From an uncultured Bryobacteraceae bacterium (GTDB lineage Bacteria > Acidobacteriota > Terriglobia > Bryobacterales > Bryobacteraceae): a DNA stretch of 64,000 nucleotides. The translations under genes and the position numbers were made by a program. Of this stretch, positions 1 to 64,000 are shown one piece after another; positions within the stretch are counted from its first letter, which is position 1, and the number at the start of each line of letters is the position of its first letter. Where the stretch lies: NCBI GenBank assembly GCA_937920635.1, contig CAKZUE010000008.1, positions 1-64,000 on the forward strand. Reading direction: 5' to 3'. The notes beneath the pieces are model-generated. The model worked only from the letters and a program-made list of their open reading frames with translations. It did not search any database and was not told where the DNA came from.

Positions 1-566
1 CCCTCCAGCGCGAGCCAGTGTTCGAGCGGCCACTGTTTCGACCCCCATCCGGCGAAAGGCGAAGCGAGGAGGAACGGCGAGCGCGGCAGCTCGCCCTCCT
101 CGCGCCCTTCCGGCAGAGGAAACTCGAGCACGCGGCGTGGAGCGCCGGCGGCGGCGGCGAGATCGAGGTTCATTTCGACGACGTGGGCGGCGCTCGAGCG
201 CACCCGCTCATGATAAAACAGCGCGGCGGGGCGTTCGCGCAAGAGCGCGCTGTCGAAGCCAAAGACGCGCCCGGCTCGGGAGAGCCGCGCCACGAACGCA
301 GACTGGATGAGCCCCTGGAAATCCACGGCGGCATCGAAGGGCTGCCGCCGCAAGCGCCGCAATGTCTCCAGCAGTGGCCGGAGACCGCGGCGGCGGAATT
401 CGAAAACCTCATCGGCAATGCCGCTGCCCTCGAGCAGCTCGCGGAACTGCGGTTTGACGATCCACGCGATTCGGACATCGCGCGCGGAACGGAGAGACGC
501 AACGGCGGGCAGAGCGTGAACAATGTCGCCCATGGCGCCAAGACGGATCACGAGGATGCGCTTCAT
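1..566 (-). CDS. Glycosyltransferase family 9 (heptosyltransferase I-like), 3' end outside window
   Basis: Translation from the ATG at 566 gives MKRILVIRLGAMGDIVHALP, the N-terminal signature of GT9 ADP-heptose:LPS heptosyltransferases, and stays open for 188 codons to the window edge. Further in come FDAAVDFQGLIQSA and SPFAGWGSKQWPLEHW, matching the mid-protein DxQGL and the start of the nucleotide-sugar domain. It would add heptose to lipid A-Kdo at the cytoplasmic face of the inner membrane. It begins 4 bases after the stop of the gene at 571-951, in the same direction, so it closes an LPS-core operon with waaF. WaaC is the most likely role; a WaaQ-type heptosyltransferase is the alternative. 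Only the first half or so of the protein is visible. Confidence 0.85.
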   Translation of the reverse strand, partial: MKRILVIRLGAMGDIVHALPAVASLRSARDVRIAWIVKPQFRELLEGSGIADEVFEFRRRGLRPLLETLRRLRRQPFDAAVDFQGLIQSAFVARLSRAGRVFGFDSALLRERPAALFYHERVRSSAAHVVEMNLDLAAAAGAPRRVLEFPLPEGREEGELPRSPFLLASPFAGWGSKQWPLEHWLALE

Positions 567-570
567 CGGA

Positions 571-951
571 TCAGGCGCCAAAACCCGCGGCTTCGGCGAT
601 GCGGCGGATGAGCTGTTCGCGCCACGCCAGGTGATCCGCGGTGAGGTCGACCGCCTGCCGCGGCGGCTGGCTGGAGACGATCACGGCATCCACGTGGCGC
701 AGCGCGGCCACCATCTCGGCGCGCGCCTGCGCGGGCAGGAGAGGATCGGGAGGCTCGGTGACGTAAACAACCAGGGATGAAGCGCCGCCTTTGAGCTGCT
801 CCAGTTGGGCGGCGTGTTGGGCGAGAAGAGGATCAAAGGGACCAGCGGCAAGCACGGCGCCCGCGGGAGGCTGCCATTGAGAGGGATCGCAGACGATCTT
901 GCGGCGCGTGTCCATCCCTTCCGTTGTAGCATCCGGCGCGCGGCGGCTCAT
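571..951 (-). CDS. Degenerate cytidylyltransferase-like (RfaE2-like) small protein
   Basis: A 126-residue protein whose ATG overlaps the stop of waaF (ATGA, 948-951). An alternative ATG at 915 has GGAAGG just in front of it. Near residue 35 it has AAGPFDPLLAQHAAQLEQLK, which follows the pattern GxFDxLHxGHxxxL of the nucleotidyltransferase half of HldE/RfaE. The HxGH motif is broken: the first histidine is replaced and only one His remains. The later RAEMVAALRHVDAVIV matches the conserved R..VLaaLr.VDaVv stretch of that family. It sits between two heptosyltransferases, as an ADP-heptose synthesis gene might. With the nucleotide-binding histidine lost it may be a non-catalytic relative. The fold call is inference. 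Confidence 0.62.
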   Translation of the reverse strand: MSRRAPDATTEGMDTRRKIVCDPSQWQPPAGAVLAAGPFDPLLAQHAAQLEQLKGGASSLVVYVTEPPDPLLPAQARAEMVAALRHVDAVIVSSQPPRQAVDLTADHLAWREQLIRRIAEAAGFGA

Positions 952-1955
952 GAGGCGTCGAGCAGTTCCAGGGCTGCGGACACCACGCGATCGGCGTTCA
1001 CGCGGGTCATGCAGCGGTGATCGATGGGACACTCGCGAAGCAGGCAGGGGCTGCACTCGACGGGTTCGCGGACCAGGCGCACGCGCGGGCCGAGCGGCGA
1101 GGTGGCCTCCGGATCGGTGGCGCCGAACACTGCGACCGTGGGCACGCCGAGAGCGGCGGCGACGTGCATGGCGCCGGAATCGTTGCTGAGGAAGAGCATG
1201 CACCGGGCGGCGAGGCGGATGAACTCGTCGAGCGAGGTGGCGCCGGCAAGGTTGCGCGCCTCCACGCCGCAGGCGCGGATCTCCGCGGCAACCTGCTCGC
1301 AAAGAGAATGCTCCGCAGGCGAGCCAAATACGCACACGGTTGCCGTGCAGCGCCGGGCGAGCTCAGCCGCGGCGGCGGCGAAGCGCTCCGGCAGCCAGCG
1401 CTTGGCCGAGCCGAACGCAGCGCCGGGGCTGACGCCGATGACCGGCTCCGGCTGGCGGGCGATTCTGCTGAGCGAGGGCTCAGGGCGCGGGGGAAGCAAG
1501 TCGAGCCAGCCGGCGCGGCGGAGAAGTTCAAGGTAGTTGAAGCTCTCATGCCTCGGGATCTCGCCGCGCTGAGGCGGTTCGATGGGATGCGTGAGCAGCC
1601 AGCCGCGGGCGTCGCGGGCGTAGCCGATGCGGACCGGGATGCGCGCCAGCGCCGTGATCAGCGCCGCATCAAAGGCGTTCTGCAACAGCAGCGCGCAATC
1701 AAACCTGCGGCGGCGGAGCTCGCCGGCGACGCGCAGGCGCTCGCGTACGGCGGCCAGGCGGGAACATTTCTTGTAGAGAATGATTTCGTCGGCAAAGTCG
1801 CCGAAGCGGTAGATGTCCGCCACCCAGGGCCGCGCCAGCACGGCGATGCGGGCGCCAGGGAAACGCGCCCGCACAGCCTGCACGGCCGGCAGGCTGAGAA
1901 TCGCATCGCCGACCCAGTTGGTGGCCCGGATCAGGATGCTGCCGTAGGAGCGCAC
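948..1955 (-). CDS. waaF: LPS heptosyltransferase II (GT9)
   Basis: A 335-residue protein transferring the second L-glycero-D-manno-heptose to the LPS inner core from ADP-heptose, in the cytoplasm. The start carries IRATNWVGDAILSLPA, the WaaF N-terminal signature (N-W-V-G-D). The C-terminal domain has SPGAAFGSAKRWLPERF, VCVFGSPAEH, LSNDSGAMHVAAALGVPTV and FGATDPEATSPLGP, the conserved nucleotide-sugar binding series of RfaF/WaaF. A Cys-rich tail (CSPCLLRECPIDHRC) is also usual for this family. Length is normal. It leads the minus-strand operon and overlaps the next gene by 4 bases. thiC lies 22 bases upstream in the same direction, so transcription may read in from it. Confidence 0.92.
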   Translation of the reverse strand: MRSYGSILIRATNWVGDAILSLPAVQAVRARFPGARIAVLARPWVADIYRFGDFADEIILYKKCSRLAAVRERLRVAGELRRRRFDCALLLQNAFDAALITALARIPVRIGYARDARGWLLTHPIEPPQRGEIPRHESFNYLELLRRAGWLDLLPPRPEPSLSRIARQPEPVIGVSPGAAFGSAKRWLPERFAAAAAELARRCTATVCVFGSPAEHSLCEQVAAEIRACGVEARNLAGATSLDEFIRLAARCMLFLSNDSGAMHVAAALGVPTVAVFGATDPEATSPLGPRVRLVREPVECSPCLLRECPIDHRCMTRVNADRVVSAALELLDAS

Positions 1956-1977
1956 GTTTCTCCTTCAGACGCGCGGC

Positions 1978-3351
<1,374 letters not shown>

Positions 3352-3444
3352 TCAATTATCCCAATTCGTCAGGGCGCTCCTGCGGCGCAGCTCCGTCGGG
3401 GTTCCACCACGCGCCGGGGCGTGGTAGGGTAGGCGTGGACCCAT

Positions 3445-3873
3445 ATGACGACGCGAAGGGACATCGACGCATTCCTGGCGCTGAAGCGCATCGCAGTGGT
3501 CGGCGTATCGAGGAAGGCGGCGAGTTACGGCAGGATGGTGTTCCGGGAGCTGAAGCGCCGGGGATACGATGTGGTTCCCGTACATCCGGAAGCCGCAGAG
3601 ATCGACGGGATTGCATGCGCCCGCCGGGTGGCCGACGTTCAGCCTCCGCCCGAAGCGGCGTTGATTCTGACGAGCCCGGCGCTATACGCGCAACTGGGCG
3701 CCGAGGCGAAGCAGGCAGGGGCGGCGGCTCTGTGGTTCCGGCAGAAGGGGCCTGCCATCGAGGGGGTGGCCGTGGTGGACGATGAATGCCCGCTGATGTG
3801 GCTGAAGGGCGCAGGCTGGATCCACCGGTTCCACCGGAGGCTGAGGCAATGGTCGGGCACGCTGCCCGGGTGA
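3445..3873 (+). CDS. CoA-binding domain protein (YccU family)
   Basis: A 142-residue single-domain Rossmann protein. It opens with RIAVVGVSRKAASYGRMVFR, the CoA-binding nucleotide loop, followed by GYDVVPVHPEA and ALWFRQKGPAIEGVAVVDDE, which match the small stand-alone CoA-binding proteins such as YccU. Family members bind CoA or a nucleotide; their role is not settled. It is divergent from thiC with 96 bases between the starts, and the next gene follows 15 bases after its stop, so the two may be co-transcribed. Confidence 0.85.
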   Translation: MTTRRDIDAFLALKRIAVVGVSRKAASYGRMVFRELKRRGYDVVPVHPEAAEIDGIACARRVADVQPPPEAALILTSPALYAQLGAEAKQAGAAALWFRQKGPAIEGVAVVDDECPLMWLKGAGWIHRFHRRLRQWSGTLPG

Positions 3874-3888
3874 AGAGAGAGGCAGATC

Positions 3889-5196
3889 ATGCAGTGGACA
3901 AGGAGATCGTTTCTGGCGGCGCCGGCGGGGCTGGCGCTGGATGGAGGCACGCCCGTGCGGGCTGTGCCGCTGCGGGCCCGGCACTTCGGGCCGCTGTATT
4001 ACGACGAATCGGAATGGACGTTTCTCAAGGAGGTCTGGCAGACGCGGAGCCCGTTCCGGTTCTGGAATTTCGAAAATCAATTGCCGGATAAAGTGGCCAC
4101 GCTTGAGCGGGAATTCGCCCAGAAAATGGGGGTGAAATACGCGTTGGCGGTGAATTCCGGCACAACCGCTCTGGAAGCCGCGCTGGCCGCTCTCGAGATC
4201 GGCCCCGGCGATGAGGTGATCGTGCCCGCCTGGACCTGGCACTCCTGCTTCCACGCGGTGGTGCGCCATGGGGCGCTGGCCGTGTGCGCGGAGATCGACG
4301 AGAGCTTCAACCTCGATCCGGCGCGCGTGGAAGCCGCCATCAGCCCGCGGACCAAGGTCATGATGATCGTCCACCTGCAAGGCAATCCGGCGGACATGGA
4401 CCGGCTGTTGCCCATCGCCAGAAAACGCGGGCTCAAGGTGCTGGAAGACGTCTCCCAGGCGGTCGGCGCCTCTTACAAGGGCAGGCGGCTGGGTTCGATG
4501 GGCGACATCGCCGCGGCAAGCCTTCAGGTGAACAAGACGATCAGCGCGGGCGAAGGCGGCATGGTCTACACCAACGATCCGCTGCTGTTCGAGCGCGCCG
4601 TGCGGTTCCACGATGTGGGCACGCTGCGGCGCGTGCATGAAGACTGGCTCGGAAAAGGGAGCCTGGAGGGCGTGCCGGGCTCGAATTTCCGCATGACCGA
4701 GTTCACCGGCGCGGTTCTGCTGAGCCAGGTCAGGAAGCTGGACCGGATCGTCGGCGATATCCGCGCCGTAGCCCGGCGTGTGTATGAGGGCATCGCGGAT
4801 CTGCCGGGGCTGAAAACGCGCCTGCTGCCGGACCCGGCAGGCGAACTGGGCGTGGGCGTGTACCTGGATCTGGGCACGAAGGAGGCGCGCGATCTGTTCC
4901 TCAAGGCCATGCGCGCGGAGAACGTGCCGGCTTCGCCGCCGTCGGGCTCGGTCGTGCTGCCGGTGCAGCCGTACGCGGAAAAGAAGCTGACCGTGCATCC
5001 CGAGTGGCCGACCTACAAGGTGGGGCGCGGACCGGACATCCGCTACGGCGCGGCGTCGTGTCCGCGAACCATCGATGTGCTGAACCGCTTTGGCGGCGTG
5101 CTGCTGGACCCGAAATTCAGCGAGGCGGACACCCGCGACATCGTATCAGCCATCCGCAAGGTGCACCCGCAGGTGGCGGGCAAGGCGAGCGGTTAG
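3889..5196 (+). CDS. DegT/DnrJ/EryC1-type PLP aminotransferase with Tat signal
   Basis: 435 residues. After an N-terminal twin-arginine signal (TRRSFLAAP, residues 4-12) comes a complete type-I PLP fold of the sugar aminotransferase (DegT/DnrJ/EryC1/StrS) family: AVNSGTTALEAAL around residue 90 (phosphate cup), VPAWTWHSC, LEDVSQAVGA (Asp187 for the pyridine nitrogen) and LQVNKTISAGEGG with Lys216 as the expected Schiff-base lysine. Such enzymes usually make amino sugars on nucleotide-sugars in the cytoplasm, so the Tat signal is unusual and suggests export of a folded, cofactor-loaded enzyme. AGAGAGG precedes the ATG at a workable distance. The next gene encodes a secreted beta-helix protein, hinting at a shared extracytoplasmic job. 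The substrate cannot be read from sequence. Confidence 0.88.
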   Translation: MQWTRRSFLAAPAGLALDGGTPVRAVPLRARHFGPLYYDESEWTFLKEVWQTRSPFRFWNFENQLPDKVATLEREFAQKMGVKYALAVNSGTTALEAALAALEIGPGDEVIVPAWTWHSCFHAVVRHGALAVCAEIDESFNLDPARVEAAISPRTKVMMIVHLQGNPADMDRLLPIARKRGLKVLEDVSQAVGASYKGRRLGSMGDIAAASLQVNKTISAGEGGMVYTNDPLLFERAVRFHDVGTLRRVHEDWLGKGSLEGVPGSNFRMTEFTGAVLLSQVRKLDRIVGDIRAVARRVYEGIADLPGLKTRLLPDPAGELGVGVYLDLGTKEARDLFLKAMRAENVPASPPSGSVVLPVQPYAEKKLTVHPEWPTYKVGRGPDIRYGAASCPRTIDVLNRFGGVLLDPKFSEADTRDIVSAIRKVHPQVAGKASG

Positions 5197-5226
5197 CCGG
5201 CGGTTCAGCGCGTATATCATGGGGCC

Positions 5227-7143
5227 ATGCTGAATGGCCTGATCCGTTTCCTCTTCGCAGCCGCTTTGTGCGCAGCCGCCGGGAGCGCCGCTGAATACCA
5301 CGTCTCGATCCGCGGCGATGACGGAAATCCCGGAACAAGGGAGCGCCCGCTGCGGACCATCATGGAAGCGGCGCGGCGGGCGCAGCCGGGAGATGTGATC
5401 ACGGTTCACGGAGGGACATACCGCGAGCGCGTGACGCCTCCGCGCGGAGGCTTGTCCGAACGGAAGCGGATCACCTACCGGGCGGCTCCGGGTGAACGAG
5501 TGGAGATCAAGGGATCGGAGGTGGTCAAGACCTGGGCGCACGACGGCGGCGATGTGTGGAAAGCCGTACTGCCGGAGACGTTTTTCGGATCTTACAACCC
5601 ATACCGCGACGAGATTCAGGGGGACTGGTTCGAGAGCCGCGGGCGCAGGCACCACACGGGCGAGGTCTACCTGAACGGCGAACCGCTGTGGGAGGCGGCG
5701 TCGCTGGACGACGTCCGGAATCCCAAGCCGTTTCCTCACGCCCGGCGGCCGGAGGGCGCGCTGCGCTCCTGGTACGCCGAGGCGGGACAAACAGAAACGA
5801 CAATCTGGGCCAATTTCAGCGGGAAAAACCCCAATGAAGAGATGGTGGAAATCAGCGTGCGCGACAGTTGCTTTTATCCCTCCGAGCCGGGAAAGGACTT
5901 CATCACGGTGCGGGGCTTCCGGATGATGCACGCCGCCACGCAGTGGGCGGCGCCGACGGCGGAGCAGATCGGACTGATCGGCACGCACTGGAGCAGGGGT
6001 TGGATCATTGAAGAGAACGTGATCAGCGACTCGCGCTGTTCCTGCATCACACTGGGCAAAGACCGGGCCACGGGGCACAACGTATGGACGAACGATCCTT
6101 CCAAGGACGGCGCGATCCACTACAACGAGGTGATCCAGCGGGCGCTTGAAGCGGGGTGGTCGCAGGAGAAAATCGGATCGCATATTGTGCGGAACAACGT
6201 GATTTTTCGCTGCGAGCAGGCGGGCATTGCCGGCTCGCTCGGGGCGATTTTTAGCCACATTTACGGAAATCATATTTATTCGATTTGGGAGAGGCGGCTG
6301 TTCACAGGAGCGGAAATGGCGGGCATCAAACTGCACGGAGCGATCGATGCGCGGATCGAAGGCAACCGGATTCACAACGCCGGGCGCGGCATCTGGCTGG
6401 ACTGGATGGCGCAGGGCACGCGGGTGAGCCGGAACCTGCTGTACGACAACACTTCCGACGATCTGTTCGTGGAGGTGAATCACGGGCCGTTCCTCGTGGA
6501 CAACAACCTGATGCTTTCGCCGCTCAGCCTGAGAGACTGGAGCGAGGGCGGCGCATACGTGCACAACCTGTTCGCCGGCGCAATCGAGAGCCGCCCGGAA
6601 CCGGCGCGGGAAACGCCTTTCCTCCGGCCGCATTCGACGCAGGTGGCGGGCGTCGTGGAGACGAAAGGCGGCGACAACCGCTTTTACAACAACCTGTTCG
6701 GCGGCGGAACAGAGGAGAAAAAGCCCGGCAGCGGCAGGGTAACGGGGTATGGATTGTGGATGTATGAGCGGCTTGAACAGCCGACTTTCGCGGGGGGCAA
6801 CGTGTATTTCCGCGGGGCGCGGCCGATGGCCGGGGACAAGGGTTCGGCGGTGGTGACGAGCGCGTTGAACGCTGAATGGGAGGAAGACGGAGACGCCGTG
6901 CGCATCTGGTTCGCCACGCCTCTCGACCGTGTCTGGAAGGTCGCTGAAACGAGACTGGTGGACAGCGCGCTGCTGGGAACAGCGCGCGTGTCAGGAGCGA
7001 GGTTCGAAGACACCGATGGGACGCCGTTGAGGCTGGACCGCGACTACTACGGAAACCGCCTGCTCCGGAGACCCACTCCGGGGCCGTTCGTCACCCTGCC
7101 GCCCACCCATTACCCGGTCTGGCCCATGCGGCGCGGACGGTGA
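5227..7143 (+). CDS. Secreted right-handed beta-helix protein (DUF1565-type)
   Basis: 638 residues with a Sec signal peptide ending at GSAAEYHVS (residues 1-21). Residues 22-75 hold the DUF1565-like opening: SIRGDDGNPGTRERPLRTI, then ARRAQPGDVITVHGGTYRER. The middle (about 240-480) is full of short turns with asparagine ladders such as IIEENVISDS, HIVRNNVIFR, IYGNHIY, RIEGNRIHNAG, VSRNLLYDN and VDNNLML, the signature of parallel beta-helix polysaccharide-active proteins. The overall plan resembles beta-helix glycosidases such as GH141, but I cannot identify catalytic residues with confidence. It starts 30 bases after the DegT gene on the same strand. A role in polysaccharide breakdown at the cell surface or periplasm is inference. 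Confidence 0.8.
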   Translation: MLNGLIRFLFAAALCAAAGSAAEYHVSIRGDDGNPGTRERPLRTIMEAARRAQPGDVITVHGGTYRERVTPPRGGLSERKRITYRAAPGERVEIKGSEVVKTWAHDGGDVWKAVLPETFFGSYNPYRDEIQGDWFESRGRRHHTGEVYLNGEPLWEAASLDDVRNPKPFPHARRPEGALRSWYAEAGQTETTIWANFSGKNPNEEMVEISVRDSCFYPSEPGKDFITVRGFRMMHAATQWAAPTAEQIGLIGTHWSRGWIIEENVISDSRCSCITLGKDRATGHNVWTNDPSKDGAIHYNEVIQRALEAGWSQEKIGSHIVRNNVIFRCEQAGIAGSLGAIFSHIYGNHIYSIWERRLFTGAEMAGIKLHGAIDARIEGNRIHNAGRGIWLDWMAQGTRVSRNLLYDNTSDDLFVEVNHGPFLVDNNLMLSPLSLRDWSEGGAYVHNLFAGAIESRPEPARETPFLRPHSTQVAGVVETKGGDNRFYNNLFGGGTEEKKPGSGRVTGYGLWMYERLEQPTFAGGNVYFRGARPMAGDKGSAVVTSALNAEWEEDGDAVRIWFATPLDRVWKVAETRLVDSALLGTARVSGARFEDTDGTPLRLDRDYYGNRLLRRPTPGPFVTLPPTHYPVWPMRRGR

Positions 7144-7218
7144 TGACACGGCCCCCTGCAATTGCGCGGACGGTAAGCGTGCTTTCGCCAGAGGACGGTG
7201 CGCGTTGCCGCGGCGTGG

Positions 7219-8130
7219 TCAGCGGATCAGGGCGAAGGCCTTTTTCATGGCGGCGGCGGTCGTTGCCAGCGCCTGCTCCGGGGGCATGGCGCGCAGCGCG
7301 GCGCTGAACGGCTCGCATCGCGCGGGGGCGTCGCAGCCGAGCTCGTTGAGCGTTCTGAGAAACTCGGCCAGCGGGATGACGCCGGTGGCCAGCGGCAGTT
7401 CGCGTTCCAGATCCTTCTGCTCGTCGCGGTCGCGGCCGGCGGGGGCGTCGTTCAGATCGATGGAGATGATATCGGAAGCCCTCAGGGAGCGCAGGTCATC
7501 CACCGTCTCGCCGGCCGTGTACCAATGCCAGCTATCGAGCACGAGGCCGACGTTGGGCCGTCCGATCTCGGCGATCAGCTCGCGCGCCTCGCGCATGGTG
7601 TGGACGAAGGGAAAGCGGCGGGCCGTCCAGGATGTCTTCGGGCCGACATATTCCAGGCCGAAGCGGCACCCGTGGTCTTCGAGCACTTGCGCGACGGCGC
7701 GCAGGCGGCGGGCATGGAGGCGGAAGTTTTCGATGTACGTCAGATCATCGCTGGCAGGCGCCAGCCATGTGGTCACACGGCTGGCGCCGGCCTGCTGGAG
7801 CGCCAATGCACGCTCCGGCAGCGCCCGCAGCCCCTTCTGGAATTCCTCCTCGCCGCGGCGGAAGTCCACGGGCAGGCCCGCCTGGCCCCACACGACGCCT
7901 GCCTGCTTCATCTTTTCCAGAAGCCCGGCTCGCGCATCAGGAGAAGCGGAAACCAGCCATGCCGAGTCAGCCGTCACCGCTTCGAACCCGAATTTCGCGG
8001 CGTATTCCACCGCCTGTGGCAATGAGGCCTTGACGCCAATGGAGCCGCAGTCAAGCTGGATCTTCATCCGCGTTGCGCCAGCGCCAGCGGTCATGAACGC
8101 CGCGCTGGCCATGAGGGTGCGTCTCGTCAT
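7219..8130 (-). CDS. Sugar phosphate isomerase/epimerase-like TIM-barrel protein, Tat-like signal
   Basis: 303 residues. The N terminus (MTRRTLMASAAFMTAGAGA) is a Tat-like leader. The rest reads as a xylose-isomerase-like TIM barrel (AP endonuclease family 2): KIQLDCGSIG for strand 1, FGFEAVTAD for strand 2, CRFGLEYVGP with a metal-type Glu, NVGLVLDSWHWYTAG (Asp and His ligands) and IISIDLNDAP. These enzymes isomerise or epimerise ketoses and inositols using a divalent metal. The gene is convergent with the beta-helix gene (75 bases between stops) and divergent from the small gene at 8175. Substrate unknown. Confidence 0.8.
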   Translation of the reverse strand: MTRRTLMASAAFMTAGAGATRMKIQLDCGSIGVKASLPQAVEYAAKFGFEAVTADSAWLVSASPDARAGLLEKMKQAGVVWGQAGLPVDFRRGEEEFQKGLRALPERALALQQAGASRVTTWLAPASDDLTYIENFRLHARRLRAVAQVLEDHGCRFGLEYVGPKTSWTARRFPFVHTMREARELIAEIGRPNVGLVLDSWHWYTAGETVDDLRSLRASDIISIDLNDAPAGRDRDEQKDLERELPLATGVIPLAEFLRTLNELGCDAPARCEPFSAALRAMPPEQALATTAAAMKKAFALIR

Positions 8131-8174
8131 ACAATTCCTTCCAAACCCCGCGCACAGATGCGCAGCGCTTCCTC

Positions 8175-8603
8175 ATGAGCTTATCACTTGAGCAGTTGCT
8201 CCAGCGGCTGGAAGACCCCGCCACCCCGGTGGTGTGGCTGGATCCCGCTCTTCCCGCGCAACTCTGGGCGGAACTGCCGGCTGTGGCTGCCGCCCGCGGC
8301 TTCCATGTGCTGAACCTGGCCGATGCGGGCCCGATTTTCGATCTGTGCTCACTGCTGGCCGCTTTCGGGCGCCTGCTGCCCGGGAGCATTTTCTACGATC
8401 ACAGCCTCCCCTCCCTGCGGACAGCTCTATCGAACTTGCAGCCACGGGCGAAGGCGGGATGCCTCGTGCTGTTTCCGGATCCGGATGCGCTGCGGCAGAA
8501 CGACGAATCCGCCTTCGAGGATCTCATCGAACTCATTGAAAACGTGGATGATCTTCGCCGTCGCATGGGCTGGGGAGGACTCAAGGCGGTCGTCCGCGAC
8601 TGA
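8175..8603 (+). CDS. Barstar-like small protein
   Basis: 142 residues, acidic, no signal peptide, no recognised catalytic motif. The pattern HVLNLADAGPIFDLCSLLAA, then a PxSLRTALSNL segment, then LVLFPDPDALRQNDESAFED, resembles the barstar (RNase inhibitor) layout: strand, helix, a helix that in barstar carries the barnase-binding acids, and a final Ala/Asp-rich strand-helix. The canonical YFGxNxDALxDCL core is only weakly kept (IFYDHSLPSLRTALSNL). No barnase-like RNase gene is next to it. It is divergent from the TIM-barrel gene and 62 bases upstream of the TetR gene. The barstar assignment is an inference from pattern and needs a profile search. Confidence 0.6.
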   Translation: MSLSLEQLLQRLEDPATPVVWLDPALPAQLWAELPAVAAARGFHVLNLADAGPIFDLCSLLAAFGRLLPGSIFYDHSLPSLRTALSNLQPRAKAGCLVLFPDPDALRQNDESAFEDLIELIENVDDLRRRMGWGGLKAVVRD

Positions 8604-8642
8604 GGGGGGCAAATTTTACGCAAAAAAATAATGCATCCACAA

Positions 8643-8689
8643 GCTAGTGTCTGCTATCTTAGTGCATGGTTATGTTAGCAGACGCTAGC
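8643..8689. promoter_or_regulatory. Inverted repeat, probable TetR operator
   Basis: Left arm GCTAGTGTCTGCTA at 8643-8656 and right arm TAGCAGACGCTAGC at 8676-8689 are inverted copies matching at 13 of 14 positions, separated by 19 bases. The repeat straddles the first possible start codons (8666 and 8672) of the TetR gene. The left arm overlaps a TGCTATCTT element that resembles an extended -10. A symmetric site at a TetR promoter is the usual arrangement for autoregulation; binding itself is inference. Confidence 0.65.
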
Positions 8690-9364
8690 CCAGGCGACTC
8701 TGGGGCTCAGGCGGCCAGCAAGGCGAAAGCCCGGATGACGGGGGCGCAAAGGCGTTCGGCCATCGTTCAGGCGGCGATCCGTCGCTTTGCGATGCACGGG
8801 TTCCGGGGCACGACGACGCGGGAATTGGCGGCGGCGGCGGGAGTGAGCGAACCGGTTCTCTACCAGCATTTCGCGACCAAGCGCGACCTCTACACGGCGA
8901 TCGTGGATCAGTTGATCGCCCAGGCGCACGAGCGGTTCGACGAGCGCGCCAAACAGCTGGAACCCGACGCGACAGACCGTCAGTTTCTGCAATGGCTGGG
9001 AGAAAGCATCCTGGCGTATCACTCGGAAGATCCTGACCGCGTGCGTCTCCTGGTGTTCAGCGCGCTGGAAGGGCACGAGCTGGCTGACCTATGGTATGAG
9101 AAAGCCACGCTGGACTTCATCCGCTGGGTCGAAAAGCATCTGGAAAAGCGCGTCGCGGCGGGGGCCATCGTGGCCGAGTCCCCGGAGCTGCTCGCGCGGG
9201 CATTTATCTTCATGGTGAGCCATTTCGGATTCGTGCGCCTGCTTTTCCCCAAGCAATGCGCGCCCGCTCCGGACGCGCGTCTGGTGGAAAAACTGGTGGA
9301 TATTTTCCTGTACGGAATCGCAAATCAGAGTCGGATTTCAGATGGAAGACATGGCGAATCATAA
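8666..9364 (+). CDS. TetR/AcrR family transcriptional regulator of the efflux locus
   Basis: Up to 232 residues. The helix-turn-helix is plain at about residues 30-75: AAIRRFAMHGFRGTTTREL, then AAGVSEPVLYQHFATKRDLY, a standard TetR recognition helix. The C-terminal half is an all-helical ligand and dimer domain without a recognised subfamily signature. Starts at 8666 or 8672 lie inside the inverted repeat. The ATG at 8735 (MTGAQRRSAIV) is nearer the domain edge and would leave the operator fully upstream, so the true start is uncertain. The 3' end overlaps the adaptor gene by 23 bases. It most likely represses its own operon and the pump, with inducer unknown. Confidence 0.9.
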   Translation: MVMLADASPGDSGAQAASKAKARMTGAQRRSAIVQAAIRRFAMHGFRGTTTRELAAAAGVSEPVLYQHFATKRDLYTAIVDQLIAQAHERFDERAKQLEPDATDRQFLQWLGESILAYHSEDPDRVRLLVFSALEGHELADLWYEKATLDFIRWVEKHLEKRVAAGAIVAESPELLARAFIFMVSHFGFVRLLFPKQCAPAPDARLVEKLVDIFLYGIANQSRISDGRHGES

Positions 9365-10559
9365 ATCCTATTTGGCTGTTATGAGCCTGCTGGCGGGCGC
9401 GCTGATCGCGGGCGGCTGCGGCGGGCGGAAGGAAACGACGGCGAATGCGGCATCCCGGCCGGCGGCGCCCATCGCCGTGCGCACAGCCCTGGCGCAGGAG
9501 CGCACGGTGGAGCGGTCGATCATGCTGACCGGATCGCTGCTGCCTGACGACACGACCACGGTTTCGTGTGAAGTGCCGGGGCGCGTGGCCAGGCTTCATT
9601 TCGATTTCGGGCAGCCGGTGCGCAAGGGGCAGGTGATGGCGGAGCTGGACCGGCAGGAACTGGCTCTCCAGGTGGAGCGTGCGCGGGCGGCGCTGGAACA
9701 GGCGATGGCTCGGGTCGGCATGGACAAGGAAACAATGAAGGAGCCCGACTCGACGCCGATGATCCGCCAGGCGGGAGCGCAGATGGAAGATGCGCTGTCG
9801 AAGTACGAAAACGCGAAAAAGCTGGTCAAGACCGGCGACATCGCCCAGGAGCGGTTCAACGAAATCGAGAAGATGTATCTGGCGCGCAAAGCCGCCTATG
9901 AGGCGGCGCTCGACGATCTGCGCACGCAACTGGCGCTGATCCGCTCGCTGCGTGCTGAAGTGGCGCTGGCGGAAAAGCGGCTGCGGGACGCAACCATCAT
10001 CGCGCCATTCGACGGCATCGTGCAGGCGCGTCATGTGGCAGAAGGGCAGTATGTGCGCGACAACGCGCCGATCTACACGCTCGTGAGAGCGTGGCCGCTG
10101 CGCCTGCGCGTCGAGATTCCGGAGTCCGCCGTCCCACACGCGCGCATCGGCGCGACGCTCGTGTTCACCACCAGCGCCGCCCCGGGGGCGGAGTTCCGGG
10201 CGGCGATCCGCCATCTGAACCCGTCGCTCGACCCGCGGTCGCGCGTGCTGACCGCGGAAGCCCGCATGGAAACCCGCGACGACCGCCTGAAGCCTGGCGC
10301 CTTCGTGCAGGTCCGCCTGGTCACCGACCCCGCATTCCGGGTGGTTTCGATTCCGCGCGCGGCGGTGTACACGGTGGCGGGGCTCAATAAATTCTTCACG
10401 ATTGAAAATGGCAAGGCGGTGGAACACCGCATCCCCGAGATCCTGTCGACCAACGGATTCGTTGAAATCCCGCCGGGCATCATCGACGCGGGCGCCGCCG
10501 TGGCGGTCTCCAGCGTGCCGATGCTGAGCAACGGATCGGCGGTGACGGTCCGGCAATAA
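9342..10559 (+). CDS. RND efflux periplasmic adaptor (membrane fusion protein)
   Basis: 405 residues. The N terminus is hydrophobic (LLAGALIAGGCGG) and looks like a lipoprotein leader, although the lipobox AGGC is not ideal. Then come the biotinyl-lipoyl-like half VPGRVARLHFDFGQPVRKGQ (about 75-95), a long alpha-hairpin (about 100-205, coiled-coil with EKMYLARKAAYEAAL), and the returning half DATIIAPFDGIVQARHVAEG, followed by beta-barrel and membrane-proximal domains. This is the AcrA/MexA class that bridges pump and outer-membrane channel. The start overlaps the TetR gene and the pump follows 27 bases later, so one transcript is likely. A second in-frame ATG at 9351 is possible. Confidence 0.93.
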   Translation: MEDMANHKSYLAVMSLLAGALIAGGCGGRKETTANAASRPAAPIAVRTALAQERTVERSIMLTGSLLPDDTTTVSCEVPGRVARLHFDFGQPVRKGQVMAELDRQELALQVERARAALEQAMARVGMDKETMKEPDSTPMIRQAGAQMEDALSKYENAKKLVKTGDIAQERFNEIEKMYLARKAAYEAALDDLRTQLALIRSLRAEVALAEKRLRDATIIAPFDGIVQARHVAEGQYVRDNAPIYTLVRAWPLRLRVEIPESAVPHARIGATLVFTTSAAPGAEFRAAIRHLNPSLDPRSRVLTAEARMETRDDRLKPGAFVQVRLVTDPAFRVVSIPRAAVYTVAGLNKFFTIENGKAVEHRIPEILSTNGFVEIPPGIIDAGAAVAVSSVPMLSNGSAVTVRQ

Positions 10560-10586
10560 TGGCGGTCTCATTCGGAGTAATTTTCG

Positions 10587-13500
10587 ATGCAAAAGCTGGC
10601 TGAAATCTGCATTCGCCGGCCCGTCTTCGCCACCATGCTCATACTGGCGCTGGTGGTGGTGGGGCTGGATTCCTACCGGAAGCTCGGCGTCGATTTCTTC
10701 CCCAAGGTCGAATTCCCGTTCGTCACCATCACCACGGTCCTGCCCGGCGCCTCGCCCGAGGAAGTGGAGTCGCAGGTGACCAAAGTGCTCGAAGAGGCGG
10801 TCAATACCATCTCCGGCATCGACGAGTTGAACTCCACCTCGGCTGAAGGCGTCTCCATCATCACCATCGGCTTCGTCCTCGAGAAGGACCCCGAGATCGC
10901 CGCGCAGGAGGTGCGCGACAAGGTCAGCACGGTGCTCGGGCAACTGCCCCGGGACGCTCGCACGCCGGTGGTGGAGAAGCTCGCCACCGACGCCGCGCCT
11001 GTGCTGAACGTCGTCATCAGTTCCAGGCGGGATCTGCGCGAAGTCACCAAGATCGTCGACGACCAGATCAAGAAAAACATCGAGACCATCAACGGGGTCG
11101 GCCAGGTCCGCTTCGTCGGCGAGCGGAAGCGGCAGATCCAGGTGCTGCTGAATCCGGAAAGACTCGCCGCCTACAACCTGAACATCGAGCAGGTTCGGCT
11201 GGCGCTGGCGGCGCAGAACATCGAAATTCCGGGCGGGCGCATCGACGAGGGCAACCGCGAGCTGTCGCTGCGCACCCTGGGACGCGTTGAGCAGCCGCTG
11301 GACTTCGCCCGCATCATCATCGCCAACGTGAACGGCGCGCCCGTCCGCGTCTCCGACATCGGCGAGGTGCAGGACTCGTTCGAAGAGCCCCGCTCCCTCG
11401 CGCGTCTCAACGGAAAGCCTGCCGTCGCGTTGGCGGTCCGCAAGCAGGCGGGCACCAATTCGCTCGACGTGATCGCCGCCATCAAGCAGCGGATCGAAGA
11501 ACTCCGCCCCACGTTGCCGCCGGACTTCGAGATCTCCTACACGCGCGACCAGTCCGGCTTCATCCGCGCCTCCTACAACGCCGTGCTCGAGCACCTGATC
11601 CTCGGCGGATTCTTCGCGGCCATCATCGTGCTGTTTTTCATCCGCAACTGGCGCTCGACCCTGATCGCCGCCATCGCCATCCCCACCTCGATCATCTCCA
11701 CCTTCTCGCTGCTGAACTGGATGGGATTCAGCTTGAACCAGATCACGATGCTGGCGCTGACGCTGATGGTCGGCATCGTCATCGACGACGCCATCGTCGT
11801 GCTGGAAAACATCTTCCGCAACATGGAAGAGAAGAACCTTTCGGCCATGGAGGCTGCCTTCATCGGCACAAAGGAGATCGGCCTCGCCGTGCTGGCGACG
11901 ACGCTGTCGCTGATCATCATCTTCATCCCCATCGCCGTGATGCCCGGCATCGTGGGGCGCTTCATGTCGAGCTTCGGTTACACAGCGGCGTTTGCGGTGG
12001 GCATCTCTCTGATCGTGTCCTTTACGCTGACGCCGATGCTGTGCTCGCGCTTCCTGAAGGTGGGCGGCCACGGCAAGTCCACCAAGGCGGGTTTCTTCGA
12101 TAAGCTCTTCGCCTCGCCGTACAAGAAAATGCTGGTCTGGTCGCTCAACCACCGCTGGGCGGTTTCGCTGGGCGCAGTGGCCGTGATGCTGTCCACCGTG
12201 CCTATGGTCCGCTCCATGGGCGTGGACTTCCTGCCCACCGACGACCAGTCCGAGTTCGAAATCAACGTCCGCATGCCCGTGGGCTCGTCGCTCGATGGCA
12301 CGGCCCAGGTGATGGAGCTGATCGAAACGGACCTGGCCGAACTGCCCGGCGTGCGCGACCTGTTCGTCACCATCGGCGCCGATCAGCGCCGCCAGGTCGA
12401 CCGCGGCTCCATCATCGTCGAACTGGTCGACGTGAAAGAGCGCAAGCAGTCCCAGCGGCAGCTCATGGACATGGCGCGCGAGAAGCTGGCCAAGTACAGG
12501 GACCTCATCGTCACCGTGCAGTTGCCCTCGCTGATTTCCGGAGCCCCGAACAGCGACTTCATGTTCTCCATCCAGGGCCCTGACCTGAACCGTCTCGAAC
12601 AGTACGCCAACTCGCTCATGGCGCGCCTCAGGCAGGTGCCCGGCGTGGCCGACATGGAGCTGACCTACGAGTCCGGCAAGCCCGAGGTGCGCGTGCAGAT
12701 CAACCGCGACAAGGCCGCCGACCTGAACGTCAACGTGGCCCAGGTCGCCAACGCCATGCGCGTGCTCGTCGGCGGCGACGATCAGGCCACCACATACAAG
12801 GAGGGCGACGACCGTTACGACGTGCTGCTCCGTGTGGCCGAGCCGTACCGCAACTCCGCACGCACGCTGGAACGGCTCTATGTGCCCTCCGCCACCCTGG
12901 GCAACGTGCCGCTTTCCAATGTGGCCACCTTCGAGCTCGGCACCGGGCCGACGTCGATCGACCGCTACAACCGCCAGCGGCGCGTGCTCATCATGGGCAA
13001 CCTGTCCAAAAACCTCGCCCTCGGCGATCTGATCAACCTCGCCAACCAGCACATGGACTCGCTCAACATGCCGCCCGGCTACACCTATGGCACGGTGGGC
13101 CGCTCGCGCGAGCTCGGCCGCGCGGTCCAGAACTTCCTCATCGCCTTCCTGCTGTCAATCGTGTTCATGTACATGGTGCTCGCCTCCAACTACGAGAGCT
13201 TCATCGATCCGGTGACGATTCTGCTGTCTCTGCCGCTGTCTGCGCCGTTCGCGCTGCTCAGTCTCTTTGTCGCGCGCGAAAACTTCTCGATCGTCTACAC
13301 GTCGCTGGGCATCCTGGTGCTGTTCGGCATCGTCAAGAAGAACTCGATTTTGCAAATCGATCACATCAAGGCCCTGCGGCGCGAGGGCATACCGCGCCTG
13401 GAGGCCATCATCCAGGGCTGCGAAGACCGGCTGCGGCCGATTCTGATGACCACGGCGGCGCTGGTGGCGGGCATGATCCCGCTGGCGCTCGGCACCGGCG

Positions 13501-15368
13501 CGGGCTCGGGCTCGCGCCGTACCGTGGCGATCGTTGTCATTGGCGGACAGTCGCTGGCCCTGCTGCTGACGCTGCTGGTGACGCCGGTGGCGTACTCGCT
13601 GTTTGACGATCTGGCCCACTCGCCGCTGTGGCGGCGGCTGTTCGCCCGCGTGCCCAAGCCCTCGCCCACCACTGCCGCCATGCTCGTGCTGGCGCTGCTG
13701 ATTGCGCCCGCCATGCTTTCCGCGCAGCCTGCGCCGGGCTTGCCCGAAGAGCCGCTGCAAGCCGCGCGGCAGCAGGTGCTGCACGCGCCCCGCGTGGGTG
13801 TGTCCGATGTCTTGCGCGAGCTGACGCTGAAGCAGGCGCTGGAGCTGGCTCTGAAAAACAATCTCGAGATCGAGATCGAACGGTCTTATCTGGATACCTC
13901 GGCAGCGCTGATCCAGAGCGCCCGCGGCGCCTTCGATCCGCTCGTGCAGTACAACCCGTCGTTCGACACGCGCAACCTGCCAGTGGCCAACACGCTCGCC
14001 GCGCCCGGGGGCCGGCTCAGCGAAAGGTACCTGAACCACAATTTCTATGTCCGCGGGAAAACGCCGTTTTCCGGGCTATCGTGGCACATCGATTTCGAGA
14101 ACCAGCGCCAGTCGACCAACAACCCCTTCACCGCGCTCACCCCGTTTCTCACGTCACGCCTCGGCGCAGGCTTCACACTGCCGCTGTTGCGCTTCCGCGA
14201 AGTCGATCCCGACCGCGCGCAACTGCGCATCCGGCTGAAGCAGCGCGATCAGCAGCGCGCCACGTTTGAGCTCAAAGTGATCGAGATCGTTACCCGCACG
14301 CAATCCGCCTACTGGGACCTGGCGGCGGCGATTGAAGACGCCACCGTGGCCGCCGACGGCGTGCGCCTGGCTCGGGAACAGCATGAGCGCAACCTGCGCT
14401 TCATCGAAGCCGGCACGCTGGCGCAAGTGGAAAGCGCGGCGTCGGAAGCGGAACTCCAGCGGCGCATTGACTCGTTTCAGACCACGCTCACCGTGCTCGC
14501 CGCCGCCGAAAACCAGCTCAAAACGATTCTCACCCCGAACCCTTCTGATCCGCTCTGGAACGAACGGCTGATCCCCGTGGACGCCCGCGCTCTGCCGCCC
14601 CCCGCCCTCACCGTCGAGGAGGCGCTCTCCACTGCGCTCCGCCAGCGGCTCGAACTCCGCACGCTCGAACTCAGCCTCGACCAAAACCGCACCCAGATCC
14701 AGTTGGCCAGCTCCGCCCTCAAGCCTCAGGTGATGCTGACAGCCAACTACTTCAACAGCGGTCTGGCAGGCGTGCTGGCGCCCAACACGGGCGGCGGTTT
14801 CGCCAGCTTTTTCGGGCCGCTGTTTGAGCGCGTGAACACGCTGTCCGGCATCAGCGGCCTTCCGCCGCTGCCGCCTGTGCAATCGGGCGGCACTGTGCCC
14901 GCCTCGCTGATCGGCGGCTACGGCTCGACTCTGTCGAATCTCACCACCGGCAACTTCCAGACCGTGGCGGCGGGCATCTCGTTTGAGTGGAACCCGCGCA
15001 ACCGAGCAGCGCAGGGCCAACTGGAGCAGGCGGTGATTCAGGATCGGCGGCTGAAGCTCACGCGCACGCAGATCGAACAGGGCATCGCCGCCAGCGTGCG
15101 CACCGCGCTTCAGAATCTGGAAGCGGCCCGCCTGCGCATAGCCGCGGCGCGTTCGAGCGAGCGCGCCGCGCGCGAGAAGCTCGACAGCGAGATCCGGCTG
15201 TACCAGACGGGCGAGAGCACCAACTTCCTGGTTCTGGCACGCCAGAACGAACTGCTCGATTCGCGCCGCCGCGTGGTGGCGGCTGAGCTGCTTCTGAACC
15301 GCGCGGTGGCGCAATTGCAGCAGGCGCTCGGCTCGACGCTCGACGCCAATCAGATCCGCCTCGATTGA
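10587..15368 (+). CDS. RND (HAE-1) inner-membrane pump fused in frame to a TolC-type outer-membrane factor
   Basis: One uninterrupted frame of 1593 residues. Residues 1-1015 are a full RND transporter: IRRPVFATMLILALVVVG for TM1, the porter loops, GIVIDDAIVVLENIFR in TM4 with the proton-relay Asp400/Asp401, a second half of the same plan, and TM12 ending at VAYSLFDDLAHS. Residues 1022-1050 (VPKPSPTTAAMLVLALLIAP, then AMLSAQPAPG) read like a signal peptide with a cleavage site at LSA/QPA. Residues 1055-1593 are an outer-membrane efflux protein with two TolC repeats (LTLKQALELALKNNLEIEIE; LTVEEALSTALRQRLELRTL). Pump and channel are normally separate genes. In-frame GTG 13650 or ATG 13680 could start the channel separately, but no clear ribosome site precedes either. 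Substrate unknown. Confidence 0.9.
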   Translation: MQKLAEICIRRPVFATMLILALVVVGLDSYRKLGVDFFPKVEFPFVTITTVLPGASPEEVESQVTKVLEEAVNTISGIDELNSTSAEGVSIITIGFVLEKDPEIAAQEVRDKVSTVLGQLPRDARTPVVEKLATDAAPVLNVVISSRRDLREVTKIVDDQIKKNIETINGVGQVRFVGERKRQIQVLLNPERLAAYNLNIEQVRLALAAQNIEIPGGRIDEGNRELSLRTLGRVEQPLDFARIIIANVNGAPVRVSDIGEVQDSFEEPRSLARLNGKPAVALAVRKQAGTNSLDVIAAIKQRIEELRPTLPPDFEISYTRDQSGFIRASYNAVLEHLILGGFFAAIIVLFFIRNWRSTLIAAIAIPTSIISTFSLLNWMGFSLNQITMLALTLMVGIVIDDAIVVLENIFRNMEEKNLSAMEAAFIGTKEIGLAVLATTLSLIIIFIPIAVMPGIVGRFMSSFGYTAAFAVGISLIVSFTLTPMLCSRFLKVGGHGKSTKAGFFDKLFASPYKKMLVWSLNHRWAVSLGAVAVMLSTVPMVRSMGVDFLPTDDQSEFEINVRMPVGSSLDGTAQVMELIETDLAELPGVRDLFVTIGADQRRQVDRGSIIVELVDVKERKQSQRQLMDMAREKLAKYRDLIVTVQLPSLISGAPNSDFMFSIQGPDLNRLEQYANSLMARLRQVPGVADMELTYESGKPEVRVQINRDKAADLNVNVAQVANAMRVLVGGDDQATTYKEGDDRYDVLLRVAEPYRNSARTLERLYVPSATLGNVPLSNVATFELGTGPTSIDRYNRQRRVLIMGNLSKNLALGDLINLANQHMDSLNMPPGYTYGTVGRSRELGRAVQNFLIAFLLSIVFMYMVLASNYESFIDPVTILLSLPLSAPFALLSLFVARENFSIVYTSLGILVLFGIVKKNSILQIDHIKALRREGIPRLEAIIQGCEDRLRPILMTTAALVAGMIPLALGTGAGSGSRRTVAIVVIGGQSLALLLTLLVTPVAYSLFDDLAHSPLWRRLFARVPKPSPTTAAMLVLALLIAPAMLSAQPAPGLPEEPLQAARQQVLHAPRVGVSDVLRELTLKQALELALKNNLEIEIERSYLDTSAALIQSARGAFDPLVQYNPSFDTRNLPVANTLAAPGGRLSERYLNHNFYVRGKTPFSGLSWHIDFENQRQSTNNPFTALTPFLTSRLGAGFTLPLLRFREVDPDRAQLRIRLKQRDQQRATFELKVIEIVTRTQSAYWDLAAAIEDATVAADGVRLAREQHERNLRFIEAGTLAQVESAASEAELQRRIDSFQTTLTVLAAAENQLKTILTPNPSDPLWNERLIPVDARALPPPALTVEEALSTALRQRLELRTLELSLDQNRTQIQLASSALKPQVMLTANYFNSGLAGVLAPNTGGGFASFFGPLFERVNTLSGISGLPPLPPVQSGGTVPASLIGGYGSTLSNLTTGNFQTVAAGISFEWNPRNRAAQGQLEQAVIQDRRLKLTRTQIEQGIAASVRTALQNLEAARLRIAAARSSERAAREKLDSEIRLYQTGESTNFLVLARQNELLDSRRRVVAAELLLNRAVAQLQQALGSTLDANQIRLD

Positions 15369-15381
15369 CGCTGGCGGCAGC

Positions 15382-17769
15382 CTACAGAACCAGCGCGTTG
15401 AACAACAGCTTCAGCGTCAGCCAGGACTGCCCGCGGTACTGCGGGCGGAAGCCGAACAGCACCACGCGGCCCTTTCCCGCGGGAATGTCGAGCAGGGCGG
15501 GCTTGCCCGCAAGATATTTCTCGCCGAGAAGCCAACCGGAGGCGAGCACATTCTGCGGTGCGTAACGAAGGACGGCTGACGCGGACCCGTTCCCGCTTTC
15601 CCAGACCGGGCTGGCTTCGTTCCAGAGCGTGAAGTCGGCTGGCAGCCCCAGCGCCAGCGGCGAGGACTCAGCCAGCCGCACGTTCAACAACGAGCCGGGA
15701 CAATAAAACTCGCGCGAAGGAACGCCGGAGACGGAATTGCGCACATCGATGCCGAGGCGGCGGACCGCATACTCGCCGGAGCGGTTGAGGAAGATCAGCC
15801 GCCCGCCGCCCTCAAGGAACTCCTTCAGCGCAGCCGGCCCTTCCTCGCCCAGCCCTCCGGTGAATTCCTCCGGCATCGACCCCCTGCTGTGCCCGTTCTC
15901 GATCACGCCGGCGCTCATGTCGGCGAACACGATCACATCGAAGCGCTCGCGCAGGCGTCCGGCGCGGATTTCAGCATTGCCCGCGGAGGAATAACGCCAG
16001 CCGAAGTGCTCCAGGATCCAGCGCGTCCAGCCTTCATCCATGGATGGAACGAACGGCTTGTACAGGGCCACGCGCGGCTCGCGCAATTCGACGAACTCAT
16101 CCGAGGGCCGCGCGCCGATGGCGAAGCCGCCGTTGCGCGGGTGGCGGTACACGGACCGCTGCTCGCGCCAGGCGCGGGTCACCGCGCGCCAGGAATCGCT
16201 GTCGGAGGCTGCCAGTCCGTTTGCGGGGAAGCGGAAATCCCGCGTGCGCTCGAGCTTCGCGTCGAATGGCGCGCCAATCGTCTCCACATCCACCCCAAGC
16301 AGCAGCGGCAGCGTGTGGGCGGTCACGTCATATGGGCGCTTCGGGGGACCGCCGGGATATTGCCGCAAATCCGGATACTGCTGGCGCTCGAACAGCGCCT
16401 TCGCGAATGAGGAATAGGGCTGCTGCATGCGGATGACGTAAGAGCCGGCGGCAAACTCCCTCCCGTTGACGGCAAATGGCGCTGAGGCGCGCTCGACCTC
16501 CACCATGGCGAAGTCCATCGTCTCCAGCAGCCGGCGCGCCGCGCCGGGATCGGCCTGCGTGGCAGGGATGACGAACGCGTGCGGAGAGGTGCGCATGGCG
16601 GCGCGCCGCTGGATGTCATAGAAGCCGCGCAGAAACATCTCGCGGCGCACGGCGGCGGTGTCGAGCAGGCTTTCCATGGCGATGAGCTGATCGGTGACGA
16701 TGTCGCCCAGCGTCCAGCGGCCGCCGGGCCAGGGCTCCAGATGATTCCAGGAGCTTGCGCGCGGCGAATAGCCGGTGCCCTGTGAGGGGATCTTGCCGGG
16801 GTCAACATCGACAGGCGTGGCGATGCGGACGCTGGCCGATTCGCTCAGGATCCGCAGCCCGCCGTGGTAGCTCTGGTAATGCCGCGCCGGCGTCCAGTAG
16901 TCGTACATGGCGTTCACCACCACGCCCTTGCGCCCGGCTGCGGTGAGATCGGCGGCCATGTTCATGCCGGTCATGTTGCAGAGCTGCGCGATGAGCGGGT
17001 CGATGTTCGGCTCGATGGGATCCAGCCATGGCGGCACAAACATGCGCGCCCCGAACATCCCCATCTGGTGGACGTCATACACGATTTGCGGCCGAAATAC
17101 GTTGTGCAATTTCTCGACCACGGCCCGGTTTTCTGCCTGCGTAAAGAAATACCAGTCGCGGTTATTGTCGTGGCCGACATATTTCTGGTACAGCTCCGGC
17201 GGGCTGGTTCCCTCGAACGGCGTGCCGAGGGTGCGGCGGTACCAGGCGGTGACCAAGTCGAGCCCGTCGGGATTGATGGAGGGGGCGAGGACAAGGATGA
17301 CGTTGTCCAGGATGCGCAGCGTCTTCGCGTCTTGCGCCGTGGCCAGGCGGTAAGCCAGCTCGACCGCGGTGTGGGTGGAGGCGATCTCCGTGGCGTGGAC
17401 GCTGCACGTGATGAGGACGACGGTCTTCCCTTCCCCGGCCAGCCGCGCGGCTTCATCCGGCGGCGTGACGCGCGGATCGGCCAGGCGGCGCTGGATGTCC
17501 AGGTACTTGTCCAGGTTGCGGACCGTTTCCGGCGCGGAAATCACGGCGGCGATCATGGGCCGGCCTTCCGTCGATTTGCCGTATTCGAGGTAGTTTACGC
17601 GCGGAGATTTCTCTTCCAGCAGGCGGAAATAGGATACGACTTTGTGCCAGTCGAGCACCGCGCGGTCGGCGCCCATTTTGTGACCGAAGTGCTGCTCCGG
17701 AGCAGGCGGTTGGGCGGCCAGCAGCGGGCAGAGGAGAACAGCGAACAGGTAGCGGCGCGGCAGCATCAT
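15382..17769 (-). CDS. Secreted M14-family zinc carboxypeptidase-like protein
   Basis: 795 residues from the ATG at 17769, which overlaps the upstream stop (ATGA), so translation is probably coupled. A Sec signal (RRYLFAVLLCPLLAAQPPA) leads. The M14 catalytic domain follows: CSVHATEIAS with His125 and Glu128 as zinc ligands, SINPDGLD, GHDNNRDWYFF, and IVYDVHQMG with His234 as the third ligand. After about residue 380 there is a long C-terminal region ending in a type-1 glutamine-amidotransferase-like fold (FVPSMDEGWTRWILEHFGW, IVFADMSAG, LKEFLEGGGRLIFLNRSGEY). It should trim peptides outside the cytoplasm. Its stop is 13 bases from the convergent RND-OMF gene. Confidence 0.85.
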   Translation of the reverse strand: MMLPRRYLFAVLLCPLLAAQPPAPEQHFGHKMGADRAVLDWHKVVSYFRLLEEKSPRVNYLEYGKSTEGRPMIAAVISAPETVRNLDKYLDIQRRLADPRVTPPDEAARLAGEGKTVVLITCSVHATEIASTHTAVELAYRLATAQDAKTLRILDNVILVLAPSINPDGLDLVTAWYRRTLGTPFEGTSPPELYQKYVGHDNNRDWYFFTQAENRAVVEKLHNVFRPQIVYDVHQMGMFGARMFVPPWLDPIEPNIDPLIAQLCNMTGMNMAADLTAAGRKGVVVNAMYDYWTPARHYQSYHGGLRILSESASVRIATPVDVDPGKIPSQGTGYSPRASSWNHLEPWPGGRWTLGDIVTDQLIAMESLLDTAAVRREMFLRGFYDIQRRAAMRTSPHAFVIPATQADPGAARRLLETMDFAMVEVERASAPFAVNGREFAAGSYVIRMQQPYSSFAKALFERQQYPDLRQYPGGPPKRPYDVTAHTLPLLLGVDVETIGAPFDAKLERTRDFRFPANGLAASDSDSWRAVTRAWREQRSVYRHPRNGGFAIGARPSDEFVELREPRVALYKPFVPSMDEGWTRWILEHFGWRYSSAGNAEIRAGRLRERFDVIVFADMSAGVIENGHSRGSMPEEFTGGLGEEGPAALKEFLEGGGRLIFLNRSGEYAVRRLGIDVRNSVSGVPSREFYCPGSLLNVRLAESSPLALGLPADFTLWNEASPVWESGNGSASAVLRYAPQNVLASGWLLGEKYLAGKPALLDIPAGKGRVVLFGFRPQYRGQSWLTLKLLFNALVL

Positions 17770-18527
17770 GGACGTGTCAGCTCCTTCCACAGGGCGTGAT
17801 AGTAACGCATAAAGCGCTCCGGCTCGCGGCTCTCGGCCACCTCCATCAGGGTGTAGCGTTCATAGCCGGACTGGCGGAGCCGCGTAAAGAGTTCGCGCCA
17901 CGGATAGCGCGGGTCGGCCAGTTCGTTGATGTGAACGTTGCGGATCCAGGGGCGGAGCAGATCGAAGGCGGCTCCTATGGAGCCGTTCTGCACTTCGCCG
18001 GGATTCGAGTTCCAGCACAGCCCGACCGCTTTATGGTTTGTGGCGCGCATGATGTCGGCACAGACAGGGGGCGCGGATGTCCCCGAGCCGTGCACTTCCA
18101 CCCAGATCTCGACGCCTTTGCCGGCGGCGTAATCGCCCGCCTCGCGCAGCGCTTCCGCAATCCGGCCAATGGTGACCTGCGGCGGGACGTCTTTGGGCAA
18201 CGCATTGGGGCGCACTTTGACGCCCCAGGCGCCGGTGTCGTGGGCCAGATCGACCCACATCTTGGTCTCCTCGATGTTCTTGCGCCGGATGTTGGCGTCA
18301 GGGCTGTGGTATTCGCAGGTGGAGCCGAAGCTCAGCAGGCGGACCTTCGATTTCTCGAACCGGGCGCGCACGCGGGCGCGCTCCTGCGGCTGGAGAGCGG
18401 GTTCGACGCCGTGGGCGTGTGTGGTGCGCAGTTCGACGGCTTCGAACCCCGCCTGCTCGAGCTTCGTGATCACGGTTTCCAGATCCCAGTCCTTCAGGAC
18501 GTTGTAAGTAACGGCTCCAAGATGCAT
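17766..18527 (-). CDS. Xylose-isomerase-like TIM-barrel protein
   Basis: 253 residues, no signal peptide. The fold is a sugar phosphate isomerase/epimerase barrel: LGAVTYNVLKDW (strand 1), GFEAVELRTTHAHG (strand 2), VRLLSFGSTCEYHS, GVEIWVEVHGSGTSAPP with the metal Glu and His, KAVGLCWNSNPGE, and IRNVHINELADPRYPW, where the final strand carries the conserved His. It is 6 bases downstream of the DAACS gene and overlaps the peptidase by 4 bases. A catabolic role on a sugar or polyol is inferred from fold only. Confidence 0.8.
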   Translation of the reverse strand: MHLGAVTYNVLKDWDLETVITKLEQAGFEAVELRTTHAHGVEPALQPQERARVRARFEKSKVRLLSFGSTCEYHSPDANIRRKNIEETKMWVDLAHDTGAWGVKVRPNALPKDVPPQVTIGRIAEALREAGDYAAGKGVEIWVEVHGSGTSAPPVCADIMRATNHKAVGLCWNSNPGEVQNGSIGAAFDLLRPWIRNVHINELADPRYPWRELFTRLRQSGYERYTLMEVAESREPERFMRYYHALWKELTRP

Positions 18528-18533
18528 GGCGGT

Positions 18534-19790
18534 TCATTCCTCCTGCGTTTGCGCGGCAGCCGTGTCCGGCGCGGCGGGCTCTTCGGACGGCTCCTCCTGA
18601 GGAATCAGGTCGTAGCCTTCCCAACGGGCGACAGCGGCGGTAGCCAGGCAGTTGCCGAGGAGATTGACGGACGTGCGGCCCATGTCCATCAGGGTGTCGA
18701 CTCCGAGGATGAGCGCGACGCCCTCCAGCGGCAGGTTGAAGGTGGACAGAGTCGCCGCCAGGATCACGAGCGAGGCGCGGGGCACGGCGGCGACCCCCTT
18801 TGAAGTGAGCATGAGCGTGGCGATCATGGTGAGCTGCTGCGTCAGCGTCATGTTTACGCCGGCAGCCTGCGCGACGAAAACGGAGGCCATGGCCAGGTAG
18901 AGGGTGCTCCCATCAAGGTTGAAGCTGTAGCCGGTGGGCAGCACGAAGCTGACGATGTGCCGGGGCACGCCGAAGCGCTCCATGTTGCGCATCGCCATGG
19001 GGAAGGCAGCCTCGCTGGAAGCCGTGGAAAAAGCCAGGATGTAGGGATCCTTGGCGGCGCGCAGGAATTTCAGCACCGGGATGCGGAACAGGAGCGCGGC
19101 GGGTCCCATGACGAGCACAATGTAGCCGAACAGCGCGATGTAGAGCGCGCCGATCAGTTTCCCCAGCCCCAGCAGCACGCCGATGCCCTTGTCGCCGACG
19201 ACGCTGGCGATGGCGGCGCCGACGCCGATGGGCGCCAGATACATGACGTAGCGCGTGTATTCGAACATCACGTCCGACAGCGAGCGGCAGAAGCGGATGA
19301 CCGGATCGGCGCGCTCCCCCATGGCGATGCAGGCCATGCCGAACAGGACGGTGAAGACGACCAGTTGCAGCACCTCGTTGCGCGCCATGGCGTCCATGAT
19401 GCTAGTCGGCACGGCGTTGACGAGGACGCCGATGAAACTGGCCTTGGCTTCCGGCAACTCCGCCCGGCCCGCTCCGGTGAGCGAAACGCCTACGCCGGGC
19501 TTGAAATAGTTGACCGACAGCAGCGCCAGCGCGAGGGCGCCGATGGTGGTCACGTTGAAATAGATGAGCGCCTTCAGCCCGATGCGGCCCATGGCCTTGG
19601 CGCTTCCCGAACCGGCGATGCCGACGACGAGGGTGGCGAACAGCAGCGGAGCGATGATGGACTTGATCAGCCTGAGGAAAATCGTCCCCAGAAATGCGGT
19701 GTCTTTGCCGAATTCGGGGAAGAAATGGCCGATGGCGATGCCGGCGGCCATGGCGATGAAGATCCAGGAAGTCAGCGAGATTTTCTTCAT
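18534..19790 (-). CDS. Dicarboxylate/amino acid:cation symporter (DAACS)
   Basis: 418 residues from ATG 19790 (MKKISLTSWIFIAMAAGIAI), six bases after the nadK stop. A longer start at 19811 would overlap nadK. The GltP/DctA hallmarks are present: LRLIKSIIAPLLFATLVVGI (TM2), the HP1 serine-rich hairpin AFSTASSEAAFPMAMRN, TGYSFNLDGSTLY (TM7, equivalent of the NMDGT region), the HP2 SKGVAAVPRAS, and the TM8 binding motif DTLMDMGRTSVNLLGN. It takes up glutamate, aspartate or C4-dicarboxylates with Na+ or H+. The acidic C-terminal tail (EEPSEEPAAPD) is longer than usual. Confidence 0.92.
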   Translation of the reverse strand: MKKISLTSWIFIAMAAGIAIGHFFPEFGKDTAFLGTIFLRLIKSIIAPLLFATLVVGIAGSGSAKAMGRIGLKALIYFNVTTIGALALALLSVNYFKPGVGVSLTGAGRAELPEAKASFIGVLVNAVPTSIMDAMARNEVLQLVVFTVLFGMACIAMGERADPVIRFCRSLSDVMFEYTRYVMYLAPIGVGAAIASVVGDKGIGVLLGLGKLIGALYIALFGYIVLVMGPAALLFRIPVLKFLRAAKDPYILAFSTASSEAAFPMAMRNMERFGVPRHIVSFVLPTGYSFNLDGSTLYLAMASVFVAQAAGVNMTLTQQLTMIATLMLTSKGVAAVPRASLVILAATLSTFNLPLEGVALILGVDTLMDMGRTSVNLLGNCLATAAVARWEGYDLIPQEEPSEEPAAPDTAAAQTQEE

Positions 19791-19795
19791 CCTTC

Positions 19796-20662
19796 TTATC
19801 TTTCTCCCCATTTGAGTTTTTGCCGAAGCACATCAAAGAAGAGCATGCGCGGCGGGCGGACGAGTGAAAGCGAATGCGGCGAGGCGCGGCAGACGATGGC
19901 GTCGTCGCGCAGCAGCGGCTCGCCCACCTGGCCGTCGATGGTGAGGTAGGCGTCTCTGTCAGCGGCGGAGTTGACAACGCGGATGACGCTCGAATCCGGC
20001 ACGATCACCGGGCGGTTGGTGAGCGTGTGCGGGCAGATGGGCGTCACGCAGAACGCCGAAACGCTGGGGAAAATGATCGGCCCGCCGGCGCTGAGCGAAT
20101 AGGCTGTGGAGCCAGTGGGCGTAGCCACGATCAGCCCGTCGGCCTTGTAGCGGCACACCAGGTGGGCGTCGACGTAGGCGACCAGGTCGATCATGCGGGC
20201 GATGTGCGCCTTGGTGATGACGACGTCATTGAGAGCGACGTAGCGGGAGACGGCGGCGCCGGACCGCTGCACCTCGCAGGACAGCATCCGGCGGCGGGCG
20301 ATGCGGCTCTCGCCGCGCAAGGTGCGCTCGAGTTCGGCGAAAAGCTCGCTGGTGGAAATGGTGGTGAGGAAACCGAGGCCGCCGAGATTGACGGCAAACA
20401 GCGGAATGTCGCGCCCGGCGATGGCCCGCGCCGCCGCCAGCAGCGTGCCATCGCCCCCCAGGACGATGATGAGCTGGCACGCGTCCGCGATCTGTTCGCG
20501 CGGAACGGGCACAGCGCGCCCCGGGACGTAGCCCGCGGCAACCTCGTCCAGGCGGCAGGTGGCGCCGCGCTGCTCGAGCCAGTCCAGCAGCGAGGCCAGC
20601 AGCCCGGCGGCATGGGGGACATCAGGCTTCGCGATGATGCCGACCGTGTGGATCGAATCCAT
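19796..20662 (-). CDS. nadK: NAD kinase
   Basis: 288 residues from ATG 20662 (MDSIHTVGIIAKPD); the frame is open further upstream but only this start fits the family. It phosphorylates NAD to NADP. Motifs: VLGGDGTLLAAAR with Gly69-Gly72 (the diphosphate GGDG loop), NLGGLGFLTTIS, ALNDVVITK, KADGLIVATPTGSTAYSLSA and LTIDGQVGEPL. The start lies 41 bases inside tlyA, giving tight coupling. nadK following tlyA and ispA/xseB is a block widely conserved across bacteria. Confidence 0.95.
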   Translation of the reverse strand: MDSIHTVGIIAKPDVPHAAGLLASLLDWLEQRGATCRLDEVAAGYVPGRAVPVPREQIADACQLIIVLGGDGTLLAAARAIAGRDIPLFAVNLGGLGFLTTISTSELFAELERTLRGESRIARRRMLSCEVQRSGAAVSRYVALNDVVITKAHIARMIDLVAYVDAHLVCRYKADGLIVATPTGSTAYSLSAGGPIIFPSVSAFCVTPICPHTLTNRPVIVPDSSVIRVVNSAADRDAYLTIDGQVGEPLLRDDAIVCRASPHSLSLVRPPRMLFFDVLRQKLKWGER

Positions 20663-21374
20663 ACAGCAGGAACTCCTTGTTGCCCTCGGCGCCGGTGATG
20701 GGGCTTTCGATGACTTCGCTGGAGAAGCCCAGACTGGCGGCGGCCGAGCGGACGCGCTCGACGGCGGCCGCCTGCACGGCCGTGTCGCGGACGATGCCGC
20801 CCTTGCCCACCTGGCCGCGGCCGGCTTCAAATTGCGGCTTCACCAGAATGACGAACTCCCGCGGCGGCGCAAGCACGGAGGCGATGGGAGGCAGCACAAG
20901 TGTGGCGGAAATGAAGCTCACGTCGCAGACCGCAAACTGAACGTCTTCGCAGATGATATCGCGGCTGAGGAAGCGCGCGTTGACGCCTTCGTGGAGCACG
21001 ACCCGGGGATCGGAGCGCAGCCGGTAGTGGAGCTGTCCCTTGCCGACATCGACGGCATGCACCCGCAGCGCGCCGCGGCTCAGCAGCACTTCAGTGAACC
21101 CGCCCGTCGAGCAGCCCACATCCAGGCAGACGCGCCCGGCGGGATCGATGCCCCAGCGGTCCAGCGCCGCCAGAAGCTTCAAGGCGCCGCGGCTGACCCA
21201 GGGGAAGGGTTCGACGATCTCGATCACCGCGTCTTCCTCGACGAGCGCGCCCGCTTTGTCCACCTTCTGGCCTGCGACGCGCACCGCGCCCGCCAGCAGC
21301 AGCGCGCGCGCCTTCTCACGGGAGGGAGCCAGGCCGCGTTCCAGCAACAGCAAGTCGATGCGTCGGCGCGGCAC
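20622..21374 (-). CDS. tlyA: TlyA family rRNA (cytidine-2'-O)-methyltransferase
   Basis: 250 residues. An N-terminal S4 RNA-binding domain (RIDLLLLERGLAPSREKARA, then LLLAGAVRVAGQKVDKAG) is followed by an FtsJ-like SAM methyltransferase: VSRGALKLLAALD, VCLDVGCSTGGFTEVLL (motif I), AVDVGKGQLHYRL, CDVSFISATLVLP (motif IV) and LVKPQFEAGRGQVGKGGIVRD. In other bacteria TlyA methylates 16S/23S rRNA cytidines and affects capreomycin sensitivity. It starts 6 bases after the ispA stop. dxs, which commonly lies between ispA and tlyA, is absent. Confidence 0.93.
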   Translation of the reverse strand: MPRRRIDLLLLERGLAPSREKARALLLAGAVRVAGQKVDKAGALVEEDAVIEIVEPFPWVSRGALKLLAALDRWGIDPAGRVCLDVGCSTGGFTEVLLSRGALRVHAVDVGKGQLHYRLRSDPRVVLHEGVNARFLSRDIICEDVQFAVCDVSFISATLVLPPIASVLAPPREFVILVKPQFEAGRGQVGKGGIVRDTAVQAAAVERVRSAAASLGFSSEVIESPITGAEGNKEFLLYGFDPHGRHHREA

Positions 21375-21380
21375 GAGGGG

Positions 21381-22265
21381 TCAGCTGGAGCGGTCCACGA
21401 TGAGATCGGCGAGCTGCCGAAGCCGCAGGGCGCGGTCGCCAAACACCGACAGCGCCTCGTGCGCCAGCGTCCGCTGTTCCGCGGCCATGCGGCGCGAAGC
21501 CTCCAGCCCGTGCACGGCGGGAAAGGTGATCTTGTGCTGGGCGGCGTCCTTGCCGGCGGTCTTGCCGAGCTGCTCGGAAGTCTGCGTGACGTCGAGGATG
21601 TCGTCGACGATCTGGAAGGCAAGCCCGATATGTTCGCCGAAGCGGGAAAGAGCTTCGAGCTGTCCGGCAGTGGCGCCGGCGTGCATCGCGCCAAGGCGCA
21701 GCGAGCAGCGCAGCAGGGCGCCTGTCTTGGCGCGGTGAATGCGCTCCAGCAGCTCCGCCGACGGCGGCTGGCTCTCGCCCTCGATGTCATGCACCTGGCC
21801 GGCGATCATGCCGCCCACGGTTCCGGCTGCGCGCGCCAGTTCCCCAACCAGCGCCGCGGAGCCAGCGCGGGCGAGCACTTCGAACGCATAGGTGAGAAGA
21901 GCGTCGCCGGCGAGGATGGCCATCGCCTCGCCGAAAACCTTGTGCGACGTCGGGCGCCCGCGGCGCAGGTCGTCGTTGTCAAGCGCGGGCAGATCGTCGT
22001 GGATCAGCGAATAGGTGTGGATCAGCTCCAGCGAGCACGCCACCTCCTCGATCCCTTCCTCGTCCGCGCCCGCCACGGTGCGGCCCGCTTCCAGACAGAG
22101 GATGGGGCGGATGCGCTTGCCGCCGGCGAAGACGGAGTAGCGCATGGCGCGGTGGATCGTCTCCGGCGGCTCGGATTCCGCGGGCAGCAGGCGGTCCAGA
22201 GCGGCGTCGATACGGCTCGCCTGCGCGGCCAGGTATTCGGAGAGAGAGACAACAGAAGATGTCAT
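21381..22265 (-). CDS. ispA: Polyprenyl (farnesyl/geranyl) diphosphate synthase
   Basis: 294 residues. A trans-isoprenyl diphosphate synthase: GGKRIRPILCLEAG, the first aspartate-rich motif at residues 90-99 (HDDLPALDNDDLRRGRPTSH) in the DDxxxxD form typical of bacterial short-chain synthases, and the second motif FQIVDDILDVTQ. It condenses IPP with allylic diphosphates to give FPP/GGPP for quinones, undecaprenyl carriers and hopanoids. Its ATG overlaps the xseB stop by 4 bases. FPP is the most likely product by gene context, but chain length cannot be settled by eye. Confidence 0.93.
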   Translation of the reverse strand: MTSSVVSLSEYLAAQASRIDAALDRLLPAESEPPETIHRAMRYSVFAGGKRIRPILCLEAGRTVAGADEEGIEEVACSLELIHTYSLIHDDLPALDNDDLRRGRPTSHKVFGEAMAILAGDALLTYAFEVLARAGSAALVGELARAAGTVGGMIAGQVHDIEGESQPPSAELLERIHRAKTGALLRCSLRLGAMHAGATAGQLEALSRFGEHIGLAFQIVDDILDVTQTSEQLGKTAGKDAAQHKITFPAVHGLEASRRMAAEQRTLAHEALSVFGDRALRLRQLADLIVDRSS

Positions 22266-22552
22266 TTTTGTTCCGGCCCGAAGGGCTGGGGGATCACCTT
22301 CTGGCCCCGTTTCAGGAGAGTCTCGATGCGCGTTTCGGCTTCTACGAGCTGGCGGCGGCAGGTTTCGGAAAGCTGTACGCCCTTCTCGAACAGCTCGAGA
22401 GCGCGCTCCAGCGGGATGCCCGGCTGTTCCAGCTCGGCGATGATCTGCTGAAGTTCGGCCAGCGACTTCTCGAACGGAACCTCGCGGGGCTTTTCTTCGC
22501 CTGCCTTGTGTTTGTCGTGCTCTGCGGCCATTGGCTCCATTTTACGATTCAC
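22262..22552 (-). CDS. xseB: Exodeoxyribonuclease VII small subunit
   Basis: 96 residues. The core PFEKSLAELQQIIAELEQPG, then IPLERALELFEKGVQLSETC and RRQLVEAETRIETL, is the two-helix XseB domain that binds the large subunit XseA. The N terminus is a short charged extension; starts at 22552, 22540 or 22531 are all possible, the first overlapping the POT gene end by 11 bases. xseA is not in the window, so the subunits are unlinked here. Translationally coupled to ispA by ATGA. Confidence 0.9.
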   Translation of the reverse strand: MNRKMEPMAAEHDKHKAGEEKPREVPFEKSLAELQQIIAELEQPGIPLERALELFEKGVQLSETCRRQLVEAETRIETLLKRGQKVIPQPFGPEQK

Positions 22553-24038
22553 GGGAGGCCGCGCCGTTGCGGGCAGCCAGCCATGCGACCGGTCTCACCA
22601 GCACGAACAGCACGGCGGCGGCGGCAAGCGTGATCACGGCAAGGGTCCGGAACAGCTCGTAGGGGGGCAGGTGCCCGTAGAACGAAGCGAGGCGCCCGGC
22701 CAGATAATTGCCCATCGACAGCGACAGGAACCACACGCCCATCATCAGCCCGGCCACCCGCGCGGGCGCCAGGCGCGTCATTGCGCTCAGACCGACGGGG
22801 CTGAGCAGCAGCTCGCCGAAGGTGTGCAGCAGATAAGTGCCCACCAGCCACAGCGGACTCACCAGCACGCCGGAAGCGGAGCGCCGGCTGGCCTCCATCA
22901 TCAGCACAAAGCCGCCCGCCGCACAAACCATGGCCAGCGCAAACTTGGCCACCGAAGACGGCTGACGGTCGCCCAGCCGGATCCAGATCCAGGCGAATAC
23001 GGCGGCGAAGCAGATAATGAAGGCGGCGTTCAGCGACTGATACCAGCTTGCGGGAAACGCGAAGCCCAGCAGCACGTTGTTGGTGTGATTCTTGGCAAAC
23101 AGGTTCAGCGACGAGCCGGCCTGTTCAAATGCCGCCCAGAACAGCGCCGATCCGCAGAACAGCACGGCGATCACCGCCAGGCGGCGGCGCTCGGCCGGCG
23201 TCCATCCGCCGCCGAGAAACATCCACGCAAACAGGCCCAGCGTGGTGAGCGCGAGCACGGCGCCGGCGGAGTTCACCAGGAACTGAAGGCTGACCGTCAC
23301 GGCGCCGGACAGGTGCAGCAGCAGCACCGCCGCAGCAACGAGGACGCAGCCGAGCACGGCGTGCCGGAAGCTGCGCCGCCACTGCCGGCCGGCTTCCGGA
23401 GTGGGCGGCTCGACCGGGCGCAGCCCGGCGTCGCCGAGGCGCTTGAGCCCGCGCCAGAACGTGAGCACGCCCGCCGCCATGCCGATGCCCGCGAGCGCAA
23501 AGCCGAGGCGGTAGTTGATGCGCTCGCCCGCCCAGCCGCAAGCCAGCGGCGCGATGGTGGCGCCGATGTTGATGCCCATGTAAAAAATCGAGAAGCCGGA
23601 CTCGCGGCGCGGATCGCCCGGAGAATAGAGCTGCCCCACGATGGTCGAGATGTTCGGTTTCAGCAGCCCCGTGCCAACCACGACGACGCAGAGACCCGCG
23701 AAAAACGCCGCGTTGGACGGGATGGCGAGCGTGAGGTAGCCGGCAGCGATCAGCGTGCCGCCATAGAGCACGCTGCGTTGCTGTCCGAGGATGCGGTCTG
23801 CGATCCAGCCGCCGGGCAGGCTGGCCATGTACACGCTGGCGGTGTAGAGGCCGTAAATGGCGTAGGCGCGCGAAGGGTCGAGCCCGAGGCCGCCCGCAGC
23901 AGCGGCGGCGGTCATGAACAGCACGAGGATGGCGCGCATCCCGTAATAGCCGAAGCGCTCCCAGAGCTCGGTGAAGAACAGCGTGGAGAGCCCGGCAGGA
24001 TGGCCGAAGAAGCGGGTGTCGCAGGCGTCCTGGGTCAT
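22542..24038 (-). CDS. POT/PTR family proton-dependent oligopeptide transporter
   Basis: 498 residues, about 14 membrane segments. The family signature ELWERFGYYGMRAILVLF (ExxERFxYYG, Glu24-Gly33) is complete. PGGWIADRILGQQRSVLYGG is the MFS loop 2-3 motif, GTGLLKPNISTIVGQLY the POT PTR2-1 pattern, and FSIFYMGINIGATIAPL the FYxxINxG motif. It imports di- and tripeptides by proton symport. It may work with the secreted peptidases in the window, but that link is only thematic. The middle (about 190-235) holds the usual two extra helices of bacterial POTs. Confidence 0.94.
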   Translation of the reverse strand: MTQDACDTRFFGHPAGLSTLFFTELWERFGYYGMRAILVLFMTAAAAAGGLGLDPSRAYAIYGLYTASVYMASLPGGWIADRILGQQRSVLYGGTLIAAGYLTLAIPSNAAFFAGLCVVVVGTGLLKPNISTIVGQLYSPGDPRRESGFSIFYMGINIGATIAPLACGWAGERINYRLGFALAGIGMAAGVLTFWRGLKRLGDAGLRPVEPPTPEAGRQWRRSFRHAVLGCVLVAAAVLLLHLSGAVTVSLQFLVNSAGAVLALTTLGLFAWMFLGGGWTPAERRRLAVIAVLFCGSALFWAAFEQAGSSLNLFAKNHTNNVLLGFAFPASWYQSLNAAFIICFAAVFAWIWIRLGDRQPSSVAKFALAMVCAAGGFVLMMEASRRSASGVLVSPLWLVGTYLLHTFGELLLSPVGLSAMTRLAPARVAGLMMGVWFLSLSMGNYLAGRLASFYGHLPPYELFRTLAVITLAAAAVLFVLVRPVAWLAARNGAASRES

Positions 24039-24066
24039 GGTGTGCGGCGGCGGACAGGGCGGCGGC

Positions 24067-24819
24067 TCATTGGGCCAGCCAGCCTCCGTCGATGACGATG
24101 TCGGTGCCGGTGATGAAGCGGGCCTGGTCGGAACAGAGATAGACGGCCAGGCTGCCGATGTCGTCCGGGCGGCCCCACTCGCCGAGCGGCAGGCGCGCGA
24201 GAAAGGCGGCGTTGGCCTGCGGGTCGTTCATCAGCGCCGCGTTCATCTCTGTGGCGAAGGGGCCGGGACTGATGCCGTTGACGGTGATGTGATGCGGCGC
24301 CAGCTCCAGGGCGAGAGCGCGCGTCAGGCCGAGCAGGCCGGCTTTTGAAGACGAATAAGCCGCGCGGCCCGGCAGCGAGACGTGGCTCATGATCGAAGTC
24401 AGGTTCAGGATGCGGCCCCAGCCGTTCTGAATCATCTGGGGCACGAAGGCGCGCGAACAGAGGAAAGCGCTGGTGAGATTGGAATCGAGCACCCAGCGCC
24501 ACTCCTCCAGCGTGAACTCGGTGACCGGCTTGCGGAGGTTGACGCCGGCGTTGTTGACGAGGATGTGCGCGGGGCCGAGGTTTTCGGCCACGCGAGCGGC
24601 CAGGCGCGCCACGTCCTCCTCCTGCGTGACATCGGTGGGAACGATGATCGCGCCGGGTCCGCAGAGTCGCGCGGTTTCATCCAGCTTTGCAATGTCGCGG
24701 CCCACGCAGGCCACGCGGGCGCCCGCGCCGGCCAGCGCCACGGCGATGGCGCGCCCAAGGCCGCGGGAGGCGCCGGTGACGACGGCGGCGCGGTTCAGCA
24801 GCGGTTGTGAATCAGTCAT
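24067..24819 (-). CDS. SDR family oxidoreductase (gluconate 5-dehydrogenase/KduD-like)
   Basis: 250 residues. Classical short-chain dehydrogenase: AAVVTGASRGLGRAIA (TGxxxGxG), DVTQEEDV, ILVNNAGVNLRKPV (NNAG), LNLTSIMSH with the catalytic Ser, AAYSSSKAGLLGLTRAL (YxxxK) and ISPGPFATEMN. The C-terminal FITGTDIVIDGGWLAQ is usual. The pattern is closest to sugar-acid dehydrogenases of the IdnO/KduD type, but substrate is inference. It lies 28 bases upstream of the POT start and 9 bases after the PH-domain gene. Confidence 0.88.
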   Translation of the reverse strand: MTDSQPLLNRAAVVTGASRGLGRAIAVALAGAGARVACVGRDIAKLDETARLCGPGAIIVPTDVTQEEDVARLAARVAENLGPAHILVNNAGVNLRKPVTEFTLEEWRWVLDSNLTSAFLCSRAFVPQMIQNGWGRILNLTSIMSHVSLPGRAAYSSSKAGLLGLTRALALELAPHHITVNGISPGPFATEMNAALMNDPQANAAFLARLPLGEWGRPDDIGSLAVYLCSDQARFITGTDIVIDGGWLAQ

Positions 24820-24828
24820 GTGAGAGGC

Positions 24829-25272
24829 TCAGGAAGCTTTTGGGGAGGGGCGCGAAAGCGCCAGAATGCGGTCCGCCACGGCCTGCGGGTCGTCCACGTC
24901 ATGGAGCCGGATGGCGCCGGACTCCGCCGCGGACTCGATCTCGATATCGCCGATGCCCCACAGCCGCTGCCAGAGGGAGCGGTGCACGCTGACTTTCTGG
25001 ATCCGATCCAGCGCCATGCTGGTGGCGTTCTGGCTGAGAAGACCTTCGATCAGACGCAGCGCGCCGCCTTCCACCGACAGGCGCGCGGACCACGAGCGCG
25101 CGTACAGGCGCAGCGGAAAGATGAAAAACACGAGCCCAAGCAGCAGCCATGCCCGCGGCGTCTCGGGCGCGGAGAAGTACACATAGCGGAGAATCGCGCC
25201 GACAGGGATCAGACACAGGACCAGCAACGCGTGGGCTTGCCGTTGCGAGGGGCGGAGATTCAGGTCGCTCAC
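24829..25272 (-). CDS. Bacterial PH-domain (bPH2) membrane protein
   Basis: 147 residues. Two N-terminal membrane helices (ALLVLCLIPVGAILRYVYF; AWLLLGLVFFIFPLRLY) are followed by a YdbS-like PH domain: LSVEGGALRLIEGLLSQNAT, MALDRIQKVSVHRSLWQRLW, then GIGDIEIESAAESGAIRLHD, with the typical IxxvqxxS.lqrllG.gdv pattern. Function of these small proteins is unknown; some take part in envelope stress or membrane assembly. First gene of the long minus-strand run; a TATACAAT-like stretch lies just upstream on its strand. Confidence 0.8.
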   Translation of the reverse strand: MSDLNLRPSQRQAHALLVLCLIPVGAILRYVYFSAPETPRAWLLLGLVFFIFPLRLYARSWSARLSVEGGALRLIEGLLSQNATSMALDRIQKVSVHRSLWQRLWGIGDIEIESAAESGAIRLHDVDDPQAVADRILALSRPSPKAS

Positions 25273-25396
25273 CGGGTGGCTCCGACTGCCTTATTGTATA
25301 GCAGCGCGGCAGGGCCGCCGGCGGCAGGCACTCAGGGCGTTTACTCTGCGGGAGTGAATCGGGTACTCTCTGGAGGAAGGGAGGAAATCCAAGATC

Positions 25397-26449
25397 GTGA
25401 GACTTCAGATGACGACAGTCCTGGCGCTGGCCCTGCTGCCGTGCGCCGCACTGGCAGACTTCAGCTATCAGGAAAAGACGCAGGTGACGGGAGGAACGCT
25501 GCTGAAGATGATGCGTTTTGTGCCCGGCGCCGGCAAGATCAAGGAGCCCGTGTACAGCCAGGTCTATTTGCAGCAGAACCGCCTGGCGCGGGTGTCGGAC
25601 CGCGAGGTCGACATCATCGACCTGGGCAAGGAGATGATGCTGCACATCGATCTCGAAAAGAAGACCTACTCGGTCATCACCTTCGACGAGTACCCGAAAG
25701 CCGTTGCGGCAATGGCCGAGAAGATGGCCCAGCAGATGGGCAACAAGAACCAGCAGGTGGTCGCGGACATGCGCCTGTCGGTCCAGGACGGCGGGGAGAA
25801 CAAGGTGATCCAGGGCCTGCCCGCGAAGCTGATGAAGCTCCACCTGGAGATGGACCTGAAGGACCAGAAGTCCGGCCAGACCATGACAACCACGATTGAT
25901 ATGGATGAGTGGCGGACCCCGAAGGTAGACGGCTATGAACAGGTGCAGGCCTTCTACATGGCCTTTGCCGGGAAGGTGGGCATGGGGCCCGAATCCATGC
26001 GCACCATGCAACTGGCCATGGGACAGGCGGGCACGGCCGAGGGCATGGCCCGGCTGGCCAAGGAAGCTTCGAAACTGGAGGGCGTGCCGCTGGTGCAGGT
26101 GACGCGCATGATGGGGCTCGGCATCGATATGCCGGACATCGAAATGCCGACGGGCGCGGAGATGGGCGGCGCAGCGGCGGAGTCCGCCGCGGGTGCGGCG
26201 CTGGGGCGGCTCGGAAGGATCGGCGGACTGGGAGGCTTCGGCCGCAAAAAGAAGCAGGAAGAGCCTCCGCCTCCGCCGAAAAAGGCCGATGGGGCGAAGA
26301 AAGAGCCGGGCTTGCTGCTCGAAGCGACAACCGAGAACTCCAACTTCTCCACGGCCGCCGTCGATTCTGGCAAATTCGCCGTGCCGGCCGGCTTCAAAGA
26401 AGTGGAACACGAAATGAAGAAAGTCTTGCGGGAAATGCAGAAGAAATAG
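25397..26449 (+). CDS. Secreted protein of unknown function (DUF4412-like)
   Basis: 350 residues. The GTG at 25397 lies 12 bases after GGAGGA; ATG 25409 is an alternative. A Sec signal (TTVLALALLPCAALADFSY) is followed by two related blocks, VSDREVDIIDLGKEMMLHID and KKTYSVITFDEY, of the kind seen in DUF4412-like outer-envelope proteins that read as a single beta-sandwich. A methionine-rich section (about 185-260), a Gly-rich LGRLGRIGGLGGFGRKKK stretch, then a PPPPPKK linker near residue 295 and a last short domain (PAGFKEVEHEMKKVLREMQ). I do not recognise a function. A strong hairpin terminator follows. Confidence 0.75.
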   Translation: MRLQMTTVLALALLPCAALADFSYQEKTQVTGGTLLKMMRFVPGAGKIKEPVYSQVYLQQNRLARVSDREVDIIDLGKEMMLHIDLEKKTYSVITFDEYPKAVAAMAEKMAQQMGNKNQQVVADMRLSVQDGGENKVIQGLPAKLMKLHLEMDLKDQKSGQTMTTTIDMDEWRTPKVDGYEQVQAFYMAFAGKVGMGPESMRTMQLAMGQAGTAEGMARLAKEASKLEGVPLVQVTRMMGLGIDMPDIEMPTGAEMGGAAAESAAGAALGRLGRIGGLGGFGRKKKQEEPPPPPKKADGAKKEPGLLLEATTENSNFSTAAVDSGKFAVPAGFKEVEHEMKKVLREMQKK

Positions 26450-26468
26450 CATTCCCCTGGCTCGATTC

Positions 26469-26503
26469 CGGGCGCCGGGCGCACTGCGCCGGGCGCCCGT
26501 TTT
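26469..26503 (+). terminator. Intrinsic terminator after the secreted protein gene
   Basis: A 14-base stem, CGGGCGCCGGGCGC at 26469-26482 against GCGCCGGGCGCCCG at 26486-26499, with one mismatch and a 3-base loop, followed by TTTT. It separates the gene ending at 26449 from the MoxR gene. Confidence 0.75.
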
Positions 26504-26545
26504 GCATCCCCGCGCGGGCGCCTTTTCCTGCGGGACAATGAAATC

Positions 26546-27364
26546 ATGGTTGTCGAAGTGGAAGGAGTGCGGCTGCACCTGAGCCATCCGGTCGAGTACG
26601 CGGCGGAGTGGATCGGGCAGGAAGAGGTGATGCGGGAGCTGCTGGCGGCGTGGATGGTGCTCGGCGACGGCGATCTGCCGATGAACCCGCGCATCACGGG
26701 CAAGCCGGGCGTCGGCAAGACCACCCTGGCCTACGCTGCGGCGAAGCGGCTGGGGCGCGAAGCCTACATCATGCAGGGCACGGTGGACACGCGGCCCGAA
26801 GACCTGATCGTGCAACCCGTGGTGGAAGGCCCCGGGACCCTGAAGTACGTAGCGTCGCCCCTGGTGACGGCGATGCTGCGCGGCGGGGTGGCGATCCTCG
26901 ACGAGGCCAACCGGATGCCGGAGAAAAGCTGGGCCAGCCTGGCGCCGCTTCTCGATTCGCGGCGATACGTGGAGAGCGTGGTGGCGGGCATCAAGATTCC
27001 GGCGCGTCCGGAGTTCCGGCTGGTATGCACGATGAACGAGGACGCCTCCACGTTCGACCTTCCGGAGTATATTTTCTCGCGCCTTCAGCCGCAAATTCAT
27101 ATCGATTTTCCGGATGAATCCGAGGAAAAAGAGATTTTGCGCCAGAATTTGCCGCAGGCCGAAGAGGAAGTGATTTCGCTGGTATCGGAATTCCTTCAGT
27201 CCGCGCATGAATCCGACGAGCCGTTCACGGTGCGGGACGGCATTCACGTGGGCCGCTACGCAATGCGGCTGCTGGAGTCGCGGCAGGCGCCCGACCTGGG
27301 GCACGCGATCCGCCGCGCCGTCCGCCAGGTGCTGGGCGAAGAGGCGCTGCGCCATGTTTTCTGA
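26546..27364 (+). CDS. MoxR-like AAA ATPase
   Basis: 272 residues, cytoplasmic. Walker A GKPGVGKTT (52-60), Walker B GGVAILDEANR (113-123), sensor 1 in CTMNED (Asn164), and the arginine-finger region EYIFSRLQP (Arg179). FPDESEEKEILRQNL and the C-terminal helices form the lid. This is the MoxR branch, whose members act as chaperone-like ATPases that remodel or insert metals into a partner, usually a VWA protein. Here no VWA gene follows; instead it overlaps the 611-residue unknown by 11 bases, so the two surely act together. The start is right after a terminator, so this is a two-gene operon. A -10 could not be assigned by eye. Confidence 0.9.
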   Translation: MVVEVEGVRLHLSHPVEYAAEWIGQEEVMRELLAAWMVLGDGDLPMNPRITGKPGVGKTTLAYAAAKRLGREAYIMQGTVDTRPEDLIVQPVVEGPGTLKYVASPLVTAMLRGGVAILDEANRMPEKSWASLAPLLDSRRYVESVVAGIKIPARPEFRLVCTMNEDASTFDLPEYIFSRLQPQIHIDFPDESEEKEILRQNLPQAEEEVISLVSEFLQSAHESDEPFTVRDGIHVGRYAMRLLESRQAPDLGHAIRRAVRQVLGEEALRHVF

Positions 27365-29189
27365 AGCCGAAAGACTGGGGCTGCGGCGGGGCCGGTGGAC
27401 GTTCCTGCCCGTGGTTCCCCGGCGGCTGGAGTTCGCCGCGGTGGTGCGGCGCGCGCTGCTCGAAATGCGGCCCGCGCGGGTGGCCGTGGAATTGCCCCGG
27501 CATGGCCGGAAGGCGCTGCTGGAAGCGCTGGAAGGGCTGCCGCGGATCGGCGTGCTGATGGGACGGGCGAGAGAGGCGCCGAGGGACGAGTTTGACGGCG
27601 AGGCGCGCCCCGTGCTGGCCGTAATCGAGCCGGCGGACGCTCTGACGGAAGCCTGCCGCACCGCCCTGGAGCTGGGCGCCGAGCTGGCGCTGATCGGTTC
27701 GCACAAACCGCTGGTGGAGCGCTGGGAGATTTATCCGGACCCGGCCGCGTTAAGAGTCCTTTCCTACGGGCGCTATACGGAAATGTATCTGCGCGTGCCG
27801 CCCCCGCCGCCGCCTGGCGGCTCCGGCGGCTGGGAAGCGGCTGCGTGTCTGGAGCGGCTGGACCGCAAGACCGAGACGGCGGTGGTCCTGCGCCTGTCCT
27901 CATTTGCGGAGATGCTGCCGTTGCAGGGCCTGACGGTGGCGCCAGAGGCGGATGCACCCCGGGCAGAGCTGGGAATCGGACTGCCATCCCCAGCATCGTT
28001 GGGCGAGATCACCGAGGACTGCCCCTGGTTGCAGGAGCGCTACGAGGAATGGCGGAAGATGATCACGCCCGAACACGGCTTCAGCGTGCCGGACCGGCGC
28101 GCGTGGATGAACGAGCTGTGGAGCGAAGCCGAGGACAACTACCGCGCCATTTATGGCGGCCAACTGGCGCCGTGGCAGCGGAGGCAATCGGCAAGATATC
28201 TGGCAAGGCTGATGCGCGCGGGGGCCATGGTAGCGCCCTCGCTGTTCGATCTGGTGGCCGCCGCGCGCGGCGTCGTCGACGACAATTTTGCTTACGAAGT
28301 CTGGCGGCTGGGCACGAGTTACAGCCACCAGCAAACGGATGCAGGCGGGGAGGGGCTGGATCTGCGCGCCGGGGACGTCTTCCCAAACACGAGGCGGCTG
28401 CGCCTGCGGCAGCGCTACGAGCGCGAAAAGCGCCGCGCCGCCCCGCAGGCGTGGAAGCGGCGGCCCGGCCGCGCGCCTGACGCATGGGCCGCACAGCTCG
28501 GCGGAGACGCCATTTGCAGCTATCCGCCCGAGGACATCGTGATCGAGGACTACGGGCGCTTCCTGCGGCAGCGCGCGGTGACGATGCTGGGCGAAGAGCG
28601 CTCGCGCGTGGAGCCTTTCACCACCTCCCTGCTCGACGGCATCGACCTGCGCGAGACCATCCGCCGCTGGCACGAGGGACGGATCTATGTGCGCGAGACG
28701 GAACGGCTCACCGGCGAAGCGGGCGCGGTAGTGGTGATCTTCGACGAAGACCGCGAGAACCGCTACTCCTGGCTGACCACGTGGCTCGGCGAACACTCCA
28801 ACGAAAGCGACATGGCGTTTTATTCCACGCCGCCGTTCGACAATCTGGTAGGGCCGGGCATCGGGCGCGCCGAGTACGGCGGCTTTCTCATGACCATGCC
28901 GCCCGGCCGGATGGCCGACGTCTGGACAGATCCCGATTACGACCTCGCCGAGACCAAGCCGGAGAGGCTGCTGTTGGCGGCGATCGATTACTCGCTGGAG
29001 CGGCACGTCGTGTATGTGGCCGCCAAGCCGCCGCGGCCCATGATGCGGCAGATTGCGGCGCGGCTCGACCGGAACATTCTCTACATCCCGCTGGGCGCGC
29101 TGTCGCCGGACAAGCTCAGGAAGATCCGCGTGCTGCACGTGCTGGACAGCCACGAGCGCAGGCGGATCGCCCCGCGCTACATCTGGTGA
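27354..29189 (+). CDS. Unknown 611-residue MoxR-partner protein (possible TraB/DUF5682-like N-terminal region)
   Basis: 611 residues, no signal peptide. The ATG at 27354 lies inside the end of the MoxR gene. Residues 10-145 alternate strands and helices: TFLPVVPRRLEFAAVVRRAL, PARVAVELPRHGRKALLEAL, PVLAVIEPADALTEA and ELALIGSHKP. This resembles the TraB/ChaN-like start of DUF5682 proteins found beside MoxR genes. A PPPPPPGGSGG linker follows (148-158). The middle (about 220-380) has WMNELWSEAEDNYRAIYGGQ, LAPWQRRQSARYLARLMRAG and DLVAAARGVVDDNFAYEVW. The C-terminal part has VVVIFDEDRENRYSWLTTWL (about 458-477), LMTMPPGRMADVW and KIRVLHVLDSHERRRIAP. I do not recognise the C-terminal module. It is probably the substrate or effector of the MoxR ATPase; the activity is unknown. 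Confidence 0.8.
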   Translation: MFSEAERLGLRRGRWTFLPVVPRRLEFAAVVRRALLEMRPARVAVELPRHGRKALLEALEGLPRIGVLMGRAREAPRDEFDGEARPVLAVIEPADALTEACRTALELGAELALIGSHKPLVERWEIYPDPAALRVLSYGRYTEMYLRVPPPPPPGGSGGWEAAACLERLDRKTETAVVLRLSSFAEMLPLQGLTVAPEADAPRAELGIGLPSPASLGEITEDCPWLQERYEEWRKMITPEHGFSVPDRRAWMNELWSEAEDNYRAIYGGQLAPWQRRQSARYLARLMRAGAMVAPSLFDLVAAARGVVDDNFAYEVWRLGTSYSHQQTDAGGEGLDLRAGDVFPNTRRLRLRQRYEREKRRAAPQAWKRRPGRAPDAWAAQLGGDAICSYPPEDIVIEDYGRFLRQRAVTMLGEERSRVEPFTTSLLDGIDLRETIRRWHEGRIYVRETERLTGEAGAVVVIFDEDRENRYSWLTTWLGEHSNESDMAFYSTPPFDNLVGPGIGRAEYGGFLMTMPPGRMADVWTDPDYDLAETKPERLLLAAIDYSLERHVVYVAAKPPRPMMRQIAARLDRNILYIPLGALSPDKLRKIRVLHVLDSHERRRIAPRYIW

Positions 29190-29255
29190 AACGCCCGCTC
29201 GGGCGCGGGCCGTCTTACGGTGGTGGACCCGGGCGGCGGGCCGCTGTCATCACGC

Positions 29256-29264
29256 TGATATACT
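29256..29264 (+). promoter_or_regulatory. Extended -10 promoter element
   Basis: TGATATACT matches an extended -10 (TGnTATAnT). Transcription from it would begin near 29271 and leave a leader of about 20 bases before the ATG at 29292, which is one reason for choosing that start over the TTG at 29271. No clear -35 is visible. Confidence 0.45.
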
Positions 29265-29291
29265 GAAGGTTTGCTCGCTTTGAGACTCCCG

Positions 29292-32036
29292 ATGAAGTGG
29301 ATCTTTGCTCTTTGTGCGCTCGCGGGTGCGTGCCACGCGCAGGACTTTTACAGCTCCCAGGCCGCGCGGCTCGTGATCGGACAAAACCCGTTCACCGACG
29401 CCTACCCGGGCGCCAGCGACAAATTGCTAGGCTCGATCACTGGAGTCGCCTACGCGGCCGACACGCTGATCGTCGCCGATGGCAACAACATCGGCGGCAC
29501 TCCGGTGAACCACCGCGTGCTCATTTACCGCAACGTCAGCAGCTTCATCCCCGACCGCAAGGCCGTTCTGCCGCTCAGCGACCCGCGCTGCCCGGCGTGC
29601 GTGGGCAGGGCCGATGTGGTGCTGGGCCAGCCCGACTTCACTACCACTGAACTGAAGCCCGCGGCGCAAAACACGCTGCGCAACCCGCTCGGCGTGGCTT
29701 ACAACGGACGCGTGCTGGCAGTGGCCGACACGGACAACAATCGCGTGCTGATCTGGCGCTCGCTGCCTGCCGTCAACCAGCAGCCGGCGGATCTTGTCGT
29801 CGGGCAGAAAGACTTCACGTCCTCCGCGCCAGGCCTGAGCGAGACGGCGCTGCGCGGCCCCACCGGCGTGTTCGTCGATGACAACAATGGCCTGTGGGTC
29901 GCCGACACGGGCAACAACCGCGTGCTGTACTTTGGCGAGATCACCCAGAACGGACAGGCGGCAAAGCTCGTTCTCGGCCAGCCGAACCTGACCACGGACC
30001 AGCAGTTCCGCCGCTTCCCCGAGTACATTTCGAAAGCCGACTCGATGCTGGCGCCCTCGTCGGTGTGGGTGGGCGCGGGCAAGGTCATTGTCGCCGATCT
30101 GGGCCTGAGCCGCGTGCTGATCTGGAATTCGATCCCCACCAGCAGCGGCCAACCAGCCAGCGTCGTGGTAGGCCAGCCGGACTTCACCTTCCCGGAATTC
30201 AAGACCGGCGGAACGCCCACCAACACCGTGCTATGCGCACCCAACGGAACCGGTGAGGACGGCAAGCCCACGTATCCGCAGCGGTGCGCCGCGACGCTCG
30301 ACATGCCGCGCGCGGTGCTCAGCGACGGGCGGCGCCTCTTCGTCGCCGACTCGGGCAACGACCGCGTGCTCATCTGGAATGAGATCCCAACGCAGAACGG
30401 CAAGCCCGCCGACATCGTGCTCGGCCAGCTCAACTTCGAGCTGAATCAGAGCTCGGACTCCGGCGAGCCCCGGCGCGTGGCGTCCACCGACTCCTTCAAG
30501 ACGCCCACGGCACTCGCTTACGACGGTCTGAACCTGTACGTTTCCGATACTTATAACCGCCGCCTGCTCGTGTACACGCCTGGCGACTTCAACCTGCCGG
30601 TGACGGCGGTGCGCAATGCTCCCAGCCCGGCGACGTTCGCCCGCGGATCGATCGTGTTCAGCGGCACGGTGGAGAAGGACGTCGAGCTGACCATCAAGAT
30701 CGGCAACGAGAACGTGAAGGACAGCGACGGCAAGGTGATCACAAAGAACTACAAGATCACGACCACCGTGGACGACAGCTTCGACACCATCATCGACCGC
30801 TTCGTGCAGGCTATCAACGACGCTCCCGATCCGTACGTCACCGCCGCGCCGAACAAGCTGTTTAACGCCCTGCTGCTGATCGCGCGCGAGGCGGACGTGG
30901 CGGGCAACTCGGTGACGCTGGAGACGGCCATTTCGCCGGATGGATCCAAGATCGTCATGACCACAAGCGGCTCGAAGCTCAGCGGCGGACAGGACCCGGC
31001 GCTGGTGGCGCCGTTCGCGCTGGTGGCCGTGCTCGGCGACAACGTGGCCGACCAGACAGCCAGCGTGGAGGATCTGACCAGCCCGCTGCCGTATGAGCTG
31101 GGCGGCGTGCAGTTCTTTGTCGACGGACTTCCCTGCCCCATCGTGGCAGTCTCGCCGGAGCGCGTGATCGCGCAGATCCCCGTCGAGGTCGCGGGCTCCA
31201 ACAGCGCCAGCGGCGTGCTGCGCGTGCGACGCAACAACGGGGAAATCACGGTGTCCAGCGCCGTGGCGGTGCGGCTGATCGAACAGAACCCCTCGGTCTA
31301 TACGCTCGACTCGCCATCGCCCTCGCCGGGCCTGACGTTCCACTTCTCCAGCCAGGCCACCGGCACAATTTCAGTGGACGGCGCGGCCAATCCCGGCGAC
31401 ACCCCCACCATCTACATCCGCGACCGCAAGTACACCTATCGCGTGCAGGCCACCGACACGCTGGCCACGATCCGCGACAACCTGATTGCGCTCATCAACG
31501 CCTTCGATCCCGAGGTGGAGGCGTTCGCCGCGGGTCCGTTCCAGCGCATCCGCCTGCGGGCGCGCATCGAAGGGCCGGCGGGCAATGGCATCCCGATCAA
31601 GGCCGAAGCGAACACGGACGCGCAGGTGATCATGACGGCGCTCAACAGCGAGCTCTGCTGCGCGAACTCCGCCGGCGCCCCAGTGACCGAGGACAACCCT
31701 GCCCAACCCGGTGAAACGATCGTCGTACTGGCCAGCGGCCTGGGGCTGGTGGGGCCGGAGGCGGCCAAGTCGGCCATGAAGACCGGCAAACCGTACGACG
31801 GGCCTGAAGTCAACGATCCGCTGGAATTCGTCTCGTCGCTGATTGGCGGGCGCACGGCGAACGTGCTGTTTGCCGGGCTCAAACAGGGCGCCGTTGGCGT
31901 CTACGAAGTGCATCTCGAACTGAACCCGGATCTGCCGACGAACCTCAAGACCGAGGGCTGGATCGCGCAGAGCTTCCAGATCTCCAACATCTTCACCATT
32001 CCGGTGGTGAGCCGCAAGCCGCGGCAGCCGCAGTGA
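29292..32036 (+). CDS. Secreted NHL-repeat protein with Solibacter-type C-terminal domain (TIGR03437-like)
   Basis: 914 residues from ATG 29292 (MKWIFALCALAGACHAQ, a Sec signal). Residues about 20-420 hold beta-propeller units repeated with wording such as VLGQPDFTTTELKP, NPLGVAYNGRVLAVADTDNN, RVLIWRSLP, GVFVDDNNGLWVADTGNNRV and LFVADSGNDRVLIW. Residues about 430-720 contain Ig-like segments, and twice a unit with YKITTTVDDSFDTIIDRFV / YTYRVQATDTLATIRDNLIA. The C-terminal part has FFVDGLPCPIVAVSPERVIA and PGETIVVLASGLGLVGPEA, the recurring acidobacterial domain. Such proteins are extracytoplasmic and their ligands are unknown. The next gene, 47 bases downstream, encodes the same architecture. 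Confidence 0.85.
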   Translation: MKWIFALCALAGACHAQDFYSSQAARLVIGQNPFTDAYPGASDKLLGSITGVAYAADTLIVADGNNIGGTPVNHRVLIYRNVSSFIPDRKAVLPLSDPRCPACVGRADVVLGQPDFTTTELKPAAQNTLRNPLGVAYNGRVLAVADTDNNRVLIWRSLPAVNQQPADLVVGQKDFTSSAPGLSETALRGPTGVFVDDNNGLWVADTGNNRVLYFGEITQNGQAAKLVLGQPNLTTDQQFRRFPEYISKADSMLAPSSVWVGAGKVIVADLGLSRVLIWNSIPTSSGQPASVVVGQPDFTFPEFKTGGTPTNTVLCAPNGTGEDGKPTYPQRCAATLDMPRAVLSDGRRLFVADSGNDRVLIWNEIPTQNGKPADIVLGQLNFELNQSSDSGEPRRVASTDSFKTPTALAYDGLNLYVSDTYNRRLLVYTPGDFNLPVTAVRNAPSPATFARGSIVFSGTVEKDVELTIKIGNENVKDSDGKVITKNYKITTTVDDSFDTIIDRFVQAINDAPDPYVTAAPNKLFNALLLIAREADVAGNSVTLETAISPDGSKIVMTTSGSKLSGGQDPALVAPFALVAVLGDNVADQTASVEDLTSPLPYELGGVQFFVDGLPCPIVAVSPERVIAQIPVEVAGSNSASGVLRVRRNNGEITVSSAVAVRLIEQNPSVYTLDSPSPSPGLTFHFSSQATGTISVDGAANPGDTPTIYIRDRKYTYRVQATDTLATIRDNLIALINAFDPEVEAFAAGPFQRIRLRARIEGPAGNGIPIKAEANTDAQVIMTALNSELCCANSAGAPVTEDNPAQPGETIVVLASGLGLVGPEAAKSAMKTGKPYDGPEVNDPLEFVSSLIGGRTANVLFAGLKQGAVGVYEVHLELNPDLPTNLKTEGWIAQSFQISNIFTIPVVSRKPRQPQ

Positions 32037-32083
32037 GCCATGCCGGAATCCGGCGGATATTCCGAGCCATGAGGAGCGAAATC

Positions 32084-33973
32084 ATGAGGCGTATTTCCGT
32101 TTTGATGCTGCTGATTTCTTGCGCGGCCGCCGTGGCTCTGGCGCAGGCGCCGCCCTCCTACACGATCACCAATGCGGCGGGCAACGGCGCGGCGGGCTTC
32201 GGCGGCGACAGCGGGAAAGCGGGGGAAGCGCAGATCAACTACCCGCTCGGCCTGGCCATCGACGGCTCCGGCAACATCTACATCGCGGATCATTTCAACC
32301 ACCGCATCCGCCGCGTGGCCGCCGACGGGACCATCACGACCGTCGCCGGCTCGGACAGCATCGGCTCGACTGGAGACGACGGTCCGGCCACCAGCGCCAA
32401 GCTGAACTATCCCTCCGGCGTCGCCATCGACAGTTCCGGCGCGCTCTACATCACCGACACGATGAACCATGTGATCCGCAAGGTTGTGGTGGGCGGCAAC
32501 ATCACGCTGTTCGCCGGCCAGCGGGGCGTCTCCGGCTTCCTCGAGAAAGACTCCAAGGACGAATACCTTCAGGCCAAGGACGCCCAGCTCAACGCGCCCA
32601 CCGGCATTGCCATCGACGGCTCGGGAAACATTTATTTCTGCGACACCCGCAACCACCGGATCCGCAAGATCGGAACCGACGGCAAGATCCAGACGATCGC
32701 TGGCAAGGGCGAGAAGGGCGAAACAGGCGACGGCGGCAAAGCGGTGGAGGCGAAGCTGAACTCCCCCACCGGCGTCGCCGTGGATGCGGCGGGCAACGTT
32801 TATATCGCCGACCAGATGAACCACCGCATCCGCAAAGTGGACAAGGACGGCGTCATCACCACGGTGGCGGGCACGGGGCTGCCAGGCTACTCCGGCAATG
32901 GCGGGCTGGCCACGCGCGCGCAGCTCTTCTACCCCTGCTGCATCGCGCTCGACAAGCAGGGCAACCTGTTCATCGCCGACCGCACCAACAACCGCGTTCG
33001 GCGCGTGGACGCGCAGACGGGAACGATCTCCCTTGCTGCGGGCACAGGCCGGTTCGGCGATGATTTCGACGGCCGCGCGGCCGAGCAGGCGCGCCTGCGC
33101 TTCCCCATGGGACTCGCCGCGGACCCCCAGGGTAGGGTCTATTTCAGCGACAACGCCAACAGCCGCGTCAAGCGGCTGACGCCTGTCAGCGAGAATCCCA
33201 CGGAAGCCGCGGCGGAGCCTCCGGCCATCCGCGCCGACGGCGGCGTGGTCACCGACACGGCGTTCGGCGCCTCCGTGGCCATCGCGCCGGGCGCGTGGAT
33301 CGAAATTTACGGCGCCCGCTTCTCTGTGGTGGAACGTGAGTGGCAGAGCGAGGATTTCACTGAAGGCCGCGCGCCCGTTTCGCTGGAAGGCGTCCAGGTC
33401 TGGATCAATGGACAACCGGCGCCGGTCGCCTACGTCAGCCCGAACATGATCCGGGCCCTCGCCCCTCTGGAACTGGACGGCTCTGCCGCTGCCATCGTAG
33501 TGGAAACGCCTGCCGGTCGCAGCCGCTCGTACACCGTCAAGATCGATCCGGCAGCCGCCGGCGTGCATGCGCCCGCCAAGCTGCGGCTGGCTGGGAAGCA
33601 GTTCGCGGCGGCGCTCATTGAAGGCGCGGACGCCTACGCGCTGCCGGAGGGCGCTCTGGAAGAGGCTGCGTCGCGCCCCGCGAAGGCGGGCGAGGTGCTG
33701 GTGCTATACGGGACAGGCTTCGGACCGGTAACGCCGCACGTGAGCACGGGTGAAACGCCCGCGGAGCAGGCGCAACTCGCCCAGCCGGTCGAGGTGAGCG
33801 TGGGCGGAATGCCCGCCGAAATCGTCTCAGCAGGGCTGGCACCGGGCAAGATCGGCCTGTACGAACTGCGCGTGGTGACGCCGCCGCTCATCGAAGGCGG
33901 CCCGATGCCGCTGGAGATTCGCCTGAACGGCAGACGGATTTCGCAGGAACTCTACGTCGCCGTGGAGCCGTAA
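32084..33973 (+). CDS. Secreted NHL-repeat protein with Solibacter-type C-terminal domain (TIGR03437-like)
   Basis: 629 residues. The ATG at 32084 is chosen because GAGGAG sits 7 bases before it; the frame is open to 32033. Sec signal RRISVLMLLISCAAAVALAQ. Residues about 22-370 hold at least six NHL units, each with a pattern like YPLGLAIDGSGNIYIADHFN / HRIRRVAADGTITTVAGS. The C-terminal half has GAWIEIYGARFS, VSLEGVQVWINGQPAPVAYV, GEVLVLYGTGFGPVTP and VEVSVGGMPAEIVSAGLAPG, the conserved core of the Solibacter C-terminal domain. It shares a strand and likely a transcript with the preceding paralogue. Probably a cell-surface or secreted binding protein. Confidence 0.9.
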   Translation: MRRISVLMLLISCAAAVALAQAPPSYTITNAAGNGAAGFGGDSGKAGEAQINYPLGLAIDGSGNIYIADHFNHRIRRVAADGTITTVAGSDSIGSTGDDGPATSAKLNYPSGVAIDSSGALYITDTMNHVIRKVVVGGNITLFAGQRGVSGFLEKDSKDEYLQAKDAQLNAPTGIAIDGSGNIYFCDTRNHRIRKIGTDGKIQTIAGKGEKGETGDGGKAVEAKLNSPTGVAVDAAGNVYIADQMNHRIRKVDKDGVITTVAGTGLPGYSGNGGLATRAQLFYPCCIALDKQGNLFIADRTNNRVRRVDAQTGTISLAAGTGRFGDDFDGRAAEQARLRFPMGLAADPQGRVYFSDNANSRVKRLTPVSENPTEAAAEPPAIRADGGVVTDTAFGASVAIAPGAWIEIYGARFSVVEREWQSEDFTEGRAPVSLEGVQVWINGQPAPVAYVSPNMIRALAPLELDGSAAAIVVETPAGRSRSYTVKIDPAAAGVHAPAKLRLAGKQFAAALIEGADAYALPEGALEEAASRPAKAGEVLVLYGTGFGPVTPHVSTGETPAEQAQLAQPVEVSVGGMPAEIVSAGLAPGKIGLYELRVVTPPLIEGGPMPLEIRLNGRRISQELYVAVEP

Positions 33974-33984
33974 GAGCCATCCAT

Positions 33985-35202
33985 TCAAGGCAGGCTGATT
34001 TTCACGACGCCCGGGCATTGGGCGCGGACCGTCTTGCCGCCGGCCGTGATTTCATACTCACCCCGGAAGGCGCGGATGCCATATTCGCCTCCGGCGCCCG
34101 TCACTCCCTCGGCTTCCGTGCGCCAACGGCGGTGCACAAGCTCGCGCCAGACCTCGTAGTTCGGCTTCGCCGACCAGTCCTTGCGCAGCATCGCGCCGCG
34201 GGGGCGCCAGTGGCGGCCTTCCCAGAAACCCCACATGAGAAAAGCGTCCACGCGCGGGTGGCTGAAACAGACGGTAAGAAAATCGCGGGTGAATTCCGCC
34301 TGTAATTTCTCATCATCTGTCTCAAAATCGAATTCCGTGATCCGGATTGGCAGGTTGAATTCCGAGAAAAGATCGAGGATTTCCAGCAGCTTTTCCGGCG
34401 GCGTGGCCTCCCGGAAATGGCCCTGCATGCCGATGCCGCCGAGCGGAGCGCCCCGGTCGAGCAGAAAACGCAGCGTCTCGTAGAAATGGCGCTGGTGGGC
34501 CGTGTCCCGGCCTCCGGCGGAGAGGATGTTGAAGTCGTTCAGAAAAAGAACCGGCTTCGGATCGAACTCCTTTGCCGCTTTGTACCAGGCAACCATCTCT
34601 TCGCGGCCCAGGATGTCGATGAGATCGTGGTTCGTGTACGGTTCGTTCACCACGTCCCAGTCCTCCAGCAGGCCGCGGGTGGCGGAGACTTCATCCCGGA
34701 TGTGATCGAGCACTTTCTTGCGGAGCGCCTGCGGGTCGCCCGCGAGCTCTTTCAGGTCCTTGGGCAGCCAGCGCCAGCCCGGCCAGACCAGCGTGTGCCC
34801 GCGCACGCGCGTGATGCCGTTCGCGTGCAGCCATTGCAGCGCCGCCAGCGGCGTCTCGCGGTCGCGCTCCCACTGCGGCCATTTCAGGTCGTTTTCGAGC
34901 ACCGCCATGTTGAAGTTGTCGAGGATGGCGCGGCGGTATTTGTCCGAGTCCTCGCCTTCGCCGAGCAAAAAACGCCCGGCAATGGCCGTGCCCCATCCGA
35001 AAGCATGCTTCGTCATGCGGACCCGCACCGGCACGCCTTCGGCAGGCTTGCCGTCCGCGCGCAGCACCTGCACCGTGAGTTCAGCTTTGCGGATGCGCTC
35101 GATCCGCGCCTCGGCCGCCTCGCGCCACGGCTGCGCCAGCAGCGGCGCGGCCAGCAGGGCGGCTGCCGCCCAGATCGGGGAGAGCAACGACATGGACCGC
35201 AT
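33985..35202 (-). CDS. Glycoside hydrolase family 10 endo-1,4-beta-xylanase
   Basis: 405 residues from ATG 35202, which has GAGAGG 9 bases upstream. Sec signal MSLLSPIWAAAALLAAPLLA. GH10 barrel: FGWGTAIAGRFL, FNMAVLENDLKWPQWE, GHTLVW (His136), DWDVVNEPY with acid/base Glu187, VLFLNDFNIL, and PIRITEFDFE with nucleophile Glu290, then DAFLMWGFWEGRHWRPRGAM. A short N-terminal beta extension (ELTVQVLRADGKPAEGVPV) precedes the barrel, as in many acidobacterial and Bacteroidetes GH10. It hydrolyses xylan outside the cytoplasm. It lies 44 bases downstream of the aldo/keto-reductase-like gene. Confidence 0.92.
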   Translation of the reverse strand: MRSMSLLSPIWAAAALLAAPLLAQPWREAAEARIERIRKAELTVQVLRADGKPAEGVPVRVRMTKHAFGWGTAIAGRFLLGEGEDSDKYRRAILDNFNMAVLENDLKWPQWERDRETPLAALQWLHANGITRVRGHTLVWPGWRWLPKDLKELAGDPQALRKKVLDHIRDEVSATRGLLEDWDVVNEPYTNHDLIDILGREEMVAWYKAAKEFDPKPVLFLNDFNILSAGGRDTAHQRHFYETLRFLLDRGAPLGGIGMQGHFREATPPEKLLEILDLFSEFNLPIRITEFDFETDDEKLQAEFTRDFLTVCFSHPRVDAFLMWGFWEGRHWRPRGAMLRKDWSAKPNYEVWRELVHRRWRTEAEGVTGAGGEYGIRAFRGEYEITAGGKTVRAQCPGVVKISLP

Positions 35203-35246
35203 CACCGGCATCCTCTCACAGTCTGGGACGGACCGGCGGCCGCCGG

Positions 35247-36140
35247 TCAGGTCATGTGAAGCTTGCGGACGATCTCGCAATTCTCGGCAATCTCGTCCTT
35301 GAACTTCGGCCACATGCCCACGATGACGGCATCGCCGGGCTTGATGTTGGCGAACGCGAAGCGGAAAGCGGCCTCGATCTGCTCGCGGCTGCCGCCCGCG
35401 CGCCCCGCTGCCAGAATCTTGAACCCCAGGCAGGGCTTCGATGTCTGGCGGATCACCCGCGTCATCCGCTCCGGGTCTTTCTCGAGGAACGGCTCGCCCA
35501 GCGGGCGCTCGCCGTTCAGCAGCGCCCGCACCTGCTCCGGCGTTCGCGTCACATGGTAGAAGCAGGCCATGTAGTAATCGACGGGCCAGCCTTTCTCTTC
35601 GATCCACTCGATCACAGCCGGGTTGTGCGTGGACACGCCCGCCATCACGCCCGTGTCCCGCACGCGCTGGACAAACTCGCGCACGCGCTCCATGCGCCCT
35701 TCACGGAACGCCTCGTCGGTGCGGTTGCCGTGGTGCGCCATGCCGAGGAAACCGAGCTTCGCCGCATCGGGAATCATCGAGAAGTCCTTGTGCAGCTCGA
35801 AATCGCTCAGCAGGAACACCTTGATTTTCGAGCCGCGCTCGCGCACGCCTTTGAGCGTCTCGATTGTCTCCTTCTGATAGTGGAGCTGCCACGTGGTGAT
35901 GCCGGCGCGTTCGGCGGCGAGAATGGTTTCCACGCGGCGCTCGGGCGTCATCCACTCCCGCATCGACTGGTCGAGGATGCGGTTGAAGTGCGAATAGCCC
36001 ATCAGCGGGTTGGTTCCGATGATGAGGCGCGAGATCTCGTGCCGGCCGCCGAAATTCACTGTGGGCAGCGGAGCGGGCTGTGCAGAGAGCATTGGCGCGG
36101 CGGCGGCGCTTTGCAGGAAGGATCGCCGGGAGAAGGGCAT
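35247..36140 (-). CDS. Tat-signal aldo/keto reductase-like TIM-barrel protein
   Basis: 297 residues. FSRRSFLQSAAAAPMLSAQP is a twin-arginine signal with an AxA-type cleavage site. The body looks like an aldo/keto-reductase-type barrel: ISRLIIGTNPLMGYSH (the conserved LGxG-like start), RRVETILAAERAGITTWQLH, KIKVFLLSDFEL, GVMAGVSTHNPAVIEWIEEK, and YMACFYHVTR, although the classic D-Y-K-H catalytic tetrad is not evident. AGGAG lies 7 bases before the ATG. Upstream of, and probably co-transcribed with, the GH10 gene. Confidence 0.78.
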   Translation of the reverse strand: MPFSRRSFLQSAAAAPMLSAQPAPLPTVNFGGRHEISRLIIGTNPLMGYSHFNRILDQSMREWMTPERRVETILAAERAGITTWQLHYQKETIETLKGVRERGSKIKVFLLSDFELHKDFSMIPDAAKLGFLGMAHHGNRTDEAFREGRMERVREFVQRVRDTGVMAGVSTHNPAVIEWIEEKGWPVDYYMACFYHVTRTPEQVRALLNGERPLGEPFLEKDPERMTRVIRQTSKPCLGFKILAAGRAGGSREQIEAAFRFAFANIKPGDAVIVGMWPKFKDEIAENCEIVRKLHMT

Positions 36141-36215
36141 CGTGGCTCCTGGAATCAGAGAGTGCTGTCCTGTTTATAAGCCATCCCGGCGGGTCCGTCA
36201 AGCGGCGCGGGTATC

Positions 36216-37862
36216 ATGTTCGATATGGCACTGCACCCGCTGGCCGGCCGTCCGGCTCCTTCAGAGGCCCTGATTGATGTCGAAAAGCTCGTGGCCGCCT
36301 ACCACGGGAAGACTCCCGACATGAGCGACCCGCACCAGCGGGTGAGCTTCGGCACCAGCGGCCACCGCGGCACTTCGCTGGCGGCCACGTTCACCGAGGC
36401 CCACATCCTTGCCATCGCGCAGGCCATCTGCGATTACCGGCGCGAGCGCGGCTACACGGGAACGCTGTTCATGGGCAAGGACACGCACGCGCTTTCCGCG
36501 CCCGCCGAGCGCACGGCCATCGAGGTCTTCGCCGCCAACGGCGTCGAGACCGCCATCGAACAGAGCGGCGGCTACACGCCCACTCCCGTCATTTCGCACG
36601 CGATTCTCGAGGCCAACCGCACAGGCGGCGCCGTCTGTGATGGCGTGGTGATCACGCCCAGCCACAATCCTCCTTCTGATGGCGGCTTCAAGTACAACCC
36701 GCCCGATGGCGGTCCGGCGGGCTCGGAGGTGACCTCGTGGATCGAGCGGCGCGCCAATGAATTGCTGCTGGAAGGCAACCGCGGCGTGAAGCGCATTTCT
36801 TACGATGAGGCTCTCCGCTCCGGGCGCGTGCGCGCCATCGATTTCGCACAAGGCTACATTGAGCAGCTCGGCGCGGTGATCGACATGGAGGCCATCCGCA
36901 CGGCAGGGCTGCGGATCGGCGTGGATCCGCTGGGCGGCGCGGGTGTGCATTACTGGGCCCGGATCGCCGATCGCTACGGCCTGAATCTGACCGTGGTGAA
37001 TCCTCGCGTGGATCCGGCGTTCTCCTTCATGACGCTCGATCACGACGGCAAGATCCGCATGGATTGCTCCAGCCCGTACGCGATGGCAGGGCTCGTGAGC
37101 CTGAAGGATCAGTTCGACATCGCCTTCGGCAACGACCCGGACACGGACCGCCACGGCATCGTCACGCCCAGCGGCGGACTGATGAATCCGAATCATTACC
37201 TCTGCGCGGCCATCCGCTACCTCTGCACGCACCGCTCCGGGTGGCCGGCGGCGGCGAAGATCGGCAAGACGCTGGTGTCAAGCGGCATCATCGACCGCGT
37301 GGCGGCGGCGGTGGGACGAGCCGTGTGCGAGGTGCCGGTGGGTTTCAAGTGGTTCGCGCCGGGGCTGTACGACGGCTCGCTGTGTTTCGGCGGCGAGGAG
37401 AGCGCCGGCGCGAGCTTCGTGCGCCGAGACGGCACGGTGTGGACCACAGACAAGGACGGCATCATCCTGGGACTGCTCGCCTGCGAGATCACCGCCGTGA
37501 CGGGGCGCGACCCGGCGGCTCATTATCGAGAGATTGAGAGCGAGTTGGGCCGCTCTTTCTACACGCGGATCGACACGCCCGCCGAGCCGGAGCAGAAGGC
37601 GAAGCTCGCCCGCCTGGATGCGGGCTCGGTGACGGACTCCGAACTGGCCGGCGACCCGATCACGGCGAAGCTCACGGCAGCGCCCGGCAACGGCGCGCCC
37701 ATCGGCGGGCTGAAGGTGGTGACCGAAGGCGGCTGGTTCGCCGCCAGGCCCTCGGGCACGGAGAACATCTACAAGCTGTACGCGGAAAGCTTCCGCAGCG
37801 AAGCGCACCTTCAGAGGATCGTCGAGGAGGCGCGGGCGCTCGTGCTGCGCGCGCTCGGCTGA
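36216..37862 (+). CDS. pgm: Phosphoglucomutase, alpha-D-glucose phosphate specific
   Basis: 548 residues. [20 protein letters not shown] is the Pgm N terminus. [15 protein letters not shown] is the typical substrate loop, and [19 protein letters not shown] carries the phosphoserine. [12 protein letters not shown] is the magnesium loop (DPDTDR), [11 protein letters not shown] the sugar-binding loop, and [16 protein letters not shown] the phosphate-binding loop. It interconverts glucose-1-P and glucose-6-P, linking glycogen and nucleotide-sugar synthesis with glycolysis. A second ATG at 36225 (MALHPLAG) fits the family equally well. Divergent from the Tat-signal reductase with 75 bases between. 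Confidence 0.95.
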
Positions 37863-37866
37863 GCCG

Positions 37867-38577
37867 TCAGTCCAGCGCGGCGATCTCGCCGGGCACGATC
37901 TTGCGCGTGCGCGGCAGATACCCGCGGTAGCTGAGATAGCCGACGCCCGCCAGGATTCCCACGAACACCGCCAGCTTCAGCACGTCCGTGGCGCGGTTCA
38001 ACGGCAGCGTCTTCCAGAGAATCCAGAGCACGGGCTGCGCGATGCACATGGCCCACACGGTTCCGTAAAAGTAGCGGCGCTCGTCGCCCTCGCCCGCTGT
38101 GGAAGGCTTCACGCGCGGCAGCTTGCCCAGAGCTCCGAGAATCCAGATGGGCACGGCGATGGGGAAGTACCCGTACCAGTAGATCTGCTTCAGCATCCAC
38201 TTGCCGGTGGCCACCGCCACGATCAGCCCGGCGAGATTCAGCACGCCGTAAGTGATGGCCGCGCCCCACGCGAACGTATAGCAGACGCGGCGGTAGAGCG
38301 GGTTGGGCTTGTCTTCGGTGAAACGGATGATATAGGGCGCTGGCTCGCAGCCGGGCAGCTTGCCACGCAGCCCGGCGATGCCGGTTCCTATCAGCACCGC
38401 CGCCAGCCACCACGTCATGCGGCCGCCGAAGCCCTCCTCGAACAGCCGGAAAACCATCGGTCCGGGGATCAGGAAAAACACGAAGATCCAGATGGGCCAG
38501 TGGTTGAAGCGGTAGTAAAGCTTGTTGCGCGTGCGGATCTTCCGCTGGCTGGCCAGTTCGATCTTGACGTCACCCAT
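37867..38577 (-). CDS. Multi-pass membrane protein of unknown function
   Basis: 236 residues from ATG 38577, which has GGAAGG 5 bases upstream. About six hydrophobic segments: WPIWIFVFFLIPGPMVF, MTWWLAAVLIGTGIAGL, FAWGAAITYGVLNLAGLIVA, YFPIAVPIWILGALG, WAMCIAQPVLWILWK and LAVFVGILAGVGYLSY. Between them sit polar loops with EPAPYIIRFTEDKPNPLYRR. I know no function for it. Its 3' end is only 4 bases from the convergent pgm stop, and it is divergent from the SDR gene at 38634. Confidence 0.78.
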   Translation of the reverse strand: MGDVKIELASQRKIRTRNKLYYRFNHWPIWIFVFFLIPGPMVFRLFEEGFGGRMTWWLAAVLIGTGIAGLRGKLPGCEPAPYIIRFTEDKPNPLYRRVCYTFAWGAAITYGVLNLAGLIVAVATGKWMLKQIYWYGYFPIAVPIWILGALGKLPRVKPSTAGEGDERRYFYGTVWAMCIAQPVLWILWKTLPLNRATDVLKLAVFVGILAGVGYLSYRGYLPRTRKIVPGEIAALD

Positions 38578-38633
38578 ACAAACCTTCCAGTGTGCCACAG
38601 CCGGCCCGCGCGGCAGGCGGTAGAATGCCGCAC

Positions 38634-39404
38634 ATGCGAATCGATCTAGCCGGACAGAGGGCGCTGGTGACAGGAGGCGCGCGGGGCATCGGCGCGGCGG
38701 CGGCGGAAGCTCTGCGAGCCTGCGGAGCGGAGGTGATCGTGATCGACAAACTGCGCGATCCGCCGGTGGATGTGACCGACACGCAGGCTCTGGAAAAAGC
38801 CTTTGCGCGCGCGGGCGATCTGGACATCGTGGTGGCCAACGCGGGCACGGCCGTGTTCCACCGCCTGGATGAAACCAGCGACGCCGAATGGCGCCGCCTG
38901 ATCGACATCAATCTGACGGGAATATTCCACACGGTGCGGCTGGCGGCCCGCGGAATGAAGCCGCGGCGGCGCGGCGCCATCGTGCTGACGGCGAGCACCA
39001 ACTCGTTCGACGGAGAAGCGGACCTGATCGCCTACAACGCCACCAAGGCGGGGCTGCTGGGCATTCTGCGCACAGCGGCCAATGAACTCGGCCCGTGGGG
39101 CATCCGCGTCAACGCCGTCTGCCCGGGGCTGATCCGCACGGATCTCACCGCCGCCCACTTCGCGCAGCCGGAGCTGCTGCGGGACTATTTCCGCCACATC
39201 CCGCTAGGCCGCGGCGGCGCGCCCGAGGAGGTGGCGCAGGCGATTGCATTCCTTGCCTCGCCGCTGGCGTCCTACATCAGCGGCGCGACACTGCTGGTCG
39301 ACGGCGGGCAGATGGCGGCCAAATTCAGCGTCTGGGACGAGCGCATGGGGCGCTTCGCCGGCGATCACTGGGAGCTCGCGGACTCGCCTTCCACCACCGC
39401 CTGA
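38634..39404 (+). CDS. SDR family oxidoreductase
   Basis: 256 residues from ATG 38634 (MRIDLAGQRALVTGGARGIG); an ATG at 38625 is also possible. Classical SDR: TGGARGIGAAAAEAL (TGxxxGxG), DVTDTQAL, DIVVANAGTAVF (a NAG variant), IVLTASTNS with catalytic Ser, IAYNATKAGLLGILRT (YxxxK), VNAVCPGLIRTDLT, and SGATLLVDGGQM. Substrate unknown. The last 40 bases overlap the 3' end of the convergent DUF72 gene. Confidence 0.87.
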   Translation: MRIDLAGQRALVTGGARGIGAAAAEALRACGAEVIVIDKLRDPPVDVTDTQALEKAFARAGDLDIVVANAGTAVFHRLDETSDAEWRRLIDINLTGIFHTVRLAARGMKPRRRGAIVLTASTNSFDGEADLIAYNATKAGLLGILRTAANELGPWGIRVNAVCPGLIRTDLTAAHFAQPELLRDYFRHIPLGRGGAPEEVAQAIAFLASPLASYISGATLLVDGGQMAAKFSVWDERMGRFAGDHWELADSPSTTA

Positions 39405-40333
39405 ATCGTGCCCGGGGCGTTGCCCTCGAGCCGGTTGTTCACGAACAGGAACGCCATCTGCCGGCGTTGCCGCGCGCGATCGATCAGCGCCCGCAGCGCC
39501 GAGCGCGCGCCCTCGTTGACCTCCTGGATGCGGTCATAGGGCTCGAACCGCGCCACCGCCTGCTCGTAAGTCCGCCCGTGGCGCAGCAGGGCGCGCGCCA
39601 CCAGGAAGTCCGCCGTATAGGCGGCTTCGATCTTCACCTGCTGCTCCAGCGGCGGCATGCGCGTCCAGGCGTTGAAGACGTGCGCCGCGCCGCGCCCCCG
39701 CAGCGATTCGAGGTACGGTTCATCGAGATACTCTTTGTTGCGGATCTCGACCGCATACCGCCAGCCGGCGGGCAGGGCGGCAAGGAAGCGGCGCAGATCG
39801 GCGGCGAACGGCTCGACGCTTTCGTAATGCCGCCTGCCCATCGTGCCAAACTCGAATATCAGCACGCCGATCTGCGCGGCGTACGGCTCGAGCGGCTCGA
39901 GAAACGCCCGCTGGAACAGGTCCGCGTCCAGAAAATGCTCGTTCGCCTTCCCCGCCCTGCCGCCGTACCGGGCATGGCCCGGCCATTCTTTGACCGTGAT
40001 CTCTTCGGGAACTTTCAAGCCGAAAAGCAGCCGCGGCGCCAGGCTGAACAACCTGCGCCAGTAGTCCCTCGACGGGAATTGATAGAAGGAAAAATCGCCG
40101 CCCACGGCGGGAAACACTTCCGCATATTCGGACAGGCATTCGGTCTCGAATTTCTTTTGTGAGAACCGCCCGCGCGTCGAGTAGCGCTCGCGTGTATAGA
40201 TCTGGCCGAGCCAGCCTTCGTATTTCCACGAGCTCGTGCCCAGATAGACCCCCTGCGCGGCCAGCTCGGCCAGGCGCGCCGCCAGGCGCTCGCGCGGCGA
40301 GGCGGGTTGAGCGAACAGCGGCAGAGACTCCAT
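39365..40333 (-). CDS. DUF72 (YecE-like) TIM-barrel protein
   Basis: 322 residues. The DUF72 hallmarks are YLGTSSWKYEGWLGQIY near residue 30, FPAVGGDFSFYQFPSRDYW, FGLKVPEEITVK, LEPYAAQIGVLIFEFG, WRYAVEIRNKEYL, and MAFLFVNNRLEGNAPGTIQA at the end, where YxYfNN.gG.A is usual. The fold is a TIM barrel with a possible Fe-S or nuclease-like role; experiments are few. It is divergent from lexA with 79 bases between the two starts, so it could share the LexA-controlled region, which is inference. Confidence 0.85.
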   Translation of the reverse strand: MESLPLFAQPASPRERLAARLAELAAQGVYLGTSSWKYEGWLGQIYTRERYSTRGRFSQKKFETECLSEYAEVFPAVGGDFSFYQFPSRDYWRRLFSLAPRLLFGLKVPEEITVKEWPGHARYGGRAGKANEHFLDADLFQRAFLEPLEPYAAQIGVLIFEFGTMGRRHYESVEPFAADLRRFLAALPAGWRYAVEIRNKEYLDEPYLESLRGRGAAHVFNAWTRMPPLEQQVKIEAAYTADFLVARALLRHGRTYEQAVARFEPYDRIQEVNEGARSALRALIDRARQRRQMAFLFVNNRLEGNAPGTIQAVVEGESASSQ

Positions 40334-40377
40334 GCGGCACCTGCTTCTTCATTGTCTCCCCGCCACGGCAAAGAGGA

Positions 40378-40410
40378 TTGACACAGGCGCAAAAAGTGTA
40401 AATAATTACA
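40378..40410 (+). promoter_or_regulatory. lexA promoter with a palindromic candidate operator
   Basis: TTGACA at 40378-40383 and AATAAT at 40401-40406 are spaced by 17 bases, a near-consensus sigma-70 promoter. The expected start of transcription falls at about 40413, on the lexA ATG itself. TGTAA (40397-40401) and TTACA (40406-40410) form an exact inverted repeat with a 4-base spacer that covers the -10, the place where a LexA autorepression site would be expected. Promoter strength is read directly; LexA binding is inference. Confidence 0.65.
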
Positions 40411-40412
40411 TC

Positions 40413-41030
40413 ATGAAGTTGACAGCCCGGCAGCAGGAGATCTACGACTACATCCTCGCCTACCGGCGCGAGAACGGGTGCTCGCCCTCGATCCCCGAGA
40501 TCCAGCGCCAGTTCGGCATCCGCAGCCCGAACGGGGTGGCGGGACACCTCCATGCTCTGGAGGCCAAGGGGGTCATCCGGCTGTCGAGCCGCGGCTCGCG
40601 GTGCGTCGACGTGCCCGCGGATCCAGCGCTGGAAGCGCGTGTGACGCCTCTGCCCGTTTTCGGCGCGATCCCCGCGGGTCCGCCGCAGTCGGTCGCGCCT
40701 GCCATGGCGGAAGGCGATGCGTGGCTCGACGAAACGCTGCTCGGCTTCCGCCCGAAGCCCGGCTCCTTCCTGCTGAAAGTGCGCGGCGATTCGATGAAGG
40801 ACGCCGGCATTCTGGACGGCGATCTGGTGCTGGTGGAGCCGAACCCGGCGCCGCGCGCAGGGCAGATCGTGGCGGCGCTGATCGACGGCGAATCGACGCT
40901 GAAGCGGCTGGTGAAGGTGCGCGGTGCGTGGTTTCTGAAGGCGGAAAACCCCGCCTATCCGGAGTTGCACCCGCGCGCGGACCTGGTGATCCAGGGCGTG
41001 GTGCGCACGGTGATCCGGCGGATGCCTTGA
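40413..41030 (+). CDS. lexA: LexA repressor / SOS response regulator
   Basis: 205 residues. N-terminal winged helix: LTARQQEIYDYILAYRRENG, PSIPEIQRQFGIRSPNGVAG, HLHALEAKGVIRLS. The S24 autocleavage domain follows, with cleavage expected between Ala88 and Gly89 in VFGAIPAGPP, catalytic Ser127 in VRGDSMKDAGILDGDLV and Lys164 in STLKRL. RecA-stimulated self-cleavage relieves repression of DNA-repair genes. No Shine-Dalgarno precedes the ATG and the promoter -10 ends 6 bases upstream of it, consistent with a leaderless message. ATG is fixed by the family start. Confidence 0.95.
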   Translation: MKLTARQQEIYDYILAYRRENGCSPSIPEIQRQFGIRSPNGVAGHLHALEAKGVIRLSSRGSRCVDVPADPALEARVTPLPVFGAIPAGPPQSVAPAMAEGDAWLDETLLGFRPKPGSFLLKVRGDSMKDAGILDGDLVLVEPNPAPRAGQIVAALIDGESTLKRLVKVRGAWFLKAENPAYPELHPRADLVIQGVVRTVIRRMP

Positions 41031-41270
41031 GCGGGCGCGCGCCGTGCCGGCTGCACGCCGCGGAACGGCGGGATTGGGGCGCACGAGGATGAGCCCGCGC
41101 TGCGCCGCCCGGCTCGCCCGGAGCGGCTGCAACAAAGAAAGTGCAAATTGTTTCGCCCGCGCTGCGGTTGCTCCAGGAGCTGCGCGGACTACGATGGACG
41201 CGGCGCGCCTGTTGCGGCGCGCCCGCCCTTCTGATAAACAGGAACGCGGACCAGGAGAATTGCCCCTCAA

Positions 41271-42080
41271 ATGTTTTCGCTCGTTCTCACCTGTGCGGAG
41301 AGTGAAGTGGAGCAGCTTTCAGCCGAGCTGTGGGAGCGCGGCGCGGCGGGGATCGAAGAGATCAGTCTGCCGGGCAGCCGCTGCCAGCTTCGCGCCTATT
41401 TCGAGAGTCCGGAAGGATTGGCCGATGCATTCGCCGCGTTCGACAGGCGCGTGGAGCCGGTGCCCGATGTCGATTGGGAGTCAGTGTCGCGGCAGGCGTG
41501 GCCCGCCTTTCCGCTGGGGCGGCGGCTCTACGTGGCTGCGGAGTGGGACGAGAGTCCCACGCCCGCCGGACGGCTGCGGCTGACCGTGCATCCGGGACAG
41601 GCGCTCGGCACAGGCGCGCATCCGGCCACGCGGCTGTGCCTGGAGGCGCTGGACCAATATCTGGAACCCAGCGAGGCAGTGCTCGACGTGGGCACGGGAT
41701 CCGGAATCCTGGCCGCTGCCGCGCTGCTGCTGGGCGCGCGGATGGCTGCGGGGTGCGACATCGACTTCGCCTCGCTCGGGATCGCCCGCCGGAATTTGCG
41801 CGCCGATGGGTTGGCGGCGGAGCTGTTCTGCGGCTCCGCGCGGGCGGCGCGCGCGGGAGTGTTCGATCTTGTGGTGGCCAACATCAATGCCGCCACGCAC
41901 GAGTCTTTGGCGGAGGATTACGCCCGGCTCGCGCCGCGGCTGCTCGTTCTGAGCGGATTTCCGGAGCGGGACGCGCCTGCTGTCAAGACAACGATGCAGC
42001 GGCGCGGATACCGGGTGGAGGCGGTACGAACGGAAGAGGAATGGAGGTGCCTGATCCTGTGCAGAGACGATCGTTCCTGA
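41271..42080 (+). CDS. prmA: Ribosomal protein L11 methyltransferase
   Basis: 269 residues. An N-terminal substrate-recognition part is followed by a class I SAM methyltransferase: LGTGAHPATRLCLEALDQY (the PrmA GTGxHxTT-like motif, here GTGAHPAT), AVLDVGTGSGILAAAALLLG (motif I), GCDIDFASLGIARRN and DLVVANINAATHESLAEDY (NxN-like motif IV). It trimethylates ribosomal protein L11. AGGAGA lies 12 bases before the ATG, a long spacing. About 240 bases upstream of it hold no gene I can support. Overlaps the next start. Confidence 0.88.
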   Translation: MFSLVLTCAESEVEQLSAELWERGAAGIEEISLPGSRCQLRAYFESPEGLADAFAAFDRRVEPVPDVDWESVSRQAWPAFPLGRRLYVAAEWDESPTPAGRLRLTVHPGQALGTGAHPATRLCLEALDQYLEPSEAVLDVGTGSGILAAAALLLGARMAAGCDIDFASLGIARRNLRADGLAAELFCGSARAARAGVFDLVVANINAATHESLAEDYARLAPRLLVLSGFPERDAPAVKTTMQRRGYRVEAVRTEEEWRCLILCRDDRS

Positions 42081-43309
42081 CGCTGTTCTCCTCCCTGCCC
42101 GCCTTCACGGCGCCGCCCGCGCCTCACCGCATCACATCAGTGGAACTGTTCCGCCTGCACGGGCGGCGCGCGGTGACGCCCGGTGCGGACGCGCAGTATC
42201 AGGTGCAGCCGCTGCACATCTATCCGGAATACCGTCCCAAGCCCTATCGGGACGATCCGCAGCCGCCGCGCGAAGCGTCCGTCTCGGCCATCTATCTCGC
42301 CATTCGCACGGACCAGGGCAGCGAGGGCTTATACGGCCCCATCGACCGCGAAGCGGCGATCCTGATTGAAACGCAGCTCAAGAATTTTGTTCTGGGCAAG
42401 GACGCCATGGCGGTGGAGACCGTGTGGGACCTGCTCTACCGCTCCAACCGCCATTACCGCAGCTCGCACCCCATGATGGCGATTTCGGCCATCGACAACT
42501 GCCTCTGGGACCTGCGCGGGCGCGTGCTCCATGCGCCGGTTTACCGCCTGCTGGGCGGGCCTACGCGGAGCTCGGTGGAAGCTTATGGCTCCGCGCTGGG
42601 CTATTCGGTGGAGCCGGACGCGGCCGGCAAGCGGGCGGCGGACTTGAAACAGCAGGGATTCCGCCACCAGAAGTGGTTCTTCGCCCACGGCCCCGGAGAC
42701 GGTCCCGAAGGCGTGCGCCGCTGCGCCGATCTCGTCTTCGCCCTGCGGCTGGCGGTGGGACAGGACGTGGATTTGATGTTCGACGCCTTCATGGGTTGGA
42801 CGCTGGACTTCGCCATCGCCTGGGCCAGGCGCGCCGAGCCGCATCATCCGCGCTGGATCGAGGAGGCGTTCCCGCCGGATCAGCTCGACTCCTTCATCGC
42901 GCTGCGCCGCGCCACCTCCATCCCCGTCGCTTCCGGCGAGCACCTGTACAACCGCTGGGAGGTCAAGCGCTACCTCGACGCACAGGCCATCAGCGTCGTG
43001 CAGGCCGATCCGGAGTGGTGCGGGGGCGTCAGCGAGCTGGTCAAGATCTGCCATCTGGCCGCCGCCGCGGGCGTGCAGGTGGTCCCCCACGGCCACTCGC
43101 TCCACGCGGCGCTGCACGTGGTGGCGGCGCAGCCGCCGGCGGTGTGTCCGCTGGTCGAATACCTGATCCTGAAGATGCGCAGCTACTATTTCTTCGAACA
43201 GCGCCAGCCCGCGCCCGCCGGCGGGCGGATCGAACTGCCGGACGCCCCAGGGTTCGGCATCGAGTTCGATCCGTCAAAGATCGAGAAGCGCGAGCCGTTC
43301 CGCCCGTAG
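42041..43309 (+). CDS. Enolase-superfamily dehydratase (mandelate racemase/rhamnonate dehydratase-like), Tat signal
   Basis: 422 residues from ATG 42041, with GGAAGAGG directly upstream; GTG 42059 is the alternative. QRRSFLTLFSSLPAFTAPPA is a twin-arginine leader. The barrel carries the expected ligands and bases: HQKWFFAHGPG (a KxK-type lysine strand), VDLMFDAFMGW (Asp ligand), WIEEAFPPD (Glu ligand), VASGEHLYNRW (third ligand Glu), VVQADPEWCGG (Asp of the His-Asp dyad) and VVPHGHSLHAALH (catalytic His). The C-terminal acid-sugar dehydratases, L-rhamnonate dehydratase among them, share this layout. The N-terminal capping domain is complete. It overlaps prmA by 40 bases. Substrate is inferred; a Tat-exported member is unusual. 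Confidence 0.87.
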   Translation: MEVPDPVQRRSFLTLFSSLPAFTAPPAPHRITSVELFRLHGRRAVTPGADAQYQVQPLHIYPEYRPKPYRDDPQPPREASVSAIYLAIRTDQGSEGLYGPIDREAAILIETQLKNFVLGKDAMAVETVWDLLYRSNRHYRSSHPMMAISAIDNCLWDLRGRVLHAPVYRLLGGPTRSSVEAYGSALGYSVEPDAAGKRAADLKQQGFRHQKWFFAHGPGDGPEGVRRCADLVFALRLAVGQDVDLMFDAFMGWTLDFAIAWARRAEPHHPRWIEEAFPPDQLDSFIALRRATSIPVASGEHLYNRWEVKRYLDAQAISVVQADPEWCGGVSELVKICHLAAAAGVQVVPHGHSLHAALHVVAAQPPAVCPLVEYLILKMRSYYFFEQRQPAPAGGRIELPDAPGFGIEFDPSKIEKREPFRP

Positions 43310-43314
43310 CGCGG

Positions 43315-44733
43315 TTATTCGAACATCTCTTCCACACGCACGACGCGGGCTTCGCGCACTCCGGCGGCGATGGGCCTGCGGCAAACGGCTTCGTCTTCCC
43401 GCAGCAGCCAGTCCGGCCTGGCGGTGTTGTATTGCACGGCCGAAGGCGCGTTGTTCAGGATCGACTCTCTCAGGGCCTGCATGCCGGGACCGGCGAAGGC
43501 GAAAGCAAGCGCGCGAGGGCGCAGATGCCGCTCGACGGCGCGGCGGACATCGGCGGGCGCGAGCTGCGGGAGCCGTTCCCGCAGATACGCCGACTGGCGC
43601 CCCGTGCCGTAATACAAACCGTCGATCTCGTGCCCGAGCTGCGCGCTGCGGGCTTCCTCGAGCAGCACCCAGTGCCGCATCAGGAAGGACCGCGCGGCTT
43701 CGAACTCCTCTTCGGCGAGTCCCGCATCGGCCAGCTTTTCCAGCTCGTGCAGCGCCAGGCGCGCGGCGAAGTGCGCGTGCTCCGGCGCCACGGGACGCAC
43801 CCACAGCTCGAAGATCTGCCGCCGGCGCGCGTGGTTCGGCTCGGGCTCGAGCGTGAACATGGGTCCGGGAAAATACTCGATGTAGGCGTAATCGCCGTAG
43901 TTCAGCCCCCGGTGCTGGCGCAGGCTCTGGAAGAGCCGCCCGCTGCTCATGCGGTGCTGGCCCAGCGCGCTGACGGCCACCAGCAGCGCGGGATAGTCCT
44001 CGTGCCCGCGAAGGACGTCCAGCGGGAAACCCACGGAGACGGCCACGCTTTGCGCGGGCTTTTCCACGAAGACAATCGTCGATTCAGGCAACCGCGGCGG
44101 GGCTGCAACAAAACCGGCGCTTCTTGTTCTTGGCGGAAGCGCGCCGAGCCGCCCCCGCAGCCGCGCGGCGGCGCTCTCCGCCCCCGCGCCGCCGCAGGCG
44201 AGGATCACGTTGTCAAGGCCGTATTCCGCGGTGTGGAAGCCGCGCACCGCGCCCATATCGAGACGGCGCAGCGAGGAAACCCTTCCCTGGCATGGATGTC
44301 CGTACGGGTGGCCGCCGAACACAAGCCCGTAGAGCGCCTCCCGCGCCAGCTCTTCGTCGTTTTCTCCGCGCAAACCCGCTTCCAGATAGTGGACGGCGTC
44401 GTCCCGGAGGCGTTGAAAATCCTCCTCGCGCCAGCCGGGATCACAGAGCATTTCGGCGAGCAGCTCCGCCATCTCCTCCGCGTGATCGGCGTGGCACTCC
44501 ATCCGGAAGCAGGTCATCTCCTTGTCCACGGAGACATCCACGAAGGCGCCGCGCGGAAACAGAAAATCCAGAATCTGTTTGTAGCTGCGGCGGCGCGTTC
44601 CGCCGTGGGCGAGCATTTGCGCGGCGAGCCACGCCGCCCCCTCCTCTCCCGGCGGGTCCATGGCCGAACCCGTCAGAAACACGGCGCGGACCGAGAGCAG
44701 CGGCGAGCGGTCTTCGTGCGTCAGGATCTTCAT
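43315..44733 (-). CDS. M16 peptidase, non-catalytic partner
   Basis: 472 residues from ATG 44733 (MKILTHEDRSPLLSVRAVFL). It has the M16 two-domain plan but the zinc motif is missing: where HxxEH is expected the chain reads GAAWLAAQMLAHGG. Later regions PYGHPCQGRVSSLRRL and GLNYGDYAYIEYFPGPMF fit the second half and the R/Y substrate-positioning motif of M16. In this family a catalytic and a non-catalytic subunit form a clamshell heterodimer. Its ATG overlaps the catalytic gene's stop by 4 bases. It is 5 bases from the convergent enolase-superfamily gene. No signal peptide, so cytoplasmic. Confidence 0.88.
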   Translation of the reverse strand: MKILTHEDRSPLLSVRAVFLTGSAMDPPGEEGAAWLAAQMLAHGGTRRRSYKQILDFLFPRGAFVDVSVDKEMTCFRMECHADHAEEMAELLAEMLCDPGWREEDFQRLRDDAVHYLEAGLRGENDEELAREALYGLVFGGHPYGHPCQGRVSSLRRLDMGAVRGFHTAEYGLDNVILACGGAGAESAAARLRGRLGALPPRTRSAGFVAAPPRLPESTIVFVEKPAQSVAVSVGFPLDVLRGHEDYPALLVAVSALGQHRMSSGRLFQSLRQHRGLNYGDYAYIEYFPGPMFTLEPEPNHARRRQIFELWVRPVAPEHAHFAARLALHELEKLADAGLAEEEFEAARSFLMRHWVLLEEARSAQLGHEIDGLYYGTGRQSAYLRERLPQLAPADVRRAVERHLRPRALAFAFAGPGMQALRESILNNAPSAVQYNTARPDWLLREDEAVCRRPIAAGVREARVVRVEEMFE

Positions 44734-46004
44734 GGCGCCTTCTCCTCGAGCGTCACCACAGTTCTGCCTTCGCGGCGGAACCAGCGGGCGGCGGCGGCCA
44801 GGTCCCGTGGCGAAACGCAGGCATAGGTCCCGAAGAGCCGGTTGACCGTCTCCGGCGTGCGGCGCAGGGCGAGAAAGGGCGCCAGATGCGAGGCTGCGGC
44901 GTCGCTGCGGTTCAGGCCGAGCTGGAAGCGATAAAACAAATGCGCCCGGACCTGTTCCAGCCGCTCCTCCGGAGGCGGTTCGGCGGCGAGCCGGTCCAGC
45001 TCGTCTTCCATGGCGCGGCGGACATCGGCCGTGCGCTGCGGCTGCTTGACGCGCGCCACCACGGTGAAGAGGTACGGGTCGAGGTGGTCCACCTGATTGG
45101 CCCATAGTTCGTCCGCCCACTGCTCTTCAATCACGAGGCGGCGGTAGAGTTCGGAGCCCTCGCTGAAGCTCAGCGCGGAGATCAGGTCCAGGGCGGCGCA
45201 CTCGACGCTCGTGTCCTCGTAAGCAGGCGCGCGCTGCGCGACGGCCACATAGGGCAAGGCGTGCGTCTCCCATTCGATCCGCGCCTCGCGGGGCGCCGTC
45301 TGCGCCGGTTCCTGCGGGACTTCCAGCCTGTAGGCCCCGCGCGGCCACGGGCCCCAGTGTGGTTCGACAAGAGAGCGCACCCGCGGCGGTTCGATGTCGC
45401 CGGCGATGAGCAGCGTCGTGTTTTCCGGGCGGTAAAAGCGGTCGAAGAAGGCGAGGCTGTAATCGTACATCTCCGGCATGCGCTCGATGTCGCGCAGGAA
45501 GCCCATCGTCGTGTGCTTGTAGGGATGCACGTCGAAAGCCGTATCGCGCAGCTTTTCGTGCAGGCGGTTCAGAGGCTCGGCGCTGTCTTTCCAGTACTCG
45601 CCGAGCACGGCCAGAGCCTCGGTCCGGAAGTCCTCCTCGCTGTATTCGAGATGCAGGAAACGGTCGGCTTCCATGGCAAGCAGCGTGTCGAGGTCTTCCG
45701 CAGCGAGCGTCGTGTGGTAGACGGTGCGGTCGTCCTCCGTATAGGCGTTGGAGGAGGCGCCGAGCCGCTGGAGTTCCCGCTCGTAGCGCTCCGGCGGCCA
45801 GTCAGGAGTGCCGCGGAACATCATGTGCTCGAAAAAATGCGCGAAGCCGCTGCGGCCGGCCTCGACCTCGTTGCGCGAGCCCGCGTGCACGACGATGTAG
45901 ACGCTGGCCGTGCCGCGCCACGGCAGCGGGACGGTGATCAGCCTCAGGCCGTTGGCGAGATCGTAGAGTTCGTAGTCGAAGGGGAAAGCGTTTCGTTGCG
46001 CCAT
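44730..46004 (-). CDS. M16 zinc metallopeptidase, catalytic subunit
   Basis: 424 residues. The inverted zinc motif HFFEH is at residues 56-60 (FAHFFEHMMFRG) with Glu136 in ALAVLGEYWKD as the distal ligand. HPYKHTTMGFLRDIERM and FYRPENTTLLIAGDIEPP are typical. It cuts peptides in the cytoplasm, as no signal is seen, and probably pairs with the product of 43315-44733. Start at 46004 ([20 protein letters not shown]) fits the family and overlaps the amidase 3' end by 61 bases, an unusually long same-strand overlap. Confidence 0.9.
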   Translation of the reverse strand: MAQRNAFPFDYELYDLANGLRLITVPLPWRGTASVYIVVHAGSRNEVEAGRSGFAHFFEHMMFRGTPDWPPERYERELQRLGASSNAYTEDDRTVYHTTLAAEDLDTLLAMEADRFLHLEYSEEDFRTEALAVLGEYWKDSAEPLNRLHEKLRDTAFDVHPYKHTTMGFLRDIERMPEMYDYSLAFFDRFYRPENTTLLIAGDIEPPRVRSLVEPHWGPWPRGAYRLEVPQEPAQTAPREARIEWETHALPYVAVAQRAPAYEDTSVECAALDLISALSFSEGSELYRRLVIEEQWADELWANQVDHLDPYLFTVVARVKQPQRTADVRRAMEDELDRLAAEPPPEERLEQVRAHLFYRFQLGLNRSDAAASHLAPFLALRRTPETVNRLFGTYACVSPRDLAAAARWFRREGRTVVTLEEKAP

Positions 46005-47323
46005 GCGTCACCGCGAATCTCTTCGTACATTTCCGCCACGCCGATCAGCCGCTCGTCTTCGTAGGGCGCGCCGATGAGCTGCACCCCCACGGGCATTCCC
46101 TCGCCGTTGACACCCGCCGGGACCGCCATGGCAGGCAGCCCGAACAGGTTGGCGGGAGTGAGCGGGCGCGCGGCCTCCAGAATGGGCATTGGCGGTTGCC
46201 GGTGCGGGAATGCGGCGGTCCCGAATGCGGGCGCGACGAGCACCGCCTCCTCGCTGAGGTGTTCGAGCAGCCGGGCGCGCGCCGCATCGCGCTCCGCCAG
46301 CACCGCCAGCAGCCGCTCCGTGGTGACGGTTTCGCGCGCTTCCTGCATCAGCGCCGTGCCCGTCCAGGCGCACTCCTGCTCGCGCCCGGCGGTCATGGCG
46401 CGCAGGCTCTGGGTGAGGAGATCGACGAACAGCACCCGCCACAGCTCGTGCGCTCCTTCGAGGAGGCGGGCGTCAAAATCCATCTTTTCGAAGCCCGCCT
46501 GCCAGAGCCGCTCCGCCGCGCGGACGGCCGCCGCGGCGCACTCCGGCCGCACGCCTCCCGGCAGCCAGAGCGCGATCTTCGTGCGGCGGATCTCCGGGCT
46601 GCGCCAGGGGACGGGCGCGCTGAACGGATCACGAACATCCCAGCCGGCGAGCGTTTCAAACAAAATCCGCACATCGCGTGCAGTCCGGGCCATCGGGCCG
46701 CCCACCCCCATGAACCCCCCGGGATGGCCGATGACGGGCCAGTGGCCGCCCGCACCCACGCGGCCGGGCGTCGGTTTCAAACCACAGATGCCGCAGAAGT
46801 GGGCCGGCTCGCGGATGGAGCCGCCGCCGTCGCTGCCAACGCCCCCGGCGCTCATAAAAGACGCAATGGCCGCCGCTTCGCCGCCGCTAGAACCGCCGGG
46901 CGTGAACTCAGGATTCCACGGGTGGTTCGTGCGGCCGATGATGCGGTTGTCGGTCTCGTAGTAGTAGAGAAACTCGGGGCAGGAAGTCTTGCCAAGAATG
47001 ACGGCGCCGGCGGCTTTCAGCCGCGCCGCGGCGGTGGAATCGCGCGCGGCCCGTTCCTCGCGCCGCAGCAGGCTGCCGCAATAGGTGACGCGCCCTTCGA
47101 GGTCGAAGCTGTCCTTGACCGTCACGGGAATGCCGGCCAGCGGGCCTTCGAGCCTCTGGCGGGCCCGCCGCCTCGCCTCTTCCGCAAGGATCTCGATAAA
47201 AGCATTCACGCGCGGATTTGTTTTTTCGATCTCCTCGAGATGCGCCTCGACGAGCTCCGCGGCGCTCGCTTCGCGCCGCTCGAGAGCCTCCCGCATCCGC
47301 CACAGCGGCAAACGGTTCCACAT
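45944..47323 (-). CDS. Amidase signature family hydrolase
   Basis: 459 residues. Amidase signature with the Ser-cisSer-Lys triad: [14 protein letters not shown] (Lys), [11 protein letters not shown] (the cis-Ser region) and [18 protein letters not shown] with the nucleophilic Ser. [18 protein letters not shown] is the family consensus. It hydrolyses an amide; substrates range from acyl amides to Gln-tRNA precursors, and no gatB/gatC is near, so it is not GatA. The C-terminal 20 residues are read in another frame of the M16 gene. Divergent from moeA, with 36 bases between starts. Confidence 0.9.
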
Positions 47324-47359
47324 GCTTCCAGCCTAGCAACGGCGGGGCCCGCTGCTACA

Positions 47360-48562
47360 ATGGCGCATGTGGCGGCGTTGACCTTCGAACAGGCCCGTGC
47401 GGTCATCCTCGAACGCGTGGCCGGGCGCGCGGCGCGGCCGGCGGTGGAAGCCGTGCCGCTGGATGCGGCGTGCGGGCGGGTGCTCGCGGAAACCGTGGCC
47501 GCCGACCGCGACTATCCTCCCGAGCCGCGCTCGATGCGCGACGGATTCGCGCTCCAGTCTTCGTCGACGCCCGGCGAACTGCGCGTGCTCGGCGAAGTGC
47601 GCGCGGGCGAGCCGTGCCGCTTCACGGTGGGCGCGGGCGAGGCGGTGGAGATCATGACGGGCGCATCGGTTCCGGAAGGCGCCGACGCGGTAGTCATGAT
47701 CGAACATGTTTCGGTACAGGACGGCAGGCTCCGCGTGCCGCAGCCCGTGGAGCCGGGCGCCAACGTCAGCCCCCAAGGCTCCAGCCTCAGAGCTGGCGCG
47801 GTTGCCGTGGAGAGCGGCACGCGCCTCTCCCCTGCATCGATTGCTCTGCTGGCTGCCGTCGGGGCGGCGCAGGTGCCCGTGTTCGCGCCGCCGCGCGTGG
47901 CGGTGCTCCCCACGGGCGACGAGCTCGTCGAAATCGGCGAGCGCCCCGAGCCGTGGCAGATCCGAAATTCCAACTCTCATGCCCTGGCGGCCCAGGTGCG
48001 GCGGGCGGGCGGCGTTCCCGTAGTGCTGCCCCCCGTCCGGGACCGGCTGGAGGCGACGGTGGCGGCGCTCCAGGAGGCGCTGAAACAGGATCTGGTGCTT
48101 TTGTCGGGCGGCGTATCGGCGGGCAAGTACGATCTGGTGGAGCAGGCGCTGGAGCGGTTCGGGGCGTCGTTCTATTTCGACCGGGTGCTGATCCAGCCGG
48201 GGCAGCCGTGCGTGTTCGGACGCGCCGGGGAGACGTTTTTCTTCGGGCTGCCGGGAAACCCTGCCTCGACGTTTGTGTGCTTCGAGATCTTCGCCCGCGC
48301 CGCGCTGGACCTGCTGGGCGGCGTGGCGCAGCCGCAGTTGCCATTTGCTTATGCAGTGCTGGCCGAACCCTTCCGGCACAGGCCAGGGCTGACCCGCTTC
48401 CTGCCGGCGCGGCTCGAAGACGGCGCCCGGCTGCACCCGATCGCCTGGGGCGGCTCCGGCGACGTGCGCGCGCTCGCCGGCGCCAACTGCTTTCTGGTGG
48501 CCGACCCGGACAGGCCGCAGTACGAGGCCGGAGAGCTGATCCGTGTGCTGATGGCCGTATGA
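47360..48562 (+). CDS. moeA: Molybdopterin molybdenumtransferase MoeA
   Basis: 400 residues. [10 protein letters not shown] holds the early DG motif, [20 protein letters not shown] the domain 3 start, and [19 protein letters not shown] the MPT-binding loop. [16 protein letters not shown] and [15 protein letters not shown] are the nucleotide-pocket motifs, and [20 protein letters not shown] is the active-site loop. It inserts molybdate into adenylylated molybdopterin. A TACAAT sequence overlaps the ATG, so an in-frame GTG at 47369 could be the start of a leaderless message. It leads the moeA-moaC-mog operon and overlaps moaC (ATGA). Confidence 0.93.
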
Positions 48563-49026
48563 AGAAACTGTCCCATTACGATGAAGCGGGCCGCGCCCGC
48601 ATGGTGGACGTCAGCGCCAAGGCGGCCACCACGCGCACGGCGCGCGCGGGGGCGCTGGTGCGCATGAAACCGGAGGTGATTCAGGCGCTGGGGCGCAATC
48701 CGAAGGGCGACCCGCTCGAGGTGGCGCGCATCGCCGGCATCCAGGCGGCCAAGCGCACCGCCGAGCTGATCCCGATGTGCCACCCGCTTCCTTTGACGCA
48801 CGCCGACGTGGACGTGCGGGTGGAGGCGCGCGGGGTGCGGATCGAAAGCTCGGTGTCGACCACCGCGCAGACAGGCGTGGAAATGGAGGCGTTGACGGCG
48901 GCGGCAGTGGCGGCGCTCACTGTATACGACATGACCAAGGCGCTCGACAAGTCGATCACGATTGAACGGGTCCGGCTGCTCGAAAAGACCGGCGGCAAGT
49001 CGGGCCATTACCGTCGCGGCAAGTGA
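48559..49026 (+). CDS. moaC: Cyclic pyranopterin monophosphate synthase MoaC
   Basis: 155 residues. [18 protein letters not shown] is the N-terminal core, and [20 protein letters not shown] followed by LTHADVDV carries the catalytic His and substrate pocket. [20 protein letters not shown] and [14 protein letters not shown] complete the family pattern. It makes cPMP after the MoaA radical step; moaA is not in the window. The ATG overlaps the moeA stop. Length normal. Confidence 0.95.
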
Positions 49027-49517
49027 TGATCCGCATCGCCGTGTTGACCATTTCCGATTCAGGCGCGGCAGGGCTCCGCGCCGACGCCTCCGGTCCGGCG
49101 GTGGCGGCGCTCTGCCAGGAGCAGGGCTGGGAGGTGACCCATCAGGAGATCCTGCCGGACGAGCCGGCGGCGGTCTCGCAGCGGCTCGCCGTACTGGCCG
49201 ACAGCGGTCTTGTTGACGCCATCCTGACCACGGGAGGCACGGGCATCACGGCGCGCGATTCGACACCGGAAGCCACGCGCGCCGTGCTCGAAAAAGAACT
49301 TCCTGGCCTCGGCGAGCTGATGCGCGCGGAAGGGCTGCGGCACACGCGGCGGGCGGTGCTGAGCCGCGCCGCCGCCGGCACGCGCGGCCGCTGCCTGATC
49401 GTGAATCTGCCCGGCTCGCCCAAAGGTGCCGTCCAGTCGCTGGGTGCTATCTTGGATCTCGTGCCCCACATTGTCGAGCTGCTTCAGGGCCAGACGCAGC
49501 ACCGGCAGGAGACGTAA
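49026..49517 (+). CDS. mog: Molybdopterin adenylyltransferase (MogA/MoaB)
   Basis: 163 residues from ATG 49026, which shares one base with the moaC stop; a GTG at 49023 is also possible. [33 protein letters not shown] (the GGTG MPT loop and its DxT) and VNLPGSPKGAVQSLGAIL are the MoCF-biosynthesis fold motifs. It adenylylates molybdopterin before MoeA acts. Third gene of the molybdenum cofactor operon. Confidence 0.93.
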   Translation: MIRIAVLTISDSGAAGLRADASGPAVAALCQEQGWEVTHQEILPDEPAAVSQRLAVLADSGLVDAILTTGGTGITARDSTPEATRAVLEKELPGLGELMRAEGLRHTRRAVLSRAAAGTRGRCLIVNLPGSPKGAVQSLGAILDLVPHIVELLQGQTQHRQET

Positions 49518-49525
49518 CTGACCCG

Positions 49526-50701
49526 ATGATTCACGCATCTCACCGAGTGATGAGATTCCTGTGCGCCGCCGCGCTGGCGTGCCTTGCCTGGCCGGCCCTG
49601 GGGCAGTTGACGCTGCCCGGCACGCCGGCCCCTAAGCCGCAAACCCCGGCGAAAAAGCCGCCGCAGATGCCGGGCCAGCCGGCGCCGCAATTGCCGCCGG
49701 AACTGGCTGAAGGGCCGGTGATCCGCGCCACGGTGAACGTGGTTCTGGTGCCCACCACCGTGACCGACGAGAAGGGGCGCTTCGTGCAGGGACTGGAGCC
49801 GCAGGACTTTCTCCTGTACGACAACGACAAGCTCCAGACGATCAGCCGCGACATCGCCTCCCTGCCCCTGTCTCTGGTGGTCTGTATCCAGCGCAGCAGC
49901 AACGTCGATTCGGTCCTGCCCAAGATCCGCCGCATCGGCAACGTGCTGAACGATCTGCTGGTTGGACAGGACGGCGAAGCCGCCGTGCTCGCCTTCCATC
50001 ACGAAATCGAGCTGTTGCAGGATTTCACGCGGGATCCGGACGAGATCAACGCGGCGGTGGCGAAGCTGAAGCCCGGCAGCCGCAGCTCGCGGCTGAACGA
50101 TGCGGTGCAGACGGCGATCCGCATGCTGCGCTACAAGAAGGACCGCCGCAAGGTGATTCTGCTGATCGCCGAAACGCTGGACCGCGCCTCGGAAGCCAGC
50201 GTGAAGGAAGTGGCCACGGAGCTGCAACTGCACAACGTGGACGTCTACACGCTGAACATCAACCGTCTGGTGACGCGGCTTCAGGAAAAGCCCGATCTGC
50301 CCCGGCCGGATCCCTTCCCGCCCGGCGCGCGGCCGAGGCCCGGCGTGGCGCCCGGCGATCCGACGACGCAGGCGCAGATCTCCGGCGCACCGGGCTACGC
50401 GGCGGAATTCGTCCCCGTGGTCGAGGAGATTTTCCGCGCCGCCAAGGCGATTTTCGTGAAAAATCCCGCGGAAGTCTACACGAAATTCACCGGCGGCCGC
50501 GAGTTCGGCTTCACCACGCAGGACGGGCTGGAGCGCGCGGTGGCCGCGATCGGCTCGGAGATCCGCAGCCAGTACATCCTCAGCTACTCGCCCAACAACA
50601 AGATGGAGGGCGGCTTCCACCGCATCCGCGTGGAGGTCAACCGCCCGCGGCTCAAGGTGCGCACGCGGCCCGGCTACTGGATGGCCGCGGTTCCCGAATA
50701 A
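49526..50701 (+). CDS. Secreted VWFA-related protein of acidobacterial type (TIGR03436-like)
   Basis: 391 residues. Sec signal MRFLCAAALACLAWPALGQ from either ATG 49526 or 49550. A proline-rich linker (TPAPKPQTPAKKPPQMPG, residues about 33-50) leads to TVNVVLVPTTVTDEKGRFVQ, QGLEPQDFLLYDND and a VWA-like fold with SLVVCIQRSSNVDS where the MIDAS (DxSxS) should be. The first Asp is missing, so metal-dependent adhesion is doubtful. SRSSRLNDAVQTAIRML and RKVILLIAETLDRASEAS keep the rest of the fold. It lies 8 bases after mog, probably by read-through. A surface or periplasmic adhesion role is inferred. Confidence 0.85.
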   Translation: MIHASHRVMRFLCAAALACLAWPALGQLTLPGTPAPKPQTPAKKPPQMPGQPAPQLPPELAEGPVIRATVNVVLVPTTVTDEKGRFVQGLEPQDFLLYDNDKLQTISRDIASLPLSLVVCIQRSSNVDSVLPKIRRIGNVLNDLLVGQDGEAAVLAFHHEIELLQDFTRDPDEINAAVAKLKPGSRSSRLNDAVQTAIRMLRYKKDRRKVILLIAETLDRASEASVKEVATELQLHNVDVYTLNINRLVTRLQEKPDLPRPDPFPPGARPRPGVAPGDPTTQAQISGAPGYAAEFVPVVEEIFRAAKAIFVKNPAEVYTKFTGGREFGFTTQDGLERAVAAIGSEIRSQYILSYSPNNKMEGGFHRIRVEVNRPRLKVRTRPGYWMAAVPE

Positions 50702-50708
50702 GGCCCGC

Positions 50709-51956
50709 TCACGCCGCCCGCCGGAACTCAAGCGCGGCGAAGCTGACCACGCTCTGCGGGTCGATGTTCCACTGCTCGTACAGGCGCAGTTTGCCGCGCG
50801 CCTGAGGCACAGCCTTCAGGAACGTGTAGAAGGGAGCGCTGCCGCACCACTTCAGATCGTCGTGGTTGGGACGGACCAATTCCCAGAAGCCCTCCGCGTC
50901 GCCGTGCTCCAGCCTCTCGATGCGGGCCCGGTCGCGCCCGGCCACCTCCTCCATCTCGCCGCGATTGGCTTCCGCCTCCACCGGATCGCCGTAGCGGCGC
51001 CCCATGTGGGCCATGTCCACCCCCAGCACCCAGCACAGCCGCGAGCCCTCCGCGGCGCCGATTTCTCCCAGCGCGTCGAAGAACTCGCGCACGCCGTCGT
51101 CTTCCTCGGGCGCCCCGCCGCGGTACAGGCTGCGGGCGAACGGCCCCACCAGCACGGGCAGGATCCGGATCTCGGGGCCGAAGATCGCCTGGAGGAACAA
51201 CACCTGAAACTCGATGGAGTGCTCCACGGCGTGGCAATAGTCTTCCATCTTCGAGGCGCGCGGCGCCTTCGCCGCAAGCTTTTCGGCCAGAGCCCGCTCC
51301 GTGCGCGCCGTTCCGAATGGAGTGACAAAATCCTTGCGCGTCAGACCGAATTTTTCCGGCTCGCCATAGTGCGACGTCCCGAGCACGACAAAAGTGCGGT
51401 CCGCCAGCGCCGGACTCAATGCGCGGTAGGCTTCGCGGTAACACGTCCAGCCACCCTCGGGACTCACGTGCGGCGCGGCAATGCCGAGGATGTCCTCGCC
51501 GCCCGCGCCCAGTTCCAGCCCCTGCTGCTCCATCCACTCCCGCAGCATCCCGGGCTCTTCCGGATAGGCGGCGCCGGCATGGGCGGGACCGCGCACTTCG
51601 GCCGCGGCGAACTCCCTGTGCCGCGCTTCCTTCATCTCTTCGAACACAGGGCCTTCCAGGAAGCCCGCCCGCTCCAGCGCGTCCCTGAGATGGTTCATGA
51701 TCTCGCCGCTGCGGAGGTCGTTCGTCATGCGGTAGATGGCCTCGCGCAGCTCGTCTTCGCTCTGTTCCCCGTCGAACATCGCCAGCAGCGGCACCAGCGG
51801 CGGCGGCACGATCAGCGTGACATCGGAATAGCCGAACGGATCGCGCATCATCAGCCCGGGGCGGTCTTCCAGCGGAGACGGCAGGAAGTCGAGGTCCATC
51901 CGCAGGCGAGGTAGTGGTTTCGACACCACTCCATCATAATGTGAAGTGCAGATCAA
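50709..51956 (-). CDS. MEMO1-family protein (AmmeMemoRadiSam protein B-like)
   Basis: Up to 415 residues; in-frame ATG 51899 (MDLDFLPSPLEDRPGL) is the likeliest true start. The N-terminal third is a small helical domain (EQSEDELREAIYRMTNDLRS). The MEMO domain follows: IAAPHVSPEGGWTCYREAY, TFVVLGTSHYGEPE, CHAVEHSIEFQVLFLQ and VLGVDMAHMGRRYGDP, with the conserved His and Asp residues. In bacteria MEMO often travels with an AMMECR1 protein and a radical-SAM enzyme; neither is next to it here. Convergent with the VWFA gene, 7 bases between stops. Confidence 0.87.
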   Translation of the reverse strand: MICTSHYDGVVSKPLPRLRMDLDFLPSPLEDRPGLMMRDPFGYSDVTLIVPPPLVPLLAMFDGEQSEDELREAIYRMTNDLRSGEIMNHLRDALERAGFLEGPVFEEMKEARHREFAAAEVRGPAHAGAAYPEEPGMLREWMEQQGLELGAGGEDILGIAAPHVSPEGGWTCYREAYRALSPALADRTFVVLGTSHYGEPEKFGLTRKDFVTPFGTARTERALAEKLAAKAPRASKMEDYCHAVEHSIEFQVLFLQAIFGPEIRILPVLVGPFARSLYRGGAPEEDDGVREFFDALGEIGAAEGSRLCWVLGVDMAHMGRRYGDPVEAEANRGEMEEVAGRDRARIERLEHGDAEGFWELVRPNHDDLKWCGSAPFYTFLKAVPQARGKLRLYEQWNIDPQSVVSFAALEFRRAA

Positions 51957-52004
51957 AACCCGCCGGCTCCGGCGGGTTCATTCCATCGACCGGGGGTGAA
52001 AGAG

Positions 52005-52295
52005 ATGCAACCTTTGCAACCGCAGGAGATTTCGGGTGCGCTGCAGGCGCTGCCGGAATGGACATACGAAGGCGGCGAATTGCGCCGCCGCTACCAGTTT
52101 CCTTCTTTTACTTACGCCATGGCCTTTCTGGCTGGCGCGGCGACCGTGATCGAAAAGATGAACCACCATCCCGACTGGTCGAACGTCTACAACCGCGTCG
52201 ATGTCCGCCTCTCCACGCATGATGCGGGAGGTGTCACCCAACTCGACCTGGATCTTGCCGCACAAATGGAATCCCTGGCACAGAGGTTGTTATGA
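52005..52295 (+). CDS. phhB: Pterin-4-alpha-carbinolamine dehydratase
   Basis: 96 residues from ATG 52005, chosen because a GGGGG run lies about 9 bases upstream; a GTG at 51996 is possible. LPEWTYEGGELRRRYQFPSF, then EKMNHHPDWSNVYNRVDVRL and STHDAGGVTQLDLDLA, gives the PCD core with His-His-Pro-Asp. It dehydrates carbinolamine pterin, in the recycling of tetrahydrobiopterin or as a folate-related enzyme. Overlaps the next start by 4 bases. Confidence 0.92.
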   Translation: MQPLQPQEISGALQALPEWTYEGGELRRRYQFPSFTYAMAFLAGAATVIEKMNHHPDWSNVYNRVDVRLSTHDAGGVTQLDLDLAAQMESLAQRLL

Positions 52296-54622
52296 AGAAA
52301 TCCGTACTGGCAGTTTTGCTCGCTTTCGGGGTCTGCGCGCAGACGAATTTTCCCGGCTCGCCGCATCTGGATGCGGCCATCGAGGATGCCATCGCGAAAG
52401 ACCAGATCCCCGGCGCGGTGTGCCTGGCGGCGAAGCTGGATAAAGACGGACGCATGGAAGTGCTCCACTTCAGGGCGTACGGCAACCGCGCGCTCGTGCC
52501 GGAGCGCGAGCCGATGACCGCCGACACGGTTTTCGATGCGGCATCGCTCACGAAAGTGGTGGCCACCACGGCTTCGCTGATGAAGCTCTTCGAACAGGGC
52601 AAGGTGCGGCTGAACGACCGCGTCACCGAGTATCTGCCGGAATTCCAGGGCGGCAAGAGCGACATCACCGTCCGGCAACTGCTCACGCATTTTTCCGGAT
52701 TGCGCCCGGATCTGGATCTCGAGCCGGAGTGGGCGGGCTATGAAACGGGCATCGCCAAAGCGCTTGTGGACCAGCCGGTGGCCGAGCCGGGACAGCGGTT
52801 CATCTATTCCGACATCAACTTCATCCTGCTGGGCGAGATCGTGCGCGTGGTTTCCGGGCGCCGGCTGGATCAATTCGCCCGCGAGGAGGTGTTCCTGCCC
52901 CTCGGAATGAACGATACCCTGTTCAATCCGCCCGCGGATTGGCGGCCGAGAATAGCGCCGACGGAGATTGTGAAAGGCACGCTGCTGCGCGGCGCCGTGC
53001 ATGATCCCACCACGCGCTACATGGGCGGCGTGGCGGGCCATGCCGGGATGTTCACCACCGCCGAGGACCTGGCGCGCTTCGCAACGATGATCCTGAACCT
53101 CGGGCGCCTGCCGGACGGACGCCAGTTCGTGAGCCCTCTCACCATCCGCAAGTTCGCCGAGCCGCAGACGCCGCCCATCCAGCCAACGCTCCGCGGACTG
53201 GGCTGGGACATCGATTCGCCTTACTCAGGCAACCGCGGCGAACTCTACCCGCTCGGCTCGTTCGGGCACACGGGATTCACGGGCACCTCGCTGTGGATCG
53301 ACCCCGAGACGCGGAGCTTTGTCGTGCTGCTGGCCAACAGCGTCCACCCGAAGCTGCGCCCGGCGATCACTCCCCTGCGCTCGCGGGTGGCGACGATCGT
53401 CGCCGCGGCGCTGGGCGTCGACGCGCCCGGAGTGTCGCTGACGGGCTTCCATGAACTCCAGCCGCTGCGGGCGCTGGGGCGCAATGTGGAGGTGCAGACC
53501 GGACTGGACGTGCTGGAGACCGGCGGTTTTCAGATGCTGATGGGAAAGCGCGTCGGTCTGATCACCAACCACACCGGACTGACGCGCGACGGGCGCCGCA
53601 ACATCGACGCCATGCTCGCAGCAGGCGTGCGCCTGACGGCCCTGTTTTCTCCCGAGCACGGCATCGCCGGCACGGAGGACCACGAAAACATCAACCACGG
53701 AAAAGACCCCGCTACCGGAATTCCCGTCTGGAGCCTTTACCGCGGCAAAGACCGGAAACCGTCGCCGGAAATGCTGCGGCAGGTGGACATCCTCGTCTTC
53801 GATATCCAGGACATCGGCGCCCGCTTTTACACCTATCTGTCAACGATGAAAAACGCCATGCAGGCTGCGGCGGAGGCCAAAGTGCCCTTCGTGGTGCTCG
53901 ACCGGCCGAATCCCATCACGGGCGGCCATGTGGAAGGGCCGATGCTGGACAAAGAGGCGGTTTCTTTTGTCGGCTGCTCGGTCTTGCCGTTGCGCCACGG
54001 CATGACGCTGGGAGAACTGGCCCGGATGATCAACTCGGAGGAGAAAATCGGCGCGCAGCTTGAGGTGGTGGCCATGAAGAACTGGCGGCGGCGGGACTGG
54101 TTCGATTCCACCAGCCTGATCTGGGTGGACCCCTCTCCGAATATGCGTTCCCTGGCCGCCGCGCTGTTGTATCCCGGAGTGGCGATGCTCGAATACGCCC
54201 GGAATTATTCGGTGGGCCGCGGCACTCCGGCGCCGTTCGAGCAGATCGGCGCTGACTGGATCGACGGACGGCAACTGGCGGCGTATCTGAATCGCCGGAT
54301 GGTGCCCGGCGTGCGCTTCCACCCCGTGCGGTTTACGCCCGCGGACTCAAACTTCAAGGGCAAAACCATCGAAGGCGTGCGGTTCGTGATTGTCGACCGG
54401 GAAGGGTTTTCCTCGTTGAGGCTGGGGCTGGAACTGGCTGCGGCGCTGAATAAGCTCTATCCGGGAAAGTTGGACTTCGAAGGCAATTACCGCCTGATAG
54501 GCAACCGGGAGGCGATGAATGCCATCCTGGCCGGAGCCGATCCCCGGACGCTGGAGCCGAGGATTCAGGAGAAGCTGAGGGATTTTCTCTCCGTAAGGGC
54601 CCGCTACCTTCTCTATCCGTAA
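52292..54622 (+). CDS. Secreted serine beta-lactamase-like / DUF1343 (NamZ-like exo-muramidase) fusion
   Basis: 776 residues. Sec signal MKKSVLAVLLAFGVCAQ. Residues about 25-385 form a class-C-type penicillin-binding fold: SLTK with Ser85 and Lys88, YSD at 172-174 where YxN is usual, and HTG at 326-328. Residues about 400-776 are a DUF1343 domain of the NamZ exo-N-acetylmuramidase type: GKRVGLITNHTGLTRDGRRN, LFSPEHGIAG (residues 451-460), FDIQDIGARFYTYLST, NPITGGHVEGPMLD and MNAILAGADP. The combination would trim peptide stems and release terminal MurNAc from murein fragments outside the cytoplasm. Both activities are inferred from family. ATGA overlap with phhB. Confidence 0.9.
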   Translation: MKKSVLAVLLAFGVCAQTNFPGSPHLDAAIEDAIAKDQIPGAVCLAAKLDKDGRMEVLHFRAYGNRALVPEREPMTADTVFDAASLTKVVATTASLMKLFEQGKVRLNDRVTEYLPEFQGGKSDITVRQLLTHFSGLRPDLDLEPEWAGYETGIAKALVDQPVAEPGQRFIYSDINFILLGEIVRVVSGRRLDQFAREEVFLPLGMNDTLFNPPADWRPRIAPTEIVKGTLLRGAVHDPTTRYMGGVAGHAGMFTTAEDLARFATMILNLGRLPDGRQFVSPLTIRKFAEPQTPPIQPTLRGLGWDIDSPYSGNRGELYPLGSFGHTGFTGTSLWIDPETRSFVVLLANSVHPKLRPAITPLRSRVATIVAAALGVDAPGVSLTGFHELQPLRALGRNVEVQTGLDVLETGGFQMLMGKRVGLITNHTGLTRDGRRNIDAMLAAGVRLTALFSPEHGIAGTEDHENINHGKDPATGIPVWSLYRGKDRKPSPEMLRQVDILVFDIQDIGARFYTYLSTMKNAMQAAAEAKVPFVVLDRPNPITGGHVEGPMLDKEAVSFVGCSVLPLRHGMTLGELARMINSEEKIGAQLEVVAMKNWRRRDWFDSTSLIWVDPSPNMRSLAAALLYPGVAMLEYARNYSVGRGTPAPFEQIGADWIDGRQLAAYLNRRMVPGVRFHPVRFTPADSNFKGKTIEGVRFVIVDREGFSSLRLGLELAAALNKLYPGKLDFEGNYRLIGNREAMNAILAGADPRTLEPRIQEKLRDFLSVRARYLLYP

Positions 54623-54646
54623 TGCTCAGGGCAAAGGAAGTGCAAA

Positions 54647-54685
54647 AAAAGGGGCTGCCGCCGTCGCCGGCAGGCGGCCCCTTTT
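54647..54685. terminator. Intrinsic terminator between convergent genes
   Basis: AAAAGGGGC at 54647-54655 pairs with GCCCCTTTT at 54677-54685, with an inner TGCCG/CGGCA stem. T- and A-rich ends on both strands suit bidirectional use, between the beta-lactamase/NamZ gene and the convergent AT-hook gene. Confidence 0.6.
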
Positions 54686-54706
54686 CGTTTGTTTCTGCCG
54701 CGGTCT

Positions 54707-54934
54707 TTACTGCTGCGGCTGGGGGTTCTTGGGCGGACGGCCACGGCGCTTGCCCGTCGGCGAGGGCGCAGCCGCCTTCTTTGCAGCCTTCTTCTGCTGC
54801 AACGCCATCATCCAGGCTGGCGGACGGCCGCGGCGCTTGCCCTGGCCCCGTGCCAGCCTCTCCAGCGCCACGAGCACCTCTTCGATCTTCTCCCGCTCCT
54901 GGCGCAACTCGGCGATTACTTTCAAAATGTCCAT
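54707..54934 (-). CDS. Small two-AT-hook protein
   Basis: 75 residues. Residues 1-30 are a predicted helix or coiled coil (MDILKVIAELRQEREKIEEV). Two basic AT-hook-like motifs, KRRGRPP, start at residues 33 and 62, spaced by an alanine/lysine-rich stretch. AT hooks bind the minor groove of AT-rich DNA. The protein resembles small acidobacterial proteins of unknown role. It may bind DNA or nucleic acid as a dimer through the helix; this is inference. A 6-base inverted repeat lies 50 bases upstream of the ATG. Confidence 0.7.
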   Translation of the reverse strand: MDILKVIAELRQEREKIEEVLVALERLARGQGKRRGRPPAWMMALQQKKAAKKAAAPSPTGKRRGRPPKNPQPQQ

Positions 54935-54984
54935 GGGTTATCTGTAGCTCCCTGTTTGGGGCGGCCTTCGCATCTCGGCCCTCT

Positions 54985-55000
54985 GTTCCGGTTTCGGAAC
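54985..55000. promoter_or_regulatory. Perfect inverted repeat upstream of the AT-hook gene
   Basis: GTTCCG GTTT CGGAAC, a 6-base inverted repeat with a 4-base spacer, lies 51-66 bases before the AT-hook start. Could be an operator or a small hairpin. Function is not known. Confidence 0.35.
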
Positions 55001-55064
55001 ATAGATCCAAAAAACGGCCGCATCCCTTCCATATTCATACCGCAGATTCACACTGATTACAAGA

Positions 55065-55090
55065 CCCTTGTTCCAAAAACGTAACAAGGG
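55065..55090 (-). terminator. Hairpin after the APC permease gene
   Basis: CCCTTGTT (55065-55072) and AACAAGGG (55083-55090) form a perfect 8-base stem with a 10-base loop, 17 bases past the permease stop. The following bases on that strand are only moderately T-rich, so termination is likely but not certain. Confidence 0.4.
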
Positions 55091-55107
55091 CGGCTTTGCT
55101 GGACGGT

Positions 55108-56478
55108 TTAGCGGGTTCCGGGGGGTGTTTGAACCCGGTCTTTCCACCGGAGATAGAAGGGCAGCCCGCATAAGATCAGCCCGAGTCCCAGCAGAGATTC
55201 CCGCGCCGAATGCAGCAGTGTCTGCACCGTGAGAAACGCCGCAACCAGAACAAACAAAAAGGGAATCACCGGGTAGCCGAGCGTCCGGTAGGGCCTCTCC
55301 GCGGCCGGCATTTTCCGGCGCAGCACGATCACGGCTGCCGTGGCCATTCCATACAGAATCCAGCTCGGAAAAATGACCAGGGTCACCAGTTGGTCATAGC
55401 GCCCGCTCAACACCAGAACCGCCGACCACGCGCTGAGAGCCAGAATGGAGAAGCCCGGCGTGGCGTGCTTTTCATGGACCGCGCCGAACGGGCGGAAAAA
55501 GCACCCGTCCCGGGCCAATGCGTACGGGACCCGCGAGCCGCTCAATATGGAGCCGTTCAGCGCGGCAAAAATCGAGATCATCGCCGCCACGCTCACCAGG
55601 TCCGCCCCCCAGCCGCCCAGAACCCGTTGCATCATCACCGCCGCAATGCGGTCCGAAGATGCCGCTTCCCCGGGGCTCAAAACCCGGAAATAGGCGTAAT
55701 TGGTGAGCAGGTACACGGCCATCACCACGGCGGTGCCGAAAATGAGCGCCCGCGGCAGGTTCCGCTGCGGCGCCTTCACTTCGCTGGCCACCATGCTCAC
55801 GTTGTTCCAGCCGTCATACGCCCAGAGCGCCGCCACCAGCGCGGCGAAGAATCCGGCCACCCCTCCGCGCGCCTGTGCGATCGGCGCCGAAACCTGGGCG
55901 GCGTCGCCGCCGAGTCCGGCGGCGATGATCCAGCCGATCAAAAGAAGCTTGCAGGCCGTGACCGCCACCTGAACCCCGCCGCCCACGCGGATGCCAAACC
56001 AGTTCAGCCAGCCAAGGGCCAGAATCACGCCCATCGCCAGCAATTGCCCGGAACTCACCTCGAGCGGGCCGCCGCCCGCCCCCAGAGGAACGGGAATGCG
56101 GAACACCGTGGCTTCCAGTTCCGGGCGGAAGTTCGCCAGATAGTAGAAAAACCCGGTGGCCAGCGTGGCGATGGAGCCGCTCTTGGCCACCCACATTTGC
56201 GTCCAGCCGTACAGAAAACCCCAGAAAGGGCCGTACGCGGCCCGCAGGTAATTGTATTCGCCGCCCGCTTCCGGCATCATCGTGGCCAGCTCGGCGTAAG
56301 TGAGCGCCCCCGCCATCGATAGCAGCCCGCCGAAAATCCAGACGGCGAACACCAGCTCCACGCTGCCTGTTTCCAGCAGCATTTTGCGGGGAACCAGGAA
56401 GATGCCGCTCCCGATCACCGTGCCCACGACGATCGACGCCGCGCCCCAGACCCCCAGCTCTCGCCGCAGTTGCGTCAA
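55108..56478 (-). CDS. APC family amino acid permease
   Basis: 456 residues, 12 predicted membrane segments. The APC TM1 signature VVGTVIGSGIFLVPRKML contains the backbone-binding GSGIF. SMAGALTYAELATMMPEAGG is the TM3 E-x-P-x-G-G pattern, LVAALWAYDGWNNVSMVASE the TM6 region, and SRVPYALARDGCFF matches the loop 8-9 of LAT-type exchangers. The closest assigned group is LAT-like (glycoprotein-associated) permeases. Likely imports or exchanges amino acids. Overlaps the SSS gene by 4 bases, so the two transporters form an operon. Confidence 0.9.
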   Translation of the reverse strand: MTQLRRELGVWGAASIVVGTVIGSGIFLVPRKMLLETGSVELVFAVWIFGGLLSMAGALTYAELATMMPEAGGEYNYLRAAYGPFWGFLYGWTQMWVAKSGSIATLATGFFYYLANFRPELEATVFRIPVPLGAGGGPLEVSSGQLLAMGVILALGWLNWFGIRVGGGVQVAVTACKLLLIGWIIAAGLGGDAAQVSAPIAQARGGVAGFFAALVAALWAYDGWNNVSMVASEVKAPQRNLPRALIFGTAVVMAVYLLTNYAYFRVLSPGEAASSDRIAAVMMQRVLGGWGADLVSVAAMISIFAALNGSILSGSRVPYALARDGCFFRPFGAVHEKHATPGFSILALSAWSAVLVLSGRYDQLVTLVIFPSWILYGMATAAVIVLRRKMPAAERPYRTLGYPVIPFLFVLVAAFLTVQTLLHSARESLLGLGLILCGLPFYLRWKDRVQTPPGTR

Positions 56479-57920
56479 CGCGCCTCCTCACGGTCCAGGA
56501 CGGCGGACGCCGCCAGCGACACGCCTGCCGTGGTCAGCGTGCCAATCAGCACATACCACGTCCAGGCCACCGGCGTGGCGAAGCGCAGATACAGGTTCAC
56601 ACCCAATCCGGCCAGCATCCCGATCATGGCCGATCTCTCGCTCACCCGCTTCGTCAGCACGCCCAGCAGGAACACTCCCAGCAGCGCGCCATAGAGAATG
56701 GACGCAATGCCCAGCCCCGCTTCCAGCACGCTTTTCACCTGGCGCGAAAGCACCCCGATGGCGAACAGCACCACGCCCCAGCCCAGAGTCGCCATCCTCG
56801 CCAGCCGCAGATAATGCGCCTCGCTGTGATGGATGAACTTCAGCTTGTAAAAGTCCATCACCGTGGTCGACGCCAGCGAATTCAGGGCCGCGCTGAGGTT
56901 CGACATCGCCGCCGCCAGAATGGCCGCGATCACCAGCCCGCGGGCGCCTGCGGGGAGCGAATTCCAGATGAATTCCGGATAAATCCGGTCGGCCGGCTGC
57001 GGCGGCGCCGCGCCCGAGTCCAGATAGTGCTTCCACAGGATCAGGCCGATCACCAGGAACAGCGTGAACTGGAAAAAGATCACCGCCCAACTGCCGAACA
57101 GCGCCTTGCGCGCGTCCCTGATGTTGCGGGCGGCCAGCAGCCGCTGCACCATCAACTGCTCGGTCCCGTGGCTGGCGGTGGTCAGAAAACACCCGCCCAG
57201 CACGCCCGCCCAGAAGGAATACTGCCGCGAAAGAAATTCCATCGTCGGCTCGAAACGGAAGTCGAACAGTTGCAGCTTGCCCGCGGCGGCGGCGGCGGAA
57301 ACCACCGCCGTCCATCCCCCGTCGATCTGGCCGAGCATTACGAACAGGCTCAGAATGGCCCCGCCCACGTACAGGAACATCTGCACGACGTCGGTCCAGA
57401 TCACCGCCGTCATGCCGCCTTCAAACGTGTAGAACAGCGTCAGGCAGACAATCACCACGATGGAGGCGATCTCACCTGTGCCGAGAACAATGGCGACGAC
57501 AATCGAGATGGCGAAGACCCGCACCCCCTCGGCCAGCGCCCGCAGCAGCAGAAACGTGCCCGCGGTCACGCGCCTCAGCCGCAGCCCGAAACGGCGCTGC
57601 ATCAGCTCGTAGGCGGTGAACAGCTCGCCGCGGAAATAGTGGGGCATGAACAGCGCCGAGATCACGATACGCGCCAGCAGATATCCGAACACCACCTGGA
57701 GAAAACCGAAATTGCCCTGGAAGCTGAGCGCCGGCGTGCCGATGACCGTCAGCGTGGACGTTTCCGCCGAGACGATGGAGAATCCGATGGCCCACCACGG
57801 CGTCGTCTTGCCGCCCAGGAAGTAATCCTTCAGGCTCTTCTGCCGCTTCCGGAAATGCGCGCCGAACCAGGTGATCCCGATCAGGTAGAGCACAATCAGG
57901 CCAAGGTCGAAAAAGTGCAT
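56475..57920 (-). CDS. SSS family sodium:solute symporter
   Basis: 481 residues, about 13 membrane segments. FDLGLIVLYLIGITWFGAHF (TM1), then KSLKDYFLGGKTTPWWAIGF and SAETSTLTVIGTPAL, where Na+/substrate residues of the SSS core sit. AILAAAMSNLSAALNSLAST matches the SSS TM8 signature with Ser/Thr for the Na2 site, and GVFLLGVLTKRVSERSA is common too. Substrate might be a sugar, amino acid or carboxylate; sequence gives no clear choice. Starts the operon with the APC permease. Confidence 0.92.
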   Translation of the reverse strand: MHFFDLGLIVLYLIGITWFGAHFRKRQKSLKDYFLGGKTTPWWAIGFSIVSAETSTLTVIGTPALSFQGNFGFLQVVFGYLLARIVISALFMPHYFRGELFTAYELMQRRFGLRLRRVTAGTFLLLRALAEGVRVFAISIVVAIVLGTGEIASIVVIVCLTLFYTFEGGMTAVIWTDVVQMFLYVGGAILSLFVMLGQIDGGWTAVVSAAAAAGKLQLFDFRFEPTMEFLSRQYSFWAGVLGGCFLTTASHGTEQLMVQRLLAARNIRDARKALFGSWAVIFFQFTLFLVIGLILWKHYLDSGAAPPQPADRIYPEFIWNSLPAGARGLVIAAILAAAMSNLSAALNSLASTTVMDFYKLKFIHHSEAHYLRLARMATLGWGVVLFAIGVLSRQVKSVLEAGLGIASILYGALLGVFLLGVLTKRVSERSAMIGMLAGLGVNLYLRFATPVAWTWYVLIGTLTTAGVSLAASAVLDREEAR

Positions 57921-58220
57921 GGATTCCAGATTCTACCATCGGAGGCGGAGGCCGCTGCGCGCGGCAACCGGGTTTCCCCCAGCCTTCAGGCCGGCGCCGC
58001 CCAGGCGGCCGCTGCGTCCGCGGGAACTGGACTGCCGGCCGCCGCGTCAAAACGGGCAGAAGTGCTGATAGGATGGCAAATGCGCAGTTGACGGAAGCGC
58101 TTGCGGCCCGCGGACGGCTTCCGTTATACTCCGCAAGTGTTTGGTTGATGGAACCCTGAGGGGTTCCGCCCGCCCCTCCCGGTCGGCAGGCGGGCATGGA
58201 TCTGGACATTCAGGAGGCTC
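57921..58220. other. Intergenic region between SSS symporter and TPR gene
   Basis: 300 bases without a supported gene. It holds the promoter region of the TPR gene (58091-58130), a small hairpin GGAACCC/GGGTTCC at 58150-58167, and the ribosome site AGGAGG at 58212-58217. The leftmost 160 bases show nothing I can assign. Confidence 0.6.
58091..58130 (+). promoter_or_regulatory. Candidate promoter with flanking inverted repeat
   Basis: TTGCGG at 58101-58106 and TATACT at 58125-58130, 18 bases apart, make a plausible sigma-70 promoter. ACGGAAGC (58091-58098) and GCTTCCGT (58117-58124) are exact 8-base inverted copies bracketing the -35 and touching the -10, suggesting a regulator site. Binding is inference. 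Confidence 0.5.
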
Positions 58221-59549
58221 GTGGTGCTGAAGACCATCAAGAAGACAATCGCAGGACTCGCCTTGCTCTGCCTCGGCGGCGCGTTGCTCTACGCCCAGGA
58301 AAAGCAGCCGCAGTGGAAGGACCGCGCCGAATACGACCTGTTCGAGCTCATCCGCAAAGAGCAGAATCCCCAGGCCAGGCTCCAGCTGCTCCAGCAGTGG
58401 GAGCAGAAGTATCCCGAGACGGACTTCAAGGATGGCCGGTATGAACTCATGGTGCAGACCTACCAGCAGCTCGGCAAGGCCAAGGAGATGATCGACACGG
58501 CCAAGGCCTGGGTGGCGGCCAATCCCAAAGCGATCACCGGCTGGTACTGGATCAATCTCCTGACAGTGAGCATGAACGACACCTCGCCGGCGGCTCTGGA
58601 TCAGGGAGAGAAAGCGGCCAAGGCTCTGCTGGAGCAGATCGAGGACGCGCTCAGCCCCGCCAAGAAGCCTGCTCAGGCGACTGAAGAGCAGTGGAAACAG
58701 CAGAGGGCCACGATGGAGTACGTGGCTTACCGGACGCTCGGCTGGGTGTCGCTCGAGCGGCAGCAGTATCTGGATGCCGACAAATACTTCATCGAAGCGC
58801 TCAAGCGCAATCCCAACGACGCCCAGGTCTCAGCCTGGGCCGGCCGCGCCAACGTGCGCACCAAGCAGCTGGAGCGGCAGGGCATTGCGCTGTTCCACTT
58901 CGCCCGCGCCGCCGTTCATTCGGGTCCTGGCGGATTTCCTGAACAGGCCCGGCAGCAGCTCATGTCGAGCTTCGAGAAGAACTACATCAATTTCCACGGC
59001 AGCAAGGAAGGCATGGACGAGGTCCTGAAGCTGGCGCAGTCGACGGCCATTCCGCCGGAAGGCTTCAAGATCGAGTCGCAGGATGAGATCATGGCCAAAC
59101 AGGAAGAGGAGCTGAAGAAGTCCAATCCTGTGCTCGCGCTCTGGGTCGGCATCAAGCGCGAATTAAGCGGCCCCAATGGTCCGTCTTACTTCGAGAATTC
59201 CCTGAAGAACGCCCACATCCCCGGTCCGGACGGCATCCCGGTGGGCGAGACGACGGTCAAGAAGCTGAAAGGAACGGTCGTCAGTGTCGATCCTCCCAAG
59301 CGCCCCAAGAAGCTGGTGCTCGGGCTCAGCTCGCCCAATATGAGCGAAGTCACGCTCGTGTTCGAGAACCCGCTGGCGGTGGCGCCGGAGCCTGGCACGG
59401 AGCTGGAGTTTGCTGGCGTTGTGACCGAGTATTCCCTCGAGCCTTTCAACGTGACTTTCGAGGTGGAACCCGCCGACGTCATCGGACTGCCCGCGCCGAA
59501 AAAGGCCGTCCCCGTGAAGAAGGCGCCCGCCGCCGTCAAGAAGAAGTAG
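58221..59549 (+). CDS. Secreted TPR-like protein of unknown function
   Basis: 442 residues. AGGAGG precedes GTG 58221 by 3 bases and GTG 58224 by 6, so the second start is more likely. Sec signal IAGLALLCLGGALLYAQE. Helical repeats fill about residues 30-260: RYELMVQTYQQLGKAKEMID and RTLGWVSLERQQYLDADKYF with FIEALKRNPNDAQ, a TPR pattern. The second half has a beta-rich unit (KKLKGTVVSVDPPKRPKKLV and VTLVFENPLAVAPEPGTELE), and the end is a Lys/Ala/Pro-rich tail (VPVKKAPAAVKKK). Likely a periplasmic or surface scaffold. A terminator follows. Confidence 0.82.
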   Translation: MVLKTIKKTIAGLALLCLGGALLYAQEKQPQWKDRAEYDLFELIRKEQNPQARLQLLQQWEQKYPETDFKDGRYELMVQTYQQLGKAKEMIDTAKAWVAANPKAITGWYWINLLTVSMNDTSPAALDQGEKAAKALLEQIEDALSPAKKPAQATEEQWKQQRATMEYVAYRTLGWVSLERQQYLDADKYFIEALKRNPNDAQVSAWAGRANVRTKQLERQGIALFHFARAAVHSGPGGFPEQARQQLMSSFEKNYINFHGSKEGMDEVLKLAQSTAIPPEGFKIESQDEIMAKQEEELKKSNPVLALWVGIKRELSGPNGPSYFENSLKNAHIPGPDGIPVGETTVKKLKGTVVSVDPPKRPKKLVLGLSSPNMSEVTLVFENPLAVAPEPGTELEFAGVVTEYSLEPFNVTFEVEPADVIGLPAPKKAVPVKKAPAAVKKK

Positions 59550-59574
59550 CCCCCGATTCAGCACACAGCCTTCG

Positions 59575-59613
59575 AAAAAGAGCCGGCCCTTCCGGGCTGG
59601 CTCTTTTTCTTTC
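59575..59613. terminator. Strong bidirectional intrinsic terminator
   Basis: A 15-base stem, AAAAAGAGCCGGCCC at 59575-59589 paired with GGGCTGGCTCTTTTT at 59594-59608, contains one G-U pair and a TTCC loop and is followed by CTTTC. It lies between the TPR gene and the convergent small gene at 59684. Confidence 0.9.
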
Positions 59614-59683
59614 TCCACGGGCCGCGAAACTGCTCTCGCGGCCGCCTTTCCTGAGCCGCCGCCGCGGGCGCCCCAGCCTGCTC

Positions 59684-59932
59684 TCAACTCACCGGACGAG
59701 TCTCGCCGCCACGGCTCGTCTCGGTCCCGGCAAGCACCAGGCTGATCGTCAGGCGGTCCCAAAGGCTCATCCCTTCGCCGGCGCGCTCCAGCTCCGAGAA
59801 GTAGCAGACGAACTTGTGCGTCGTGGAAGGGAGCCGGCGCACCGGAACCGGCGCGGCGGCGAACAGCCATAGCACCGCGGCAGCGCTCAGCAGCGCTAGC
59901 CCCAACGTCCGTTCTGCTCCAGCAGGCCTCAC
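59684..59932 (-). CDS. Small membrane-anchored protein of unknown function
   Basis: 82 residues, starting 5 bases after the stop of the previous gene in a probable four-gene operon. One hydrophobic segment, TLGLALLSAAAVLWLFAAAP (residues 9-28), then a polar domain with TTHKFVCYFSELERAGEGMS and LWDRLTISLVLAG. I do not recognise the family. The even spacing and amino acid make-up support a real gene, but with no homologue known to me. Confidence 0.45.
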   Translation of the reverse strand: MRPAGAERTLGLALLSAAAVLWLFAAAPVPVRRLPSTTHKFVCYFSELERAGEGMSLWDRLTISLVLAGTETSRGGETRPVS

Positions 59933-59937
59933 ACCTG

Positions 59938-60273
59938 CTATGACGTTTCAGGAGCCGGTTGGCTTTCCAGGACCGCTTTAAGTTCTGTAAAAAGCCGCCT
60001 CGCGCTTTCCGCCTCTTCGGGGGCGGCGGGCCAGCGCCCGTCCCGGGCGACGAACCAGTCGCCGTCATCGCGGCGCACCAGCGCGGCGAATCCGTGGCCC
60101 TCCACCAGCTTCCCCGGAGACCCCGCCCGCCCGAACGCCTCGCCGCGGCGCTCCACCACCACAACGAAACCGCCCCGCTCAAACAGGAAATGGCTGCCCA
60201 CGCCCGCCGCCGGGATCAGCCCGATGCCCAGCTCCGCAATCCGCTCCAGTTGCCGCAGCGTCTCGGGACTCAT
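59938..60273 (-). CDS. Small soluble protein of unknown function
   Basis: 111 residues from ATG 60273, 5 bases after the nuclease stop. ETLRQLERIAELGIGLIPAA is an N-terminal helix; then HFLFERGGFVVVVERRGEAF and LVRRDDGDWFVARDGRWP make a beta-rich body with alternating strands, and EEAESARRLFTELKAVLESQ a C-terminal helix. No catalytic motif seen and no family recognised. Confidence 0.6.
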   Translation of the reverse strand: MSPETLRQLERIAELGIGLIPAAGVGSHFLFERGGFVVVVERRGEAFGRAGSPGKLVEGHGFAALVRRDDGDWFVARDGRWPAAPEEAESARRLFTELKAVLESQPAPETS

Positions 60274-60278
60274 CGCCG

Positions 60279-60764
60279 TTACATCTTGTATCGGCCGAAG
60301 TCCTCGTCGTTGAGCCCTTCCAGCCAGCGCTTCAATTCTTCGTTGCCGCTCTTCTCCGCCATGCTGGCCGCGCTCTTGCTGCTCTTCAGCACCTCCTCGT
60401 CGACATAGATCGGACAGTCGACGCGGAGCGCCAGCGCCAGCGCGTCGGAGGGCCGCGAATCGATCGAGATGATCTCCCCGCCGCGCTCCAGCCAGATGAC
60501 GGCGTAGAAGGTGTCTTCCTTCAGTTCGCTGACAACCACCTTCTGCACGCCCGTCTCCAGCCCCAGCAGCACGTTCTTGATCAGATCGTGCGTCATCGGC
60601 CGCGGCGTGGCCACCTTTTCGATCTCCAGCGCGATGGCGTTGGCTTCGTATATGCCCACCCAGATGGGCAGCACCTGCGTGCCCGCCAGATCCTTCAGGA
60701 TCACAATGGGCATGTTGGTCACCGGGTCCATCATCAGACCGCGGATCTTCATTTCGATTTCCAT
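60279..60764 (-). CDS. Bifunctional nuclease domain (BFN/DUF151) protein
   Basis: 161 residues. IRGLMMDPVTNMPIVILKDL, QVLPIWVGIYEANAIALEIE, PRPMTHDLIKNVLLGL, DTFYAVIWLERGGEIISIDS and RPSDALALALRVDCPIYV are the DUF151 signature. In Mycobacterium and plants such proteins have DNase/RNase activity or regulate gene expression. It starts 15 bases after the miaB stop and belongs to that operon; pairing with MiaB is common in bacteria. The C-terminal ~20 residues (NEELKRWLEGLNDEDFGRYK) extend the core. Confidence 0.92.
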   Translation of the reverse strand: MEIEMKIRGLMMDPVTNMPIVILKDLAGTQVLPIWVGIYEANAIALEIEKVATPRPMTHDLIKNVLLGLETGVQKVVVSELKEDTFYAVIWLERGGEIISIDSRPSDALALALRVDCPIYVDEEVLKSSKSAASMAEKSGNEELKRWLEGLNDEDFGRYKM

Positions 60765-60779
60765 CTCGCGCCGCCTTCC

Positions 60780-62114
60780 TTACACCGCTATAACACACTC
60801 GCCCGCCAGCGAGTTCGGACCGGCGCGCGTGACCCGCACCGGCAGGTAGCGGCCGAACATCTCCTCTTTGGCCGGTGCGCTGCCGTCGGTCCGCGCCCGC
60901 GTGACGAAGTTCAGCACCCGGTTCTGGGTGGTGCGGCCGATCCACTGCCCCGTCGAACTGTTGAAGCCTTCCACCAGCACCTCCTGCACCGTGCCGATCT
61001 GCTGCGTGTTCCGCCGCAACTGGATGGTGCGCTGCTTCTCCTGAAGTTCAGCCAGCCGCCGCGACTTCTCCTCTTCCGGGATCTGGCCGCCCATCTTCTG
61101 CGCCGGCGTGTTCGGACGCACCGAGTATTTGAAGCTGAACACCTGGTCGTATTCCACTTCCTCCAGCAGCCGCAGCGTCTGGCGGAAATCGTCTTCCGTC
61201 TCTCCCGGAAAGCCCACGATGATGTCGGTCGAGAGAGCGATGTTGCGGGGCGAAGCCTTCAGCCACCCGATCCGCTCCATGTACTCCTCGCGCGTGTACT
61301 GCCGCTGCATCGCCGCCAGCACGCGCGTCGAACCGCTCTGCACCGGCAGATGGACCATGTTGCAGATGGTTTCGTTGCGGCCGATCACCTCCACGATGTC
61401 GCGGCCGAAATCGCGCGGGTGCGACGTGGTGAAGCGCACGCGGCGGATGCCGGGGGTCTGCGCCACCGCTTCCAGCAGCGGCGCGAACGTGCGCGAGGGA
61501 TCCGACGGATCCCGGTAGCTGTTCACGTTCTGCCCGAGCAATTGGATCTCGGTGTAGCCCATGCCCGCCAGCGTGCGCGCCTCTTCGAGCACCGATTCCC
61601 AGCGCCGGCTCCGCTCGCGCCCGCGCGTGAACGGCACCACGCAGTAGGCGCAATCCTTGTCGCAGCCCTCGATGATCGTGATGTAGGCGCGGTAAGGGTT
61701 GTCGCGCCGCGTCACCGGCGTTTCGAACGTCTCTTCCGTCTCCAGGCTGAGCCCGGCGGCGCGTCCGCCGCCCTGTTCGATCTGCACCAGCAGCTCGCCC
61801 AGCCGCGGATAGCTCGCCGAGCCCACCACCAGACGCACGTGCGGCGCGCGCTCGAAGATCTTTTCGCCCTCCTGCTGCGCCACGCACCCGAGCACGCCGA
61901 AGATCTTGTCCTTCGCGCGGCGGTTCTCGTTCAGCCGCTGAAACACCTTCTGCTCCGCCTTGTCGCGGATGCTGCATGTGTTGTAAAGCACGAGATCGGC
62001 TTCCTCGGGCGAGTGCACCTGCACATAGCCCCTTTGCTCGAGCGTGCCGATGACCTTCTCGGAATCATGCACGTTCATCTGGCAGCCGAAAGTCTCGATA
62101 TAGAAGCGCTTCAT
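60780..62114 (-). CDS. miaB: tRNA-2-methylthio-N6-dimethylallyladenosine synthase MiaB
   Basis: 444 residues. The N-terminal MTTase domain has FYIETFGCQMNVHDSEKVIG and VLYNTCSIRDKAEQKVF with GVLGCVAQQEG, giving three cysteines for the auxiliary 4Fe-4S cluster. The radical-SAM core has EGCDKDCAYCVVPFTRGRER (CxxxCxxC), then LLGQNVNSYR and RFTTSHPRDF, and a TRAM-like C-terminal domain (VQEVLVEGFNSSTGQWIGRT). It methylthiolates position 37 of tRNAs reading UNN codons. First gene of the BFN operon. Confidence 0.96.
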   Translation of the reverse strand: MKRFYIETFGCQMNVHDSEKVIGTLEQRGYVQVHSPEEADLVLYNTCSIRDKAEQKVFQRLNENRRAKDKIFGVLGCVAQQEGEKIFERAPHVRLVVGSASYPRLGELLVQIEQGGGRAAGLSLETEETFETPVTRRDNPYRAYITIIEGCDKDCAYCVVPFTRGRERSRRWESVLEEARTLAGMGYTEIQLLGQNVNSYRDPSDPSRTFAPLLEAVAQTPGIRRVRFTTSHPRDFGRDIVEVIGRNETICNMVHLPVQSGSTRVLAAMQRQYTREEYMERIGWLKASPRNIALSTDIIVGFPGETEDDFRQTLRLLEEVEYDQVFSFKYSVRPNTPAQKMGGQIPEEEKSRRLAELQEKQRTIQLRRNTQQIGTVQEVLVEGFNSSTGQWIGRTTQNRVLNFVTRARTDGSAPAKEEMFGRYLPVRVTRAGPNSLAGECVIAV

Positions 62115-62219
62115 GGCCCAGCGGGAGGTGTCAATCCCATTCTAGCGTGACGGCGCCGCCAGTCCGCGCCGCCGGCCTTTCCGCCGCAAGCCGCGGATGC
62201 GGTGCGCGCCGTCAGCTCT

Positions 62220-63089
62220 TCATTCGATCCCGGGAGCGGAGGAATCGCCGGCGGGCCGCTTCCGCCGCCTTCGCCACCAGGCGGCAGCGATGAGACCCAG
62301 CCCGGCGGGGATCCACACGCTCGGCTCCGGCGCGGCAGAGATCTGGTATTGCGTCAACAACACCGTGCTGCCGGGGATGGTGAACGTGCCGGAGCGCGTC
62401 TGGAAATTATCGAACTCGAACCCCGTCGCCGTAGTGCCGGAATTATCCAGCACGACTCGATTGAACGTCAGCCCGCTGGCATAGAACATGGTGTAAGCGT
62501 AATACTCGCCTGTGTTCTGCCTGGGGTTCGTGTTTGGCTTGCCCAGATAGCTGTTTGTCTGGTAGACGGAATTGTTTTGGGCCGTAAGCGTGCTGGATGC
62601 GGTGAACAGGGAGATCATGTCCGCCCCGGAGATCCGCATCAGAAAGGTGTTGTTGTCATACAGGCTGACGCCGTTGTAAGCGTCGATCGCCGACCACCAC
62701 ATCCCGAAGAAGGTCGTCGGGTTGGTCAGGTTCAGCGTGATCGCCCCGGAAGTTCCAGTCTGTGCGCCGAAAGCGCCATACCGCCCCGAGTTGCCCGCCC
62801 CGCCGTACTGATCCGAGTTCTGAATGCGCAAAGCGCTCTGCGGGGACAGGTCGAAAGTGCCGATGTTTCGCACGCGGTCCGCCGTGTATGTCCCCTGCGC
62901 CCAATTGGAGGAAGAGCTGAAATTCTCATTCACAGCCGTCCCGCCCGTCGCCGGGCTGCTGACCACATTCGGCGCAGCGATATAGACGGAGATGCTGATG
63001 GCGCTGCAGGGTGCTGCACAGCCCAGCAGCAACAGCAGGACGCCCGGGGAAACTTTTGCTCCCCGGAGCCAGTATGAGCGAAGATTCAT
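62220..63089 (-). CDS. PEP-CTERM sorting-domain surface protein
   Basis: 289 residues. A Sec signal ([20 protein letters not shown]) leads a body rich in Ser, Thr, Asn and Gly ([60 protein letters not shown]), as in exported surface or exopolysaccharide-associated proteins. The C terminus, [20 protein letters not shown] followed by RRRRKRP, is a complete PEP-CTERM signal: the Pro-Glu-Pro motif, a membrane helix and a basic cluster. It would be cleaved by an exosortase, which is not in this window. Its upstream region has an inverted repeat (63109-63148). Confidence 0.88.
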
Positions 63090-63405
63090 TTGCTTTTTAT
63101 TCTACCTTCTTTCGCCTCCAAATGAAAATAGCAAACAAACGGCGAAAGCAGCGTGGCATAAGTGTTCCGCCCGCGGCCATGAGCCGCCGTTCGATGACAT
63201 CAGACGGAACCGCGGCTGGAGGCGGCGCCAGCCGCCGCAAGGAGCGGCCTGCGGCGCGGACCAGCGCTGCCCGGACGTTGTCCATGAAAAACCGCAGGAC
63301 TTTCCAAAGCCCGCTTCGACATTCGGCCTCACGCTGCAGGTATGGTATATTGAAAGCGTTAGCCTGCTGCTCCGCGCACCGCGGGCAGTCCCCCAGGACA
63401 AATTC
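63090..63405. other. Divergent intergenic region between the PEP-CTERM gene and rpmI
   Basis: 315 bases without a supported gene. The left part is locally AT-rich and contains CTTTCGCC at 63109-63116 and GGCGAAAG at 63141-63148 as an exact 8-base inverted repeat, a possible operator for the PEP-CTERM gene. The right part carries the rpmI promoter element at 63343-63351. infC, which usually precedes rpmI, is not here. Confidence 0.6.
63343..63351 (+). promoter_or_regulatory. Extended -10 of the rpmI-rplT operon
   Basis: TGGTATATT fits TGnTATAnT. It lies about 55 bases before the rpmI ATG. No clear -35 is seen; the leader of about 50 bases could hold control elements for L20 autoregulation, which I cannot identify by eye. 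Confidence 0.45.
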
Positions 63406-63606
63406 ATGGCCAAGCTGAAGCTCAAGACGCACCGAGGCGCCGCCAAGCGCTTCAAGAAGACCGCCACGGGCAAGATCAAGCGGAACCGCGCGTTCGCCCG
63501 CCACATCTTCACCTCGAAGAGTCCGGCGCGCAAGCGCCGCCTGCATCAGGCGACGCTCGTCGACCCCGCCGACGCCGCCCGCGTGCTGGAGATGTTGCCT
63601 TACTAA
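63406..63606 (+). CDS. rpmI: 50S ribosomal protein L35
   Basis: 66 residues. [40 protein letters not shown] and [12 protein letters not shown] with a final MLPY make up the whole L35. It is a small basic protein of the large ribosomal subunit. ATG 63406 is the conserved start. rplT follows 111 bases downstream. Confidence 0.96.
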
Positions 63607-63717
63607 GCTGACACCGGGCGTGCGCGCCGGCGCCAAGGCATGTGCCCGAGCCGCCGCCCCGGAACCGGAGCCGCCAGCACGGCTTGACGGTTCCGCAAAA
63701 CACAAGGAGAAACAAAC

Positions 63718-64000
63718 GTGCCAAGAGTCAAACGATCCACCAACCGGCGCGATTCGCGCCGCAAAACACTCAAACTCGCCAAGGGTTATTTCCTCACCAA
63801 GAGCAAGCTCTACCGCGCGGCGCAGGAAGCCGTCGAGAAGGCATTGCGCTACGCGTACGTGGGGCGCCGGCGCAAGAAGCGCGACTTCCGCGCACTCTGG
63901 ATCCTGCGCATCAACGCCGCCTGCCGCACCCACGGCATCTCCTACTCCCGGTTCATCGGCGCGCTCAAGAAATCCGGCATCGAGCTGAACCGCAAGATCC
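63718..64000 (+). CDS. rplT: 50S ribosomal protein L20, 3' end outside window
   Basis: 94 codons to the window edge. The GTG at 63718 with AAGGAGA 7 bases upstream gives [20 protein letters not shown], then [20 protein letters not shown] and [20 protein letters not shown], the standard L20 sequence. It binds 23S rRNA early in assembly and in many bacteria represses its own operon. About 20-25 C-terminal residues are missing, by comparison with the usual ~118. Confidence 0.96.

Follow-up and report, generated by a model that had tools for sequence, protein, structure and literature searches.

A predicted operator of a lineage-specific LexA overlies the -10 element of a probably leaderless lexA gene in Bryobacteraceae

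The window analyzed here, the whole stretch of 64,000 nucleotides from an uncultured Bryobacteraceae bacterium, carries a lexA gene on its forward strand (lexA1, 40413 to 41030), preceded on the same strand by its promoter. A TTGACA -35 element (40378 to 40383) is followed by a 17-nt spacer (40384 to 40400) and an AATAAT -10 element (40401 to 40406), and the latter lies within the perfect 5-N4-5 palindrome TGTAA-ATAA-TTACA (40397 to 40410), which we predict to be the operator of LexA1. The palindrome, TGTAAATAATTACA, overlaps the -10, ends 2 nt from the lexA ATG (40413 to 40415), and is flanked as G-TGTAA...TTACA-T. Direct reading of the sequence confirms the arrangement proposed in the sequence-only reading of this DNA, namely TTGACA-17-AATAAT before lexA with a palindrome on the -10. 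On the opposite strand a DUF72 gene (PF01904 by Pfam; 39365 to 40333) diverges from lexA1, with 79 bp between them; in a signature scan, DUF72 appeared at the matching place in 21 of 42 LexA1-type loci versus none of 36 Verrucomicrobia-like loci. The lexA1 operator could act on both lexA1 and this divergent gene.

The 205-aa product of lexA1 scores 153.3 bits against the LexA repressor model TIGR00498 (cut-off 110.95) and lies above the cut-offs of PF01726 (LexA DNA-binding domain) and PF00717 (S24 peptidase). By alignment to solved E. coli LexA chains, its DNA-reading helix is S38-P39-N40-G41-V-A-G-H-L-H-A-L (codons at 40524 to 40559), where E. coli has SPNAAEEHLKAL, and S38, P39, N40, G41 and G44 are invariant in 13 LexA1 proteins. 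Also invariant in the 13, and aligned to E. coli LexA, are the self-cleavage bond A88-G89 (40674 to 40679), the catalytic serine S127 (40791 to 40793; E. coli S119) and the catalytic lysine K164 (40902 to 40904; E. coli K156). The E. coli cleavage bond is A84-G85, as given in an excerpt of PMC3091678.

An alternative in-frame ATG for lexA1 lies upstream at 40332. We prefer 40413 as the start, because the whole frame of 5 of 13 orthologues is only 209-218 aa and has no room for the longer version, and because the box, with at most two mismatches, stands 2-9 nt before a 40413-type ATG in 41 of 42 orthologous promoters; the exception (L171) has a GTG start and a box with four mismatches. Textbook spacing places the expected transcription start of a -10 that is six nt from the ATG at the A of that ATG. 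The lexA1 gene is likely leaderless, with an mRNA that would start at the ATG, because its -10 has this distance and no Shine-Dalgarno sequence is present; leaderless genes are recognized by a -10 that precedes the start codon by about 6-8 nt and by the lack of a Shine-Dalgarno, and lexA1 shows both. The Shine-Dalgarno score at the window gene is -0.1 kcal/mol (no match), and the median hybridization of lexA1 upstream regions to the anti-Shine-Dalgarno is +0.4 kcal/mol, with 1 of 41 at -5 or below (41 of 42 promoters, that of L171 with its GTG having been dropped). For recA the median is -7.05, with 16 of 18 at -5 or below, the 18 being those of 29 recA loci that a script located. The contrast is weaker with the gene for a second LexA, lexA2, discussed below (median -3.35; 9 of 24 at -5 or below), and with random 20-mers of the window (-3.0); 35 window coding frames give -6.2 when the best start of each is chosen. 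The lack of a Shine-Dalgarno at lexA1 is partly forced, because the AT-rich box fills most of the scored stretch.

Forty-two lexA1 promoters were compared, that of the window and those of 41 of 44 LexA1-type loci, the remaining three (L170, L180 and L182) being cut by a contig end. Titles of the 41 loci name Bryobacterales, Bryobacteraceae or other Acidobacteriota, apart from two that name another phylum: "Arcobacter sp." (L139, DYJN01000006.1; LexA1 94% identical) and "Acidimicrobiia" (L159, VFZE01000075.1; 69%), titles that look mislabeled. The box is exact in 18 promoters and has one mismatch in 21, two in 2 and four in 1, so that 39 of 42 deviate from it by no more than one letter; after shuffling of the upstream regions, 0.01 exact boxes are obtained per 42. 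Most mismatches stem from the right half, which reads TTATA for TTACA in 21 of the 42. In the left half, A occupies position 4 in all 42 promoters and position 5 in 41. A script with a narrow search range found a perfect TTGACA in at least 23 of the 42. In six Bryobacter-like loci (L166, L173-L176 and L178) the box is exact and in the same place, no -35 was recognized, and TATACT (GATACT in L175) lies just 5' of the box. Since the box is kept where no -35 is recognized, the operator is separable from the -10 and is not merely a -10.

The window genome (4.15 Mb; 4,147,848 bp in 91 contigs) contains three exact copies of TGTAAN4TTACA and none of the reversed pattern, which was the control for motif counts. 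One is separated by 2 nt from the start codon of lexA1; the others precede the ATG of the gene for a Y-family polymerase (398 aa, with IMS domains) by 8 nt and that of recA by 15 nt. From the background in genomes without LexA1, a given 30-nt promoter stretch would be expected to hold a site about 3 times in a million. The expectation that the motif would recur at other SOS promoters of the same genome was thus borne out at recA and the Y-family polymerase, and a LexA-regulated SOS network is characterized by one operator shared by lexA, recA and a translesion polymerase gene. With one mismatch allowed the genome has 10 sites versus 6 in the control, and a looser pattern gives 51 forward matches versus 135, below the control. 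Because these counts are near or below control, only the exact sites stand out, and the predicted regulon of this genome consists of lexA1, recA and the Y-family polymerase gene. We considered whether weak sites enlarge it and rejected the idea, since the seven one-mismatch sites lie in or near frames in which no SOS gene was recognized by eye. With the three exact sites all accounted for, none is left for uvrA. A second DnaE gene like that of G001-G004 was not found in the window genome. Genes behind sites, here and below, were named mostly by eye; family models were applied to one imuA-like, one dinB and two dnaE-like genes and to recA of G000 and G085.

In all five genomes of the genus (G000-G004) lexA, recA and the Y-family polymerase gene each have an exact site, and these genes account for 15 of the 16 exact sites there (reversed control 0), and in G001-G004 the second DnaE gene has a one-mismatch box, TATAA-N4-TTACA, ending 2 nt before its ATG. 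Across the family a genome was counted as having LexA1 when its match to the LexA1 alignment exceeded 200 bits, as was so in 23 of 101; elsewhere no match scored above 136 bits. In 13 LexA1-containing genomes 24 of 30 exact sites precede lexA1, recA or a translesion gene (control 8); in all 23 of the 101-genome sample 34 of 45 are so assigned (control 29), and to the other 11 no such gene was assigned. Exact sites precede recA outside the window genus in G009, G074, G125 and G085, dnaE-like genes (PHP/pol III alpha type) in G017, G074, G125, G085, G096 and G093, dinB in G017 and G110, and, in G011, an imuA-like gene that scores under the cut-offs of both the RecA and the ImuA model. The search at dnaE2 and imuA suggested by the sequence-only reading succeeded among relatives, in which the motif precedes dnaE2-like genes and an imuA-like gene as well as dinB. 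In G015, G016, G035, G106 and G109 no SOS gene has an exact site, and G015, G016, G035 and G109 have a one-mismatch box at lexA1. At recA of the 13 LexA1-containing genomes the box is exact in six, has one mismatch in two (G011, G016), two in one (G015) and three in one (G019), and there is no LexA1 box in the other three (G017, G029, G035). The Y-family polymerase clade (50-100% identity) is present in 17 of 101 family genomes, all of them among the 23 with LexA1 and none among the other 78 (Fisher p 1.3e-14, with shared descent not corrected for); the box before this gene is exact in 12, has one mismatch in 5 and two in 1 of the 18 readable starts from the 19 genomes, over all samples, with the gene.

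The 78 genomes that lack LexA1 show no excess of the motif, with 34 exact sites versus 68 in the control. In the 16 of 17 such genomes whose recA was matched strongly, no exact site lies at that gene, nor is any of the 8 exact sites in LexA1-lacking genomes of the smaller sample at recA; 6 of the 34 were read for their surroundings, and none is at an SOS gene. Absent from recA and not in excess where LexA1 is lacking, the motif behaves as though these genomes were natural knock-outs.

The window genome also encodes a second LexA, LexA2 (220 aa, contig C20), and LexA2-like matches of 94-138 bits occur in 95 of 101 family genomes, 73 of which lack LexA1. A direct repeat, TTCGC-N6-TTCGC, is exact at 10 of 24 LexA2-type promoters and, by eye, degenerate in some others; no exact copy was found in the lexA1 loci L002, L003 and L013. 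In 13 of 16 LexA1-lacking genomes the exact repeat occurs in the sequence examined for short RecA-like, imuA-like genes (imuA-like by eye), mostly directly before the start where this was read. Among LexA1-containing genomes, we noted it before recA in G017 (L063) and before an imuA-like gene in G016 (L235). How the SOS genes are divided between the two regulons seems to vary from genus to genus. Exact TTCGC-N6-TTCGCC gives 32 strand matches versus 33 in the control across the five genus genomes, and because this search is not enriched, the only site taken up beyond lexA2 is the one conserved in all five genomes. That site (L274, L276, L272, L255 and L283, position 1501; G000-G004) lies 8-9 nt before a radical-SAM-like gene (NPYRGCE.GC.YCYAR, by eye) and 37-38 nt before a divergent gene; the radical-SAM-like gene is a likely LexA2 target. 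We rejected TGTAA-N4-TTACA as a family-wide LexA box, because LexA2 genes carry the direct repeat and the motif shows no excess without LexA1. The idea of a lineage-specific LexA motif therefore holds, but for LexA1 only, the type to which the second LexA belongs having another box. Going by the title of a 2006 paper by Mazon, Acidobacterium capsulatum reportedly acquired an alphaproteobacterial lexA laterally. LexA2, with its period-11 repeat, looks to be of this type, which comes from the same phylum; LexA1, in contrast, is a separate lineage with a palindromic box. LexA2 is thus probably the known acidobacterial kind and LexA1 a second line. The alphaproteobacterial LexA box, in an excerpt of PMC8565304, is the period-11 direct repeat GTTC-N7-GTTC.

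Three other readings deserve weight. If the palindrome were merely an AT-rich -10, symmetric by chance, LexA1 would bind elsewhere or not regulate its own gene; AATAAT does suit a -10, and the box overlaps it. Yet the 42 promoters hardly vary at the left TGT and the final A, neither of which is part of the -10; recA and the Y-family polymerase gene have the same motif with a likely -10 (TATACT and TACACT) in another register; and the box persists in the promoters with no recognizable -35. We consider this reading very improbable, and the palindrome as a chance feature of a -10 was rejected on the three exact sites against none in the control and on the 39 of 42 promoters. Just as slight is the chance that another regulator uses the palindrome. 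LexA2 would be a candidate, being encoded in the same genome, and similar palindromes may serve other proteins: one LexA1-lacking genome (G014, locus L075) has two TGTAAN4TTACA sites, at 1501 and 2571, beside a LacI-type regulator gene, and these are perhaps that regulator's own palindrome. But LexA2-like proteins occur in nearly all family genomes with no excess of the motif where LexA1 is absent, and LexA2 genes and imuA-like genes bear a different, direct repeat.

The third reading concerns only the start of the transcript, and we judge it unlikely, although it has more to commend it: rather than being leaderless, lexA1 may be transcribed with a short 5' leader or from a promoter farther upstream. 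The box-to-ATG distance is 2 nt in 21 of 42 promoters and other than 2 nt in the remaining 21 (5 nt in 11), and an in-frame ATG is available at 40332. In 20 of the 42 orthologues 4-9 nt separate the box from the ATG. Leaderlessness in the strict sense is therefore not conserved, and a leader a few nucleotides long may exist in orthologues with the longer distance. Against a leader in the window stand the TTGACA-17-AATAAT-6-ATG arrangement, the 2-nt distance shared by half of the promoters, the lack of a Shine-Dalgarno (itself partly forced by the AT-rich box) and the Y-family polymerase genes of the five genus genomes, in which TACACT lies 6 nt before GTG or ATG. Leaderless genes, moreover, are predicted at an average of 13.3% in 3 acidobacterial genomes in the portion of PMC3160421 consulted.

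We therefore favor, at a probability of about 0.9, the reading in which the palindrome is the operator of the adjoining, lineage-specific LexA1, which would control its own gene together with recA and a Y-family polymerase gene, and in which lexA1 mRNA most likely begins at the ATG. An operator of this kind, on the -10 of a probably leaderless gene, is what the sequence-only reading had suggested, and the comparative evidence supports it. A LexA1 dimer bound to TGTAA-N4-TTACA would cover the -10 and shut off lexA1, and the same box would silence recA and the gene for the Y-family translesion polymerase; in relatives it would likewise silence dinB, a dnaE2-like gene or an imuA-like gene. Upon DNA damage, RecA filaments would provoke self-cleavage of LexA1 at A88-G89, presumably through S127 and K164, and the genes would be released, lexA1 with an mRNA predicted to begin at its ATG. 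This circuit seems, from the sequences compared, to run beside the bacterium's ordinary LexA2 system.

The LexA1 box resembles that of E. coli in its TGT-N8-ACA core and in the spacing of CTGT-N8-ACAG, and the proteins share the S-P-N of the helix and the self-cleavage residues; it differs in that the outer CTG...CAG is absent at the window box (there is a C on one side at recA), the inner letters are AA..TT, and the AAEE of the helix is GVAG in LexA1. The window box does not match GAAC-N4-GTTC of Firmicutes either. The earlier statement that it is neither CTG-N10-CAG nor GAAC-N4-GTTC is accurate for both patterns, but the shared TGT-N8-ACA brings it closer to E. coli than that statement allowed; the predicted box is a variant with E. 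coli half-site spacing, not a new kind. No report of TGTAA-N4-TTACA as a LexA box was recognized among the open-licence papers listed (Erill 2016 and Mazon 2006 lie outside that scope). Pseudomonas putida also has two LexA proteins with different boxes, in another phylum and with other motifs. In Leptospira interrogans, again of another phylum, LexA1 and LexA2 likewise have different boxes in one cell, and the LexA2 there bound TTGTA-N10-TACAA, present in its own promoter and absent from the others tested, according to an excerpt of PMC3789691. The TTAC-N3-GTAA of Bdellovibrio LexA is, like the LexA1 box, a short AT-rich palindrome, but with the opposite half-site order and another spacing, and E. 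coli LexA has over 40 target genes compared with the three predicted in the window genome (both from excerpts of PMC8565304).

The next-best relatives of LexA1 are Verrucomicrobia-like LexA proteins (at least 36 loci, 43-49% identity) among the 80 of 154 matches kept from a pattern-based scan, and the lexA promoters of 77 of these 80 were read. Most Opitutae loci have TGTTC-N4-GAACA, ending 2 nt before the ATG, with the reading helix ASPFGI, and Limisphaerales-type loci have ACTGTAT..ATACAGT-like boxes in the same place with RSLNSV. Erill and coworkers reportedly described TGTTC-N4-GAACA as the Verrucomicrobia LexA box in 2016. LexA1 shares with these proteins a clade and a 5-N4-5 palindrome directly before the lexA ATG, but it has TGTAA and RSPNGV in place of TGTTC and ASPFGI; the occurrence of N with TGTA and of F with TGTTC is no more than suggestive. 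The tree comprised 36 Verrucomicrobia-like rows, 21 LexA2, 15 of 41 LexA1 and two other LexA proteins, with other phyla left out. In it LexA1 forms one clade (SH-aLRT 96), within a clade (97) that also takes in L026 and every one of the 36 Verrucomicrobia-like rows, and LexA2 stands apart (98); an earlier, thinner tree with 19 of the 36 Verrucomicrobia-like loci agrees on the placement of LexA1. L026 (G037, same order, other family) encodes, at a contig end, a LexA 44% identical to LexA1; its branch is long and arises among the Verrucomicrobia rows, so that these do not form a single clade.

LexA is known for shifting its binding motif. We speculate, tentatively and at somewhat less than even odds, that LexA1 is a foreign SOS switch in the midst of a take-over: a Verrucomicrobia-related LexA would have brought along a translesion polymerase of its own, exchanged the half-site TGTTC for TGTAA as its reading-helix residue went from F to N, and captured recA (and in places dnaE2, dinB and imuA-like genes) from the alpha-type LexA2, which would keep its own gene, imuA-like genes and perhaps the radical-SAM gene. 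Throughout, the box would have kept its place across the start of a leaderless lexA, with the promoter elements and the half-site changing. A diverged second LexA that retakes the network once the first is lost has been postulated, in an excerpt of PMC8565304. This one family includes genomes with the old LexA alone and others with both, and because recA in the latter stands behind one box, the other, or neither, a hand-over might be traced one gene at a time. The lineage offers two natural variables, the reading-helix residue and the inner half-site, for following how the specificity of LexA changes.
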